Shown one piece after another: positions 1 through 64,000 of a DNA stretch of 64,000 nt; position 1 is the first letter of the stretch, and every line of letters begins with the position of its first letter. Both the position numbers and the translations under genes were made by a program. Where the stretch lies: assembly GCA_021604145.1 (NCBI GenBank), contig BQIX01000001.1, positions 124,001 through 188,000 on the forward strand, in the 5' to 3' direction. The notes under the pieces were generated by a model. It saw nothing but the letters and a program-made list of their open reading frames with translations. It made no database searches and was not told where the DNA came from. Origin of the DNA: Nitrospirales bacterium. Lineage in GTDB: Bacteria; Nitrospirota; Nitrospiria; Nitrospirales; UBA8639.

Positions 1-205
1 CCAGCGTGACGTGTTGTCTGGGATTGGAAAATGATTTCGTTAAGGCCAGGGCATCTGGAGCGTTTGTGAGTCGTTCATTGACGGTCGAGAGGGTGTTGGT
101 CATTGTTCCGGAGCGTTCAGTCTCCTCCGAGAGTTGAAACACAACCGTGACTCCCCAGACTAGCAGTAAGGCGCCGAGCATGTATATTTTCTTTTGATTC
201 GTCAT
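1..205 (-). CDS. Partial pilus-assembly-type membrane protein (3' end beyond window), last visible gene of the pilus operon
   Basis: Reverse-strand reading from ATG at 205 gives MTNQKKIYMLGALLLVWGVTVVFQLSEETERSGTMTNTLSTVNERLTNAPDALALTKSF... open to the window edge; ATGA overlap with the PilO-like stop at 202. Confidence 0.6.
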   Translation of the reverse strand, partial: MTNQKKIYMLGALLLVWGVTVVFQLSEETERSGTMTNTLSTVNERLTNAPDALALTKSFSNPRQHVTL

Positions 206-777
206 AATACTTGGCGTGTCTGTGTCGAATGCCCCGAAGGTTGTCGAAGAAATGTGGCGACCTTAATTTTAAATCCGACTTCATGTGACTTTTTCGCGCG
301 TTCCACCGAGAGTTTTTCGATGAAAACATAGGGCCATTTCGACTCGAGTTCAAAGATGAATTTCCGTATAGATTTATAACGTCCCGACGCTTCGAATGAC
401 AGTATGCCTTTCGTAGCGAGTTGATGACGGAGTTCTTGGAGGTCATAGCCCATCCCCGGAATTCGGACATGATGGGTCTTTGCCAAAGAGGCAATGGAGA
501 CGCTCAAGCGTGTAAAGTCTTTTTGAACGGGAAGACCGCTCCAGATTTCTCCTAAAATCTCCTGGGTATTTTGTGCGGCCTCCAATTGTTGCCGATTGTG
601 TACTGTGGCCGAATAAAACACTGATGCGTCTTCCAGCTGCGTGTGGGCCGGAACATAGACGAAAATGTACATGCCCAATGCAATGAGACATGACAGGCCA
701 GCCATTAGCGTGAGCGGGATGAGATGACGTGAGACCTGAAATGTGGTCTTGGAACGATTGAGAAATGCAAATGGCAT
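202..777 (-). CDS. pilO: PilO-like type IV pilus inner membrane assembly protein
   Basis: 191 aa, single N-terminal TM then coiled coil and ferredoxin-like region; directly follows PilM/PilN-like genes. Confidence 0.65.
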   Translation of the reverse strand: MPFAFLNRSKTTFQVSRHLIPLTLMAGLSCLIALGMYIFVYVPAHTQLEDASVFYSATVHNRQQLEAAQNTQEILGEIWSGLPVQKDFTRLSVSIASLAKTHHVRIPGMGYDLQELRHQLATKGILSFEASGRYKSIRKFIFELESKWPYVFIEKLSVERAKKSHEVGFKIKVATFLRQPSGHSTQTRQVL

Positions 778-784
778 GATAGGT

Positions 785-1393
785 CTAGACTCCGTTTTGT
801 TCTGTTATTGGAGGCTCTTGGCCCGACTTATACAAGACAGTGAGCGTAAAGAGCACAAATGTGGTCTTATCGTGTTTCTTGTTTTGTTTCTGCGCATGTT
901 GCGATAAGACGACGTGATGAAATGACGGGTGCGTCTCCAGTTGATCGACCAACCCATTGATGTCTTTGAGGGTTTTAGCAGATCCGCTTAATGTAATGGT
1001 TGTTTCTTTAAAATTTACTTTGACAGATTCCATGGAAATCGTGTCTGGGACCGTGGATTCCAGATCATTCAGAAATTGAGTCCATGAAAATCCTAATTGT
1101 GCCCGTATTTGATTGGCAAAGCGAATTTCTTTTGGCAACGCTTGAATGCGTTCTTGAGAAAGATCTATCCCGTGCGACGAGGCGTTTGTGATCATCTGCC
1201 GATTTAGCAGTTGGAGCTCATGTGTTTTATCCAAGAATTGTGACCGTTCACGATCAATCTCTTGACTGACCCACCAAATCCCTCCGGCAATTATGAGGCC
1301 GCCTACCATCAAGACGATCAATCCCCATTGTGCCAGGAAGAGGCGGTCCATTCCCGGAGCTGTCAGCGACAAATGTGTTCGAGGTTTCATCAT
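785..1393 (-). CDS. pilN: PilN-like type IV pilus assembly protein (fimbrial assembly family)
   Basis: TM helix near N-terminus, coiled coil, 'VPDTISMESVKVNFKETTITLSGSAKTLKDINGLVDQLE' typical of PilN; overlaps PilM-like stop. Confidence 0.7.
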   Translation of the reverse strand: MMKPRTHLSLTAPGMDRLFLAQWGLIVLMVGGLIIAGGIWWVSQEIDRERSQFLDKTHELQLLNRQMITNASSHGIDLSQERIQALPKEIRFANQIRAQLGFSWTQFLNDLESTVPDTISMESVKVNFKETTITLSGSAKTLKDINGLVDQLETHPSFHHVVLSQHAQKQNKKHDKTTFVLFTLTVLYKSGQEPPITEQNGV

Positions 1394-2520
1394 ATTACTG
1401 CCACGCTGGCCAAGGCGGAGATGGAATTCATTTGAGAAGAGGCTTTCATGAGGGCGACTTTTGTTTTCGGAGGCAATGTGTCTGCCACTTTCATGATTGA
1501 CAGGGGTGGCGGACGCAAGATTGTCGCGTTCAACATGGTCTTGATCGAGTCTTCCGTCGGGAACAATTCGTTCCCATGACAGAGTCCTTCAGCGAAATAG
1601 AAGGGAATTGGCGCATTGTCCACCCGCTCATATTGATGAGATTCAAAATAGTACTGCAGTGTGGCGACCAGTTCGTTCGAGACCGTATTCAGATGCGCCG
1701 AGGTATAGTGTTGTAAGTGTTGGCTGCTGTTTTCCTGCAGTGACGCATTGTCTCGCGTCTCATCATCTGGCACCGTTGTCGTCTGATCGGACTGAGCTGT
1801 GTGCTGAGAAAACCGCGGGATTGGCAATGTCTTGACACGAAGGAAAATGGGGTCGGCCTTGCGAAATGCGATAAACGAAAATCCCCAGTTTGCGAGATAC
1901 AAGAAGAGTGACTCGTGATTGGAGTTTCCACTCTGGTGTTTCGATTGCCGGCCGAATATTGGTCCGTGTGTCTGATAGAAGTCGCAGACATCTAATCCCG
2001 ATAGTCCGACAGAGTTTGGTAAAAGGCCAACGGCAAGGCAGGCTTCTTCGTATTGTTCAATAATGTCGTGTTGGACAGCTGTCGCGAGAATGTGTCTCGG
2101 GTGTGTTTGGTGTTTTGATGCCGCGACGGTCCGATACGCAAATCGGGTTTTGTCGGTTACGACATTCATATCTTGCTGGAATCTCCAGCGTACCACCGAG
2201 TCTTGCTCCGATTGTTTCGCCGGAAACGATGGGAAGGTTAAAATCGTTGTTCGTCCGCAAATGTCTGGTAACGAGAGTGCGACAGATTGCGGGAGACGGC
2301 TGTGTTTCACGACGGCGCGGAGACATTCGGTGAATTCTTTCATGTTCTCAATGTTGGGTCGTGCCGGAGACAATCGCAGGCAGCCTGCAGGAAGCAGTGA
2401 TTCTGAAATACGTCGACAAGTTACGCGATTCCACTGTCGTCGAACCTCTACAAGACAGAGAGAGTCGCGAGTAATCGAGAGTCCCAAGCTGGCTTTCGTC
2501 ATGGGAAGGAATGTTGTCAT
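1390..2520 (-). CDS. pilM: PilM-like actin-fold pilus assembly ATPase
   Basis: Position upstream of PilN/PilO-like genes; 'LGLSITRDSLCLVEVRRQWNRV' start and 'ALSLPDICGRTTILTFPSFP'. Confidence 0.6.
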   Translation of the reverse strand: MTTFLPMTKASLGLSITRDSLCLVEVRRQWNRVTCRRISESLLPAGCLRLSPARPNIENMKEFTECLRAVVKHSRLPQSVALSLPDICGRTTILTFPSFPAKQSEQDSVVRWRFQQDMNVVTDKTRFAYRTVAASKHQTHPRHILATAVQHDIIEQYEEACLAVGLLPNSVGLSGLDVCDFYQTHGPIFGRQSKHQSGNSNHESLFLYLANWGFSFIAFRKADPIFLRVKTLPIPRFSQHTAQSDQTTTVPDDETRDNASLQENSSQHLQHYTSAHLNTVSNELVATLQYYFESHQYERVDNAPIPFYFAEGLCHGNELFPTEDSIKTMLNATILRPPPLSIMKVADTLPPKTKVALMKASSQMNSISALASVAVI

Positions 2521-4247
2521 GCGGCATCGTCAACCGGAGTGACCCGGTTGATCTCCTTGAGCGTGGTTTCTCCACGAAAGACTTTTTGTACTGCGGCTTG
2601 TCTGAGCGTGGTTAAGCCTTGTGCCATGGCGGCAATGCGAACTTCCGATGATGACTTGCCGGCGAGGATCATTTCCTTCATCGAATCAGTCATATCCAGA
2701 AATTCGGTAATTCCTTTTCGCCCGCGATAACCCAAGCCGTTGCATTCGTGACACCCTTTTCCCTCATACAGGGTATTCGATTGAACTTTTTCGTAATCGA
2801 GCCCTGATTCTTCGCAAAGCTTCCGGTCGACTTCGATCTGGACTTTACAAAATGGACAGATTGCGCGGACGAGACGTTGCGCGAGGATGCAACTCAAAGA
2901 GGCGACAAAATTATACGGTTCGATTCCCATATTGACAAAACGGCTAATTACGTCAAAGGCATTATTGGCATGCACGGTGGTGAAGACCAAATGTCCGGTT
3001 AACGCCGATTGAATGGCAATTTGCGCGGTTTCGACATCCCGAATTTCACCGACCATGATTTTGTCGGGATCATGCCGTAAGATCGAGCGTAATCCGCGGG
3101 CAAAGGTCAATCCTTTTTTTTCATTCACAGGAATTTGCACGATGCCTTTTAATTGATATTCAACTGGATCTTCGATGGTGATAATTTTATCTTCCACCGT
3201 ATGCACTTCATTGAGTGCGCCGTACAGCGTGGTGGTTTTGCCGCTTCCGGTGGGGCCCGTGACCAGCACCATACCATAGGGCCGCGTAATGGCACGTCGT
3301 AATCGACGTAAATCTTCGGGGTTAAATCCCAGCACGTCGAGATTGAGCCCATGCGCTCCGGTGGCGATATGTTGCTTGTCGAGAATACGAATGACAACCG
3401 ATTCACCAAACACGCTGGGAAGAATGGAAACGCGAAAATCCACAGTCCGTTTTTCGACATGAAGCTTGAAGCGACCATCTTGTGGAATGCGACGTTCCGC
3501 AATGTCCAGTTCAGCCATAATCTTGAGTCTGGAAATTAATGAGGCATGAAATGAGGAGGAGAGCGGTTCCATGGCATTATAGAGGACCCCGTCAATGCGA
3601 AACTTTACTTGGACCACTTGATCATTGGCTTCAATGTGAATATCACTCGCCTGTTTCTGAAGGGCGCTCAAAATAATGGTATTCACAAGCTTGACGACCG
3701 GGCTTTGATCCTTCGAGATTTGTTCTACAGACAGAATTTCTTCCCCTTTCTCATCTTCCTTAATGAGGACAGGGTCGAGTTCTGCCTGAATGCGAGAAAG
3801 AACCTGCTTGTTCCCTTCGCTGGCGGCCAAGGCGTCATGAATGGCCGTATCCGTTGAAACCACCAATCGCAATTCACATCCCAGGAAGAGTTCTAACTCG
3901 TCGAGGACTCGCACATCTTGCGGGTTGGGAATAGCAATCGTTAGCACGCCTTCATCTTCCGAGAGGGGGACAAAGGGATAGCGATGCATCCATTCAACCG
4001 GAATCGTTTCAAAAAAGTCCGGGTTGACCCGAAATTCGTTGAGCGGCTCATAGGGCAATCCGTACTGTTCTGCTAAGGCTTGAACGATCTGCTCTTCTGA
4101 GACAAGCCCTTCTTCGAGCAGGACGGCTTTGAGTGGGCGACGGGTCTCGAGCGCCTGGGAGACGAGTTGCTCCATTTGCGTATCGGAAATAAGGCCGCGC
4201 TTGACAAAGATGTCTTCAAGCGCGACTCGTTTGAGCGGTGTTGGCAT
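2517..4247 (-). CDS. GspE/PilB-type secretion/pilus assembly ATPase
   Basis: Walker A 'GPTGSGKTTTLYG', 'GEIRDVETAQIAIQSALTGHLVFTTVHAN', CxxC...CxxC zinc motif, N-terminal T2SSE_N domain. Confidence 0.95.
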   Translation of the reverse strand: MPTPLKRVALEDIFVKRGLISDTQMEQLVSQALETRRPLKAVLLEEGLVSEEQIVQALAEQYGLPYEPLNEFRVNPDFFETIPVEWMHRYPFVPLSEDEGVLTIAIPNPQDVRVLDELELFLGCELRLVVSTDTAIHDALAASEGNKQVLSRIQAELDPVLIKEDEKGEEILSVEQISKDQSPVVKLVNTIILSALQKQASDIHIEANDQVVQVKFRIDGVLYNAMEPLSSSFHASLISRLKIMAELDIAERRIPQDGRFKLHVEKRTVDFRVSILPSVFGESVVIRILDKQHIATGAHGLNLDVLGFNPEDLRRLRRAITRPYGMVLVTGPTGSGKTTTLYGALNEVHTVEDKIITIEDPVEYQLKGIVQIPVNEKKGLTFARGLRSILRHDPDKIMVGEIRDVETAQIAIQSALTGHLVFTTVHANNAFDVISRFVNMGIEPYNFVASLSCILAQRLVRAICPFCKVQIEVDRKLCEESGLDYEKVQSNTLYEGKGCHECNGLGYRGRKGITEFLDMTDSMKEMILAGKSSSEVRIAAMAQGLTTLRQAAVQKVFRGETTLKEINRVTPVDDAA

Positions 4248-4282
4248 TTCAGTTCAGAGATCGTTGCATCCTGTCAGGATGG

Positions 4283-5509
4283 TTAGATGGCGCCTGCAAG
4301 ATTAAAGATTGGTAAGTACATAATGATCACAATGCCTCCAACGAGTATCCCCATGCCCAGGAGAAGCAGTGGTTCAATCCATGTTGTTAACCGTGATAGT
4401 TGGAGATCTAATTCGCCCTCATGAAATTCTGCAACTTCAAGGAGCATGGTTTCCAGGGAGCCAGTTGTTTCTCCAACTTCAATCATTTCGATCGTCATTC
4501 TTGGTAGAAACGATTCACGTTTGAGCGATGAGGAGAGACTCTTTCCATCTTTCACGGAATCGATTGTAGCACTGAGGGCATGTGTGAAGACTTGATTAGT
4601 CATGCCTCTGGCCGTGACTTGGAGCGCGGACAGTAATGGAATGCCGCCGGCAAGAATGGTGGAGAGCGTTCGCGTGAAGCGAATGACTTGATTTTTCAAG
4701 ACGACATCACCGATTAAGGGAAGCCGGAGCAGCCATCGATGCGTGTGCATGAGTCCTTGGGGAGTTTTCCACCATATGTGGAATCCTACCCCAGCGACGA
4801 GTATGCCGACGAGTGCCCAAGGAAGCCACTCTCCTGTATGCGTAATGGTGTTGAGTAACAGTTGTGTCGCAAGAGGCAGTTCTGTATTACTTTCCGCATA
4901 GACTTCTGCAAAGATGGGCATGACATAGGCCAATAAAAACCCGACAATGGCAAATCCGAATACAACGAGAAATGAAGGGTAGGCGAGCGCTTTCACGACT
5001 TTTTCCCTCACGCCAATCAGGAGTTTGAGGTATTCGATATACCGTTGAATCACTTCTGGCAGATTGCCAGACTGTTCGCCTGATCGAATCGAAGCTTGGT
5101 AGAGCTCGGAAAAATACATCGGATAATTTGCCATGGCATCAGAAATTGATGCTCCGCCACGAATTTCTTCTCGAAGGCCCAATAGTGCATGTTGGAAGGC
5201 TCCCTTTGTCGCACGTTCCGATAATAGGTCGAAGCTTCGTAGCATTGGGAGCCCGGATTTAATCAAGGCCAGAAATTCTTGATTAAACACCAGAAATTCT
5301 CGCAGGGAAAGCGGTTTCCCTTTTCGTTGAACGGTGTGGCTTTCAACCTGGAGGCCTTTTCCGTTGAGCTCCAGAATGAGGATGCCTTGAGCCTCCAATC
5401 GAGCTCGAACAGACCGTTCGTTATCGTCTTCTATTGAATCTTCAAAGGTGCTTCCATCAGGTCGCGCGGCTCTGTAATGAAATAATGGCACGAGTTGAAG
5501 ACATTCCAA
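4283..5509 (-). CDS. GspF/PilC-type inner membrane platform protein
   Basis: Duplicated T2SSF domains, 'SGLPMLRSFDLLSER', 'GGIPLLSALQVTARGMTNQ', C-terminal hydrophobic tail. Confidence 0.92.
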   Translation of the reverse strand: MECLQLVPLFHYRAARPDGSTFEDSIEDDNERSVRARLEAQGILILELNGKGLQVESHTVQRKGKPLSLREFLVFNQEFLALIKSGLPMLRSFDLLSERATKGAFQHALLGLREEIRGGASISDAMANYPMYFSELYQASIRSGEQSGNLPEVIQRYIEYLKLLIGVREKVVKALAYPSFLVVFGFAIVGFLLAYVMPIFAEVYAESNTELPLATQLLLNTITHTGEWLPWALVGILVAGVGFHIWWKTPQGLMHTHRWLLRLPLIGDVVLKNQVIRFTRTLSTILAGGIPLLSALQVTARGMTNQVFTHALSATIDSVKDGKSLSSSLKRESFLPRMTIEMIEVGETTGSLETMLLEVAEFHEGELDLQLSRLTTWIEPLLLLGMGILVGGIVIIMYLPIFNLAGAI

Positions 5510-5553
5510 ACAGTCAAATGAGTGCTGTCAGACTGAGGGGGAGTCAAGTGTAT

Positions 5554-6363
5554 TTATTCAGTTTGGGGTACCGCAGCCTCAGACTCTGACATATCCGCCT
5601 CTTGCTGTTCTTGGTCAGGTTGATGAGCGGCAAGTTGAGGAATTGTGAGCACTTGCCCTTCCACAATCATATCAGATTCTAATGCATTCATATCCATTAA
5701 GTCGTCAACGGACATGTCGTGTTGTTGAGCGATATGCCACAGCGTATCTCCTGCGCGCACGGTCCAGGTATCCAGATTCGTTGTGGCGGTCGACGAGGTG
5801 GTCATCGAAAAGGCGGTTAAACTTGGCGTGCCACGTTGCGCGTGCCGTTGTGTATGTTTCATATCGTGTTTGATTTGGACCACTTCAGTCATCAGCGTTT
5901 CCATATTGGCCATCATGTCATATACCGAGGCCTGGACTGTTTGTACCTCGGCGATTAATTGTTGTAGGTCAGGCAGTGCTGTCGATTGGGCTTGAAGTTT
6001 AATGTTTTCTTGATGTAGCTGATCGCGTTCATTTTCAGCCGCAAGCAAGTTCTCCTTGATGGATTGCATATGGCCTGACATCGTCTCTTCTCGTGCTTTC
6101 AACGTTTCGAGTTGATTGAGTGCTGCTTGAAGTTCGGCTTGTTGCTTGGCTGTGGCAATCTTGATCATGGCAAGCTCTGATCGCAGCAAATTTGCTTCTT
6201 CACGTGCCTCGTAGATCAAGGCATTCTGCACGGCGGGCGTTTGAGGTACATGGCCGGTCTCCGGTTTTGCGGCCGGAGCATGGGTACACCCAATCGTGAT
6301 GAAAACCGATAAGAAGACAAGCAACCATTGAAGTTGAATACGAGAGACATATGTCATAGTCAT
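5554..6363 (-). CDS. LysM-domain coiled-coil lipoprotein
   Basis: Lipobox 'FITIGCTH', long coiled coil, LysM 'WTVRAGDTLWHIAQQHDMSVDDLMDMNALESDMIVEGQVLTIP'. Confidence 0.85.
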   Translation of the reverse strand: MTMTYVSRIQLQWLLVFLSVFITIGCTHAPAAKPETGHVPQTPAVQNALIYEAREEANLLRSELAMIKIATAKQQAELQAALNQLETLKAREETMSGHMQSIKENLLAAENERDQLHQENIKLQAQSTALPDLQQLIAEVQTVQASVYDMMANMETLMTEVVQIKHDMKHTQRHAQRGTPSLTAFSMTTSSTATTNLDTWTVRAGDTLWHIAQQHDMSVDDLMDMNALESDMIVEGQVLTIPQLAAHQPDQEQQEADMSESEAAVPQTE

Positions 6364-6365
6364 GC

Positions 6366-6770
6366 CTACCATTCTTTATAGGGTCTACCGTCAAGCGACG
6401 TTAAATCACTTCCGCTTTTCACATCGTAGATGCCGGCTGGAGAGTCGTCTTCCTGATCTTTCTCTTCGAGAATTTCCTCCCAGGATGACGATGACTTGGT
6501 AAATGGATCTATCGGTAATTCACGAATATAGTGTTCTGCTACCAGTTCTTCTAATGTGGCAGGATATTTGCCGCGATCGGCATAAAATTGATCAATGAGC
6601 GATCTCATGGTAAATAAGTTTTGCTTTAATGCAGCTTCTTTGGCTTTGGTTGAGGATGTTTGAAACGACGGAACGGCCAAGGTAATCAGAATCGCGGCAA
6701 TCGCTACCACGATCAGCAATTCCAACAAGGTAAAGCCGTCTTTGTGCATTCGTACGATGCGCATGTTCAC
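6366..6770 (-). CDS. Type IV pilin-like/GspG-like protein with N-methylation motif
   Basis: 'DGFTLLELLIVVAIAAILITLAVPSF' prepilin motif and GspG-like 'KYPATLEELV...LPIDPFT'. Confidence 0.9.
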   Translation of the reverse strand: MNMRIVRMHKDGFTLLELLIVVAIAAILITLAVPSFQTSSTKAKEAALKQNLFTMRSLIDQFYADRGKYPATLEELVAEHYIRELPIDPFTKSSSSWEEILEEKDQEDDSPAGIYDVKSGSDLTSLDGRPYKEW

Positions 6771-7303
6771 CAGTCACGGTATTTCGTCTTATCCAGGGCC
6801 ATGTTGGTGCTGGTGGAATGCAAATCAAAGACATCCTCTCCGCACCATCGGTCAGCATCAGCGTCATCTTGATAACACCGGAGCAGCCATTCGTTTTTCC
6901 CCGTCATCGGGTCAATGGGAATTCGACGGAGATAGCGACGAATATTGTGCGTTCCTTCGGTTTGTGCTTCCGCTCCAGTTAATTCGATTTTTAATAATTG
7001 GTCTAATGATTTTGGATATCCGCTTTGCCCCGTACTTTCCTTACACGTCAGTTGATTCTTCACGCAGAGGGGACCAAGAAGCGTGTCGCCATCTCTGGCC
7101 CAGTCTCGTCGAAATGCATCGATTGCCGTCCGAACGGTTCGTAAGGTTTGTCGAAGCTCCAATTCTTGCGATCGTTTGGTGCTGACTTTTGTAATGGGTA
7201 ACGCGACCGACGCCAAAATAAAAATGATCGCTAGCGTGATCAAGAGCTCGAGGAATGTCACCCCACGACAGGCCTTCACGCTATTGCACCCAGACCCTCC
7301 CAT
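6767..7303 (-). CDS. Second prepilin-like (GspG/GspH type) protein
   Basis: 'CRGVTFLELLITLAIIFILASVALPIT'; start placed at the internal ATG (7303) because the listed ORF overlaps the secretin by 140 bp. Confidence 0.85.
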   Translation of the reverse strand: MGGSGCNSVKACRGVTFLELLITLAIIFILASVALPITKVSTKRSQELELRQTLRTVRTAIDAFRRDWARDGDTLLGPLCVKNQLTCKESTGQSGYPKSLDQLLKIELTGAEAQTEGTHNIRRYLRRIPIDPMTGKNEWLLRCYQDDADADRWCGEDVFDLHSTSTNMALDKTKYRDW

Positions 7304-9665
7304 GCTGGGTAATAACGGGAATCGGTTGACCCGTCGGGCTGACAAATGACGAGCGTTGTATGTGTAAGGATGCATTGCCTTCAGTCTTTGCTTCAAATAC
7401 CAACGTCGCGAGTGCCCCATTGCCCTTCACAGCCTTGCCGGCACCATTCATCTGTATGACCACCTGTCCTGTATTGGGAACGTCGGAGACGGTGAGACGT
7501 GGTTGAACGTTCTGGTCTTTCCAAAATGTGCCTTCCACGACTTGTTGAAACGACAGTATCTGAGGGTCGTACGTGATGGTGAAATTCGTCTTCTCGATTG
7601 ATGGGATATCTTGACCTGTGAGATCGATACTGATGTGTTCTCCGACTTTTGTAGACAGCGCTGGAGGGAGCAAGCTTAACCGGGTAACGGTTTGCGTCGC
7701 ATCGTTCGATGCGGCGTCTGTGTTGTCCTGAGAGTCGGAGCGTTCCTGTGACGGTGCCGCCGGTGTATCAGCGGTTGGCTCTCCTGTAGCATCCTGAGGC
7801 TCTGAGGAGGTGGCAGTCTTGTCTAGCACGATCGGCAGGGCGGCGTTCGGTTCGGAAAATAAAGGCTTGGTGTCGTAGTTTTTCGCAGTCCCTGACCAGA
7901 GGGTTTGTTTAGCTAAGTCTGCTGGCGAGACACTATTCACAATGTGTGCGGTAATGACAAGTATCACTTCCGTGGTGACTTTGTTTGTTTCCGAATTACT
8001 TAAGAGGTCGCCGAGTAATGGGACATCATCGACACCTGGGACGGATTCTCGAGTCTTTCGATCTTCCTCCTGCAGCAGTCCCGCGAGGACCACGGTTTCT
8101 CCATCTTTGAGGCTTAAGGCCGTATCGGCGGTACGAGTTCCGAATCGGAACTGAGAGATTTCAGGATTGGATTGGAGTACGACCCGGTCGCCCAATCGCG
8201 TCACTTCTATTTGTAGTCGTAAAGAGATTTTATCGTTTAAATGAATAGTAGGTTCTACCGTTAATTTGATGCCGGTATCTTTAAATTCAATGGAGGTCAC
8301 AGTTGAGGTTGTCGGAGTCGATCCTGTTGTCGATTGTCCCGGCAACACATTAGTGGTAGAGAGGAGAATAGGCTGTTTATCCCCAATGTTAATCGAGGCT
8401 TTTTCATTATTGAGGACTCGAATCTTGGGGGCGGCGAGTGTTTTCGCATCGGATTCTTGTTTGAAGAAATCGAGCAGAAAACTCCCTGGAAATGTAAAGA
8501 GATAGGAGTCCGGCCCAAGATTGACGAGTTCACGGAAGGTGAAACTCTGAATGATGTTACTAAAATCCGTGGTTCCAGGAGGGAAAATGCCCATGCCGGC
8601 CTGTTTGGCAAAGTTCAGTCCGATCCGTTTTGTTTTGGTGCGATTGACTTCGAGCACTTCCACGTCGAATAACACTTCTGCATCGCCACGGTCGTTTGCA
8701 TGAATAATGTGTTCTGCCAATGAGAGTTTTGCCGGTTCATCACGTACAACAACGGTATTCAACGGTTCATTGACGTAGACGCGTTTCGTTTCAAGAATCG
8801 TCCGCAGCAGATTCGCCATGTCCTTGGCTTTGGCATTCGAGAGGTAAAAAGTTCGGATTTTAAGGTCTTGATATTGTTCTCGTTTTTGCTTGGTGTCGGG
8901 GATGATTAAGAGAGTATCCTGGCTCACCCGTTTAGCGAACAGTTGATTGGTGTTTAAAATGAGGGTTAAGGCTTCATCAAATGGGGTATCTCTCGTAAAG
9001 ATTGTTACCAGGTCATCCCGGACGTCTTTATCGAATAAGATGTCGATATTGGCCGTTCTCGCCAGTATTTCAAATACTTGTTTGAGTCGTGTGTTTTGAA
9101 AGCGCAGTGTGACGGGTTCCGTCGACCCGCCGATGGCTTTCTGCTCATTCTGCTGGTGTGCAATTGCGGTAATATTGTCGAGCGCTTCGGTTAGGCTGGG
9201 GTCGAGCTGAATGGCACGTTCATAGCGCGCCATGGCTTCCTCGAGTTGTCCGAGGTTTTGAAGTTTTTTCCCTTCTTGGAGTGCCTGGCGTGCTTCTTTT
9301 AATCGTAAGACATCAGTGAGGGCCGTTTGGTATTCCTGCTTCCCAGGAACTAACCCCAAGGCCATTTGAAACGCTTGTAAGGCTTCGGCTAATTGATGAT
9401 CGTGGAGCCACTTCCTTCCATTGGCATAATGGGCCTCGGCCGCCCGCCCCTTGACGTCTTCAAGTTTGTCCTGAAGCTCTTCGTTGAACGGGTCTTGCCT
9501 GACGGCTTCGCGATACGCAGCAACGGCACCATCCCAATTTTCATTGGCAACCATTTCTTCGGCATGGTGCAGCTGTGGTGTCGTGCAGGCTGCAAAGAGG
9601 AGTGCCGAAATGCTCAAGGCAATCATGCTATATGTCGGCAGCAATCGATGACGAAGATGTTTCAT
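7281..9665 (-). CDS. Secretin (GspD/PilQ) lipoprotein with N-terminal TPR repeats and C-terminal cohesin-like domain
   Basis: Lipobox 'LLFAACTTP', TPR pattern, STN domain 'VTLRFQNTRLKQVFEILARTANIDILFDKDV', secretin core 'LKDGETVVLAGLLQEEDRKTRESVPGVDDVPLLGDLLSN', C-terminal 'FTITYDPQILSFQQVVEG...GNGALATLVFEAKTEG'. Confidence 0.9.
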   Translation of the reverse strand: MKHLRHRLLPTYSMIALSISALLFAACTTPQLHHAEEMVANENWDGAVAAYREAVRQDPFNEELQDKLEDVKGRAAEAHYANGRKWLHDHQLAEALQAFQMALGLVPGKQEYQTALTDVLRLKEARQALQEGKKLQNLGQLEEAMARYERAIQLDPSLTEALDNITAIAHQQNEQKAIGGSTEPVTLRFQNTRLKQVFEILARTANIDILFDKDVRDDLVTIFTRDTPFDEALTLILNTNQLFAKRVSQDTLLIIPDTKQKREQYQDLKIRTFYLSNAKAKDMANLLRTILETKRVYVNEPLNTVVVRDEPAKLSLAEHIIHANDRGDAEVLFDVEVLEVNRTKTKRIGLNFAKQAGMGIFPPGTTDFSNIIQSFTFRELVNLGPDSYLFTFPGSFLLDFFKQESDAKTLAAPKIRVLNNEKASINIGDKQPILLSTTNVLPGQSTTGSTPTTSTVTSIEFKDTGIKLTVEPTIHLNDKISLRLQIEVTRLGDRVVLQSNPEISQFRFGTRTADTALSLKDGETVVLAGLLQEEDRKTRESVPGVDDVPLLGDLLSNSETNKVTTEVILVITAHIVNSVSPADLAKQTLWSGTAKNYDTKPLFSEPNAALPIVLDKTATSSEPQDATGEPTADTPAAPSQERSDSQDNTDAASNDATQTVTRLSLLPPALSTKVGEHISIDLTGQDIPSIEKTNFTITYDPQILSFQQVVEGTFWKDQNVQPRLTVSDVPNTGQVVIQMNGAGKAVKGNGALATLVFEAKTEGNASLHIQRSSFVSPTGQPIPVITQHGRVWVQ

Positions 9666-9901
9666 GCGTTGGTGTCGATGATACGCAGTTGTTGTTGTAT
9701 GCGTGCAGACGGCGTTCCTACACACACGACCTTAACCTAGCATAGTTCCTACAGTCAGGCTAGATTCTTTCGCTTTCACGTATGTCTGTAGTCTTTATCG
9801 GAAGTTTTTCCTATAAATTTAAGTCATGAGCATGTGCCATGTGCAAAAACCGAAATGTGTGTGCCGGTTTGTCACGAGTATACACAATTGATGAAATCCA
9901 T

Positions 9902-10510
9902 TTATTGAATGTCTCCTTGCTCAGGAGGGGTATTGAGTAGACTTTCTGAATTTTGGACCGGTTTTCCCGTCTCTGGGTCTATCTCCGTTGTGATGGACTC
10001 TGAGCAGCCAACGAATGTTTCAAGTTTGCTCACATCAACGCCAGGCGTACAATCTCCAGATTGTCCCGTTACCTCATAGCGTACGGCATGATACGTTTTG
10101 GCCCCCTTGAAGTTGACTTGATCGTAGGGTTTGTCTTGACTGGTGCTCCGGACTCCGTGAATTTCCATTCCTGTTTTAATCAGTTCAAAGTCTTTGCCTG
10201 TCATGGGGTCTTTATACACAACCTGCAAGTAGCGTGTAGGCTTTTTGGTGAGATCAATTAATTGATGAGGGTAACGATTGGGGCGAATGCCTTTTTGCAC
10301 CTCATAGTCGGCTGCATACCGTTCAAGTGCTTCCTTGATACGTGTGCCGCGAAAGTGGAGTTCGGCTTCCCGGTCTCGTTTCATGGTGACTGACCATTCT
10401 TGCCCGATGATCATTAATGACACGCCCATCATGGCCACAAAAAACATGGTCATGACATATGTAAAACCGCGTTCGTTTTTCACGATATGTTGCAGGGAGT
10501 CTTGTCGCAT
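9902..10510 (-). CDS. Prepilin-like/type II secretion pseudopilin
   Basis: 'NERGFTYVMTMFFVAMMGVSLMIIGQEW' N-methylation-like motif, then 'KEALERYAADYEVQKGIRPNRYPHQLIDL...DPMTGKDFELI'; start placed at 10510. Confidence 0.75.
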   Translation of the reverse strand: MRQDSLQHIVKNERGFTYVMTMFFVAMMGVSLMIIGQEWSVTMKRDREAELHFRGTRIKEALERYAADYEVQKGIRPNRYPHQLIDLTKKPTRYLQVVYKDPMTGKDFELIKTGMEIHGVRSTSQDKPYDQVNFKGAKTYHAVRYEVTGQSGDCTPGVDVSKLETFVGCSESITTEIDPETGKPVQNSESLLNTPPEQGDIQ

Positions 10511-10749
10511 AGGCCTGGAATTGTCCTGGATGAAGCATGAAATCTCTTGCTTCCTGCTTACCACATATTTTCGCACCTCATGCATAGAAGCGCAAATTTT
10601 GTGCTCAGAAGAATTGGGTGAGATGGGGCATGCAGGAGATGTCTACGCCCCGGATCGCTACTGGCGAATGAAGGGATTGAGTGTGTATGTAACAATAGGG
10701 ACGTGCCGTTCGATGGGTATTCCCTTCATATGACAATGAACAATGTAAC

Positions 10750-12345
10750 CTATGTGGTTTTCGTTGTTACAGGACTTACTATTTTGGGGGTAATTGAAAT
10801 GTCTTTCCAGTCTGAAGGGGGAGGTGTCGATTTGAGATAGGCATTATGATCATGGACCAGCGAACCTTGGGGTAAGGCATCCCAAAGGGGACCGAGACTT
10901 TTTCGAATTCTATTCTCATAAAACTTTGGAAGCTTTCGGCTTTCTCCCTTAAAGTATTGTTGAAATTGTGGGTCTGAATCCAGAAACCCACGAATTTTTG
11001 TATGGTATTGAATACGCCCAAACCCTTCAGATGATACGGCCCGTAATCCATTCATCCACTTTGGAATAAGGCCTTTATTGGCCTGGAACCTTCGCATGAT
11101 TCTCGGCCATGAAAAGGCATAACGTGACAGGTCAACGACATGTTCATAAAATTCTGGCCACGTGTAATGTTTGGGTGTGACATTCATGGATTTATTATTA
11201 TCAAGAAAATGGAATGGGAAGGGGAGGACTCGACCTTCCCGCTGTAATTCCAGGTTGACCGGAACCGACTGGCCGAAGGCCGAGAGCAAGGAGAAGGCTG
11301 GAAAGGCCCCAGGGGAACGGTCAAGAAAGCGTTTGGTCAGTTCAAAGGGTTCGGGGCCTTCATCGGTGTCTAATCCGAGAATGAAATTGGTCTGAACATA
11401 GGGGATGTACCTGAGAATCATATTGATGTGATCGGAAATCTGATCAACCTTTTCAATGCCAACATGCTGTCTTGTTCTTGATTTGTCGCCAAGGGAATAC
11501 CATGATTCGATTCCCGGTAGCATCGCTTTGAACCCATTTTTTTGTAAGCGGACTAAGTGAGGTTCTGATAAGAGCGACAACGTCATTTCGGCAATGAAGT
11601 CAATCTTTCGATGACCGATAGCTTCTTCAATCGTGGTCATATAGTCATGAAAACGAACGCCAAAGTTTGGATCGTGCCATGCGACTTTGGGGTGACGAAT
11701 TTTTGTGAGAAGAAAGTGGAGGTCTTCACGGATTTGATCCGAAGGAACAGGTTCATACTCGACTTCAGAGTCGATGCAGAAATTACAGGTATAGGGGCAT
11801 CCTAAACTTCCGATCATCGGAATAATTTTGATAGTTGGCGCTTTGGCAATGGTCGGCTCAATGTATTTCCAACGTTCTTTGACTCCCGGAAGATCAACGG
11901 GCTGCTTTTTCGCCGAGAGTTGACGGCCGAAAGGCCGGTAGGGTGAGCAGTCCTGTAGAACTTCGTGAATGATGGATTTATCGGTAAACCCAAGCACGTA
12001 ATCAAAGTATTGTGCCGCATCTTGCGGGTAGCTTCTGGCATGTGGACCTCCAAGAACCGTCACAGCTCCTTGTTGCCGGTATAAGTTACTGATGGCGTAT
12101 GCGGTCATAGCCGATCGCGTGAAGGCTCCAATAAATAAGAGGTCCGTGTCACCTTGAAGCTCTTGGCTTAAATCTTCAGTCCCGGTGTAACACACGAATC
12201 GGACGGTGTGCCCGGCTTGCTCGCACCACACGGCGACAACCTGCGGCATGATACTGGCCAGATTGGGATTCATCACGCGTGCATACATGCGCTTGGTCGG
12301 TCCCTTTGTCACAAGATCCAGAATCGTGATGCGAAGAGGCTTCAT
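10750..12345 (-). CDS. Radical SAM protein with N-terminal cobalamin-binding-type domain
   Basis: 'CPYTCNFCID' CxxxCxxC cluster motif; N-terminal 'MKPLRITILDLVTKGPTKRMYARVMNPNLASIMPQVVAVWCEQAGHTVRF' Rossmann-like; start placed at internal ATG 12345. Confidence 0.85.
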   Translation of the reverse strand: MKPLRITILDLVTKGPTKRMYARVMNPNLASIMPQVVAVWCEQAGHTVRFVCYTGTEDLSQELQGDTDLLFIGAFTRSAMTAYAISNLYRQQGAVTVLGGPHARSYPQDAAQYFDYVLGFTDKSIIHEVLQDCSPYRPFGRQLSAKKQPVDLPGVKERWKYIEPTIAKAPTIKIIPMIGSLGCPYTCNFCIDSEVEYEPVPSDQIREDLHFLLTKIRHPKVAWHDPNFGVRFHDYMTTIEEAIGHRKIDFIAEMTLSLLSEPHLVRLQKNGFKAMLPGIESWYSLGDKSRTRQHVGIEKVDQISDHINMILRYIPYVQTNFILGLDTDEGPEPFELTKRFLDRSPGAFPAFSLLSAFGQSVPVNLELQREGRVLPFPFHFLDNNKSMNVTPKHYTWPEFYEHVVDLSRYAFSWPRIMRRFQANKGLIPKWMNGLRAVSSEGFGRIQYHTKIRGFLDSDPQFQQYFKGESRKLPKFYENRIRKSLGPLWDALPQGSLVHDHNAYLKSTPPPSDWKDISITPKIVSPVTTKTT

Positions 12346-12652
12346 GGGGATCACCTGTAGTACGGATGTAGTCGGAAGGGGTTGATGACGGGTCAGAATC
12401 GAGTGGGAACCGTTGCATGTCAAGAAATGAAAGCCTGTGCCTTTTCAACCAGTCATCCATTTCTCGATGCCCATAGGCCTCTGACGCCATGAAAGGCAAA
12501 GTCACTGTATAGGGACGGCGTCGAGAGAGTCAAGGCACGGGAAGGTTTGGCGCTCGGCTCACGGAATTCGCGTTCTGTGTGACGGTGGATAGTGTTGAGG
12601 TTTCTTGAGCAATTCTACGGAAAACCGTGTGGCGTATACACGCGAGAGGGGC

Positions 12653-12683
12653 AGGGGAACTGGGTTGATTGTGCTGTTCCCCT
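12653..12683. repeat. Inverted repeat AGGGGAAC-N15-GTTCCCCT upstream of RAYT
   Basis: 8-bp perfect stem read directly at 12653-12660 and 12676-12683. Confidence 0.6.
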
Positions 12684-12737
12684 CAGAATGTCGTCTCAGA
12701 TACAATCGAGAAGGGTCATTGTTTGACTTAATCGGTT

Positions 12738-13703
12738 ATGCCCGTTAGCGTTAGCGAGATGGCTCGACAATTACGGTTGGAGTATGCAGGCGCGCTGCAT
12801 CATGTGACGGCTCGTGGAAATGCAAAAGGCGATATATTTCGTGATGATCAAGATCGCCGTTGCTTTCTCGATATTTTGAGTCGAGAAGTGTGTCAGCAGC
12901 GTTGGAGGTGCTATGCGTATTGCTTGATGGATAATCACTATCACTTGTTGCTCGAAACGCCTGAGGGGAATCTCAGTCGTGGCATGCGTCGATTAAATAG
13001 CGTATACACGCAAACGTTTAATCGTCGTCATCAACAAGCGGGTCATGTGTTGCACGGCAGATTTAAAAGTATTCTTGTGGAGAAACATGTCTACTTGCTG
13101 GAGCTGTGCCGCTATATCGTGCTCAATCCTGTTCGAGCGGGTTTGGTCCGAAACGTTCATGAGTGGAAATGGAGTAGCTATCGCGTGACGGCCGGTCTGG
13201 AGAAGGCTCCACACTGGATAGCGGTTGTCCAAATCCACAAGCTCTTTCACCGCTCGAATCGTGAGGGGCGGAGACGCTATCGGCAATATGTTCAGAATGG
13301 CGTTGATACACCGTCGCCATGGGGGCATGTGCGGGGGCAGATTTTTTTAGGGACCGAGCCATTTGTCACCACAATGGCAAAACTGGTAAAGCGGCAGCAG
13401 AGGACGAATGTCCTGCGAACCCTGTCACAACCGATTCGACGACTGACGGGAACGCAGGTGTTGACGCGAGTCGGACAGGCCTATGCGTTGTCTCCTCGAA
13501 AGGTCCTCACACGGGAACATCAGGATGCGTATCAATGCGCCGCTTGGCTCTTGAGACGAGTGGCGAATGAACCGTTGGGAGTGGTCGCCGATCGGTTTGG
13601 CGTGTCTCCCTCACGAATCTCGCATATTCAACGGATACTCGAAAGTCAGAGGCTCACTCGTGAGCAAGCCAGAGCCCAGCAGTTATGTCATGTCACGTCA
13701 TGA
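12738..13703 (+). mobile_element. REP-associated tyrosine transposase (RAYT, IS200/IS605-like Y1) with C-terminal DnaA-like HTH
   Basis: 'YAGALHHVTARGNAKGDIFRDDQDR', 'YAYCLMDNHYHLLLETPEGNLSRGMRRLNSVYTQTFNRRH...GHVLHGRFKSILVEK...YLLELCRYIVLNPVRAGLV'. Confidence 0.92.
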
Positions 13704-13730
13704 CCCCCAATAGCAAGGAGGCTAATTGTT

Positions 13731-14426
13731 TTGAAACGCTTTAACTATCTTGTCTTGTTTATGTGTTTTTATCTTGGATGTACTGCAACACCATTGCGTG
13801 CTGCCGTCGGAGATGTGAACTATATCTCTGACGTCCTGAAAGTCCCGATGCGTAGTGGGCCGACGACGGGACATCGTATTCTTCACAGTGGACTGCCGAG
13901 CGGAACTCGTCTCACCGTCCTCGCAATTGACGAAGAGGGTGAGTTTACACAAGTCCGGACCGACGGGGGCATGGAGGGGTGGCTACGGTCTCAATACTTG
14001 GTCGCGACACCTATTGCAAGAGACAAACTCGCGACTGCACAAAAGCGCCTTCAGCGGTTGGAAGCGCAAGTTGCCAAAGACCGCAAGGCCCATGCGATGC
14101 TTCAGTCTGAGAGTAAAGCCGTCGAGGCCAATAACCGTGCCTTGAATGCGCAAGTCGAAGCGTTGACGAAAGAGCTGAATGAGCTGAAGCGTGTATCAGC
14201 CAATCCAATCAAAGAGCATGCTCGTAATGTTGAGCTTACCCAACAGAACGAACGCTTACGGCACGATGTGGGAGAACTGTCTTCTACGGTTAAAAAGTTA
14301 GAAGACAACGTGCAACGCGACTGGTTGCTGTATGGCGGAGCCTTGGTTGTCCTTGGGCTACTTCTTGGCGTGACAATTAAGGCACGACCTCGAAAAACCA
14401 GCAGCTATTCATCCCGGTATGGGTAA
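13731..14426 (+). CDS. SH3-domain, coiled-coil, C-terminally membrane-anchored protein (TIGR04211-like)
   Basis: TTG start after AAGGAGG; signal peptide; SH3 'VPMRSGPTTGHRILHSGLPSGTRLTVL...EGWLRSQYL'; coiled coil; C-terminal TM. Confidence 0.85.
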   Translation: MKRFNYLVLFMCFYLGCTATPLRAAVGDVNYISDVLKVPMRSGPTTGHRILHSGLPSGTRLTVLAIDEEGEFTQVRTDGGMEGWLRSQYLVATPIARDKLATAQKRLQRLEAQVAKDRKAHAMLQSESKAVEANNRALNAQVEALTKELNELKRVSANPIKEHARNVELTQQNERLRHDVGELSSTVKKLEDNVQRDWLLYGGALVVLGLLLGVTIKARPRKTSSYSSRYG

Positions 14427-14654
14427 GTGCATATGGCGCGAATGGGTCCGACTATTGCTGGGAGGCATGTGAATCGTAAGGATGTGGTGTTGAGGTTTCG
14501 CTGGTGTGCGTTGCCCAGAGTTATTGGAGCGTTTGTAGGCTACGGTTTCTGATAAGAATCGGAGCAAAGAAGGCGGCCGAGAACCTTAAATCGGCTCTTG
14601 GCTTCAGGGTGGGTTCCTTACTTGTGCAATACTGAACGTATTCAGTTCCTCTAG

Positions 14655-15323
14655 CTAGACCGGCCAGGTTTCTTCGCGCCAGGCCATGTCCCAAAACATC
14701 CATTCGTACCGGGAACTGATGAGGAATGCTTCTTCCATGCGGGCTTTTTCCGCTGATCCTGCCGATTTCGCACAGCGGTCGACGAGTGCTCGCATCCACC
14801 GCGCGACTTCGGCAAATTCCGGTGAGCCGTACATGAGCAACCAATCCCGATAGGGGTGGCTGGCCTGAGGCGGTCCTTTTCGTAAGAGGTGTTTCCCGAT
14901 CTCACAGTAGATCCATGCACAGGGAAGTGCGACCACGGTGATTTCACCAAGCGTGCCTTCGTGTGCCACGCTTCGCATGTGGCGGCAGTAGGCATAATTG
15001 GTTGGGGATTGCGGGGTGGCACGCATCTGTTTGGCCGATAGCTTCCAACGTTTGCCATAGCTTTCATGCAGTCCGCGCTCGACAACGATTGTTTCTTCAA
15101 CGAGTTTCGCGAAATGAAGTGCGGTGTCGGCATCCGTGGCACGTGTCACTCCGGCCGCGAAGATGCGAGAGAGTTCTTCAAGATAGCGGGCATCTTGCAG
15201 GATATAATATCGAAACTTTTTAGCGGGAAGCGTGCCATCTCCTAAAGCCTTGACGAAGGGATGTTGAAACTGGGATTTCCAGATAGCGTCGGCACGCGTA
15301 CGTAAATGGTTTGTGAATGTCAT
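14655..15323 (-). CDS. tenA: TenA family thiaminase II
   Basis: 'HPFVKALGDGTLPAKKFRYYILQDARYL', catalytic 'ALPCAWIY', 'SSRYEWMFWDMAW'. Confidence 0.92.
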   Translation of the reverse strand: MTFTNHLRTRADAIWKSQFQHPFVKALGDGTLPAKKFRYYILQDARYLEELSRIFAAGVTRATDADTALHFAKLVEETIVVERGLHESYGKRWKLSAKQMRATPQSPTNYAYCRHMRSVAHEGTLGEITVVALPCAWIYCEIGKHLLRKGPPQASHPYRDWLLMYGSPEFAEVARWMRALVDRCAKSAGSAEKARMEEAFLISSRYEWMFWDMAWREETWPV

Positions 15324-15985
15324 GATTGGGTATTCAAGAGACGTCTCGCTTCTTGAAACGCCGCCTCCATATCGGGAAGTTTTCCAAGATCCGGAGTCAC
15401 CTGCATATACCGAAGGACGTTGTGCTGATCAACGACCATGACCGCTCTCGCAAGGACGTGGGGCCCTTCTAGCAACAGGCCATGGGTCTTCCCAAATTCT
15501 CCGCCGCGATAATCAGATAAAAATGTCACATTATCGATGTTGGCTTCTTCGGCAAATCGCGTTTGAGCAAAAGGTGTATCGACACTGATCGTAATCAGTG
15601 AGACCTGTTGATCGAGGCCGTGGTTTTTTTCGCTCAGATAGTGCGTTTGTTGTTCGCACACTTTTGTGTCGAGAGATGGCACGATGTTGATGATCCGTAT
15701 CCTGTTATTGGGGCCGGTCAGCGTACTAAGCGATAAGTCGGATTTTGTGACCTGTGCCGACCGAAGGACATCGCCGACTTGTATGCCCTCTCCAGACAAC
15801 GGGAGCTCTGTGTTTCGGAAGAGTATATGATTCCCTTCTCCAGGATAGGCCGTTTCATAGGTGATGGGTATGTCGGTATAGGTAAATCCCTTGTCGTGGG
15901 TGCTGCCCATGGTTGAGCATCCAACCAGCAATGAGAGTCCGACGCCGGCCATGAGTCCGTTCCATGTTCTTCTATGGGTATGCAT
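15320..15985 (-). CDS. Thiol peroxidase (Tpx)-like lipoprotein lacking the resolving cysteine
   Basis: Lipobox 'LLVGCS'; 'NIVPSLDTKVCEQQ' peroxidatic Cys; 'DTPFAQTRFAEEANIDNVTFLSDYRGGEFGKTHGLLLEG'. Confidence 0.88.
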   Translation of the reverse strand: MHTHRRTWNGLMAGVGLSLLVGCSTMGSTHDKGFTYTDIPITYETAYPGEGNHILFRNTELPLSGEGIQVGDVLRSAQVTKSDLSLSTLTGPNNRIRIINIVPSLDTKVCEQQTHYLSEKNHGLDQQVSLITISVDTPFAQTRFAEEANIDNVTFLSDYRGGEFGKTHGLLLEGPHVLARAVMVVDQHNVLRYMQVTPDLGKLPDMEAAFQEARRLLNTQS

Positions 15986-16039
15986 GTGACGTCTCCATCG
16001 TGACAGGTTGATACTGTGATGCGATATTTCTCATCGTCA

Positions 16040-16987
16040 TCATTGTCTCTTGGCTAAAAAATCCCGGATAGCGGCATTCACTGGCTCCGGTTTTTCCCAT
16101 TGGAGTAAATGACCGGCATGTGGAATGAGACGCCAGGTCGTTTGCGGGAGCCGTTCGTGTAAGCGTTCGCCGATAGCCGGATGAAACACTTGATCTTCTG
16201 CTCCCCACAAGATCAATGTGGGGTGTTCGATTTTCTGGAGGTGCGCGCCGTATTGGATTTCCCACTCTTTCATGTGTTCCAGAAGCGAATAGATTGGCGT
16301 GAGCACATCAGTATGTATTCTGTTCAGATATGATCGTTCTATCACGATTGGTGTTAATAATGTAACATCATAGAGAATTTCTTCAAGGACTTTTTTTGTG
16401 GCCCAACGTCCGGCTACCCAATTTCCAATTTTGGCCAACCACAAGGGAGGGCGTCGCTCAAGGTAACGTTGATAGAGTGGTGAATGAATCGATTCTTTGA
16501 ACGTGGACGGAAAGCCGGAGATCAACACAAGGGCGTTGACACGGTCCGGTTGGGTTAAGGCTATGGCCATCGCAAGGCCGGCACCCATAGAATTTCCTAC
16601 CAGCGTCGCCTTTTCAATATCTAGGGTATTCATAAATTTCAGAAAAAACGTGGTGAACATCGAAGGCGAATAGTCGATGTCCGGTTTATCGGACATTCCG
16701 GAGCCTAAGAGGTCAATGGTGATAACCCGGTATTGCGATGAAAGGGCGAACTGTTGGTGCTCCCAGTTCCATATGGCGCCACCCAATCCATGAATCAATA
16801 GCAGGGGAGGGCCGTTGCCTGTGTCGAGATAGGCGATGTTATGGCCGTCAATGTTGACGGTCTGGAGGGGGATTCGTTGAATCGATTCAATCAACGGAGG
16901 GCGGGCCGGCATTGTGGCGCACCCGCTGTGAACCATGAAGAGAACAATGATGAGGCCATACCAAGAACGATGTGGTGTATCGCTCAC
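16040..16987 (-). CDS. Alpha/beta hydrolase, putative lipoprotein
   Basis: 'LLLIHGLGGAIWNWEHQ', nucleophile elbow 'VGNSMGAGLAMAIAL', 'HAGHLLQWEKPEPV'; lipobox 'VHSGCAT'. Confidence 0.9.
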   Translation of the reverse strand: MSDTPHRSWYGLIIVLFMVHSGCATMPARPPLIESIQRIPLQTVNIDGHNIAYLDTGNGPPLLLIHGLGGAIWNWEHQQFALSSQYRVITIDLLGSGMSDKPDIDYSPSMFTTFFLKFMNTLDIEKATLVGNSMGAGLAMAIALTQPDRVNALVLISGFPSTFKESIHSPLYQRYLERRPPLWLAKIGNWVAGRWATKKVLEEILYDVTLLTPIVIERSYLNRIHTDVLTPIYSLLEHMKEWEIQYGAHLQKIEHPTLILWGAEDQVFHPAIGERLHERLPQTTWRLIPHAGHLLQWEKPEPVNAAIRDFLAKRQ

Positions 16988-16990
16988 AAA

Positions 16991-18934
16991 TTACTCAAGT
17001 TGAATCAGTGTCTCGTCAGGATTCACTTCATCTCCTTCTTGGACAAAGATCGCTGACACCGTGCCTGCAACGGGCGATTGGACACGATTTTCCATTTTCA
17101 TCGCTTCAACGACAAGGAGTGAGTCTCCAACGTCGACGGTATCGCCTTCACTGACAAACACCTTGACGACTCGACCGGGCATGGGCGTGGTGACATCACC
17201 GGGTTTGGTGGGTTTCGGACGTCCTTCTGTCGATTTGGCTTCGCCTTTCGTGACCACGGAATCCTGTCCGCCGGCGAGGACTTCTTGGAGAGGCTCCAGA
17301 TACACTTCTTCAAGTTTATCGTCGACTTTAATGTAGTAAGGCTTGACCCCATCAACGGTCCGACCGGCACCGGAGACGCGGATATGATAGGACTCTCCAT
17401 GGACCGTGACCTTAAATTCAACAGGTGCGAGATGCAGGTCGGTGGCGACAAACGGTCCGTCTTCTCCTTGCGGTTCGAGTTGTTCCGGTTTCAGCTCCCC
17501 ACGTTTGCGTTCATCAAAAAATTGTAACGCCACGGATGGCAGCATGGCATAGGAGACTAAATCTTCAGGTGAAGGTTCTTGTTCCTTCAGCTCTTCTATT
17601 GCATCATCAAGTTCCGGGTCGAGACTATCTGCCGGTCGTCCTTTCACGGGTTGTTCGCCTTCGAGCGATTGTTTTCTGATCGTCGAATTAAGTGATCCGG
17701 GGGGGGTGCCGTAGAGACCGCGGAAGTAATTCTTGGTTTCGTTTGTGATGACTTTGTATCGTTCGTCGGTAAGCACATTGAGGGTGGCTTGGGTTCCCAC
17801 AATTTGGCTCGATGGTGTTACCAATGGAGGATATCCCATGTCTTTACGAACGCGCGGAATTTCATTGAGCACGTCTTTCATTTTGTCCAAGGCGTTTTGT
17901 TCGGCCAGTTGCGACGCCAGGTTTGACAACATGCCACCAGGAACTTGTGATACTAAAATATCCGTATCAACTCCCGTGAAATCACTTTCAAATTGACGAT
18001 ACCGTTTGCGTGCTTGCCGGAGACCGTCGGCCGCCGGCGCTAAGTCTTGCAGATTCAACCCTGTATCATACGGTGTATCGCGTAATGCTGCGATGAATGA
18101 TTCTGTTGGAGGGTGTGAGGTGCCGCCTGCCAGAGGAGACATGGCGGTGTCCAAAATATCCAGCCCACCGAGTACGGCCATTAAGGCGGACATGGAGGCC
18201 ATGCCCGATGTGTAGTGTGTATGCAGATGGATTGGAACCCGTACGGTAGCCTTGAGCCGAGTCATGAGTTCATAGGCTTCGAACGGGGGAAGCAGGCCTG
18301 CCATGTCTTTAATGCAAATCGTATCGGTACCCAAGTCTTCCAGTTGTTTGGCCTGCTCGACAAAGTGATTGAGGCTATGAACCGGACTCACGGTATAACA
18401 AATGGTGGCCTCGACATGTTTTCCACAGCTTTTGGCCACTTCCATGGCATATTTCATATTTCGAATATCGTTCAATGCATCGAAAATACGAAACACATCG
18501 ATGCCATTTTTAGCAGACAGTTCAATAAATTTTTCTAAGACATCGTCGGCATAATGCCGGTAGCCAACTAGATTTTGCCCACGAAGGAGCATTTGCAGAC
18601 GGGTATTGGGTGCGGCTTCGCGAAAGGCTCGTAGCCGTTCCCAAGGATCCTCTTTGAGAAATCGAAGGCATGAATCGAATGTTGCTCCGCCCCAGACTTC
18701 AAGTGACCAGAATCCGACAGTATCTAATTGGGAGGCAATGGGAAGAAGATCTTCCGTTCGCATGCGCGTGGCGAGCAGTGATTGATGCCCGTCGCGGAGG
18801 GCTACATCGGTAATGTGGAGGCGTCTTCCGGGGGATGCCTCGATATTCGGCGCTGGGCCGTGCTGAGGATTTTTCTTTCCTGGCGACTGGCGTGTCGGTT
18901 TTTTCTTTTTTGCTGGAGGACGTGTGGAAGCCAT
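16991..18934 (-). CDS. pycB: Pyruvate carboxylase subunit B (carboxyltransferase + biotinyl domain)
   Basis: 'VALRDGHQSLLATRMRTEDL', biotinyl 'VVEAMKMENRVQSPVAGTV'; start placed at 18934. Confidence 0.92.
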   Translation of the reverse strand: MASTRPPAKKKKPTRQSPGKKNPQHGPAPNIEASPGRRLHITDVALRDGHQSLLATRMRTEDLLPIASQLDTVGFWSLEVWGGATFDSCLRFLKEDPWERLRAFREAAPNTRLQMLLRGQNLVGYRHYADDVLEKFIELSAKNGIDVFRIFDALNDIRNMKYAMEVAKSCGKHVEATICYTVSPVHSLNHFVEQAKQLEDLGTDTICIKDMAGLLPPFEAYELMTRLKATVRVPIHLHTHYTSGMASMSALMAVLGGLDILDTAMSPLAGGTSHPPTESFIAALRDTPYDTGLNLQDLAPAADGLRQARKRYRQFESDFTGVDTDILVSQVPGGMLSNLASQLAEQNALDKMKDVLNEIPRVRKDMGYPPLVTPSSQIVGTQATLNVLTDERYKVITNETKNYFRGLYGTPPGSLNSTIRKQSLEGEQPVKGRPADSLDPELDDAIEELKEQEPSPEDLVSYAMLPSVALQFFDERKRGELKPEQLEPQGEDGPFVATDLHLAPVEFKVTVHGESYHIRVSGAGRTVDGVKPYYIKVDDKLEEVYLEPLQEVLAGGQDSVVTKGEAKSTEGRPKPTKPGDVTTPMPGRVVKVFVSEGDTVDVGDSLLVVEAMKMENRVQSPVAGTVSAIFVQEGDEVNPDETLIQLE

Positions 18935-19018
18935 CGTACACCTTTCAACGCAGCAGGAGCGTGAATGCCGACCGTCGTACGGGGGGCACACGTCCCGTGC
19001 AGGTCTCTTGTTTAGTGG

Positions 19019-20437
19019 TTATAACCCCTCATAGGCCGCTATCGCTGCTGATAATGCGACAACCAAATCCTCTGGTTCTACCATTTCTTCATAGGTATAC
19101 AGATTTGAGTGTCCTTCAAGATATGAGGTATCGAAACGACCGGCTCGAAAATCCGGCTCTTCCATAATTTTTGTCAGGAACGGGATCGTCGTCTTTACCC
19201 CGCGAAGGACGAACTCTTCTAACGAACGGTGTGTTCGCCGTACAGCTTCGTCCCAGGTTCGTCCGTGTACGGTTAGCTTGGCCAAGAGGGCATCGTAGTA
19301 GGGTGGGACGGTAAAATCTTTATAGACCTGTCCATCGATTCGAACGCCGACTCCGCCTGGGGAAAGATACGCGGTGACTTTTCCTGATGAGGGGCGAAAT
19401 TCATTTTGCGGGTCTTCGGCGTTAATGCGGCATTGGATGGCATAACCCTGCAAGTTAACCTCATGTTGTCCGAACACCAGGGGACGACCGGCCGCAATCC
19501 ATATTTGGGATTGGACGATATCCACGGCGGTGATTTGTTCCGTCACGGTATGCTCAACCTGAATACGTGGATTCATTTCGATAAAATAGTACCGTCCATC
19601 CGGATCGAGTAAGAATTCGATTGTGCCAGCGTTGTAGAATTGGGCTGCACGCGCCAAGGAGATGGCCGCTTCACCCATTTCAGCCCGTAGTCGTGGGGTG
19701 AGTACAAGTGAAGGCGCAATTTCAATGAGCTTTTGATGGCGTCGTTGAATCGAACAATCACGTTCTCCCAGATGTATGACGTAGCCGTTTTTATCGGCAA
19801 GTAATTGAAATTCGATATGATGTGGCCGTTCGACATATTTTTCTAGAAACAATTCACCATTACCAAAGGCGGCTAATGCTTCACGGGCACCGGCTTCCAT
19901 GGCCTCTTTGAGTTCCTCGTCTGAGCGGACGACGCGCAGTCCACGTCCGCCGCCTCCTGCACTGGCCTTTACCATCACGGGATACCCGGCTCGCCGTGCA
20001 AAGTCCAAGCCTTCTTCAATGCTGGATGCCGGGCCGTCAGTGCCGGGGACGACAGGAACACCGACTTTTTTCGCTAATTCACGAGCTTTGACTTTATCCC
20101 CGAGTAGGTCCAAAGAGTAGGCGGAGGGACCAATGAAGGTGATGCCGGCTTCTTCGCATAACGTGGCGAATTCGGCATTTTCCGCAAGGAAGCCATAGCC
20201 TGGATGAATGGCATCCGCATGAATACGTTTTGCGAGGCGTACGATTTGCTGAGCATCAAGATACCCTTTTACGGGGCCGGGCCCGACGAGATAGGCTTCG
20301 TTCGCTTTCTTAACATAGATGCCTGTCGCATCGCTTTCGGCATAGATGGCTGCGGTTGCAATGCCGAGCTCACGGCACGCGCGGATAATGCGCATGGCGA
20401 TTTCGCCGCGGTTGGCTATTAATATTTTTCTAAACAT
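19019..20437 (-). CDS. pycA: Pyruvate carboxylase subunit A / biotin carboxylase
   Basis: 'MFRKILIANRGEIAMRIIRACRELGI', 'HPGYGFLAENAEFA', 'ASAGGGGRGLRVV', 'NPRIQVEHTVTE'. Confidence 0.93.
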   Translation of the reverse strand: MFRKILIANRGEIAMRIIRACRELGIATAAIYAESDATGIYVKKANEAYLVGPGPVKGYLDAQQIVRLAKRIHADAIHPGYGFLAENAEFATLCEEAGITFIGPSAYSLDLLGDKVKARELAKKVGVPVVPGTDGPASSIEEGLDFARRAGYPVMVKASAGGGGRGLRVVRSDEELKEAMEAGAREALAAFGNGELFLEKYVERPHHIEFQLLADKNGYVIHLGERDCSIQRRHQKLIEIAPSLVLTPRLRAEMGEAAISLARAAQFYNAGTIEFLLDPDGRYYFIEMNPRIQVEHTVTEQITAVDIVQSQIWIAAGRPLVFGQHEVNLQGYAIQCRINAEDPQNEFRPSSGKVTAYLSPGGVGVRIDGQVYKDFTVPPYYDALLAKLTVHGRTWDEAVRRTHRSLEEFVLRGVKTTIPFLTKIMEEPDFRAGRFDTSYLEGHSNLYTYEEMVEPEDLVVALSAAIAAYEGL

Positions 20438-20532
20438 ATCATCCGTTTTCTGTGTGCCGATCCGGTTAAGGCCTTTGTGTGACTGTTATGAACCATACCT
20501 GGCGTTGTTTGCGTGCCAAGTTCGCCTTCATG

Positions 20533-21369
20533 TTAGTTCGTGTCAAGAGGGTAATAGTGATTTGCCTTGACGATGCGTTGACCTTCGGGCGAGAGAGCGA
20601 ATTGTTCAAATGCTAAGGTCAATGAGGTTGGGTCCTTCCTGGTGGTGAAAACCACCGGTCGCTGGAGGGGATAGGTCTTGTCCAGCACGGTTTGATATTC
20701 GGGCTCAACCTTATCGATAAACATGAGATTAATGGCGACTCCGTCTTCCTTTGCTCGTAATGCTGGTGCCATCGACACAAACGTAATGGCCGCCAGATCG
20801 CCTGTGACGGTATTGATGGCATGCCGTTCTTGGTCGACCATTTTCGCAGACCGGGGAATTCGTGTAATCCCTAGCACATCAATCAATCCTTGTCGAATGT
20901 TTTGATTAGCAGTTCGATTCACTAGACGGATTCTCATCTCCGGCGCTTCTTCATAGATCTGAGACCAGTAACGGATTTCTCCAGAAAAGACGCCGGCGAC
21001 TTGAGAGAGACTCATTTCAGAAACCGGATTGGAAAAATTCGTTACGATTGCAATTCCGTCCCGAGCAACGACCGTTGATCGCAGATGCGGGGCTTGATAT
21101 CCCGTCACTCCAATATCGGTTTCCCGTAGTTCCAGCGTTCGTATGGGTTTAGCGTGTTCATGCCAAAACACATCGACGGAGACCGAAAAATGGTTTTCTT
21201 CAAATGCGTTGGCCAAGTCTGCGACCAAGTGCCGTTCCGGTCCATTTCCTGTAATCAGAAGCGTCCCAGATACTTCTGGTTCGTTGAGGGAAAGTTCTTG
21301 TGCAGGTAGTGCGTGTACCCAGATTGCAGTGGAGAATAGAATACAGATACTGAATAGGAAGGCTTTCAC
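20533..21369 (-). CDS. PstS-like phosphate-type periplasmic binding protein
   Basis: PBP-like fold features 'GTLLITGNGPERHLVADLANAFEE', 'LSQVAGVFSGEIRYWSQI'; GTG start at 21369 preceded by GGAGG. Confidence 0.75.
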   Translation of the reverse strand: MKAFLFSICILFSTAIWVHALPAQELSLNEPEVSGTLLITGNGPERHLVADLANAFEENHFSVSVDVFWHEHAKPIRTLELRETDIGVTGYQAPHLRSTVVARDGIAIVTNFSNPVSEMSLSQVAGVFSGEIRYWSQIYEEAPEMRIRLVNRTANQNIRQGLIDVLGITRIPRSAKMVDQERHAINTVTGDLAAITFVSMAPALRAKEDGVAINLMFIDKVEPEYQTVLDKTYPLQRPVVFTTRKDPTSLTLAFEQFALSPEGQRIVKANHYYPLDTN

Positions 21370-21637
21370 TCCATCCTCCACGTTACTACCATCTGTCGTA
21401 TGACAAAAAAGAAGGCTGTCACGCGATTCGCCTTGTCCTGGACTTGGGAAACGTATCAAATTTTCATTAACAGAAACCCGCGGAATAATTCCTGTTTTCA
21501 GACATGAATGTCAAGCTGTCATTGCTGAGTCAAAAAAACCGTGACGTGAGAGTCCACATGCAGTCACCAGAGCCTCGTCAATACGTTGGTATGCACATGT
21601 GTTAAGCGTCGAGCCGTACGCATGATATGCACGTTGT

Positions 21638-21949
21638 CTACGCCGAATCGCCAGAGGTCGTACCGGGTGGTGTTGGTGGAGGACCGGGAGCAATAGCTGC
21701 ACGTTGGCCAATCAACGGGGGGAGTTTCGAGAATTTGTTCACTCGCTCATCTAACATATTATACGCTTTCATTTCTGCAAATCCTGTCTTATGGGTGCCA
21801 ACGATTTTCGAGGCAAAGGCGGACATGATCCTTCGGCTCTTGGCCACATTGCATTGTGGACAAATCGTGTCTTCGGCTTTCGCGCTCAGCGATTGCATGA
21901 TTTCATACTGGTTGTCACACGCCTCACATACGTATTCGTATAATGGCAT
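21638..21949 (-). CDS. FmdB-family zinc ribbon protein
   Basis: 'MPLYEYVCEACDNQYEIMQSLSAKAEDTICPQCNVAKSRRIMSAFASK'. Confidence 0.92.
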   Translation of the reverse strand: MPLYEYVCEACDNQYEIMQSLSAKAEDTICPQCNVAKSRRIMSAFASKIVGTHKTGFAEMKAYNMLDERVNKFSKLPPLIGQRAAIAPGPPPTPPGTTSGDSA

Positions 21950-22209
21950 TGTCGGACCTCCTTCGGCTCGAGAAGAGATTCATTGTCATGATGAACGTTC
22001 GTGACTGTCTCACGCAGACTTAGATCGTGGTTGAGTCATGATGCCGTCGCATGATTATAACGAATGTAGGGGAAGCATCGCTACGGGTTGCCTCAAAACC
22101 AGCATCGGTTGTATTGTAGGGGAGTGTCTTGACTTTGTGAAAGAAAGACCATTATTTTACGAGGTTTCCATTTCGAAAAAATCTATTGAGAACGTGAAGG
22201 AGGCGTGCC

Positions 22210-22389
22210 ATGCCGGTGCTCATTCGGAAGTACAAGTTAGCCAGCGGTTTAATGCAAGAAGAACGTATTGATGAACAGGATCGTATCGACCGGTATTTTC
22301 GTTTGTTGCATCGTGATGATGTCAAAAAATTACAAGCTGGAGAAAAGGTTGTTGTTGAAAAGGATGAATGGCAACTCTTGGATGACTAG
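22210..22389 (+). CDS. Small hypothetical protein (59 aa), below the ORF-track length
   Basis: ATG...TAG reading MPVLIRKYKLASGLMQEERIDEQDRIDRYFRLLHRDDVKKLQAGEKVVVEKDEWQLLDD, strong GAAGGAGG upstream. Confidence 0.7.
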   Translation: MPVLIRKYKLASGLMQEERIDEQDRIDRYFRLLHRDDVKKLQAGEKVVVEKDEWQLLDD

Positions 22390-22424
22390 TTTGCTACTGT
22401 CATAGCCTGAGGCCCTGGGGCGTT

Positions 22425-22628
22425 ATGAATTATTGGATTCACGTGAAACATGCTCTTGATCAGGCGATGCTCCATCGTGAGCGTTGCCTCGAAATCCCTT
22501 CAATGGCCGGACGCGCTGATTTCTGGGATGGTGGGTGGTTTGAGTATCCGAATAGAGAGACGGCGCTTGAAGAATTAGAAAATACAGGCTTGACCCGACT
22601 GGTGCATTGTCCTGTTTGCAAACCCTAG
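22425..22628 (+). CDS. Small hypothetical protein with C-terminal CPVC motif
   Basis: 67 aa ORF in + strand series: MNYWIHVKHALDQAMLHRERCLEIPSMAGRADFWDGGWFEYPNRETALEELENTGLTRLVHCPVCKP. Confidence 0.5.
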   Translation: MNYWIHVKHALDQAMLHRERCLEIPSMAGRADFWDGGWFEYPNRETALEELENTGLTRLVHCPVCKP

Positions 22629-22737
22629 GCATGATCTCTTGAATCGTTTCCACTGAAACATTCGACTTCCACCGGGTTTTCCCAACATCATCATTCCATG
22701 CTTCTCTCTCGACTTTTTTTCTTACCATAGGACACTC

Positions 22738-23172
22738 ATGGCTCAGAAATTCGGAAATTTCCGCTGGGTAAAAGAGGGATATTTAGACAATAGAACCGAC
22801 GGGCTTGTTGTCGGCCAAATGCTATTTGCCGGACTTGGCCTCGTAGATTTTTGTCTCGCAGGACAATGTACTGGTGAGATTCGTGGGCAGGCCTTTCGAT
22901 TTCGGAATTCAAAGTTTCTTGATGACGCACGGGCTATGGATTCGCTTGCCGATATGGACAATCCTCAAATCGGTAAGGTCAGCCTTATTTCCTTCGACCC
23001 GCATCCCTTGCTGCCCCCACATCCCTATATTGAGTGGTTTTCTCAGCACGAGGATCATTACCGTCTCGAACTAGAGCCAGATGATGCGCACATCCTCTCG
23101 GTTGACGACTGTTCTGACATTGAGGAAATCAGCCAGTCTATACGTAGCCGGCTCCACCCTCAAATTCGGTGA
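22738..23172 (+). CDS. Hypothetical protein
   Basis: 144 aa ORF on + strand just upstream of hemE; no recognised domain. Confidence 0.65.
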   Translation: MAQKFGNFRWVKEGYLDNRTDGLVVGQMLFAGLGLVDFCLAGQCTGEIRGQAFRFRNSKFLDDARAMDSLADMDNPQIGKVSLISFDPHPLLPPHPYIEWFSQHEDHYRLELEPDDAHILSVDDCSDIEEISQSIRSRLHPQIR

Positions 23173-23276
23173 GCCTGCAATGTGTTATCTCGTTCGGCTT
23201 GATTCATTTCATGTATTTCTCTCGTCAACATAGAGATTCGTTGACACCCTAGAAGGGCACTCGTAGAATACCTGCC

Positions 23277-24317
23277 ATGAATGACCGTTTTCTCCGAGCA
23301 TGTCGGCGCGAACCTGTAGACCGGACCCCGGTCTGGTTTATGCGCCAAGCCGGCCGTTATATGAAGGAATATCTCGAGGTCCGTAAGAGGCATTCCATTC
23401 TTGATGTCTGCCAAACTCCAGAACTCGCCACAGCGGTAACCCTGCAGCCGATTGAGCGCTTTTCCCTGGATGCTGCCATCATTTTTGCGGATATTCTTCT
23501 CCCATTAGAAGCCATGGGATTGCGCTTAGAATTCATCGAGAGTAAAGGGCCCGTCTTTCATAATCCCGTTCGTGCCGATGTGGATGTCGAGCGGCTTATC
23601 CCGGTTGATGGGGAATCGTTTGAGTATGCCGGTGATGCTATTGCCATGGCGCGAAAGGCGCTTGCCGGCCGTGTTCCCCTCATTGGGTTTGCCGGAGCGC
23701 CGTTTACCCTTGCCAGTTATGCGATCGAAGGCGGAAGTTCACGGGATTACCGTCTGACGAAAGAAATGATGTTCGCGCGTCCAGATTTGTGGCATGCCTT
23801 GCTCGGTAAGCTGGCGAATGGTGTGATTGAATATTTACAGGTGCAAATTCATGCTGGCGCGCAAGCCATTCAACTCTTTGATAGTTGGGTCGGATGTTTA
23901 AGCCCTGATGACTATGAAGAATATGTGTTGCCGCATACTCAGCGAATTTTCAATGCCGTGGCGTCAGCCGGAATACCGAGAATTTATTTTGGCACAGGAA
24001 CAGCCACGTTACTCCCCTTGATGCGCAAGACGGGTTGCGATGTCATGGGCCTCGATTGGCGGGTTCGTCTGGATGAAGCCTGGGCAACGATTGGGTATGA
24101 TCTTGCCGTGCAAGGGAACCTTGACCCACTTGTATTAGGGGCTCCAGTCAAAGAAATCGAGAAGCGCGTTCGGAAAATTTTGCAACAAGCCAATGGGCGA
24201 GTCGGTCACATCTTTAACCTCGGTCATGGGATTCTCCCGCATATCTCTGTCGAGGCTGTTGAAGCCACGATAGATGTTGTTCATCGATTCAGTGCACGTG
24301 AGGTCGAGGCATCATAA
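23277..24317 (+). CDS. hemE: Uroporphyrinogen decarboxylase
   Basis: 'PVWFMRQAGRYMKEYLEVR', 'GFAGAPFTLASYAIEGGSSRDYRLTK', 'FNLGHGILPH'. Confidence 0.97.
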   Translation: MNDRFLRACRREPVDRTPVWFMRQAGRYMKEYLEVRKRHSILDVCQTPELATAVTLQPIERFSLDAAIIFADILLPLEAMGLRLEFIESKGPVFHNPVRADVDVERLIPVDGESFEYAGDAIAMARKALAGRVPLIGFAGAPFTLASYAIEGGSSRDYRLTKEMMFARPDLWHALLGKLANGVIEYLQVQIHAGAQAIQLFDSWVGCLSPDDYEEYVLPHTQRIFNAVASAGIPRIYFGTGTATLLPLMRKTGCDVMGLDWRVRLDEAWATIGYDLAVQGNLDPLVLGAPVKEIEKRVRKILQQANGRVGHIFNLGHGILPHISVEAVEATIDVVHRFSAREVEAS

Positions 24318-24424
24318 GGCCATCGACACACCTCAGATCATATCATACCCCATTTCTCCTTTGTTTACTGTTGTTTCAAGAATCGCGAAGATTCCTTGGG
24401 AACCAGGTCGTATGACCATGAAGG

Positions 24425-25897
24425 ATGTCTTCTCTTATGGGTAATCCTGCACGTCGTATTGTCATTGTCGGAGGTGGAATTTCAGGTCTTGCCGCGACGT
24501 TGGCCATACAGGAAGAATCGCAACGATTGAACGAGACGTTTGAGTGTACGATTCTTGAGGGACAAGACCGTTTGGGAGGGAAAGTCCTTACACATCGTGT
24601 TGATGACTTCGTTATAGAAGGGGGACCAGACTCTTTCTTAACCTCCAAACCCTGGGCGCTTGAATTATGCGAAAAACTTGGTCTTGCCGATCAATTGATC
24701 AATACCAATAAGGCCAATAGCCAAACATTTTGCTTTACCAAAGGTCGGATGCGCGAGTTGCCTCAGGGGTTGGTCTCGTTTGTTCCGACCCGGCTCGGCG
24801 CACTCTTTTCGGGTGGACTGATTTCCCCGTTGGGCATGCTTCGAATGGGCTGGGAGTGGTTTGTGCCACGGTATACCAATTTGGAGCATGATGAATCGTT
24901 AGCTTCATTTTTTCGCCGAAGACTGGGAATAGAGGCGTTTGATCATTTTATCGAACCTCTCGTAGCCGGGATTTATGCCGGCGATGCCAATGTGTTGAGC
25001 GTGAAATCGACCTTTCCGCGGTTTTATGACCTCGAACAACAGTATGGGAGTTTGATGAAAGGTATACGAGCTCAACGGAGAGATACGCCCCCCCCGTCCG
25101 CTCAACCGCAGCCGCAACGGACAATCTTTACAACTCTTCGTGGTGGACTTGGAGACTTAATTCAAGCGCTCGTGAAACAACTATCATCCCAGGGAGCCAC
25201 ACTTCGTACAGGACATCAGGTCCACGAACTTACCACAGACACGACGTCTACTCGATCTACGTATACCGTCGTGCTTGATAATCATGAACGTCTTCTTGCC
25301 GATGAGGTGATTTTGGCGACTCCCGCATATGTGTCCGCGAAACTGCTTGAACCCTTGCAGCCATCGGTGGCGTCGCTTCTCAGCCAAATTCCCTATTGTT
25401 CGACGGCGACCATTTCTCTTGCCTTTCGCCATCGCGACGTTGAGACGTCGATACGGGGATTTGGGTTTGTCGTTCCTCGAATTGAAGGCCGGGCTATGCT
25501 TGCGGCAACCTGGACGTCGTTAAAATGGCCCAATCGAGCGAATGCGCAGCATTCCTTGATTCGATGTTATATCGGAGGACAGGGGCGTGAACAGATCCTT
25601 CAAGAATCCGACGCATCCCTTGTGGCATACGTACGTGAACAATTGCAAGAAATGGCCGATATTTCTTGTGACCCGTTATTTTCTGAGGTCTATCGATGGG
25701 ATCGTGCGATGCCTCAGTATGTGTGTGGTCATGGTCAACGGCTTCAGGACATTCGTTCATTGATGTGTACCCTTGAGGGCATGCATCTTACCGGCGCGGC
25801 ATTCGAAGGGCTCGGCCTCCCTGACTGTATTCGTGAGGGAACTCGCGTTGGGTCAGCTCTTGTTCGAGCGTATCATGAGCGCAGACAGAACGAATAA
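24425..25897 (+). CDS. hemY: Protoporphyrinogen oxidase, FAD-dependent (HemY/HemG type)
   Basis: 'RIVIVGGGISGLAATLAIQ', 'GGKVLTHRVDDFVIEGGPDSFLTSKPWALELC', 'EPLVAGIYAGDANVLSVKSTFPRF'. Confidence 0.95.
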   Translation: MSSLMGNPARRIVIVGGGISGLAATLAIQEESQRLNETFECTILEGQDRLGGKVLTHRVDDFVIEGGPDSFLTSKPWALELCEKLGLADQLINTNKANSQTFCFTKGRMRELPQGLVSFVPTRLGALFSGGLISPLGMLRMGWEWFVPRYTNLEHDESLASFFRRRLGIEAFDHFIEPLVAGIYAGDANVLSVKSTFPRFYDLEQQYGSLMKGIRAQRRDTPPPSAQPQPQRTIFTTLRGGLGDLIQALVKQLSSQGATLRTGHQVHELTTDTTSTRSTYTVVLDNHERLLADEVILATPAYVSAKLLEPLQPSVASLLSQIPYCSTATISLAFRHRDVETSIRGFGFVVPRIEGRAMLAATWTSLKWPNRANAQHSLIRCYIGGQGREQILQESDASLVAYVREQLQEMADISCDPLFSEVYRWDRAMPQYVCGHGQRLQDIRSLMCTLEGMHLTGAAFEGLGLPDCIREGTRVGSALVRAYHERRQNE

Positions 25898-25903
25898 CAG
25901 CGT

Positions 25904-26245
25904 ATGTCAGAACAGCAGAAGAGGAGCCAGACGTTGCAGGGAGAGGGGCAACCTTCACATCATGACCTGGTCCGTGCTCATGTTGTGGTAGAGGGACGTG
26001 TTCAAGGCGTCTCCTATCGAGCGTTTACCCAACAACACGCTCTCAGGCTCAATCTTTGTGGGTGGGTACGAAATCTTGCAAGCGGTCACGTGGAATGCGA
26101 AGCGCAAGGCCTTCGGGAGTCCGTAGAAGCATGGCTGACATTTTTGCGCCAAGGCCCTATGCTCGCGCACGTCACCCACATTCACGTTCAATGGATTTCT
26201 CCAGAAAATGATGTCAGCGACTTTCACATTCTCCGGTCTTCATGA
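25904..26245 (+). CDS. Acylphosphatase
   Basis: 'RAHVVVEGRVQGVSYRAFTQQHALRLNLCGWVRNLASGHVECEAQG'. Confidence 0.95.
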   Translation: MSEQQKRSQTLQGEGQPSHHDLVRAHVVVEGRVQGVSYRAFTQQHALRLNLCGWVRNLASGHVECEAQGLRESVEAWLTFLRQGPMLAHVTHIHVQWISPENDVSDFHILRSS

Positions 26246-26433
26246 CAGATCCGTGGCGGTCGTCGTGCTTACCTAATGGCTGTATAGCGTCAACTGAAAT
26301 TGGGGAAGCCGACTCAAGGAGTCGCAACATGACAGGTGCCATGGTACGTACAGTGCTAGAGGGAAAAACAATTGTAGACATAACTCATTCTATCGAGCAT
26401 GATATGCGGAACAAAAAAGGTATGAGCACATGA
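26242..26433 (+). CDS. Possible small ORF (63 aa) linked by ATGA overlaps at both ends
   Basis: Starts in ATGA with the acylphosphatase stop and ends in ATGA with the apt start; no recognised domain. Confidence 0.35.
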   Translation: MTDPWRSSCLPNGCIASTEIGEADSRSRNMTGAMVRTVLEGKTIVDITHSIEHDMRNKKGMST

Positions 26434-26945
26434 ATTACAAATCATTGATTCGCGAGGTTCCCGATTTCCCCAAACCGGGAATCCTGTTTTATGACATCAC
26501 CACACTCTTAAAAGATGCGACGGCGTTTCAGTCCATCATCGATGAACTGACCACCAAGTATGCGTCGGCTAACATTACGAAAATTGTTGGAATTGAGTCA
26601 CGAGGCTTTATTTTCGGAAGTCCGTTAGCATACCGGCTTCAGGCAGGGTTTGTGCCTGTGCGCAAACCTGGGAAATTGCCTGCCGATGTCTATGAAGTCA
26701 AATATAACTTGGAGTATGGGGCCAGTTCACTGGCCATACATCGGGACGCTATTGTGCCTGGCGAACGGGTCTTGGTCGTGGACGATCTCTTAGCAACAGG
26801 AGGAACGGCTGGGGCAGCAGTTCACCTCATTCAACAATTAGGCGGAGAGATTGTAGAGGTGGCGTTTCTTGTTGAATTAGCCTTTTTGGCAGGCAGGGAG
26901 CAACTCCATAATTGTTCAATTCACTCACTGATTACCTATTCATAA
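26430..26945 (+). CDS. apt: Adenine phosphoribosyltransferase
   Basis: 'VPDFPKPGILFYDITTLLKDA', 'GIESRGFIFGSPLAYRL', 'VLVVDDLLATGGTAGAAV'. Confidence 0.97.
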   Translation: MNYKSLIREVPDFPKPGILFYDITTLLKDATAFQSIIDELTTKYASANITKIVGIESRGFIFGSPLAYRLQAGFVPVRKPGKLPADVYEVKYNLEYGASSLAIHRDAIVPGERVLVVDDLLATGGTAGAAVHLIQQLGGEIVEVAFLVELAFLAGREQLHNCSIHSLITYS

Positions 26946-27060
26946 CCCCCCTCTATTTGCCATATGAATAAATTTTGCTAAGATCACCCTCCCATTTCGG
27001 TTTAGAGGACGATAGCGTGTGGTGCCTGTAAACCGCTTCAGCCAGAAAGGGCGCTGATGT

Positions 27061-27714
27061 ATGGCTTCCAAAGTTCAGAAAAAAAAGACTGCTTCCCGCA
27101 CCACCAAAGGCAAGAAGAGTCCTCCTGCGAAAAAAGCCGTGTCAAAGAAGACCGCATCGACGAAAGCTGCATCCCGAAAATCCACTGTTTCGAAAAAGTC
27201 CTCAACGTCAGCCAAACAGGAGACTCGTCATCCAGGAAAAGCCGCTTCTCTCAAAAAGAAAGCCGTGGCAAAACGAGGAACAAAGGTTGCTATGAAAAAA
27301 GAATCAAAAACAATACCGGCTAGTACCTCAAAAGGTCGGAAAGAGACGCTTCGAAAAATTTTGCTTGCCAAGCGTGATGCCATCTCACAGGCCATTAAGC
27401 ATCAATTGGGACAATCGTTGACGGAAGAACAGCAACGACGACTGGAATCGGCGATGGACAGCGGCGATCAAGCGCTTGTGGATTTGGATAGGGAAATGGG
27501 CATTTCTTTGCAAGAAATGCGAAATAAGGAACGCCGTCAAATCGAAGAAGCGCTTGTGAGCCTTGAAGAAGGCACGTATGGAATATGTGCGGAGTGTGGC
27601 GAAGAAGTGAGTGAAAAGCGCCTTCAGGCGCTTCCGTTTGCGCGTTTATGTGTTGCCTGTCAAACCAATAGAGAACTGATGGAAAAAATTGAACGAGCTG
27701 AACAGCGTTCATAA
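27061..27714 (+). CDS. DksA/TraR-type zinc finger protein with ~90-aa Lys/Ala/Ser-rich histone H1-like N-terminal tail
   Basis: C-terminal 'GTYGICAECGEEVSEKRLQALPFARLCVACQ'; N-terminal KKTASKKST-type low-complexity basic tail. Confidence 0.9.
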   Translation: MASKVQKKKTASRTTKGKKSPPAKKAVSKKTASTKAASRKSTVSKKSSTSAKQETRHPGKAASLKKKAVAKRGTKVAMKKESKTIPASTSKGRKETLRKILLAKRDAISQAIKHQLGQSLTEEQQRRLESAMDSGDQALVDLDREMGISLQEMRNKERRQIEEALVSLEEGTYGICAECGEEVSEKRLQALPFARLCVACQTNRELMEKIERAEQRS

Positions 27715-27841
27715 TTGCGTGATGCGTATACCATTCTGTCATGGTGGCCAGACATGTTCATGAGGGTTGCCGTCCTTTATTCTTGTTGTGCTGTCTTGCG
27801 CGAACACGCTAGTATCGTCTTCTGAGAGATCGCTAGGGTTC

Positions 27842-28561
27842 ATGGCCAATAGCAACGCAATCATTCTGGCAAGCGGCGGGCTTGATTCGACTGTCACGGC
27901 TGCGATGGCCAAGTCCGAAGGATTTGACCTCTACCTGTTGACGATATTCTACGGTCAACGTCATCGTATCGAAGTCACTCGTGCGGCACGTATTGCGGCG
28001 TGGCTGCATGCGAAAGAACACAAGGTCATTGAGCTTGATCTTCGGGCATTCGGAGGGTCTGCACTCACAGACAATCTTGAGGTTCCTAGACGGCAATCCT
28101 TGCATGTTCGGCAGTCAGGAATTCCTGTCACGTATGTCCCTGCCCGCAATACCATATTTTTAAGTCTTGCGTTGGCCTATGCGGAAGTGATCCCTGCGAC
28201 GCGTATCTACTTTGGTGCGAATGTTCGTGACTATTCAGGATATCCTGACTGTCGCCCAGAATTTGTTGAGGCCTTTGTTAAGGTTGCACGGCTCGGAACC
28301 CAAAGAGGTGTTGAAGGTGAATCCATTGATATTCTCACACCATTGATGATGATGACCAAGGCGGAAATCATTCAAAAAGGTCTGGAACTTGAGGCCCCAT
28401 TACACCTCACACATAGTTGTTATGCACCCCATGCAGATGGACGAGCGTGCGGGGAGTGTGATAGTTGTCTCTTTCGTCAAGAAGGATTTCAAATGCTTGG
28501 CATGGACGATCCATCAGTGTCAAAATATCACGAACATCAGATCCAACAGCCTCAAGATTGA
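27842..28561 (+). CDS. queC: 7-cyano-7-deazaguanine synthase
   Basis: 'AIILASGGLDSTVTAAMAKSEG', 'PARNTIFLSLALAYAE', 'CGECDSCLFRQEGF'; start placed at 27842. Confidence 0.95.
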   Translation: MANSNAIILASGGLDSTVTAAMAKSEGFDLYLLTIFYGQRHRIEVTRAARIAAWLHAKEHKVIELDLRAFGGSALTDNLEVPRRQSLHVRQSGIPVTYVPARNTIFLSLALAYAEVIPATRIYFGANVRDYSGYPDCRPEFVEAFVKVARLGTQRGVEGESIDILTPLMMMTKAEIIQKGLELEAPLHLTHSCYAPHADGRACGECDSCLFRQEGFQMLGMDDPSVSKYHEHQIQQPQD

Positions 28562-28565
28562 TGAG

Positions 28566-29015
28566 ATGAAGAACCGTATTCGAAAATCTTTATTAAAGCG
28601 CAACCTGGGTTTGGTGTTGGTGATGACATGTCTTTTTTTGTTTTCTGGGTGTTCAGAAGCCAAGACTGACGTGAGTCATGAAGGCCATGACGCCTCAGAG
28701 TCGCCTGCCGTGATGATCAAGACCGATCAGATGCCGACCGAGTTAACGAAGGGAGAGGATTTATTCAACGACAATTGTGCCCGCTGTCATGGCCCGCAAG
28801 GCAGTGGAACGAATCAAGGCCCGGCACTCGTTCATAAAATTTATGAGCCTAATCATCATGCTGATTTTGCCTTTCAGCGGGCTGCAGCGCAGGGCGTTCG
28901 CGCGCATCATTGGAAGTTTGGCAATATGCCAAAAATCGAGAGTGTGACTCCTGAAGACGTCACAGAAATTATTCGTTATATTCGTTGGTTACAGCAACAA
29001 GCCGGAATTTTTTAA
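28566..29015 (+). CDS. Mono-heme cytochrome c lipoprotein
   Basis: Lipobox 'FLFSGCSE', 'CARCHGPQGSGTNQGPALVH', 'NMPKIESVTPEDVTEIIRYIRWLQ'; start placed at 28566. Confidence 0.9.
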   Translation: MKNRIRKSLLKRNLGLVLVMTCLFLFSGCSEAKTDVSHEGHDASESPAVMIKTDQMPTELTKGEDLFNDNCARCHGPQGSGTNQGPALVHKIYEPNHHADFAFQRAAAQGVRAHHWKFGNMPKIESVTPEDVTEIIRYIRWLQQQAGIF

Positions 29016-29101
29016 GCGATCTATCCTTTCGTGGAGTCCTTCCACATGCAGCCTTTCTAAGCACTCAGCAAGTAGCTGTTCGTATTGAAAGATCTGTCGA
29101 G

Positions 29102-30883
29102 TCACGGCATTGTCTTTTCTAATGCCAGAACGAGATCTTGAATCCGATTGAATCCCTCCTGCCAAAAATTTTCTGAACGAATGTTGACCTTAAGCGGTTT
29201 CAGCAGTGATTCAGGACTGGCGGAACCACCGGCTGACAAGAGCTTAAGATACTTCGGGAGGAATGATTGCCCTTCTTGTTTATACCGTTGATACAGAGCT
29301 AAGACGAGCAAATTGCCAAAGCTGTAGGCATAGCAATAAAACGGACTGGAATAAATATGCGGAATGCCTAACCATTCCCACTGAAATTCTTTCGAAACGT
29401 GAACGGCGCGCCCGAATTGTTCACGGAGAAGTTGCAGATACGCCTGTGCAAGAGCGTCAATCGTTGTTCCATCGGCGATCAAGTCATGAGCGAGCCGCTC
29501 AAACTCTACAAAGTAAGCTTGCCGAAGGATTGTGGCATAGAGATCGTCAAGTTGCGTCATGAGGAGTGCTTGTTTCGACTTGACCTTTCGTTCGTGACTT
29601 AAAAAATTCTCTGACAACAGTTGTTCGCCAAAAATTGACGCGGTTTCCGCAAGAGGGAGCGATGAATGAAAGGTCAGCACCGAATGCTGATGGGCGAGCA
29701 TGCCATGCACGGCATGACCAAGTTCATGTGCAAGGGTTGAGACGTCCCGTGGCTGGCCATTGAAATTCATGAGGACATAAGGCGTGAGGCGGGGAGTGAC
29801 ACTGTAACAAAATGCTCCCCCCATCTTTCCTGGACGAATTTGTGCATCAAGATGCCGTTCCTCGATGACGCGTGTTGCCAGTTGTGCGACTTCAGGAGAA
29901 AAGTGTTGATACGACTCCTTGACCATCTTCCACGCTTGTGGAAACGAGTATTCTGTTGAAGACGTCTGAAGTGGCGCATACAGATCATAACGCGTAAACA
30001 TTTTTTTCTTAAGAAGTTTGGCTTTGAGACGAAAATAGTGCTGGAAAATTTTGGCATTCTTTCGGCACGTACTAAGAAGAGCCGTCACGGCTTGATCGGG
30101 AACATCGTTGGCCATATTTCGAACAGCGATTGGTGTCCGATGCTGGCGAAGTGTGACGCCTTCATTTTTCCAATCCAACACCAGTGATTTATACATTTCC
30201 CCAAGCATGTCGCGATGATCCGAGTAGACACGAAACAATTCTTGATAGGCGGCCTGTCGACGTTGGGCTGAGGCGTGGCGGACATGGGTGGTTAACTCTT
30301 CACGTGTCAGAGTCTGAACTTTTCCATCAACTTTAAGGGAGAACTTAAATCCCGTCGTCAAGACCCCATACAACATTTCAATGGCACTTCGACCGGTACT
30401 GTCTTTCACCGTAATGACTTGTTCTTCGGATTCGCTCAGGGTATGAGGTTTTAAGCGCGTGAGCAGGTCGAGATAATACTGAAGGGATCCTGCTTGAAGA
30501 AGATGGGATTTTGCGTGGCGAGAAGCGAGCCCCTGCCACCAAAGGTCTAAGAAGAGGATTCGATTGTCAAACTTCGTGAGCCGTTCACGAACCTTAGCTT
30601 GGAAGGCCCGTGATGATTGTTGTTGCGTATTCTCCGCAAACCAAAGAAAAGAAAAGGCATAGAGGATCGCTGAAGTTTCAGCAATGGATTCTTTCAACTG
30701 GTAGGCCTGCTCAAAGAGTGTTGAGGAGACATCCTGTTTCAATCGAGGCCGTAGTCGTTCAAGTTGACGCACTTGGCGTTCCTGCTTGCGGCATAAAGTT
30801 TCAAAATCCTTGTCCGGTTGAGCAAGAAGATCAGACAATGTCCAACGTGGAGCGGCCTGAGATTTTGATGACGTTTTACTCAT
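29102..30883 (-). CDS. pepF: M3 family oligoendopeptidase F
   Basis: 'STLAHELGHAVHGMLA' HExxH motif and M3 architecture. Confidence 0.94.
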   Translation of the reverse strand: MSKTSSKSQAAPRWTLSDLLAQPDKDFETLCRKQERQVRQLERLRPRLKQDVSSTLFEQAYQLKESIAETSAILYAFSFLWFAENTQQQSSRAFQAKVRERLTKFDNRILFLDLWWQGLASRHAKSHLLQAGSLQYYLDLLTRLKPHTLSESEEQVITVKDSTGRSAIEMLYGVLTTGFKFSLKVDGKVQTLTREELTTHVRHASAQRRQAAYQELFRVYSDHRDMLGEMYKSLVLDWKNEGVTLRQHRTPIAVRNMANDVPDQAVTALLSTCRKNAKIFQHYFRLKAKLLKKKMFTRYDLYAPLQTSSTEYSFPQAWKMVKESYQHFSPEVAQLATRVIEERHLDAQIRPGKMGGAFCYSVTPRLTPYVLMNFNGQPRDVSTLAHELGHAVHGMLAHQHSVLTFHSSLPLAETASIFGEQLLSENFLSHERKVKSKQALLMTQLDDLYATILRQAYFVEFERLAHDLIADGTTIDALAQAYLQLLREQFGRAVHVSKEFQWEWLGIPHIYSSPFYCYAYSFGNLLVLALYQRYKQEGQSFLPKYLKLLSAGGSASPESLLKPLKVNIRSENFWQEGFNRIQDLVLALEKTMP

Positions 30884-31433
30884 TCGTGCTCCTTATAACT
30901 CTGACGAGATACAGAGTGAATAAACAGTGAGCGAAATGTGGTTGGAGTGCTTCACCATGGAATATGAATTTACGGCTCTCGAAAATGCAGTGCCGAATGT
31001 TCAACTGGTGAGAGATCGTCAATCATCAATACGCGAGGAACTAATCTCTTCATACCAGAATTGAGAGGATGGTACAACTGCTTGAAACGTCATGAAGCCT
31101 TTTGACCGGTAAAGGATTGGATAAATGAATTCTTGAGAATCGTATCCGTATACAGAGAGAAAGCGATATGTGGGTCGCTCAACTGATTGTCCTAAATCTT
31201 GTATAATACAGGATGGCCAAATCTTGGTAGCACGGGATAGAGCAAACCATCGTATTGAGTGAGTGTGCATATTTGAGTGGCAGCCAACAACCAGAAGGAT
31301 AATGACACGTTAATGTTAAGCCAGATATTGGTCCCTCCGTCCCTTATACTTTTCAAGGGGCCGATTTTCCTGGCCGCTCTGACGTGGTGAGTTTAGTTCG
31401 GCAACAGATCTATTAATAAAAGGAATACATCCT

Positions 31434-32522
31434 ATGAATAATTATACGTGTCATTGCAGTAATACCTTATTTTTTGAAAACACCCGATGTGTGGCATGCA
31501 ATTCAGATGTTGGCTGGTGTCCAGCATGTCAACGATTAACCGGTTTAATCCTATCACCCAACGGAACCTTTCAGTGTGGGATTAGGGAGTGCCAGGCCTT
31601 ACTCGTTAAATGTCATAATTATGAAGTCGAACATGTGTGCAATCGCTGTCTTGTTGCGAACACCAATGAAGTGTCTCGTACAGGTTTGTGCGATTATTGT
31701 CGCTATAACGACACGATACCCGATCTTTCTGTGGAGGGGAATCGAGAACGTTGGTATCGACTTGAAGCAGCCAAAAGACGTCTCCTGTATACGTTGGACT
31801 TTTTAGGTTTGTCTTATGGCAAAGCGGAGGATGGGATTCAGCCAGCACTTTCATTTGACTTTAAGGCTGATACGAATTTTTCCGGCAATCAATGGAAACC
31901 CATGGGAGATCATGAACAGGTCTATACAGGCCATGATCATGGTAAAATTACGATCAATCTTCAGGAAACTGAAGATGTGGAGAGGGAAAAACTACGCGTC
32001 TCTTTTGGGGAGGCCCATCGAACCATCGTTGGGCATTTTCGACATGAGATTGGGCATTATTACTGGGAAATGTTGATAGAAAACAAAGAAGAAGAGGACT
32101 TTATTCGGTTATTCGGGGACTACCAAAACCCGACCTATTCGGAAGCGTTAGAACGATATTATCAGGAAGGGCCTCCCAATAATTGGCAAGAGAATTTCAT
32201 CAGTGCCTATGCGACGATGCACCCGTGGGAAGATTTTGCGGAAACTTTTGCGAAATATCTGGCCATGGTAAGCGTCCTGGATACGGCGAGGCACAACTTT
32301 GCAGAAGTTGGTATCGATCCTACACGGGCTGAATTCATGACGATGATAAAATCTTATCAAAACTTGGGCACAATGCTGAACGAAATGAATCGTGCCATGG
32401 GTTTGATTGATCTGATGCCAGAAGTTCTTGTTCAACCCGTCATAGAAAAGTTGCAATTTATTCATCAGATACTATCGGCCGCACGCGCAGGAGCATCGTT
32501 TCAAGCTAGCAATCATCTTTAG
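31434..32522 (+). CDS. Putative zinc-ribbon/zinc-binding metallopeptidase
   Basis: N-terminal Cys pairs 'CHCSNTLFFENTRCVACNSDVGWCPAC', 'HFRHEIGHYYWEML' HExxH, 'WEDFAETFAKYLAMV'. Confidence 0.85.
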   Translation: MNNYTCHCSNTLFFENTRCVACNSDVGWCPACQRLTGLILSPNGTFQCGIRECQALLVKCHNYEVEHVCNRCLVANTNEVSRTGLCDYCRYNDTIPDLSVEGNRERWYRLEAAKRRLLYTLDFLGLSYGKAEDGIQPALSFDFKADTNFSGNQWKPMGDHEQVYTGHDHGKITINLQETEDVEREKLRVSFGEAHRTIVGHFRHEIGHYYWEMLIENKEEEDFIRLFGDYQNPTYSEALERYYQEGPPNNWQENFISAYATMHPWEDFAETFAKYLAMVSVLDTARHNFAEVGIDPTRAEFMTMIKSYQNLGTMLNEMNRAMGLIDLMPEVLVQPVIEKLQFIHQILSAARAGASFQASNHL

Positions 32523-32895
32523 GCAATCTTCTGTTCTAAGAAATTTGATAGTGCTTAATGAGTTGGCTTTGCGTGAGGCAGGGAATGTTGTGAGTCGTTA
32601 GCTAGAGATCAGTGTCCTCTCATTTTATTGATGCCCTGTTCGTGCCTCATTTGTCCATTCGATGGTTGAAGGATTCGAAAAGTATCAGAGAACCCTTCTC
32701 TTTGTCTGTTGTAGTCCAAACAATTGTGATCCCGTCTGTGTATAGACTGCTCAAGCCTTATACACTGAAAAATGTTCTCTTCGAAGAAAAGTAGGGCTGG
32801 CTCGATAGATAAAAACCGTTGATGCTACGCATCAAGTTTTTAGAGGAGGGATGAAAACCAATACTACAGAAGCAGATGGATTCTTGAGTGTAATA

Positions 32896-32971
32896 TGGAG
32901 CTGGCGAGAGGAATTGAACCCCCGACCGGCGGTTTACAAAACCGCTGCTCTACCAACTGAGCTACGCCAGC
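32896..32971 (-). tRNA. tRNA-Thr (anticodon TGT)
   Basis: Reverse strand GCTGGCGTAGCTCAGTTGGTAGAGCAGCGGTTTTGTAAACCGCCGGTCGGGGGTTCAATTCCTCTCGCCAGCTCCA; 7-bp acceptor stem, anticodon loop TTTGTAA, encoded CCA. Confidence 0.97.
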
Positions 32972-33009
32972 TCTCGGTAGATTATACTTACCCTTTCGAG
33001 AAGTGTCCA

Positions 33010-33216
33010 CCAAATGCCCACGCCGCGGAATGATCATTCGTTCCTGATGCAGAGTGACCACCTTACGGCCGGCTTCGGCCAAATCTTGGACATTGACGAT
33101 GTTATTAAGGTCGAACACCTCCCGAGTTCTGTGTCCAGTAATTTTCATTGCGATTTTTCTGGCCCCCCAGCCCTGACGAGATTTCGCAAGGCTGTCCGGC
33201 GAAAGTCATGATAAGT
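33010..33216 (-). pseudogene. C-terminal remnant of a tyrosine recombinase/integrase
   Basis: Frame 1 'YHDFRRTALRNLVRAGGPEK' then, after a one-base slip at an A-run, 'AMKITGHRTREVFDLNNIVNVQDLAEAGRK'; the usual catalytic Tyr (RYNIV) reads as Asn. Confidence 0.8.
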
Positions 33217-33753
33217 GTGTGTGATTTCGGTGCATCAGGACATATTTTCTGATGAAATTTCACAGGATCGCATGCTGACTCTGACACAGCCGAGTTGCCA
33301 GGTCAGGTGAATGTTTTTTAGCCGACGCTTGTTGAAATTTGTTCCCGTCAATTCTTGGACATGGAGAATGACTGTCTTTATCCCAGATTGACAAGATTTC
33401 ATACCATTCATTCTCCCATTAACTCCATCTACGATTAGCCCGTCTTCGAATTGTCCAGGACAATTTCATGTTCACGCTAGCTTGCAAGATGTCTAATAAT
33501 CCTTTCATTGGACTTAAGCCATCCTCAAATAAGACATGGGGTCAGCTTTCCGTCAATCTTGAAGAGAACAAAGGCTTCAGTCGACTTAATAGTCAATGCT
33601 CGGGTCATCCTGACTCCTAGTAGACTTTCGGATTTGAGGTTACAAATGGACCTTAGGGAAAGAGGATCGATTCGCATGGGTATGGCCTTCGTTGCATGAG
33701 TCTCACCCATCTGATTCTGTATACTACACGACTTAATGGGAACTAGATGTGAC

Positions 33754-33870
33754 TCTATCGGCCAGTGGATCAGCATGGGAGCGCCGTGGACTTCCTTCTC
33801 AGTGCAAAGCGAGATCAGGCTGCGGCTACATGGTTTCTGTGCAAAGTTGTTGGTCGCTTGGCGGTGACCG
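33754..33870 (+). pseudogene. IS6-family-type DDE transposase fragment
   Basis: 'LYRPVDQHGSAVDFLLSAKRDQAAATWFLCK' resembles the LYRAVD..G...DFLLSAKRD..AA..F block of IS6 transposases; TGA immediately upstream. Confidence 0.65.
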
Positions 33871-34066
33871 ACGAACCTCTGCTTTTCTTTTCGGTGGTGC
33901 GACGAGAAATGATATCGCAGATTGGTCAGATTCTGCCGAATCATCCTATTCATTCTTTGCAGGACATCTAGAGCTGATTGCAGGGAGATTCTGGTTCAGA
34001 GAATATGAGGCAGGAGACAAACTCTTGCCGCGGTCTTAGTCAGTGTTCGGAAGAATAAAGGAGGCA

Positions 34067-34483
34067 ATGATGAAGGGGCATATTAAAGCATGGACATTCT
34101 TAGCACTGGCATGGATTATGGCAATCTCTTTGGGCTGTGGTGCCTTGCAAGCTCGTCCTGATACACCTCTCGTTCCCATTTCCTCATTCGAGCAGGTGGC
34201 GGGCACATGGGAGGGGGTGAGTAAACGTCTACCTGACATGCGTGAGGACGCCTGGGTTATTCTGATCATCAGTGAAAAAGGGTTCTTTAAATTCGCTAGT
34301 AATCGTGAAACGGAGTTGTTGTTGGGAACCGGCACATTAACGATCCTAGAGGGGCGAGTGTTTGCGAAGACTGGCACTGGAACCGCTACCTTTACGCTCC
34401 ACGATAAGGTGGGCAACTTAGTCTTAGTGGTCGAAGCGTCTCTCAATGATGGCCTCCATTATTATCTTGAGATGACCCGATGA
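34067..34483 (+). CDS. Small lipoprotein of unknown function
   Basis: AAGGAGG then ATGATGAAGG; lipobox 'AISLGCGA'; about 138 aa. Confidence 0.75.
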   Translation: MMKGHIKAWTFLALAWIMAISLGCGALQARPDTPLVPISSFEQVAGTWEGVSKRLPDMREDAWVILIISEKGFFKFASNRETELLLGTGTLTILEGRVFAKTGTGTATFTLHDKVGNLVLVVEASLNDGLHYYLEMTR

Positions 34484-34863
34484 GGTAGACATACTCACTA
34501 TATGGACATATGGAACTATTTCAGGTGTGCCAAACCAAAATTTGATGACGGTTTTGGGCCGAATAACTTTCCGTTTTTCGAGCGTTAAAAAGAGCAGTTC
34601 TTTGAGATCCGACCAGTTCCCCACAATGCTTCGGACCGTCTTGGAACGAACCGGGATCAGGACACATTTTCGGTAGTTGATCAGCGTCGACGCAGTATAG
34701 CGTCATGAACCGTCGTCCAAGGTGTATCAACTTGCGATAGAGCAAACAAAGCAATAGACGTGGGAATTCCTTTTCGGCTCCTTTAATTTGTGGGATGTGG
34801 TTCTGACGAATTTTGATGAGTTGCTGGAGATCTTGTGGAAGTAATCAAAAGAGAGGTTTGGCC

Positions 34864-35979
34864 GTGAGCCAACAGCACACGGTGATTCTGGTCGGTGCCG
34901 GCCATGCCCATTTGTATGTTGCCGCCCATGCCGAGACGCTCGTCGAGCGTGGGGCGCGAGTGGTGTTGGTCGATCCAACAGAATTCTGGTACTCCGGTAT
35001 GGCCACTGGAATGTTGGGGGGGATGTATGAGCCTGTGGCGGATCAAATTGATCCCCGACCGTTGATAGAAGCCCACGGTGGCGAGTTTATTCAGGGTCGT
35101 GTTGAGTCCGTGGATTCCCGAGCCCGTCAGCTTCACTTGGCCGATGGCGGTGTTCTGGCTTTTGACTATGAGTCCATTAATGTCGGCAGTCAGGTGGATG
35201 TGAACGCCATCCCCGGTGCGGCGAACGATCCGAGCGTCTGGTCGGTCAAACCTGTTGCCAAATTGTGGAAGCTGCGTGAGCATTTGGAGGCTAAATTTCG
35301 TGAGCGCGAGACGTTGCGGATCGTAGTGGTTGGCGGCGGGCCTACGGGTTCTGAGGTGACGGCCAATTTGATTGCTTTAGCCGCACGCCATGATAGCGAT
35401 CTTCGGCTAAGCCTCGTCACCAATGGCGATCGGCTTATCCCAGAGGCCCCTGCTGGCGCAGCAAGAGCACTTCAGCGGAAGTTGACGCGACGCGGGGTAG
35501 TCATCCGCACGCAAACCCAAGTCGTCCGTCGCGAGGGAGAATTATTGATTGCCGAAGATGGTAGCCTCATCGAGGCTGATATTGTCGTCCTGGCAATCGG
35601 ACTTGAAGCCCATCCGCTTGTGCATAAGACCGGCCTACCGACCCGTCCCAAGGACGGCCTTCGAATCAACGCCATGTTGCATTCGATCGCTGATGAACGG
35701 GTGTTCGCGGCCGGTGATTGCGCCTCTATGGAAGGTTTTAATCTGCCCAAACTTGGTGTGTTTGGTGTGCGCCAGGCTGCCTATATCCATGCAAACCTGC
35801 TGGCCAGCTTGGAAAGTAAACCACTAGCCGAATACGAACCCCAAAAACGCTATCTCGCCATCCTCAACCTCGGCGACGGCACCGCATTGTCAACGTGGGG
35901 GCCGTTTTGGTGGAACGGTCGTTCCAGCATGTGGTTGAAACACTGGATCGATCATCGCTTTCTCGAAGACTACCGGTAG
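34864..35979 (+). CDS. FAD-dependent NDH-2/SQR-like pyridine nucleotide-disulfide oxidoreductase
   Basis: GTG start; 'TVILVGAGHAHLYVAAHAE', 'RIVVVGGGPTGSEVTANLIALAA', 'ERVFAAGDCASM'. Confidence 0.9.
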   Translation: MSQQHTVILVGAGHAHLYVAAHAETLVERGARVVLVDPTEFWYSGMATGMLGGMYEPVADQIDPRPLIEAHGGEFIQGRVESVDSRARQLHLADGGVLAFDYESINVGSQVDVNAIPGAANDPSVWSVKPVAKLWKLREHLEAKFRERETLRIVVVGGGPTGSEVTANLIALAARHDSDLRLSLVTNGDRLIPEAPAGAARALQRKLTRRGVVIRTQTQVVRREGELLIAEDGSLIEADIVVLAIGLEAHPLVHKTGLPTRPKDGLRINAMLHSIADERVFAAGDCASMEGFNLPKLGVFGVRQAAYIHANLLASLESKPLAEYEPQKRYLAILNLGDGTALSTWGPFWWNGRSSMWLKHWIDHRFLEDYR

Positions 35980-36564
35980 CATCACGGCAACACATACAAG
36001 TATGAGAAGAAAATTCCATGACTGTGATGAGAGCGAGACCATCATTCGAGTAAACAGGTGAATCGTATTGCTTCGTTCTTTCAGGTGAGTGTTCAATGCC
36101 TACGAAGACAAAGCTTTCCGTTTTCGACCACGAACTGTTTTGGGACGCGAACCGTGAGGGTCTCGGCGATCTGATGCCTCCAGGCTATCCAGGTATTGAA
36201 AAAGGGACGCTGGCAAAGAGATTGCGAGGGGTGTGAACCATTCGGCTGGAAACCAGCCGCATTTTTTAGGAGAGTGTCTTTACAATATTGCGGTCTGAGC
36301 GTTCAACACCCATGGGAAGTAGGGACGCAGGCCGATCCCGGTCAGTCCTGTTTGAAGCATCTTGGGGCTTCAGTTGGAGAGCACGGGGAGGCGATATCGC
36401 TTGTCCTGGGCGAGACTGTGCCGCCGCTGATTCAGGATAGACTATTGGCTGAGGCCGTGTCTCAAGTGATTGCGTTCGCTGTTCGGTGGTGATGTTTAAA
36501 TGCAACTATTGGATGTTATAAAGACCTACGTCGACTTCGTATTGATGAGATGAAGAAGCGTATG

Positions 36565-38598
36565 CTAGGAGGCTCTACTTCCGTTGCTCTCTTGTTCGTA
36601 AAAACTAATACCGTTCGTAAATTCGTTACATTTGGCAAGTGGATTTTCTTCTGACAACTTATAGTAACACCCGATGACCGTTTCTCTTTGAATGGTATCA
36701 CCGTTTACTGAGGCAATTTCTTCCGTTCCTCCAGTGACGACTTTTCGTATGACTTGGTGCTTATTGTCAATAAAGACCTTTCCAGAGAAATCTTCAACCT
36801 TCTTGACAATATCATCCCATTGAGACGAGTAGGTGTCAGAACTGAACTTACTTGGCGAAAAGTACTTTTGAATTCGATAATGCGCGTCAACTCCCTTTTT
36901 CGGGATTACCTCAAATAACAACAGTTCTTCTTCAAGGAGGCTTTTGTTTGAATACCCGAAATGAAAATGAAGACTGGTCTTTTCATTGAATGCGTGACTA
37001 TTCAAATCAAGCGTGAAATCATTCAGCTTAATATGTAGTCTTCCGTTCTGTACGCGGATCTGACTTGTTTTAAATGTTCTTGGGAGGTAGTTCTGGCTCA
37101 GAGACACGTAATCTATCCAATCGTAGAGATCACCTTCATATCCGACCGCCACCTCATTTAAATCCTTTTTCATCAGACTGACATAGCCGGTACTTAAATA
37201 CCAGGCTTTCTTGATGTCAACATTACATATCACGCCTTTGGGATAGGCCAAGCAATGGCTGTACACAAATGAATTGCTATACGGTCGATACCATAATGAT
37301 GAGATCCATGGTCTTCCTAATTTGTCTTCCCATATTTCGGTCTTTTCCGGATCTCCAAGACTGACGATTCTAACTTTTTCGACATCGAAATCACGTGTCA
37401 GGGGTAATGCTTTCAACAAATGATCCATGACCATCTTGGGACTTCCCATAAAGGCCTCAAGCGTGACGTTGCGGGGTTTTTCTATCTTGACCTGTAAGGT
37501 CGAAAGATCACTTTTACTCAATGTGATCTTCTGATCCTCAGATATGGGAATCGTTTTTTTCGAATAACTGCTGAGTCTCCACATATTAAAATCTGCATCA
37601 GATTTTAAGACTCCGAATTGCCTGACATTGACTTGGTTTCGCAAGTAGGCACGAAACCGTTTACCTTTTGGGAAATAGTCATCAGCATATTTTTGTGAAA
37701 CCTTTGATGAAATTTGTTCATACACAGCATTTAACGAGGATTGGGCCTTACGTGATATGGCATGGATGGTATTGGGCAGGGCAATGTGCTCGGACCAATT
37801 CATGGAATAAGTATTTTGACTTCCATTTAAATTCAGTGAGATGTTTCTCATATAAAATTCAGCCGTGCCGTTGAGGTTGTCGTATTCGGTCATCGGGACA
37901 GCAACATTGTAATTTTCACTGGCATTTTTTTGGATAATGAGTCCGACCACTTGGCCATTGACGTTGAGCAAGGGCCCCCCACTGTTGCCCGGTGATGCTG
38001 GAGAGGTGAATCGAATGTCTTTCCATTTTCCGTGTTCCGGTTCTGTGGTAAATGAAGCGACCTGACCCGCTCGAAACGAAAGGCCTTCTCCTTGCGCATT
38101 TCCGACTGAAAACACCGTATCACCGATTTCAACCTGTTTGGATACATTCAGGGCTATAATGTCTTCCGGATACTCCTCCAGCTCAAATACCACCATGTCC
38201 CGAATTGAAGAAAACTGTTTTATTTGTCCAATTTTATACACTCGACCGTCTGAATCCCGGATATGAAAATCTGTTAAGAGTGAAAAATACTTCAACTTAA
38301 GTACGTGAGCCGCCGTCATGAGTTCCTTTTCATTAATAAAAAACGCAGTTCCAATACTAAAATATTTTTCTTCCCGTTCCTTATAACTGAGTTTATGGAA
38401 CGGTAGTTCCCTGGCATATTGAATTTTTTGACTTTCAATTTTTGGCACAACCACTTCGTACACGCTCAATCTCAAGCTATTGATGACTTTTTTATCGAGA
38501 AAAGTCATATTATTGTCAGCTCGTGCGATGACTGGACAAAACAGAAGGACCGAAAATAACAAGAGGCTCACGATGGTGGGCGTTGAATAGGAATCCAT
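36565..38598 (-). CDS. Secreted trypsin-like serine protease with large uncharacterised C-terminal region
   Basis: Signal peptide; 'ELMTAAHVLKLKYF' (His), 'SPASPGNSGGPLLNVNGQVVGLII' (Ser); ~400 aa C-terminal region without recognised motif. Confidence 0.85.
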   Translation of the reverse strand: MDSYSTPTIVSLLLFSVLLFCPVIARADNNMTFLDKKVINSLRLSVYEVVVPKIESQKIQYARELPFHKLSYKEREEKYFSIGTAFFINEKELMTAAHVLKLKYFSLLTDFHIRDSDGRVYKIGQIKQFSSIRDMVVFELEEYPEDIIALNVSKQVEIGDTVFSVGNAQGEGLSFRAGQVASFTTEPEHGKWKDIRFTSPASPGNSGGPLLNVNGQVVGLIIQKNASENYNVAVPMTEYDNLNGTAEFYMRNISLNLNGSQNTYSMNWSEHIALPNTIHAISRKAQSSLNAVYEQISSKVSQKYADDYFPKGKRFRAYLRNQVNVRQFGVLKSDADFNMWRLSSYSKKTIPISEDQKITLSKSDLSTLQVKIEKPRNVTLEAFMGSPKMVMDHLLKALPLTRDFDVEKVRIVSLGDPEKTEIWEDKLGRPWISSLWYRPYSNSFVYSHCLAYPKGVICNVDIKKAWYLSTGYVSLMKKDLNEVAVGYEGDLYDWIDYVSLSQNYLPRTFKTSQIRVQNGRLHIKLNDFTLDLNSHAFNEKTSLHFHFGYSNKSLLEEELLLFEVIPKKGVDAHYRIQKYFSPSKFSSDTYSSQWDDIVKKVEDFSGKVFIDNKHQVIRKVVTGGTEEIASVNGDTIQRETVIGCYYKLSEENPLAKCNEFTNGISFYEQESNGSRAS

Positions 38599-39080
38599 GG
38601 CTTGTCGATGATATGTCATATCTCAGAACCTATCGTCAGGGTTGTCAGAGAGTTCTCCTATTAGTATTTATCGGTTTTCTGTGGCCTGACCTTAACAACG
38701 GTAATCATTTAGTAGGAATCTTAGGGAAATACACTGATCCGACAGTAAAAATAACCCTGATCTTCCCTGGGGATATTGGTTTGCGTGTCATGAATTAAAG
38801 AATGAATATTGAGCAATGTGAGGTAGTTCTCATGAGATAGGATTTCTGTAGATGCTACGAAGAGGCAGGACAGGTTGTAACAAGAAGCATCGTTTGTGGC
38901 TGTCTTTCGAGTGCATGACTTGGGGGCTGGGCTGTGGTTAGTGGGAGGGGAGTTGATGATATGATATAAACGTCGTTGATATACTTACAAGTCCTATTCT
39001 CTGTGACACCACGGTCTGAATGGCCTACCTTTAGTTAAGATACGAAAGATAAAAAACCGTTCAGCAAACCGTTGTCAGTA

Positions 39081-39341
39081 TCATTGATCTTTCACGTTAT
39101 GATTCTTGGTACGAATTCGATTCTTGAGTCTGGCGTTCGTGAAGAAACTGCCCAATGCGCCAATTCCACCAATGACAAGTAGTGCATACCCGATAGGCAA
39201 CAGAGCAAACGGTTCGTGTAAAAACCCCTTAGCATCAATTGTGCTACCAATGACGTGGAATGCAGACAAGGACAACATTCCGAGAATGGCAATTCCGATA
39301 AATATCACCAGCCAGGACACTTTTGACTTTCTTGAGTTCAT
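39081..39341 (-). CDS. Two-TM small membrane protein (DUF3955-like)
   Basis: 'FHVIGSTIDAKGFLHEPFALLPIGYALLVIGGIGAL'. Confidence 0.7.
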   Translation of the reverse strand: MNSRKSKVSWLVIFIGIAILGMLSLSAFHVIGSTIDAKGFLHEPFALLPIGYALLVIGGIGALGSFFTNARLKNRIRTKNHNVKDQ

Positions 39342-39629
39342 GTATTGAGTGAGTTAAGGCTTCAATAGCGGCTGTCGGATTGGCGGGACAGGTTCTACAA
39401 AGCTAGGACACCTATAATCCTAGCTTCAGTTTGCCGAGCGAGTCTCGGTAAGGGGTGAACTGGCAATGAGCCATGGCGTGTTCCGCGATCGTGTCCTAGG
39501 ATACCTACAATCCCATCTCTCTGTTGTACAAGGGCTTCAAGTAAGGAATGATTGTCCATGAGGCTATTGACCTGTTGAAACATCATGCTCTCAGCACCTC
39601 CTGCCATTAATGGGATTTGCTATTATTCC

Positions 39630-40892
39630 TTAATCGTTGAGTTTCCCAGTTAACTGTTCGAGTGCCGTTAGAGCAACCGATAGTTCATGTTTGGCTCGCA
39701 TGTATTCGAGTTGAGTTTCTCTAAACACGCGTTGAGCATCTAAGACTTCCAGCAAGCTCGCCTCTCCGTACCTAAAACTGACTTGCGCAATTCGCAAGGC
39801 TTCTTGTGCTTGTTTAAGAAGCCCGTTTTCATATGTTGAAATTTGAGCCGCTGCGATGTTGGATTTTTGAGTTTCTTGAATAATGCCTTGGTGTAGACTT
39901 GTGCGTGTTCGAAGAAGAATCGCCTCCTCTTGACGCATGACGCCTTTGGCTTTGGCAATTTCTCCTTGACGTTGATTCCATAAAGGAATCGGAATGGAAA
40001 TGCCTCCGACAAAGGCTTCTCGTCCTACATCCCGCTGATAACTTCCACTAAGTGTGATGTTTGGCACTCGCGCATGAAGTTCTCGACGATGCCGTTTTTC
40101 AGCTTCCTTGACGCGTTCTTGCCCTTTTACCAATTTCGGATGAGTCGATAATGTTTGTTTCGAAAACTTCGTGAAATCTAGGTCACCTTCTGAAGAGAGA
40201 AACTCTCCCTGTATCGTAAACTCCTCACCTAATCCTCCGGCAGTTAAACTATTCAATGTGGCTTTTGCCGATCGTTCTGCCCCTTCCGTCCGAAGCAATT
40301 CTTTGAGAATTTTTAAGGTCTCAACGTTCGTCTTGATGACCTCAAACGGTGGCGATTCTCCAGCCTTGACTCGAGCGTGCACCGCTGTTTTCAATTTTTT
40401 CATGGCTTGGACATTTTGTTTGATGAGCGCTGTCTCGTGTTGCGAGAGCAATAAATCAAAGAACACTTTTTTGGTGTGCGCGATAACGTTCAGTTTGGCA
40501 TCTTCTACCCCGGCTTGCGCACTCTTTACACTTGCTTGAGCGGCTTGTTGTTGAGCAATGCGTGTGCCTGGCCATTCCAATGGTTGACTGAGTGTGACGT
40601 ATCGCTCCGTGATGGTCGTGTTCATAGAGGGGTCCCTTAAGGAGCCTCGACCACTATGCACAACAATCGTAGGATTGGAATACGCTGATGCCGACAGTGT
40701 GTTCCCTTGTTTTTGTTCAACAATCCCATGTTCTTCTTCGATACGTGGGTTGCGTTCCAAGGCAATGGAAAGAATCTCAGGAAGATTATAAGTCTCAGTG
40801 TTTGGACTGGACCTCTCAACCTGACCTTTTGCTGCCACCGTTTGCAATCCACTCATGAGGAGGAGCATGAGAAGAATGTTCATCACAACCAT
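39630..40892 (-). CDS. czcC: TolC-family outer membrane protein (CzcC-like)
   Basis: 'LPEILSIALERNPRIEEEHGIVEQKQGNTLSASAYSNPTIVVHSGRG', OEP repeat architecture, downstream of czcA/czcB homologues. Confidence 0.88.
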   Translation of the reverse strand: MVVMNILLMLLLMSGLQTVAAKGQVERSSPNTETYNLPEILSIALERNPRIEEEHGIVEQKQGNTLSASAYSNPTIVVHSGRGSLRDPSMNTTITERYVTLSQPLEWPGTRIAQQQAAQASVKSAQAGVEDAKLNVIAHTKKVFFDLLLSQHETALIKQNVQAMKKLKTAVHARVKAGESPPFEVIKTNVETLKILKELLRTEGAERSAKATLNSLTAGGLGEEFTIQGEFLSSEGDLDFTKFSKQTLSTHPKLVKGQERVKEAEKRHRRELHARVPNITLSGSYQRDVGREAFVGGISIPIPLWNQRQGEIAKAKGVMRQEEAILLRTRTSLHQGIIQETQKSNIAAAQISTYENGLLKQAQEALRIAQVSFRYGEASLLEVLDAQRVFRETQLEYMRAKHELSVALTALEQLTGKLND

Positions 40893-40926
40893 ATCGTATC
40901 TCCTTCTTTTCTGGTGAATCCGGTCT

Positions 40927-43900
40927 TCATGATTCCGTGACTACGGTATTTAGGTTACGTGAAGTGTCTGCTGACCCGTTAGGTCGACCCATCATGCCGT
41001 ATAGGGATGGTATGACCAATAAGGTCAAAGTGGTTGAGGTGATCAGGCCGCCAATGACGACCGTAGCAAGGGGACGTTGCACTTCGGCTCCCATGCTGGT
41101 CGCGATGGCCATGGGCAAAAACCCAAGGCTGGCCACGAGCGCCGTCATCAGTACTGGTCGAAGTCTATCCAGGGCTCCCTGAATGATGGCCTCGTGAGTG
41201 GAAAACCCTTCTATTTCTAACGTTTGAATTCGACTGACAAGGACGACTCCATTTAAGACCGCGATTCCAAATAGTGCGATGCATCCAATCATCGCAGAAA
41301 TACTGAGAGGAAGCCCGCGAAACCATAATGCAATCAGTCCCCCTGATAATGCGAGTGGGACATTTAAGAAAATTAATAAGGTTAATCGCATAGTGCCAAA
41401 TATGACCGATAAGACCGCAATGATCAGCAGCAACGTGATGGGAATCACAATTGCTAAGCGGTTTGAGGCTTCTTGCAAATGTTGAAATTGTCCGCCCCAT
41501 TCAATGTAGTAGCCGGCCGGAAGCTTGACCGTTTTGTTGACAATCTCTTTTGCTTCGCCGACGAATGACCCGAGGTCTTGGCCTCGAATGTTGGCTTCGA
41601 CGACAAGTCGCCGCTGCACATTTTCACGACTGATTTGTGCCAGACCCTCATCGACACGGATGGAAGCCACCCGTGAAAGCGGTACCAGTTCTCCATGAGT
41701 GGTGGGAAGGAGAATAGTCCCAAGCGCGGCAGGGCCCGCAGACGCGTCATCTGAGAGCCGTACAATCAAGTCAAATCGGCGCTGTCCTTGAAACACGGTG
41801 CCAACCGTTTGTCCGACGCGAGCTGATTCGACAACCGTCAACACATCTTTTGCATTCAGTCCATATCGCCCAATCTGATCACGATCTACGATCACGCGAA
41901 TCCTTGGGACGCCTGTTACCTGTTCCACCTTAATATCTTGGGATCCTGACACTTGTTCGAGTGCGTGTGCGACTCGTTCACCCTGATTCCGTAGTTCCTG
42001 CATGTCCTCGCCAAAAATTTTTACGGCTAAGTCTGATCGAGTCCCGGCAATCAATTCGTTAAAACGCATTTCTATAGGTTGTGTGAATCCCAACCCCACA
42101 CCGGGCACCGCTGTTTCAATCGCCGTCTCCATTTGTGAAATGAGACCTTCTTTCGTTGAGGCTGAGGTCCATGATGAGGGCGGGGCGAGTACCACAAAGA
42201 CATCTGACAACTCAATGCCCATAACATCAGTCGCCACTTCAGGGCTTCCCGTCCTACTGACAACTTGTTGGACCTCAGGAAATTCTCGCAAGGCGCGTTC
42301 CACAGCAAGAGCGGTTTCGACGGATTCGCTCATCGAGATGCTGGGTAATCGCCAGACTTGTATGGCCAGATCTCCTTCTTCTAATTGTGGAAGAAATTCA
42401 ATGCCCAACCGTGATCCAATGAATAAACTGAGCAAAAAGAGTGCAAGCGCGGGAAGAACCACCCAAATTGGTCGCATAAGCGAAAATTGTAGGCACGGTT
42501 GATAGATGGCACGGAGTCGACGAATAAGCCAGGTCGCTTCATGATCGGATTTACCCCGAGCAAACCAATACGCCAAAACTGGAACACCAGCTACGGCAAA
42601 AAATAATGATCCGATGAGAGCAAAAATGACCGTGATCGCCATTGGGCGAAACATTTTTCCCTCTATACCCAAAAGACTGAGAATGGGAATGTACACCAAA
42701 ATAATAATACCGATGGCAAAAACGACAGGACGTAAGACTTCTTTAGCTGCTGCGTGAATCGTCGTAAGTTTTTCTTCAGGAGAACGAGGTTCTCGCGTCC
42801 CGAGTTTTCGCAAAATGTTATCAATCATGACGACTGATCCATCGACAAGGAGACCAAAGTCAATGGCGCCTAAGCTCATGAGATTACCCGAGAGTCCAGC
42901 CTGATACATGCCTGTGACCGCCATGAGCATGGAAAGCGGGATAGCCGTGGCAACAATAAGGCCGGCGCGAAGATCCCCCAGAAACAAAAACAAGATGGCG
43001 ATGACCAACAAGCCTCCTTCTAGAAGATTATTTCGCACTGTTCGTATGACATTCTCTACAAACAGTGTTCGATCATAATAGGGTTCAATCACGATGCCAG
43101 GGGGGAGTGTGGATTGAATGTCTTGAACTTTTTCTTTTACCTTGGTGACCACCTGCTGAGCATTGGCGCCAGCAAGCATTTGTACCATGCCGATGACTGT
43201 TTCACCTTCGCCCATCCGTGTTGCAGCCCCGATACGTAAGGCGGCCCCCTCTTTGACTTCGCCAATATCCTTCACAAATATCGGGACCCCGCCTGGACCA
43301 TGGTCAATCACGATTTTCCCAAGCTCGGCAGTCGTAGTCGCCATCGCCTCACCGGTAATCAGGTAGAGTTCACGTTCATGCTCAATGTAACCACCACCAG
43401 CCAGAGCATTATTCTGTTCAAGTGCGTGAAAGACCTGTTGAAGTGAGAGCTTGAATGCCAGGAGTTTTCCTGGATCAACCATGACTTGGAACTGTTTGGT
43501 TTCGCCTCCCCAGATATTGACTTCGACGACACCCGGCACGGCCTGAAGTCGTCTGGCAATGTCCCACTCCAGGAGGGTTCGGAGCGTCATGGGACTGTAT
43601 GACTCGCCGCGCAGAGTAAATTGATAGACTTCGCCCAAGCCTGTCGTCAGAGGTCCCATCATGGGTTTTCCATAGATAGATGGTATATCTTCAGATGCCT
43701 CAGCTAGACGCTCGTTGACAAGTTGACGAACAAAGAAAGGATCTAAGTCTTCTTCAAAAATTGCCGTGACGGCAGATAACCCATATCGTGAGACTGATCG
43801 AATTTCTTTCAATCCAGGGAGACCGCTTAGCGAGGTTTCAATTGGAAATGTAATGAACTGCTCCACTTCGAGTGGGCCAAGCGCCGATGAACGTGTGAGG

Positions 43901-44043
43901 ATTTGCACTTGCACGGGGGTCAGATCAGGAACGGCATCAACCGTCAGCTTGTCCAACGACCAGACGCCTGTTCCTGTGACGAGGAGTAACGCGATGAGCG
44001 TGAAGAAGCGATAATGAAGAGATAGCGTCAGTAACCGTTCCAT
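40927..44043 (-). CDS. czcA: CzcA-type heavy-metal efflux RND transporter
   Basis: 'TVDAVPDLTPVQVQILTRSSALGPLEVEQFITFPIETSLSGLPGLKEIRSVSRYGLSAVTAIFEEDLD', 'DFGLLVDGSVVMIDN'. Confidence 0.95.
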   Translation of the reverse strand: MERLLTLSLHYRFFTLIALLLVTGTGVWSLDKLTVDAVPDLTPVQVQILTRSSALGPLEVEQFITFPIETSLSGLPGLKEIRSVSRYGLSAVTAIFEEDLDPFFVRQLVNERLAEASEDIPSIYGKPMMGPLTTGLGEVYQFTLRGESYSPMTLRTLLEWDIARRLQAVPGVVEVNIWGGETKQFQVMVDPGKLLAFKLSLQQVFHALEQNNALAGGGYIEHERELYLITGEAMATTTAELGKIVIDHGPGGVPIFVKDIGEVKEGAALRIGAATRMGEGETVIGMVQMLAGANAQQVVTKVKEKVQDIQSTLPPGIVIEPYYDRTLFVENVIRTVRNNLLEGGLLVIAILFLFLGDLRAGLIVATAIPLSMLMAVTGMYQAGLSGNLMSLGAIDFGLLVDGSVVMIDNILRKLGTREPRSPEEKLTTIHAAAKEVLRPVVFAIGIIILVYIPILSLLGIEGKMFRPMAITVIFALIGSLFFAVAGVPVLAYWFARGKSDHEATWLIRRLRAIYQPCLQFSLMRPIWVVLPALALFLLSLFIGSRLGIEFLPQLEEGDLAIQVWRLPSISMSESVETALAVERALREFPEVQQVVSRTGSPEVATDVMGIELSDVFVVLAPPSSWTSASTKEGLISQMETAIETAVPGVGLGFTQPIEMRFNELIAGTRSDLAVKIFGEDMQELRNQGERVAHALEQVSGSQDIKVEQVTGVPRIRVIVDRDQIGRYGLNAKDVLTVVESARVGQTVGTVFQGQRRFDLIVRLSDDASAGPAALGTILLPTTHGELVPLSRVASIRVDEGLAQISRENVQRRLVVEANIRGQDLGSFVGEAKEIVNKTVKLPAGYYIEWGGQFQHLQEASNRLAIVIPITLLLIIAVLSVIFGTMRLTLLIFLNVPLALSGGLIALWFRGLPLSISAMIGCIALFGIAVLNGVVLVSRIQTLEIEGFSTHEAIIQGALDRLRPVLMTALVASLGFLPMAIATSMGAEVQRPLATVVIGGLITSTTLTLLVIPSLYGMMGRPNGSADTSRNLNTVVTES

Positions 44044-44070
44044 ATGGGTGTAAGTAGGGCTGAGTTTCGT

Positions 44071-45246
44071 TTAATGTCCTTCGATCGATCCTTGAAGTAA
44101 TGCATTTTTCAAATCAAACACGCCTTGAGTCACAACTTTGTCACCCAACTGAATGCCTTGTGTAATTTCCACAAGGCCTCCCCCTTCTTGCCCAAGTTCA
44201 ATCAACACAAAGTTGTATCCTGTTTCTTTTTGAACGAAGACTCCGCGTTTGCCTTTCACCATGGTGACTGCCGTATCAGGAATCGACAAGACCGGAAGTT
44301 GTTCATCCAGTAATTGCACGTCGACATATTCATTGGGTTTTAATCGTCCTTGCTGATTGTCGACATCAAGTCGGACCCGTACGGTTCTTGTGGTTTCCTC
44401 TGCCACCGGTGAGATGTAAGCCAATTGGGCTGTGATAGGCTGTCCTCCACGTGGAACGACTTTGCCCTGATCGCCTTCTGAAAATCGACGCGCTTGTTCG
44501 ATTGGGAGATTCGCAAAAACCCAGACCCGACTGGTATCAACAATTTCAAATAATTCTTCCCCCACCGACACCCCTTGTCCTAACACGACTTGTTGATGAG
44601 TGATCGTGCCGCCAAGTGGAGCACGAAGAATATACTTATGGCCTTCCAGATGACTGCCATGTTCAAAGTCATGTAATTCCTTGGGTGTGAGTCCCATATT
44701 CAATAGTTTTTCTCGTACGTGCTGAAAGACGGCTTGTGTTTCGATCGCGGTGCCTTGATCTTCTAGGACACGGCGTTGAGAGACGATATGTTCTTTCACT
44801 AATTGTTTCGTACGAGTGAAATTTTTTTTCGCGACATCTCGTTTCGCTTTGGCGACGAGATATTCTTGAACAAGTTCGTCCAAGATTAAACTTTCAATGG
44901 CGACTAACGGTTGATCTTTCAGCACGTGTTGTCCAAGTTTGCCGGTGAGTTTTTCCACCTGGCCGGGGATGAGTGAAGCGACTTTCGCGACAAGATTCAA
45001 GTCTAACGTGACGTTCCCCGGAGCGGTCACCACATGGGGGGTGAGTCGTTCAATGGCTTCTTCCGTACGTATGCGTTCCCGCGCCTTTGGTGGCACATCG
45101 TCAAGATGAATGCTGGTTTCTGAAGTTGTTGAAGATGCCGGAGCCCTCTCATGGTCAGCCATCACGATGTCTGAGGAGATGTCAGAATTGGTGGGCTCAG
45201 AGCAACCGATAAAAAGAAGCACGGTGAATAACCAAAGTAGATTCAT
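44071..45246 (-). CDS. czcB: CzcB-type RND membrane fusion protein, lipoprotein
   Basis: Lipobox 'LLFIGCSEP'; 'LGQHVLKDQPLVAIESLILDELVQEYLVAKAKRDVAKKNFTRTKQL'. Confidence 0.92.
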   Translation of the reverse strand: MNLLWLFTVLLFIGCSEPTNSDISSDIVMADHERAPASSTTSETSIHLDDVPPKARERIRTEEAIERLTPHVVTAPGNVTLDLNLVAKVASLIPGQVEKLTGKLGQHVLKDQPLVAIESLILDELVQEYLVAKAKRDVAKKNFTRTKQLVKEHIVSQRRVLEDQGTAIETQAVFQHVREKLLNMGLTPKELHDFEHGSHLEGHKYILRAPLGGTITHQQVVLGQGVSVGEELFEIVDTSRVWVFANLPIEQARRFSEGDQGKVVPRGGQPITAQLAYISPVAEETTRTVRVRLDVDNQQGRLKPNEYVDVQLLDEQLPVLSIPDTAVTMVKGKRGVFVQKETGYNFVLIELGQEGGGLVEITQGIQLGDKVVTQGVFDLKNALLQGSIEGH

Positions 45247-45369
45247 AGAAATACTCTTGTCAGTGACTCATGAATAACACGACCTCTTAATAAATTGAAG
45301 AAGGCGCGACAAAATTAGAGGCACGCATGCATGCAATGCACGGTGTCCGGTCATTGAAGGGTGGCGATA

Positions 45370-45846
45370 TTATGCCGAGTGGGTCGGAGGAGGGCGGATA
45401 GGGTTGTGAGAATGTATGAGTCGAATGGGTGGTGCACGTTCCGATGAGAGCTGTAACGAACGTAACGTGGATACGATAGATGAAGACTTATGCACGACTG
45501 GAAGAAAGGTTATTGGCTGATCAATTGTTGTCAAAGAATCATGATAGGACGCACTCAGGATCGAAAATCCTATCTCATCATGGTTGAGGAGATGGGGCTG
45601 AGCATGATCACAGTGGGAATTGTCCTGCGTACCTTTCTGTGCTGGAAAGTCATGGGGGGAATGATGATGATATTCGCACGCAAGATCTTGAGAGAGCACA
45701 GAATGGAACAGCCCTCCATGTTCGTGGGTTTGGCTTCCATGCGCATGATCGGCTTCTGGGTGGATATGGATTAGTGGAAAGGCCACAAGCCACAGCACTA
45801 ACCATGTATGGGCCATGCTTGTTACCAACTGATTGCGAGAAGTCAT
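45370..45846 (-). CDS. Histidine-rich exported small protein (putative metal binding), head of czc operon
   Basis: 'HIHPEADHAHGSQTHEHGGLFHSVLSQDLACEYHHHSPHDFPAQKGTQDNSHCDHAQPHLLNHD' after a hydrophobic leader. Confidence 0.75.
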   Translation of the reverse strand: MTSRNQLVTSMAHTWLVLWLVAFPLIHIHPEADHAHGSQTHEHGGLFHSVLSQDLACEYHHHSPHDFPAQKGTQDNSHCDHAQPHLLNHDEIGFSILSASYHDSLTTIDQPITFLPVVHKSSSIVSTLRSLQLSSERAPPIRLIHSHNPIRPPPTHSA

Positions 45847-46229
45847 TGTGATCATGGTAAACACGTGAATATCTTCAACATAACATATTGTATCATATCA
45901 GCAAACAGTGTTTTGACTATTAACGCGACTCCAATTGGGTGCCGCCGGTATACGTGGACACGATGGCATACTAGGCCACGCGATCTTCACAAACCTTCAA
46001 CGTTGGTGTCTCAATAACCCATCTGACGTCTGGCTTCGAGGTGTCCAAGTCCAGTTACACTTTTGAGGCTGTCCCCAGCGTAATGCTACTTTTATAAAGT
46101 GAATGGGACTGTAGTAACAGTCTTCATTGCTTTGTTGTCCGATAGAACCAGAGGATTCATGGGTTGGCGAGGCGATAAAACATTAATGCAAATGAGCAAA
46201 AATTTCGAGAATGCGTCTACATAATTTCG

Positions 46230-46720
46230 CTATTCATCTTTATCGTTGTGCGTCACATGTAAACTCTTTGTCGCCCATTCACGGAGCTGTTGCCGATCAT
46301 TAGATGAAAGTCGCGCCTCGGGATGAAGAGGAAGATAAAACCAGGGAGGCATTTCCCCTTCGTCGACTTTTTCTGCAATTTCTTTCAATTTCTTTCAATT
46401 TCTTCTCTTTTGCTCTTGCCAGTGTACTGATTCCAGATGGAAAAGTTCAATTCTTTTCGACCTTTTTTGACATCCCATGCGACAAGCCATGATGCAGGAA
46501 GTACCTGGCTATACCAAGGCCACACCGTTTCATGAGAATAGCAGTCATAACAAGCTCGCTTGAGAGTGGATTGAATATGAGGTGGAGAATCGACTTCCTT
46601 GATGATAGCTGGGTTGCTCTGAGTGACAGGGATTAATTGGATAAGCCCAAAGAAGAGGACCGTGAATGCTACACTCGTGAATACACGTTTTTTATCAGTT
46701 TTGTCTTTCTTTGTGATGAC
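46230..46720 (-). pseudogene. Heme-binding-domain (Haem_bd-like) protein, frameshifted at a 10-bp tandem repeat
   Basis: Minus strand: RVFTSVAFTVLFFGLIQLIPVTQSNP...ACYDCYSHETVWPWYSQVLPASWLVAWDVKKGRKELNFSIWNQYTGKSKREEIERN* then another frame KEIAEKVDEGEMPPWFYLPLHPEARLSSNDRQQLREWATKSLHVTHNDKDE*. Confidence 0.85.
46376..46405. repeat. Tandem decanucleotide repeat: CAATTTCTTT CAATTTCTTT CAATTTCTTC
   Basis: Read directly; three adjacent 10-bp units, last with one mismatch. Confidence 0.95.
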
Positions 46721-47966
46721 GGGAGCTAAGGCATCGCGCTGTTTCAGATGCTAACCATGACTCCTCATCAGTTCCAATGACAAATGCAGCAATGTCCGTG
46801 CCGTCTAGACTGATTTTGGCGACACTTCCAGGTGTCAATCCTACTGCAGCCTGGTTGTGCTTTTTATCCAGTTTCAAACCACACCATTCCATTTCTTTAC
46901 ATATTTGTGCGCGAATCTCTGGTGCGCCTTCTCCAATGCCTCCACCAAACACAATCGCGTCGGCTCCACCCAAGACGGCAAGATAGGCGCCAAGATATTT
47001 TCTGATTCGATAACAGAACATATCGATTGCGAGCTTTGATCGCGCATCCTGTTCGTAATTCGCTGCCCGGAGTATTTGGCGCATGTCATTCGTTCGTCCT
47101 GAGACGCCCAAAAGTCCCGAATGTTCATTGAGCCAATTCTGAACACCGATCACTGGAACCTGTTCCTTCTTTACCAAATAACTGATGATGGAGGGATCAA
47201 GGTCTCCTGATCGAGTTCCCATCATGAGTCCCTCGCTGGGTGTAAATCCCATCGAGGTCTCAATAGACTTCCCGAATGCTATTGCGGTCATCGAACAGCC
47301 ATTACCCAATTGCATCGTAATGAGTCGTTGATCATTCAACGTTTTGCCGGTGTGGGTTACATAACTGTCAGCCAACGACGCATGAGCGATTCCGTGAAAT
47401 CCATATCTTCTGATGTGATGCCGTTCAGCAAGTTCATGGGGAATGGCATACGTTGCTGCATACTCAGGCAGTGTGTGATGAAACGTGGTATCAAACACTG
47501 CAACCATTGGCATGGAATCATTCAAAAGTGTTCGTGCACCATGGATTCCAGCCAGACACGCGGGATTATGTAAGGGGGCCAGATCATTCAGTTGTTCGAT
47601 TTCACGTAGTACTTCATCATCAATAACGGTTGATTTAGAAAAGTGATGTCCGCCATGAACGACACGATGACCAACACCCTCTATAAGATCGATATTTAAC
47701 TGCATGTCTCCAGATTGTTGAAGGCGCCTCAAAGAATCAAATATCCACTTGAAAGCCTGTTCATGATTTTCGATGTGGTTGGATGATTGGAAAATGATCT
47801 TTTCTCGTTCTGATATGTCTAAGGAGGCATCAGTTCCTATTCCCTGCAACGTCCCTCGAATCCAGACGCGAGATGTGTCATGGCTTGTTATTGCCTGAGC
47901 GGAGGACATCTCCATGATGCAGAATCTTACGGAAGAACTGCCGCTATTAATAACAAGAATTTTCAT
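46695..47966 (-). CDS. ackA: Acetate kinase
   Basis: 'MKILVINSGSSSVRFCIM', 'VAVFDTTFHHTLPEYAATYAIP', 'RRYGFHGIAHA', 'DAIVFGGGIGEGAPEIR'. Confidence 0.95.
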   Translation of the reverse strand: MKILVINSGSSSVRFCIMEMSSAQAITSHDTSRVWIRGTLQGIGTDASLDISEREKIIFQSSNHIENHEQAFKWIFDSLRRLQQSGDMQLNIDLIEGVGHRVVHGGHHFSKSTVIDDEVLREIEQLNDLAPLHNPACLAGIHGARTLLNDSMPMVAVFDTTFHHTLPEYAATYAIPHELAERHHIRRYGFHGIAHASLADSYVTHTGKTLNDQRLITMQLGNGCSMTAIAFGKSIETSMGFTPSEGLMMGTRSGDLDPSIISYLVKKEQVPVIGVQNWLNEHSGLLGVSGRTNDMRQILRAANYEQDARSKLAIDMFCYRIRKYLGAYLAVLGGADAIVFGGGIGEGAPEIRAQICKEMEWCGLKLDKKHNQAAVGLTPGSVAKISLDGTDIAAFVIGTDEESWLASETARCLSSRHHKERQN

Positions 47967-48401
47967 AACAAGCTCACGCTCCGTTTTACTCATTCATCTC
48001 TCTACGGTTATTGGCAGAGAACATGCACATTCCTGCTTAGAGAAGAATTGAATAATCTGGATACAATAAAAAACAGCACAGACATGCTTCCATTCATTCA
48101 GAAGAAAAGTATAGCAAACATGACGCCAGATAGGATTTATGAAGGGAGCGATATTCAGGGGAAATTTTTAAAGATTTTTTGATTCACTGTGTCGAACCCA
48201 TGTATTTGTGGAAATTTGGGCCAAAGGAAAAATAATCTGATGTGGCAAAAAGCAGCAGGTAGATGTCCATAAGTGTATAAAACTCGTGTATCCAGCTCCA
48301 GATTAGTAGAGTAGTCTGATCCTGATGCCAATAGGTTTGAACAGAACAAAGACACTTATCCTGGTATTCATTTATTGGCTTCTTGATAGAGGTAATCCTT
48401 G

Positions 48402-51119
48402 ATGCGGCCAATCGATTCAACGCAAGTCTCGTGGCATTCGTTGTCGGAACAAGCCGTTCTCGATCAATTACAAACAAACCTAGAAGGACTGAACAACGAA
48501 GAGGTCAAGGTAAGACAACAGTTGTTTGGAATGAATCGCCTGCCAGTTAAGCCGCCACCGACCATTTTTACCATTTTCCTTCATCAATTCTTAAGTCCCC
48601 TTATCTATATCCTGCTTATCGCTGGGGGAATATCCATCGTCATCGGTGAACATACCGATGCTGGGTTCATCTTTGCCATTATCTTGCTGAATGCCGCGCT
48701 TGGCGCATATCAGGAGTGGAGAGCAGAACAAGGTGCCGCAGCCCTGCAATCGCTTCTCAAGATCTACGCTCGGGTTCGTCGACACGGAACTGAAAAAGAG
48801 ATCCCGGCCGAAGAATTAGTTCCTGGAGATATTTGTCTATTGGAGTCGGGCAGTCGAATTCCAGCGGACTTACGCCTCATTGAGACAACAAATTTAGCGG
48901 TCGATGAATCTCTTTTGACAGGGGAGTCCCTGTCAGTCACCAAGGCTACTGCCCCTACCAGTAATTCTGATGTACCTTTAGTCGATCGAATAGGGATGGT
49001 GTATGCGGCAACCACGGTCATGGTTGGAAGAGGGACTGGGATCGTGGTTGAGATCGGCTCTCGAACAGAAGTTGCGCAAATTGCCAAGGTTGTGACAGAG
49101 ACCAAAGAAACCAAACCACCGCTTGTTGTCAGGATGGATCATTTCGCACGAATGATCAGTGTCGGGATTGTCGGAGCATGTATCATCTTGGCCGTTATAG
49201 CCGTGAACAATGGAATCCCACTAACGGAAGTCTTTTTTATGGCCGTCGCACTGGCTGTTTCCGCAATTCCAGAGGGTCTACCAGTTGCGATGACGGTGGC
49301 CTTGTCGGTAGCGACCTCCCGTATGGCCAAACGTCATGTCATTGTGAGAAAGCTCACAGCAGTGGAAGGGTTGGGAAGTTGCACCTTCATTGCCAGTGAC
49401 AAGACTGGAACATTAACCGTCAATCAACAAACCGTAAAAAAGTTGGTCCTACCCACAGGAGAACGTTTTGACGTGAGTGGACAAGGATTCACAGGTGACG
49501 GGAACATCACGGCTCAGGAAGAATCTCAAGACCTTAGTGTGGCATGGCCCCAGTTACAGAGACTTGGAAAAGTCGGCGTGATGTGCAATGAAGCACAATT
49601 GATCAGTGAAAAAGGGGAGTGGGTTCATCATGGCGATGCAGTCGATATTGCCCTGCTAGCCCTTGGATATAAGCTTGGGGCGAATCCTTCGGAGGTGCGA
49701 CGGGCAATACCGATCGTGGGTATTATTCCGTTTGAATCAGAACGTCAATATGCGGCAACATTTTATCGAGAAGAGAATGTTGTACACACTGCCGTCAAGG
49801 GGGCCATGGAAGTTGTTCTTCCCAAATGTTCTCAAATGGCGACACCCACTGGGGATAAACCAATTGAACCTCAGCTTTTGGAAGAGGCAGCTCTTCAATT
49901 AGCCGCAGAGGGGTACCGTGTTTTGGTTTTGGCCGATGGACGTATGGATCCCCATACCCAGAATGGGATGTTCGATGAACAGGATATGCCTCCGTTAACC
50001 GTCTTAGGGCTCATTGGAGCTATTGATCCGCTTCGGTCGGAAGTCAAGGAAGCCGTAGAGCGATGTCGAGGTGCAGGCGTGCAGGTGGCCATGATCACGG
50101 GCGATCATCCTGCAACGGCGCTGTCAATTGCACGTGAGCTTGGTATTGCTTCAACCGAACAGGAAGTGGCAACAGGGCCGCAGTTAATGAAATTAGGATC
50201 GGAGACGATCAGTCAATTTTTTGATTTGATAAAACGAGTCAGAGTGTACGCGCGCATGACCCCATTGCAGAAATATGAAATCGTCGATGCTCTGGTTCAG
50301 CAAGGGCATTTCGTTGCCGTGACTGGAGACGGCGTGAATGACGCACCAGCGCTGAGAAAAGCTCATCTTGGTGTCGCCATGGGATCAGGAACTGATGTGG
50401 CCAAAGACAGTGCGGCGATGATTATCACTGACGATCGGTTTGCGTCGATTGTGGCTGGCATCGAAGAAGGTCGTGTCGCATATGATAACATTCGAAAGGT
50501 CATCGCGCTCCTGATATCGTGCGGAGCGGCAGAAATTATGCTATTTGCTATCGCACTTCTTGCCGGGCTTCCTTTGCCGCTGACAGCGGTGCAACTGCTG
50601 TGGTTGAATCTGATCACCAATGGTCCCCAAGATGTGGCGCTGGCATTTGAAGCCGGTGAAGCCGAGACAATGGCTCGAACGCCAAGGAAACCGACCGACG
50701 GCATCTTCGACAGACTGATGATTCAACAAACTGTCGTCTCAGGGGGTGTCATGGGTCTCGTGGCCTCTGGTGCTTGGTTTTGGTGGCTCACCTCGGGTCT
50801 CGAGGAAGCCGAAGCACGCAATCTTCTTCTGCTACTCATGGTGTTCCTGCAAAACGTCCATGTTTTTAATTGTCGATCGGAGCGTGCATCTGCCTTCCAG
50901 ATTCCTTTACGGAACAATTGGATTTTAATGTTTGGCGTATTCGCCGCCCAGGGTATTCATATCCTTTCTTTGTATATTCCTGTGACACAAAGCATTTTAG
51001 ACGTGTCGCCAGTGACATTTGCTGATTGGGGATCAATTTTTCTCCTCGCATCAACCATTTTAGTCGCCATGGAGGTCTTTAAAGCGATAAACTGGCGAAT
51101 TAGGGGTTCTTCAGCTTAA
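48402..51119 (+). CDS. P-type ATPase, Ca2+/cation-transporting (P2A-like)
   Basis: 'SDKTGTLTVNQQTV', 'DESLLTGESLSVTK', 'VTGDGVNDAPALRKAHLGVAMG', 'AVSAIPEGLPVAMTV'. Confidence 0.95.
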   Translation: MRPIDSTQVSWHSLSEQAVLDQLQTNLEGLNNEEVKVRQQLFGMNRLPVKPPPTIFTIFLHQFLSPLIYILLIAGGISIVIGEHTDAGFIFAIILLNAALGAYQEWRAEQGAAALQSLLKIYARVRRHGTEKEIPAEELVPGDICLLESGSRIPADLRLIETTNLAVDESLLTGESLSVTKATAPTSNSDVPLVDRIGMVYAATTVMVGRGTGIVVEIGSRTEVAQIAKVVTETKETKPPLVVRMDHFARMISVGIVGACIILAVIAVNNGIPLTEVFFMAVALAVSAIPEGLPVAMTVALSVATSRMAKRHVIVRKLTAVEGLGSCTFIASDKTGTLTVNQQTVKKLVLPTGERFDVSGQGFTGDGNITAQEESQDLSVAWPQLQRLGKVGVMCNEAQLISEKGEWVHHGDAVDIALLALGYKLGANPSEVRRAIPIVGIIPFESERQYAATFYREENVVHTAVKGAMEVVLPKCSQMATPTGDKPIEPQLLEEAALQLAAEGYRVLVLADGRMDPHTQNGMFDEQDMPPLTVLGLIGAIDPLRSEVKEAVERCRGAGVQVAMITGDHPATALSIARELGIASTEQEVATGPQLMKLGSETISQFFDLIKRVRVYARMTPLQKYEIVDALVQQGHFVAVTGDGVNDAPALRKAHLGVAMGSGTDVAKDSAAMIITDDRFASIVAGIEEGRVAYDNIRKVIALLISCGAAEIMLFAIALLAGLPLPLTAVQLLWLNLITNGPQDVALAFEAGEAETMARTPRKPTDGIFDRLMIQQTVVSGGVMGLVASGAWFWWLTSGLEEAEARNLLLLLMVFLQNVHVFNCRSERASAFQIPLRNNWILMFGVFAAQGIHILSLYIPVTQSILDVSPVTFADWGSIFLLASTILVAMEVFKAINWRIRGSSA

Positions 51120-51129
51120 GGGAAAAGCT

Positions 51130-52968
51130 ATGGATAAAAAATTTCGTTTCTCCATTTGGTATTTTATTTTGGCTTTTTGGCTGCTGATTTTTCTGCAGGA
51201 AATCTATTTTGCTTCTCAACATCTGGATGAAGTGTCCTATAGTCAGTTTAAGGTTTGGTTGCTAGATGACAAGGTCGCTGAGGTGACGATTACGGATACG
51301 ATTATTAATGGAAAGCTCAAGCCTGATGTCCAGGAAGAGAAGGGGAATGGGTTCCAAACGATTCGAGTAGATGACCCGGATTTAGTGAAGATTCTTGAGG
51401 AGAAGAACGTCGAATTCTCTGGAGTTATTGTGAGTACCTTATGGAAAGATGTGGCATCATGGGTGATTCCAATATTGATCTTTGCTGCCATTTGGATTTT
51501 CATGTTTCGACGAGTCAGTCAAGGAGCAGGTGGCAGTTTCATGCGTATTGGTCAATCCAAGGCAAAGATTTACATGGAAAAAGATATCCCAGTGAGCATG
51601 AAAGATGTTGCTGGTGTGGATGAAGCCAAAGAAGAACTATTAGAGGTGATCGAGTTCCTTAAGACTCCAGAGAAGTTTACCCGTATCGGCGGACGTATAC
51701 CTAAAGGTGTTCTGTTGGTTGGCCCTCCCGGAACAGGAAAAACATTACTGGCTCGAGCCATCGCTGGCGAAGCTGCCGTGCCGTTTTTTTCTATTAGCGG
51801 CTCGGAGTTTGTTGAAATGTTTGTGGGAGTAGGTGCCGCGAGAGTACGAGATTTGTTTGAAAATGCCAAAGGGATGGCCCCATGTATTATTTTCATTGAT
51901 GAACTCGATGCCCTTGGAAAGGCTAGAGGAACAGGTCCCATGGTTCACGAAGAACGAGAGCAGACATTGAATCAATTATTGGTTGAAATGGACGGATTTG
52001 ATCCACGTGTCGGGGTCATTATTCTGGCCGCCACCAATCGTCCTGAAATTCTGGATCAGGCCCTGTTACGGGCGGGACGATTCGACCGTCAGGTGTTAGT
52101 GGACCGACCTGATCGTCCAGGCCGAAAGGCTATTCTTCAGATTCATGCTAAAGCCGTCAAGCTTGAAGAAGATGTTTCACTCGAGAAAATTGCCGCTATG
52201 ACTCCGGGAATGGTCGGAGCTGACTTAGCGAATGTGGTGAATGAAGCGGCCTTATTGGCAGTTCGAGGAAATCGAGAAACCGTCGCACAGGTAGACTTGG
52301 AAGAAGCGGTAGAACGAGTGGTCGCTGGACTCGAGAAGAAGAGTCGTGTGCTGAGCGTAGAGGAACGTAAGCGAGTGGCGCATCATGAAGTTGGCCATGC
52401 GTTGGTCGCCATGACCATTCCAGGGTCTGATCCTGTTCAAAAAATTTCTATCATTCCACGAGGGATTGCGGCATTGGGGTATACCATGCAGTTACCAACT
52501 GAAGATCGGTATTTGCTCACTCAATCAGAATTAGAAAGTAAGATTGCCGTGCTCTTGGGTGGTCGAGTCGCCGAGGAACTTATTTTCGGGGAAGCGTCGA
52601 CTGGGGCAGCTGATGATCTTCAAAAAGCGACGAATATTGCCAAACGGATGATAAAAGATTACGGCATGAGCACGACTCTGGGCACTGTTGCCTTAGATCA
52701 ATCGGGCCCATCCATGTTTCTTTCTCCGAATGATTCTTCTCCCAGATCCACCTATTCAGAAGAAACGGCTCGTGAAATTGATCAAGAAGTACGACAGCTT
52801 ATTGCTAGCCAGGAAAAACGTGTTCAGGAACTTCTGACTCAAATCAAGCCCGTGCTCACTCAAGGAGCCGAAAAACTTTTAGTCGATGAGGTGATGTCGG
52901 GTGAAAATCTTCAGGAACTGCTTCGCTTGCATCAAGCGGGCGAACCTATGATGAAACCAGCGACCTAG
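51130..52968 (+). CDS. ftsH: ATP-dependent zinc metalloprotease FtsH
   Basis: Walker A '[18 protein letters not shown]', SRH '[31 protein letters not shown]', '[11 protein letters not shown]'. Confidence 0.97.
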
Positions 52969-53070
52969 AACATTCAAAGAATTCACCTGCCCCGTCCATA
53001 CACATTAAAACAATCTGATCACTCCTTCAACGAAACCGTGGCGGATAGCCACGAAAAGTCTCTATGAATC

Positions 53071-54885
53071 TCAAAATGCCGATTCGATGTAACGTCGATG
53101 GATGTCGGTATAGCAATCTCGAATCAACGTTTCGATCATAGATGGATCACCAAAACGATCGCTAAACCCCGGCTGGGTTGGATCGATGGCAAGTTTTGCT
53201 GTACTGAGAAAATGATTAATCAGATCACGCGGATGTTCATCCCCGATTGCGAAACGAATCGTGGTAGGACGAATGCCAGCGTCGGTCAGTTCTCTTTCGT
53301 CGAGTTCTGAGTGAGTCGTTAAAGCCGGGCAGCTGATAATGGTGTTGGATTGACCCAGTGAAATCATGTGTCCGAAGGTGGGTGACAGCGAATCAAAAAA
53401 ACGATGAAATACGTCGGGAGATATTTGATCGATATCGATCGTAAACAGGGGGGTGGGTAACCCGAGAAATAACAATTTTTTTCGTAGAGCTGCATTGGGA
53501 TGGGTGTTCAGTGCATTGGAACGCACGTTGATTTGAGGATGAGTATCGAGGAATTGGACCAGGATTTGGGTGTTAATGCACTTAGCCAACATGCGGAGGT
53601 CAAGCGTACGCATGCCCTGAATAACTTCAAAGGCCGAATCAGCATTAAGGAATGCCCCTTTAATATAGTAAACATTCCAGAACATGGTGTCACTCCATGA
53701 TTTCGCGCCTTCGGTTTGGGCTGTTTCATCAGGTTCGTACCCCTTGGGGGCAAACATGTCATGAGTGCGACCGATCACCGTTCCGGCGATGACAGCCCCG
53801 GTGCCGCTGAGGTCCTTGGTGTAGCTGTGAATGACAAAGTCTGGGCGTTCATCGGGATCCTCTCGTTGTAAAGGACGAACGAGAAATGGTGTGCCCACGG
53901 TGGCGTCGAGCATGACTCGTAGTCCTTCACGGTGGGCCAGTCGACAGATTGCTGGTATATCAAGGACGTCTCCATGTGGATTAGACGGTGACTCCACATA
54001 CAGGTAGGCCTTACGTCCGCCGGCGAAGCGATCGGCGTATTTCTTTTTCACTCGGGTCCAGCAGGTTGCAAAGTCTGTCGCCTCACATCCATCGAATTGT
54101 TCAACGGCAATCTCGAGATTGCCTTCTTTGGCGTACCAATCATAAATGAGCTGATGGGCTCCTCCATAGATATTGCGACTGGTGATCAAGACATCGTCAC
54201 GTCCAAGCACGTGTGACAATACCCCGTCGATCGCGGCCATACCGCTGCTAAAGTTCCATGCGAAGTATTGTTCGGCATAGGGGCCGGCTTCGAGATCGAC
54301 GATGAAATTTGCGAGAGAAACCGAAGTTGGGTTCAATAATCGGGAATAGATCTCCAGCAGAAGTTCCTTACCCTTGAATGCATCTTCGATCCATTCGGCA
54401 CAAGCGTAGATATACGTTGCCGTTCTGGCGATCACGGGCGTAGCGGAAAAAAGTGCCGTGACGTTATCAATTGCGGCATACGGTCCCTTCGTTGCCCGTG
54501 TCGATGGATGGTAATCCAATGCCTGGTACGTTCGCCGAAATGGGTTCTGTGCCGTGTCCAGTAATTTGGCCAGTTGGAAGGAGAGAAACTTCTTGGCATT
54601 GAAATACGCAATTTGATCACTGCGGTCGAGTGTTTCAATGGTTTTGAGTGTCAGATTCCATAGCAATTCGAAGTCGGCTTGTGATTCATAGAGGCGTTGG
54701 GTAATTCTGGCAAGAACTACTCCGAAATCACTATTCGCATTGATTCCAAAATGCGCTAACTGTTCGGTCACCAGCGCTTCGGCACTGTCTAAACCTGTTG
54801 TATTGCGTTTTGGCGACAGTTTCCGCATTCCCGCTAAGCTCTGTTCTTGAGATGGGGTCGTACTGTCTTTTGGCGTATACTCCAT
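53071..54885 (-). CDS. Cys/Met-metabolism-type PLP-dependent (fold type I) enzyme with ~150-aa N-terminal extension
   Basis: 'FSSGMAAIDGVLSHVLGRDDVLITSRNIYGGAHQLI', 'ESPSNPHGDVLDIPAICRLAH', Schiff-base Lys 'HSYTKDLSGTG'. Confidence 0.88.
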   Translation of the reverse strand: MEYTPKDSTTPSQEQSLAGMRKLSPKRNTTGLDSAEALVTEQLAHFGINANSDFGVVLARITQRLYESQADFELLWNLTLKTIETLDRSDQIAYFNAKKFLSFQLAKLLDTAQNPFRRTYQALDYHPSTRATKGPYAAIDNVTALFSATPVIARTATYIYACAEWIEDAFKGKELLLEIYSRLLNPTSVSLANFIVDLEAGPYAEQYFAWNFSSGMAAIDGVLSHVLGRDDVLITSRNIYGGAHQLIYDWYAKEGNLEIAVEQFDGCEATDFATCWTRVKKKYADRFAGGRKAYLYVESPSNPHGDVLDIPAICRLAHREGLRVMLDATVGTPFLVRPLQREDPDERPDFVIHSYTKDLSGTGAVIAGTVIGRTHDMFAPKGYEPDETAQTEGAKSWSDTMFWNVYYIKGAFLNADSAFEVIQGMRTLDLRMLAKCINTQILVQFLDTHPQINVRSNALNTHPNAALRKKLLFLGLPTPLFTIDIDQISPDVFHRFFDSLSPTFGHMISLGQSNTIISCPALTTHSELDERELTDAGIRPTTIRFAIGDEHPRDLINHFLSTAKLAIDPTQPGFSDRFGDPSMIETLIRDCYTDIHRRYIESAF

Positions 54886-55406
54886 AAAGCGGCCTTCCTT
54901 CCGGCAATGAATGCACTATACCTGCATGAGGCTCTTTCGCAAAGCTTAAGTGAATAGAAGAATACGTGGGTTTTGAGGGGAAAATGAGCTTAAGGACTCC
55001 CGTTCCCTCCTTATCGTCGTTGATTGGTTCTAGGCAAACTCATTTACTGAAAAGCCATGTCTGGCCTGAGACAGAATTCGAGTTCAATACCACCTGCGTT
55101 TAATCATAAATCTTAATGATCAGTAGGGGATAGATTAACCTTTTCTACGATAAGAAAGTAACTGGTATGCTTCAGTCGTGAGTGCGGTTTGATCAAGTCA
55201 GAAAAGAATGTTGTCCAGATTCCATTCTATTGGTCTCGTTCCAAATACAGTATCAAAGTCCATGGATGTTGAGTACCATAAGTCTTTGTTACGTCAAATA
55301 TTACTTTTCGTCAATTAGGCAACAAGGCTATTCTCATTATATAATAAGAATACAGAATACATGGCCAAATCCGTTAAAACGCCATCAGTCACATACACTC
55401 TTTTTC

Positions 55407-56552
55407 ATGGGGAACAAGGCAATGGAATTGCCCTCAGCGCTGGGAATCAAAAAAGTTTATTCGATCGAGTTTGTCGTCGATTACTTCGACCGCAGTCGTG
55501 ATTTCTACCTCAATAAAATGGGATTTTTCGAGTCTCATCAGTCCACACGCGATTGGGAGGAGAAATTCAAAAGCAAAGCCATCTATTTTTCCGCCAATGA
55601 CATTAAGGTCATGGTGTCATCTCCACTGACAACCAATAGCTATACCGCTCAATATTTGCAAACATTATGTCCAGGAGTTCGTAAAATCGTCCTTCAGGTA
55701 GAAGACCTGGATCGAACGATCAACTATTTACAAGACCACCATGCGACATTCGTCCACAGGGAGAAAGATATTCATTCCCCAAATAGTCGCCACCATTTTA
55801 TCACCATTGCTTCTCCGATTGGTTTCTTAGAATTCACCTTCCTGGAAATTGAAGGACAGGATGATGAAATCCCCATGTTTGAGAAGTTATCTTCTCCATC
55901 GCCTGGACATTCACCATTGAACCGCATTGACCACATCACCATAAACGCCAGAACTATTTTCCCCATTTGGAATTTTTTTGAGCAGGTGATGGACTTCAAG
56001 AAATTTTGGACCGTGTCCTTTCATACCCCAGATTTCAAGTCTGGGAAAAAAGGAACCGGGTTATTTTCACAGGTTATGTATGATCCCGGTTCTCACGTAA
56101 AATTTGCTTCCAATGAACCACTGTATCCGCATTTCAATGACTCGCAAATTCAGACCTTTGTCGACAAAAATCATGGAGCGGGAATTCAACACATCGCGTT
56201 GGCCGTGGATGATCTGGTGGACACGGTAGGAAAATTTCGATCAAAGGGCATTGAATTTCTCACAACACCTGATACGTATTACGACTTGTTGCCGGAACGA
56301 ATGGCCGAACAACACATCGTTGATCTTAAAGAGAACCTGACAGACTTAAAAAAACATGGCATCTTGATGGACGGTGAGGACGGTAAATACTTACTGCAAA
56401 TCTTTCTCAAAGACGCGTCTCTTCTTTACAACGATGAAAGCGCTGGACCCTTCTTCTATGAAATCATTCAACGTTGTGGCCATGGAGGATTTGGTGAAGG
56501 CAATTTCCGAGCCTTGTTTGAAGCCATCGAATTGCAGGAACCCGCGTCATGA
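55407..56552 (+). CDS. hppD: 4-hydroxyphenylpyruvate dioxygenase
   Basis: Two VOC domains, ligands 'RIDHITINA' and 'GIQHIALAVDD', C-terminal 'FFYEIIQRCGHGGFGEGNFRALFEAIE'; start placed at 55407 (or 55422). Confidence 0.93.
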   Translation: MGNKAMELPSALGIKKVYSIEFVVDYFDRSRDFYLNKMGFFESHQSTRDWEEKFKSKAIYFSANDIKVMVSSPLTTNSYTAQYLQTLCPGVRKIVLQVEDLDRTINYLQDHHATFVHREKDIHSPNSRHHFITIASPIGFLEFTFLEIEGQDDEIPMFEKLSSPSPGHSPLNRIDHITINARTIFPIWNFFEQVMDFKKFWTVSFHTPDFKSGKKGTGLFSQVMYDPGSHVKFASNEPLYPHFNDSQIQTFVDKNHGAGIQHIALAVDDLVDTVGKFRSKGIEFLTTPDTYYDLLPERMAEQHIVDLKENLTDLKKHGILMDGEDGKYLLQIFLKDASLLYNDESAGPFFYEIIQRCGHGGFGEGNFRALFEAIELQEPAS

Positions 56553-57400
56553 AACTGTTGAGATACGTGACGCCCGTAGGAGGGCAGGACCACGGTATTC
56601 TCATCGGAAATGAAATTTATCCCTTAATGCATATGACCACGACCGAGGCATTGGATAAGCTCAGGGAGGGTGATCAACTATGGGAGAAAATGTTGCAACA
56701 GCCTCCAATTGCATTGTCCAATATTACTCTCCTGCCACCGGTGGAATGTCCTGGGGCATTTCTAGATTTTTATACCTTTGAAGATCATGTCCGAACCGCC
56801 CGAAAAAAACGAGGGTTGGATGTCGTGCCTGAATGGTATGAGTTTCCTGTTTGGTACAATGGATCCACCCGATGTTTTAGTGGTGATGGCACAACGGTGT
56901 TTTTTCCGGAACACGAAAATAAAAAAGACTATGAACTGGAATTAGCCATCGTCATTAAAACGAAATGTCATCGGGTATCCGTTGAAGAGGCGGGAAATTT
57001 TATCGGTGCCTATACAATTGTGAACGACTTTAGTGCTCGTCAGCTCCAGGGAAAAATCATGAAGGTGGGGCTTGGTCCAGCTAAAGCCAAAGACTTTAAT
57101 ACCGGCTTGGGTCCGTGGCTGGTCACTCCCGAAGACATTCCCGATCCTCGAAGCTTGCTGATGCGCGCCTGGGTGAACGGTGAATTATGGTCGGAAGGCA
57201 ATAGCGGATCGTCGCATTTCAGCTTTGCACAAATGATTGCCTTTGCGGCGGAAGATCAGACGCTCTATCCCGGAGATATTCTTGCCAGTGGTACAGTCGG
57301 GACTGGATGCGGCCTTGAACTAGACAAGTTTCTCCAAACCGGAGACAAGGTGGAATTGGAAATTGAACACATTGGGAGGCTGACCCATTGGGTTGGATGA
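56549..57400 (+). CDS. Fumarylacetoacetate hydrolase family protein
   Basis: 'GDGTTVFFPEHENKKDYELELAIVIKTKCHRVSVEEAGNFIGAYTIVNDFSARQLQ', 'DILASGTVGTGCGLEL'. Confidence 0.93.
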   Translation: MKLLRYVTPVGGQDHGILIGNEIYPLMHMTTTEALDKLREGDQLWEKMLQQPPIALSNITLLPPVECPGAFLDFYTFEDHVRTARKKRGLDVVPEWYEFPVWYNGSTRCFSGDGTTVFFPEHENKKDYELELAIVIKTKCHRVSVEEAGNFIGAYTIVNDFSARQLQGKIMKVGLGPAKAKDFNTGLGPWLVTPEDIPDPRSLLMRAWVNGELWSEGNSGSSHFSFAQMIAFAAEDQTLYPGDILASGTVGTGCGLELDKFLQTGDKVELEIEHIGRLTHWVG

Positions 57401-57403
57401 GCT

Positions 57404-58573
57404 ATGTTCAAATACTTGCAGATGGGAAACATACCGAACATGCATCACACCGCACATTATGCGGGCGATCGTTTATTGAATGAATATTGCTTTACCCGCG
57501 AAGGATTTGAAGCCCCTTTCTCTATCTGCTACCTCTACCACCCTCCCACGAGTGAGGTGGAAAGCAAACCTTACTCAGAAGCAGCTTGGGGCTCTCTTGA
57601 AAAACGTGACGAAACGCTATTACAGAGACGACACTTCAGAAGTTCAATGGGGCAGTCTCAAGGGCACTTCATCAGCGGGAGAACACTGCTTGCCTTCAAT
57701 GACAATGTCACGTATGGCTTGTGCCATCCAGCGGTGTTTGACTCTGCCTTTTTTGCGAACAACGATGCCGATGAATTGTTTTTTTTGGCGCAAGGTGAAA
57801 TTACTATTCAAACCCTGTTTGGACAACTCAAACTCGTTTCCGGAGATTATCTGATCGTTCCCCGGTCATGCCCCTATCGATTTACCTTTTCCAGCCCTCC
57901 GAAACTGATCTACGTCGAAGCGAAGCAGCACCTCTCCATTCCCAACGAGTACATCAATGCTCAGGGGCAGTTGAAGATGGATGCTCCGTATTCTGAACGA
58001 AGTTTCAAATGTCCCGAGTGGGACGTCGAGCTGATGGCAAGCAACGAATCGGTTTCTATTGTGCGCAAACGGCAGGGAGCATTCACACACACGTTTTATT
58101 CACATAATTATTTCAAAATGAATGGCTGGGACGGGTATGTCTATCCCTATGCCATCAACTTGAAAAACATTCAACCGAAAACCGGAAGAGTGCACTTACC
58201 TCCAGTTTCCCATTTGACTTTTACCGGCGGAGGGTTCGCGGTCATGAGCTTTCTCCCTCGGGTCCTAGACTTCGATGAGAACGCGGTTCCCTGTCCCTTT
58301 TATCATTCGTCCGTAGATTGCGATGAGTTACTGTTTTATCACTCCGGTGATTTCACCAGCCGCAAAACCATTGAACGAGGTTCGATCAGCTACCATCCAT
58401 CGGGTATCCCACATGGTCCGCATCCCGGAGCCTATAAAAATTCCATTGGACTCAGACAAACGAATGAACAGGCGGTGATGGTGGATACGTTCGCGCCGTT
58501 GTGTTTGACTCGGCAAAGTGAGGCGTTGGAAGATCCCGACTATCCGACAAGCTGGCAGGAGAAAACAGTATGA
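57404..58573 (+). CDS. hmgA: Homogentisate 1,2-dioxygenase
   Basis: 'NNDADELFFLAQGEITIQTLFGQLKLVSGDYLIVPRSCPYRF', 'CDELLFYHSGDFTSRKTIERGSISYHPSGIPHGPHPG'. Confidence 0.92.
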   Translation: MFKYLQMGNIPNMHHTAHYAGDRLLNEYCFTREGFEAPFSICYLYHPPTSEVESKPYSEAAWGSLEKRDETLLQRRHFRSSMGQSQGHFISGRTLLAFNDNVTYGLCHPAVFDSAFFANNDADELFFLAQGEITIQTLFGQLKLVSGDYLIVPRSCPYRFTFSSPPKLIYVEAKQHLSIPNEYINAQGQLKMDAPYSERSFKCPEWDVELMASNESVSIVRKRQGAFTHTFYSHNYFKMNGWDGYVYPYAINLKNIQPKTGRVHLPPVSHLTFTGGGFAVMSFLPRVLDFDENAVPCPFYHSSVDCDELLFYHSGDFTSRKTIERGSISYHPSGIPHGPHPGAYKNSIGLRQTNEQAVMVDTFAPLCLTRQSEALEDPDYPTSWQEKTV

Positions 58574-59220
58574 CTCTTCACACTGAGTTTTTTGACATTC
58601 ATCCCAAGGACCATTTTTGGGTGGACATCTATCATTTAATGAACTCCATCGTTCAACCGCGCCCCATCGCCTGGATTTCAAGCATTTCGGAGACCGGAAC
58701 GTTCAACCTGGCACCGTTTAGTTATTTTAATATTTGTTCTATGAACCCCGCGATCATTTCCAACTCGATTTTTTTTAACCGGGATGGATCAGAAAAAGAC
58801 ACGTTGAAAAATATCAAAGCCACGGGCCAATATGTCGTGGGTACGGTTTCCTACCATGCGGCTGAAAAGGCCAACCTCTCCTCCGCTCCCTACAAATCCG
58901 ACATAAACGAATTCGATGAGGCCAAAGTAGAGCCCATTCTTCGTAACCCTGGGGAACCGGCATTTATCTCTGAAAGCCCGGTGCAACTGGTGTGCGAACT
59001 CAACCAAACCATTCCACTAGGGCAAGGGGCAGGAGTGGGCACGCTCGTTCTTGGTAACGTGAAGCACATTCACCTTTCCACACGACTGAAAAGTATCGAG
59101 TGGCAAAAAGGGATATCTCCGGAACGCATGAACAATGTTGGCCGGATGGGCGCCGATTTTTATGCCAAAACTTCAGATGTATTTGAATTGCCCCGCGCAA
59201 CGGTCAACAAAGAACTGTAA
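58570..59220 (+). CDS. Flavin reductase-like (FMN-binding split barrel) protein
   Basis: 'SIVQPRPIAWISSISETGTFNLAPFSYFNICSMNPAIISNSIFF...KDTLKNIKATGQYVV'. Confidence 0.9.
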   Translation: MTLHTEFFDIHPKDHFWVDIYHLMNSIVQPRPIAWISSISETGTFNLAPFSYFNICSMNPAIISNSIFFNRDGSEKDTLKNIKATGQYVVGTVSYHAAEKANLSSAPYKSDINEFDEAKVEPILRNPGEPAFISESPVQLVCELNQTIPLGQGAGVGTLVLGNVKHIHLSTRLKSIEWQKGISPERMNNVGRMGADFYAKTSDVFELPRATVNKEL

Positions 59221-59230
59221 GATTGACAAC

Positions 59231-60409
59231 ATGAAATCATCACAAGAATCCACCTATATCTACAGCGCCGTACGTACCCCCATCGGAAAGTTTAATGGAG
59301 CGTTGTCATCCGTGTCAGCGCCGGAGCTTGGTTCAATCGTCATTGCCGAAGCGGTTCATCGAGCTGGGATCAATCGAAATCAGGTGGATGAAGTCATATT
59401 CGGAAATGTCATTTCTGCGGGCGCCGGTCAAGCTCCTGCCCGACAGGCTGCTCTCAAAAGCGGTCTAGGGGAAAATGTTGGTGCGACGACCATCAATAAG
59501 GTCTGTGGATCGGGAATGAAGGCCGTGATGATGGCGAACCAAGCCATTCGACTGAATGAGGGGCAGTTCATTGTTGCCGGTGGAATGGAAAGCATGAGTC
59601 AGGCACCCTTTCTTGTCCCTCAGATGCGTCGAGGTCGCCATTTGGGAAATGCCTCACTTATCGACAGTCTCATCTGCGACGGGTTATGGGACCAGCATGA
59701 AAACGGGCATATGGGAACATTATGTGAAAACGTTTCTCAACAGCATGGTATTTCTCGAGAACGTCAGGATGCCTATGCCATTGCCAGTTATCAGCGCGTG
59801 AGGAAGGCACAGAAAGACGGCGTGCTCGCCAAGGAAATTGTTCCCGTCCCCTTATCCCAAAATGGACATTCCACGGTGATGGACCAAGATGAACAACCGA
59901 ACAGTGATGATCTCGACCAGTTCCCTTTCCTTCCTTCCGTTTTTGACAAAAAGGACGGGACGATTACCAGAGGTAACGGAGCGAAGATCAGTGACGGAGC
60001 GGCGGCATTGGTGATTGGTAGAGAATCCTCGAATTTGACCCCCATCGCGAGAATTGTGGGGTACGCCACGCACGCACAATCTCCGGCGACTTTTGCCCTC
60101 GCTCCAATTGATGCGGTGAAAAAGGTCCTCAAGCAATCCAACTTTCAACTGAGCGATATCGATCTGTTTGAGATCAACGAGGCTTTTGCCGCCACATCCT
60201 TAATCGTTCATGATTGTTTACAGCTAGATCCGGATCAGGTCAATGTTCATGGGGGATCGATTGCCCTGGGTCATCCTATTGGAGCGACGGGAGCACGAAT
60301 TCTCGTGACTCTGATTCATGCTCTGAAAAGCAAAGGGTTACAACGTGGTGTGGCCAGTTTATGTATTGGAGGCGGAGAGGCAACAGCCATGATTGTCGAA
60401 ACCGTCTAA
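59231..60409 (+). CDS. Acetyl-CoA C-acetyltransferase (thiolase)
   Basis: 'AVRTPIGKFNGALSSV', 'NKVCGSGMKAVMMANQAI', 'GGSIALGHPIGATGARIL', 'CIGGGEATAMIVE'; start placed at 59231. Confidence 0.95.
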   Translation: MKSSQESTYIYSAVRTPIGKFNGALSSVSAPELGSIVIAEAVHRAGINRNQVDEVIFGNVISAGAGQAPARQAALKSGLGENVGATTINKVCGSGMKAVMMANQAIRLNEGQFIVAGGMESMSQAPFLVPQMRRGRHLGNASLIDSLICDGLWDQHENGHMGTLCENVSQQHGISRERQDAYAIASYQRVRKAQKDGVLAKEIVPVPLSQNGHSTVMDQDEQPNSDDLDQFPFLPSVFDKKDGTITRGNGAKISDGAAALVIGRESSNLTPIARIVGYATHAQSPATFALAPIDAVKKVLKQSNFQLSDIDLFEINEAFAATSLIVHDCLQLDPDQVNVHGGSIALGHPIGATGARILVTLIHALKSKGLQRGVASLCIGGGEATAMIVETV

Positions 60410-60436
60410 CTGCCGACCGTAGGCTCGGATTTCTTT

Positions 60437-62407
60437 ATGAATGAAATCCTCTGGCAACCTGATACTGAACGTGTGCAACGATCGAGGATGTTCCGGTTTT
60501 TGCAGGCCGTGAACCGGGAATTTTCTCAGAATTTCACCACCTACGTCGAACTGCATCAGTGGTCCGTGCAGCATCTCGAGACCTTCTGGGAATTTTATCG
60601 AAGATACTCGGGCATACGGTTTTCGCATCTTCCAGATGAAACCCTCTCTTCCTCAGTCATGCCTGGCGCACGCTGGTTCTCTGGCGCCGAGCTCAATTAT
60701 GCGGAAAATCTGCTCACCGCATCTTCTGAAAAAACTGCCATTCTCAGCAAGGTAGAGGGACAAGCCCTTCGATCGCTCACGTACGGCGAGCTTACCGTTC
60801 AAGTTAAACAGTTTGCGTCTTCTCTGTTACGCAACGGAGTACAACCGGGAGACCGCGTTGCCGGCTATCTTTCCAATATCCCTGAAACCATCATTGCCAT
60901 GCTGGGAACAACAGCTATTGGAGCCATATGGACTTCTTGCTCTCCCGATTTCGGACCTCAAGGGGTTAAGGATCGATTCGGACAAGTGAATCCTCAAGTC
61001 CTCGTTTGTGTTGCTGGATATGTCTATAACGGAAAGTCATATTCCGTCATAGAAACATTGAACGCCATCATCCCTGATATCCCTAGTCTGCAACATATCG
61101 TCATTGTGCCGCAGGGCAACACATCGTCGAGTACAGAAACATTGCGCTTTCATTCAGTCGTGACCTGGGAAGAATTTATCAGCACAGAGAATTCCTTAAA
61201 TTTTTTATTCAACTCTTTTCCGTTCAATCACCCCTTGTTCATCATGTATTCATCGGGAACCACCGGACTACCGAAGTGTCTTGTGCACGGAGCGGGTGGA
61301 ACGTTACTCCAACACCATAAAGAACATGCGTTACATACTGACATTGGAACGAAAGATGTGGTGTTTTATTACTCGACATGTGGTTGGATGATGTGGAACT
61401 GGTTGGTGTCAGCTCTGGCACAAGAGGCAACGATTGTTCTGTATGAAGGATCTCCTGTGTTTCCGGACTCACGGGTTTTATGGGATTTGATCGATGAGGC
61501 GGGAATCACCGTGTTTGGCACGAGTCCTAAGTTCATTGCACAAAACGTCAAACAGGGAATGAACCCATCGAACACACACGACTTGTCTTCGCTTCGAACG
61601 GTCTTGTCGACAGGCTCCCCTTTAGGTGCCACCTGTTTTCGCTGGATATATCACAATGTGAAACACGACGTGCAATTATCGTCCATTTGTGGAGGGACGG
61701 ATATCATCTCTTGCTTCATGCTAGGCAATCCGATGCTTCCTGTTCGGCTAGAAGAAGTTCAATGTGTGGGATTAGGCATGGATGTCGTGGCTCTGGATGA
61801 GAATAATCACCCCGTGTTCAATCAAAAAGGAGAGCTAGCCTGTCGTTCTCCCGCTCCATCCATGCCGATAGCTTTTTGGAATGATCCAGAGAACACTAAA
61901 TACTTTCATGCCTATTACGACAAAGTCCCTGATGTTTGGCTCCACGGGGACTATATTGAAATCAAGAATGATGGGGGTGTCATTGTTTATGGACGGAGCG
62001 ACACCACATTAAATCCTGGTGGTGTTCGTATTGGCACCGCAGAAATCTACCGAATCGTTGAAGGCATAGAGGAAGTGGTGGACAGTTTGATCATCGGTGT
62101 GGAGGAAGATCACGATATACGGATGATTCTTTTCGTGGTGTTAAAGAACGGGACCGATGGCGTGTCTCACTACAGGGGAAAAATCAAACAAAGGCTTCGA
62201 AGACAAGCGACACCTCGTCATGTGCCTCATGAAATTTACGAGATTCGAGAGGTTCCCAAAACGATGAACGGGAAAAAAATGGAATCGACTATTCGGGATA
62301 TGTTTCATAAGAAAAATTTGGTCAACCAATCGTCCATCGCTAATCTGGATTGTTTGAAAGAATTTGAAGAAATCTACGCGAGTCGATTGGTAGGCAAAAG
62401 CGGATGA
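60437..62407 (+). CDS. Acetoacetate-CoA ligase (acetoacetyl-CoA synthetase)
   Basis: 'MYSSGTTGLPKCLVHGAGGTLLQHHKEHALHTDI', 'CGWMMWNWLVSALA', 'VPKTMNGKKMESTIRDMF'. Confidence 0.94.
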   Translation: MNEILWQPDTERVQRSRMFRFLQAVNREFSQNFTTYVELHQWSVQHLETFWEFYRRYSGIRFSHLPDETLSSSVMPGARWFSGAELNYAENLLTASSEKTAILSKVEGQALRSLTYGELTVQVKQFASSLLRNGVQPGDRVAGYLSNIPETIIAMLGTTAIGAIWTSCSPDFGPQGVKDRFGQVNPQVLVCVAGYVYNGKSYSVIETLNAIIPDIPSLQHIVIVPQGNTSSSTETLRFHSVVTWEEFISTENSLNFLFNSFPFNHPLFIMYSSGTTGLPKCLVHGAGGTLLQHHKEHALHTDIGTKDVVFYYSTCGWMMWNWLVSALAQEATIVLYEGSPVFPDSRVLWDLIDEAGITVFGTSPKFIAQNVKQGMNPSNTHDLSSLRTVLSTGSPLGATCFRWIYHNVKHDVQLSSICGGTDIISCFMLGNPMLPVRLEEVQCVGLGMDVVALDENNHPVFNQKGELACRSPAPSMPIAFWNDPENTKYFHAYYDKVPDVWLHGDYIEIKNDGGVIVYGRSDTTLNPGGVRIGTAEIYRIVEGIEEVVDSLIIGVEEDHDIRMILFVVLKNGTDGVSHYRGKIKQRLRRQATPRHVPHEIYEIREVPKTMNGKKMESTIRDMFHKKNLVNQSSIANLDCLKEFEEIYASRLVGKSG

Positions 62408-62539
62408 ATATAGCGAATCCAATTAAATGCCAGTTGAATGATTGAGACTGCCATATAGCGTAAGACTACGCCTCAAATATCGGAAGTTATTTGATACGGC
62501 TATAAGTGGGTATATAGTACATTAACATTCAACGATGAC

Positions 62540-62576
62540 ACCTCCCCCCTGGAGGGAGAAGGGTCGGGTGAGGGGA
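62540..62576. repeat. REP-like intergenic element ACCTCCCCCCTGGAGGGAGAAGGGTCGGGTGAGGGG
   Basis: Reverse complement CCCCTCACCCGACCCTTCTCCCTCCAGGGGGGAGGT resembles the widespread CCCTCACCCTAACCCTCTCCC interspersed motif; internal palindrome CTCCC...GGGAG. Confidence 0.55.
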
Positions 62577-62626
62577 AATCCCATTTGAACGTTCAATGAA
62601 TATTCACATTTGAGTCGTGATCTTCT

Positions 62627-63475
62627 TCAGAATGCTGTTTGATGCAACCGAGGTTCCCTCAAGGATTGGACGTTTTTCATTTCTTTCCGAGATTGATCCA
62701 GACCTGACCAAAATGTGTAAATAGCATTCAGGGCCTTGCCCCCAGCCTCAATAAATTTTTTCCCATCAAATTCCGGTTTCGAAAACGATTCCTTTAGTTC
62801 ATCCAGAACATTATCACCGTGTCCTTTTTCGCTATTAAAATGGAACAGGAAAAATTTCAAAGGAATGGCCGAATCACCAGCCAGTTTGTTTTTCTTGTTA
62901 TACCTTTCTATTCCCGTTATCAATTCTTTCCAGAAATTATTGGACTCGGCTGCCTCACCCTGTCCAATGCCCCAGGCAGCCCATGTTTCGATGGCATAGC
63001 TTGCACCCCGGCCAACTTCACCATCCTTGTTGCCATAGGTTTCTTCTAGTCCTCTGATAAAGGCGCGGGTGGAGGAAGATGCCGAATCCCAACTGCCAAG
63101 TTTTTCTGGATCGAGATTCAGTGGCCGGGCCGTATCTCGCAGCCAGTTGATATGCGCCCATTGGGTTTTGAATGGTTGGTTTTCTGTCGAACCGTCAGAA
63201 TTGATTCGAACACCCAACTCGTTTGCCAATATGTATCGTGCATGGGCCTCAGCTTCAAGGTCCGACGCATTCAAAACTCTCATCAATTGGGCTAATAAAA
63301 ACCATTTGGAAAAGACGGCAAATTGTTCAAACAAGTCAATTAACTGCCCCTCGACCGCCTCGCCCTTTTTAAACCATTGGCAATAGGGATTATGCATGAT
63401 AACCGGATGACTATGGATTTCATTCTTGACCTCACCCCAAAACTTTTCAAAGCTTTGGCCTTTTGAATTATTCAT
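62627..63475 (-). CDS. Heme-oxygenase-fold/PqqC-TenA-CADD-like protein (possible diiron oxidase, HDO type)
   Basis: All-helical; 'EAEAHARYILANELGV', 'ETWAAWGIGQGEAAESNNFWKEL', 'FFLFHFNSEKGHGDNVLDEL' resembling the H..D/E..H motif of this fold. Confidence 0.65.
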   Translation of the reverse strand: MNNSKGQSFEKFWGEVKNEIHSHPVIMHNPYCQWFKKGEAVEGQLIDLFEQFAVFSKWFLLAQLMRVLNASDLEAEAHARYILANELGVRINSDGSTENQPFKTQWAHINWLRDTARPLNLDPEKLGSWDSASSSTRAFIRGLEETYGNKDGEVGRGASYAIETWAAWGIGQGEAAESNNFWKELITGIERYNKKNKLAGDSAIPLKFFLFHFNSEKGHGDNVLDELKESFSKPEFDGKKFIEAGGKALNAIYTFWSGLDQSRKEMKNVQSLREPRLHQTAF

Positions 63476-64000
63476 GGTGAACCTCTTAAGCTATAAGTGT
63501 TCCAAAGAGTTTCCGTGGTTCTGACCTTCTCAGAAATCCTAAGTTTTTCTCCTCCTACACACAATGAACGGGATAACCACTGCTATCAATATTTTACCGC
63601 AGGAATTGATTAGGGGGAAGTTATTGAAGAACGGAAATAAAGAATCGGATCAGTTCGTGTGTTTCATGGGACAGTGCTTTATCTACTGGATTGTATTATG
63701 GAAATCTGTGTTTTCTTTGCTTCGCTTCCGTATCGAGATCGTGGGGAAACTTATGGTCTCTATATCGGACCATTCACATGTCACCATAAGGGCGGTCTAG
63801 CGATGCTTCTCAGCTGATGCCTTTTGCCCCAGCTCTCATCTCTCATCGAGTTGCGTTTCGCCTCAAACCACAACCCCCATTGTTGTATTAAAAGATATTT
63901 CCTTCATTCTTCTCTGGTTCATACACTAATTCACGGGCCTTATCGGAGCACTTCAGCAAGGCATAGCTCTTGCGTTTATCGAATAAAGATAGTTGGATGT

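Follow-up and report, generated by a model that had tools for sequence, protein, structure and literature searches.

The gene at positions 46230 to 46699 (minus strand) of the window, by which we mean the whole 64-kb stretch of Nitrospirales DNA analyzed here, is very probably an ordinary and fairly young frameshift pseudogene. It lies in a decaying copy of a conserved cluster, in which ackA, a Haem_bd gene, xfp and metal-efflux genes follow one another. The 10-bp tandem array at which the gene breaks is, as judged from the sequence, excluded as a working on/off switch for all the unit states tested. The source assembly is a 4.77-Mb bin of 633 contigs, which is 86% complete and 6.7% contaminated.

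The gene was recognized as that of a membrane-anchored Haem_bd (PF14376) protein, now spread over two frames, from the Pfam matches of both halves, the reading frames and the alignment to three intact homologues. The 5' part, in the upstream frame, matches positions 2-94 of the 133 in the Haem_bd profile (E=2.7e-25, 89.3 bits), and the 3' part, in a different frame, matches positions 92-132 (E=9.3e-12, 45.5 bits), both scores being above the curated cut-off of 27. Since the profile match changes frame at the array, the gene is split there. A single uninterrupted frame with a start does not exist in this copy; a +11 frameshift and a TGA in the array interrupt it, and there is no start codon. 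From the ORF list and the frames, no in-frame ATG, GTG or TTG was found for the gene, and the DNA alignment places the ATG present in all three intact relatives at 46684 to 46699 (minus strand), where the window copy reads ACTGATAAAAAACGTG and has no usable start. The CxxCH heme-attachment motif is also degenerate, reading CYDCY at 46538 to 46552 (minus strand). Its histidine is kept in 28 distinct homologues, which were chosen independently of the motif, and in three further family members whose neighboring motif is WPE, WPS or WPG; a tyrosine occurs only in the window copy. Among the homologues compared, this copy alone has thus exchanged the histidine for tyrosine and lost the ATG.

Because the heme motif reads CYDCY, the start codon is missing and the frame is broken, a working heme protein is not expected from the window gene. 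The start loss, the His-to-Tyr change, the +11 frameshift relative to intact relatives and the conserved gene order together identify it as a frameshift pseudogene. The original prediction had described a Haem_bd gene broken at the array, with CYDCY in place of CxxCH and no ATG, GTG or TTG start, and all of these points agree with the profile matches, the homologue comparison and the ORF list. Its view that the inactivation looks fixed also stands, as the lost histidine ligand and the lost start accompany the break. Among solved structures the only match was a weak one, with a probable cytochrome c peroxidase, and no paper naming PF14376 or NPIRA02 was found in the literature search. In another genome (G031, L005:1384-1818, minus strand), the GREELNFS motif of a same-family Haem_bd homologue contains an in-frame TGA, and there is no array; this is possibly an independent gene loss or an error.

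The array itself, delimited by TRF, the frame scan and the alignment, occupies positions 46376 to 46404. It is 29 nt long with a period of 10 and consists of 2.9 perfect copies (100% matches) of CAATTTCTTT on the plus strand, or AAAGAAATTG on the minus strand. As predicted, this perfect repeat sits where the Haem_bd gene switches frame. Its TRF score is the highest in the window, no other exact run of at least 12 matches with periods 4 to 30 was found elsewhere in the window, and no comparable run occurred in 12 Markov-2 simulated 64-kb sequences having the same trinucleotide make-up as the window. The array is the source of the TGA in frame and, combined with one more nucleotide, of the +11 frameshift. 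The alignment suggests that this additional nucleotide probably lies in the run of four A's adjoining the array, just upstream of it on the minus strand (46408 to 46411).

Comparison with intact relatives indicates how the break arose. Contig C79 of the same assembly carries an intact second Haem_bd copy that is 75% identical to the window copy. Two genus relatives, which correspond to the public Nitrospirales MAGs OFTM51 (G002, JAJDBM010000062) and NPIRA02 (G004, BQIV01000022), also have intact copies. In the DNA alignment none of these three copies has the array, and each is exactly 11 nt shorter at that place; the difference falls between the NQY and DEGE codons, and the flanking coding blocks are equal in length. 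Since the intact copies are shorter by 11 and not 20 nt, the difference corresponds to a single added 10-bp unit and 1 nt. The protein at the array site is KKLKEI in all three intact copies, and in NPIRA02 its codons are AGAAATTGAAAGAAATT, which amounts to about 1.7 units of the 10-mer within an intact gene. Among five genomes of the genus, the 17-mer two-unit precursor was found only in this intact gene and in the window array, where it occurs twice with overlap. As NPIRA02 has the precursor in the form of normal codons, a single tandem duplication is the likely origin of the array. No examined relative has more than about 1.7 units, and no array was found in the Haem_bd homologues of related species. 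In the relative G001, ackA adjoins xfp with no Haem_bd gene detected between them, and no Haem_bd match was found in the genus relative G003, so that the gene seems to be dispensable in the genus.

In the frame scan, states of 1-13 units were checked for the frame of the C-terminal half and for any stop ahead of it. With one unit the gene is open, and with two it is out of frame. With 4, 7, 10 or 13 units the far side is in frame, but there is a TGA inside the array; a TGA in fact precedes the C-terminal half whenever at least three units are present. No open state was therefore found among 2-13 units. The TGA is unavoidable at three or more units because the 10-bp unit is then read in all three phases, one of which holds a TGA. 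The claim that adding one unit would reopen the frame is thus false. Removing two units, which had also been proposed, does give an open frame, but it does not restore the ancestral state, from which the relatives tell a difference of +11 nt and not +20. Moreover, the one-unit state has nothing to slip on, because a single unit is no longer a tandem repeat. A change in repeat number does not toggle the open frame, as only one unit leaves it open, and a reversible switch is therefore excluded for all the states tested.

These results bear directly on the proposal of a contingency locus. A live locus, at which slipped-strand changes of unit number reversibly toggle the heme protein, would agree with a perfect tandem array that lies in coding sequence and has units of a length not divisible by 3. 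We nevertheless consider it most improbable, because only the one-unit state is open of the 1-13 tested, the array is missing from relatives, and both the start codon and the heme ligand are also lost. In addition, its 2.9 copies are just below the lenient cut-off of a phasome survey, which required at least 3 copies of units of 5 to 9 bp, the longest that it screened (PMC5953494). It would be equally surprising if the gene were a former contingency locus that decayed afterwards: the array is present, and the other decay could have followed or accompanied it, but no examined relative exceeds about 1.7 units encoding KKLKEI, and none of the multi-unit states tested leaves the frame open. There is likewise very little chance that the 10-bp tract still varies in the living population, with a minority of cells having other unit numbers. 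If it did, a switching role would still depend on a non-standard start codon and on the missing heme ligand being tolerated.

It also has to be considered that the gene works and that its frameshift stems from faulty assembly or sequencing, since the bin consists of 633 contigs with 6.7% contamination and indels adjoining A runs are a common type of error. This explanation is very unlikely, as common reads are longer than the 29-nt array, and neither the lost start nor the His-to-Tyr change nor the loss of xfp depends on the array. The intact second copy raises a related point, because C79 may come from another strain, given the contamination of the bin. The verdict of a pseudogene is unlikely to change with the origin of C79 or with the reads, since neither bears on the lost start or on the tyrosine in the heme motif.

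The surroundings of the pseudogene were compared in the same way. The upstream gene of the operon, ackA (acetate kinase; 46695 to 47993, minus strand), is open and full length according to its Pfam match (PF00871, 1.1e-119) and a four-way comparison, and it is the conserved neighbor in OFTM51, NPIRA02 and C79. The order on C79 is ackA, Haem_bd, xfp, small protein, CusB and CusA; NPIRA02 has the same order plus two extra genes before xfp, and OFTM51 has ackA, Haem_bd and xfp. In the window, blastn breakpoints and the Pfam XFP match define a junction of about 455 bp (45818 to 46272) in place of the approximately 2.7 kb that hold the phosphoketolase gene (xfp) in C79. No xfp remnant was found in the junction, and xfp copies exist elsewhere in the assembly at C1:324159 (the same contig), at C2:61824 and on C79. 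Next comes the small protein that follows xfp in relatives and adjoins the metal-efflux genes (45370 to 45864, minus strand; 81% identical to the C79 copy and 45-49% to the NPIRA02 copy). The cluster ends with the CusB/HlyD-like and CusA/AcrB-like efflux genes (40927 to 45246, minus strand), assigned by Pfam, whose proteins are 93-96% identical to those on C79.

Within the junction, at 45918 to 46057 (minus strand), there is a copy of a dispersed intergenic repeat of about 140 bp, recognized from its copies across assemblies, which starts with CTGGACTTGGACACC and ends with TTGGATTCGC. The repeat occurs in 10 places in its own assembly, 13 in G003 and 1, weakly, in OFTM51, with none in G001 and NPIRA02. 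Its ends are fairly sharp, no Rfam match was found in 45000-49000, and it may be a small non-autonomous mobile element. When positions 40438-45817 were compared with C79:1-5378 (L038), the efflux DNA was 92% identical, and the stretch of ackA and Haem_bd was about 78% identical; this mosaic points to gene conversion, transfer or a mixture of strains. The cation P-type ATPase gene adjoining ackA (48399-51119, plus strand) is only about 40% identical to its counterparts in OFTM51 and NPIRA02, a pair that shares 79% identity, and because of this difference that flank may likewise have been exchanged.

The substitutions bear on the timing of the loss. The pairwise values against C79 are dN 0.094 and dS 0.87; since this dN/dS is low, the gene was constrained for most of its history, and such long prior selection means that its loss is recent and does not speak against the loss itself. 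Private amino-acid changes versus private synonymous codons number 6 to 2 in the window copy and 1 to 3 on C79, and this excess, in small numbers, hints at relaxed constraint. Redundancy with the intact copy on C79, in the same bin, would have relaxed the selection. We infer the following order of events. The KKLKEI codons were able to form almost two 10-bp units, and slippage or tandem duplication would have added one unit to this near two-unit stretch. The added unit and a further 1-nt insertion would give the net +11 nt, the frameshift and the in-frame TGA; the heme-ligating histidine changed to tyrosine, the start codon was lost and the neighboring xfp was removed.

The analysis removes a false lead, as the array resembles a phase-variation switch while the frame scan and the relatives indicate one-way gene death. 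It also provides a small, clear example of an inactivating duplication seeded by codons that by chance amount to a 10-bp unit in two near-copies, in a degrading copy of a conserved cluster for carbon metabolism and metal efflux. When compared with other Haem_bd (PF14376) proteins, the window gene has the N-terminal hydrophobic segment and the C-terminal GEMPPW...LHPEA motif, but it differs in CYDCY, the missing start and the broken frame. It shares with the phase-variable loci of Neisseria and Haemophilus a tandem unit that is not divisible by three within coding sequence, whereas here there are fewer than 3 copies, no multi-unit state is open, the relatives are without the array and other fixed lesions are present. 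With bacterial frameshift pseudogenes that arose through a short tandem duplication it shares an extra 10-bp unit beside a near-duplicate that was already there, and decay around it, and nothing beyond the particular sequence sets this gene apart from them.
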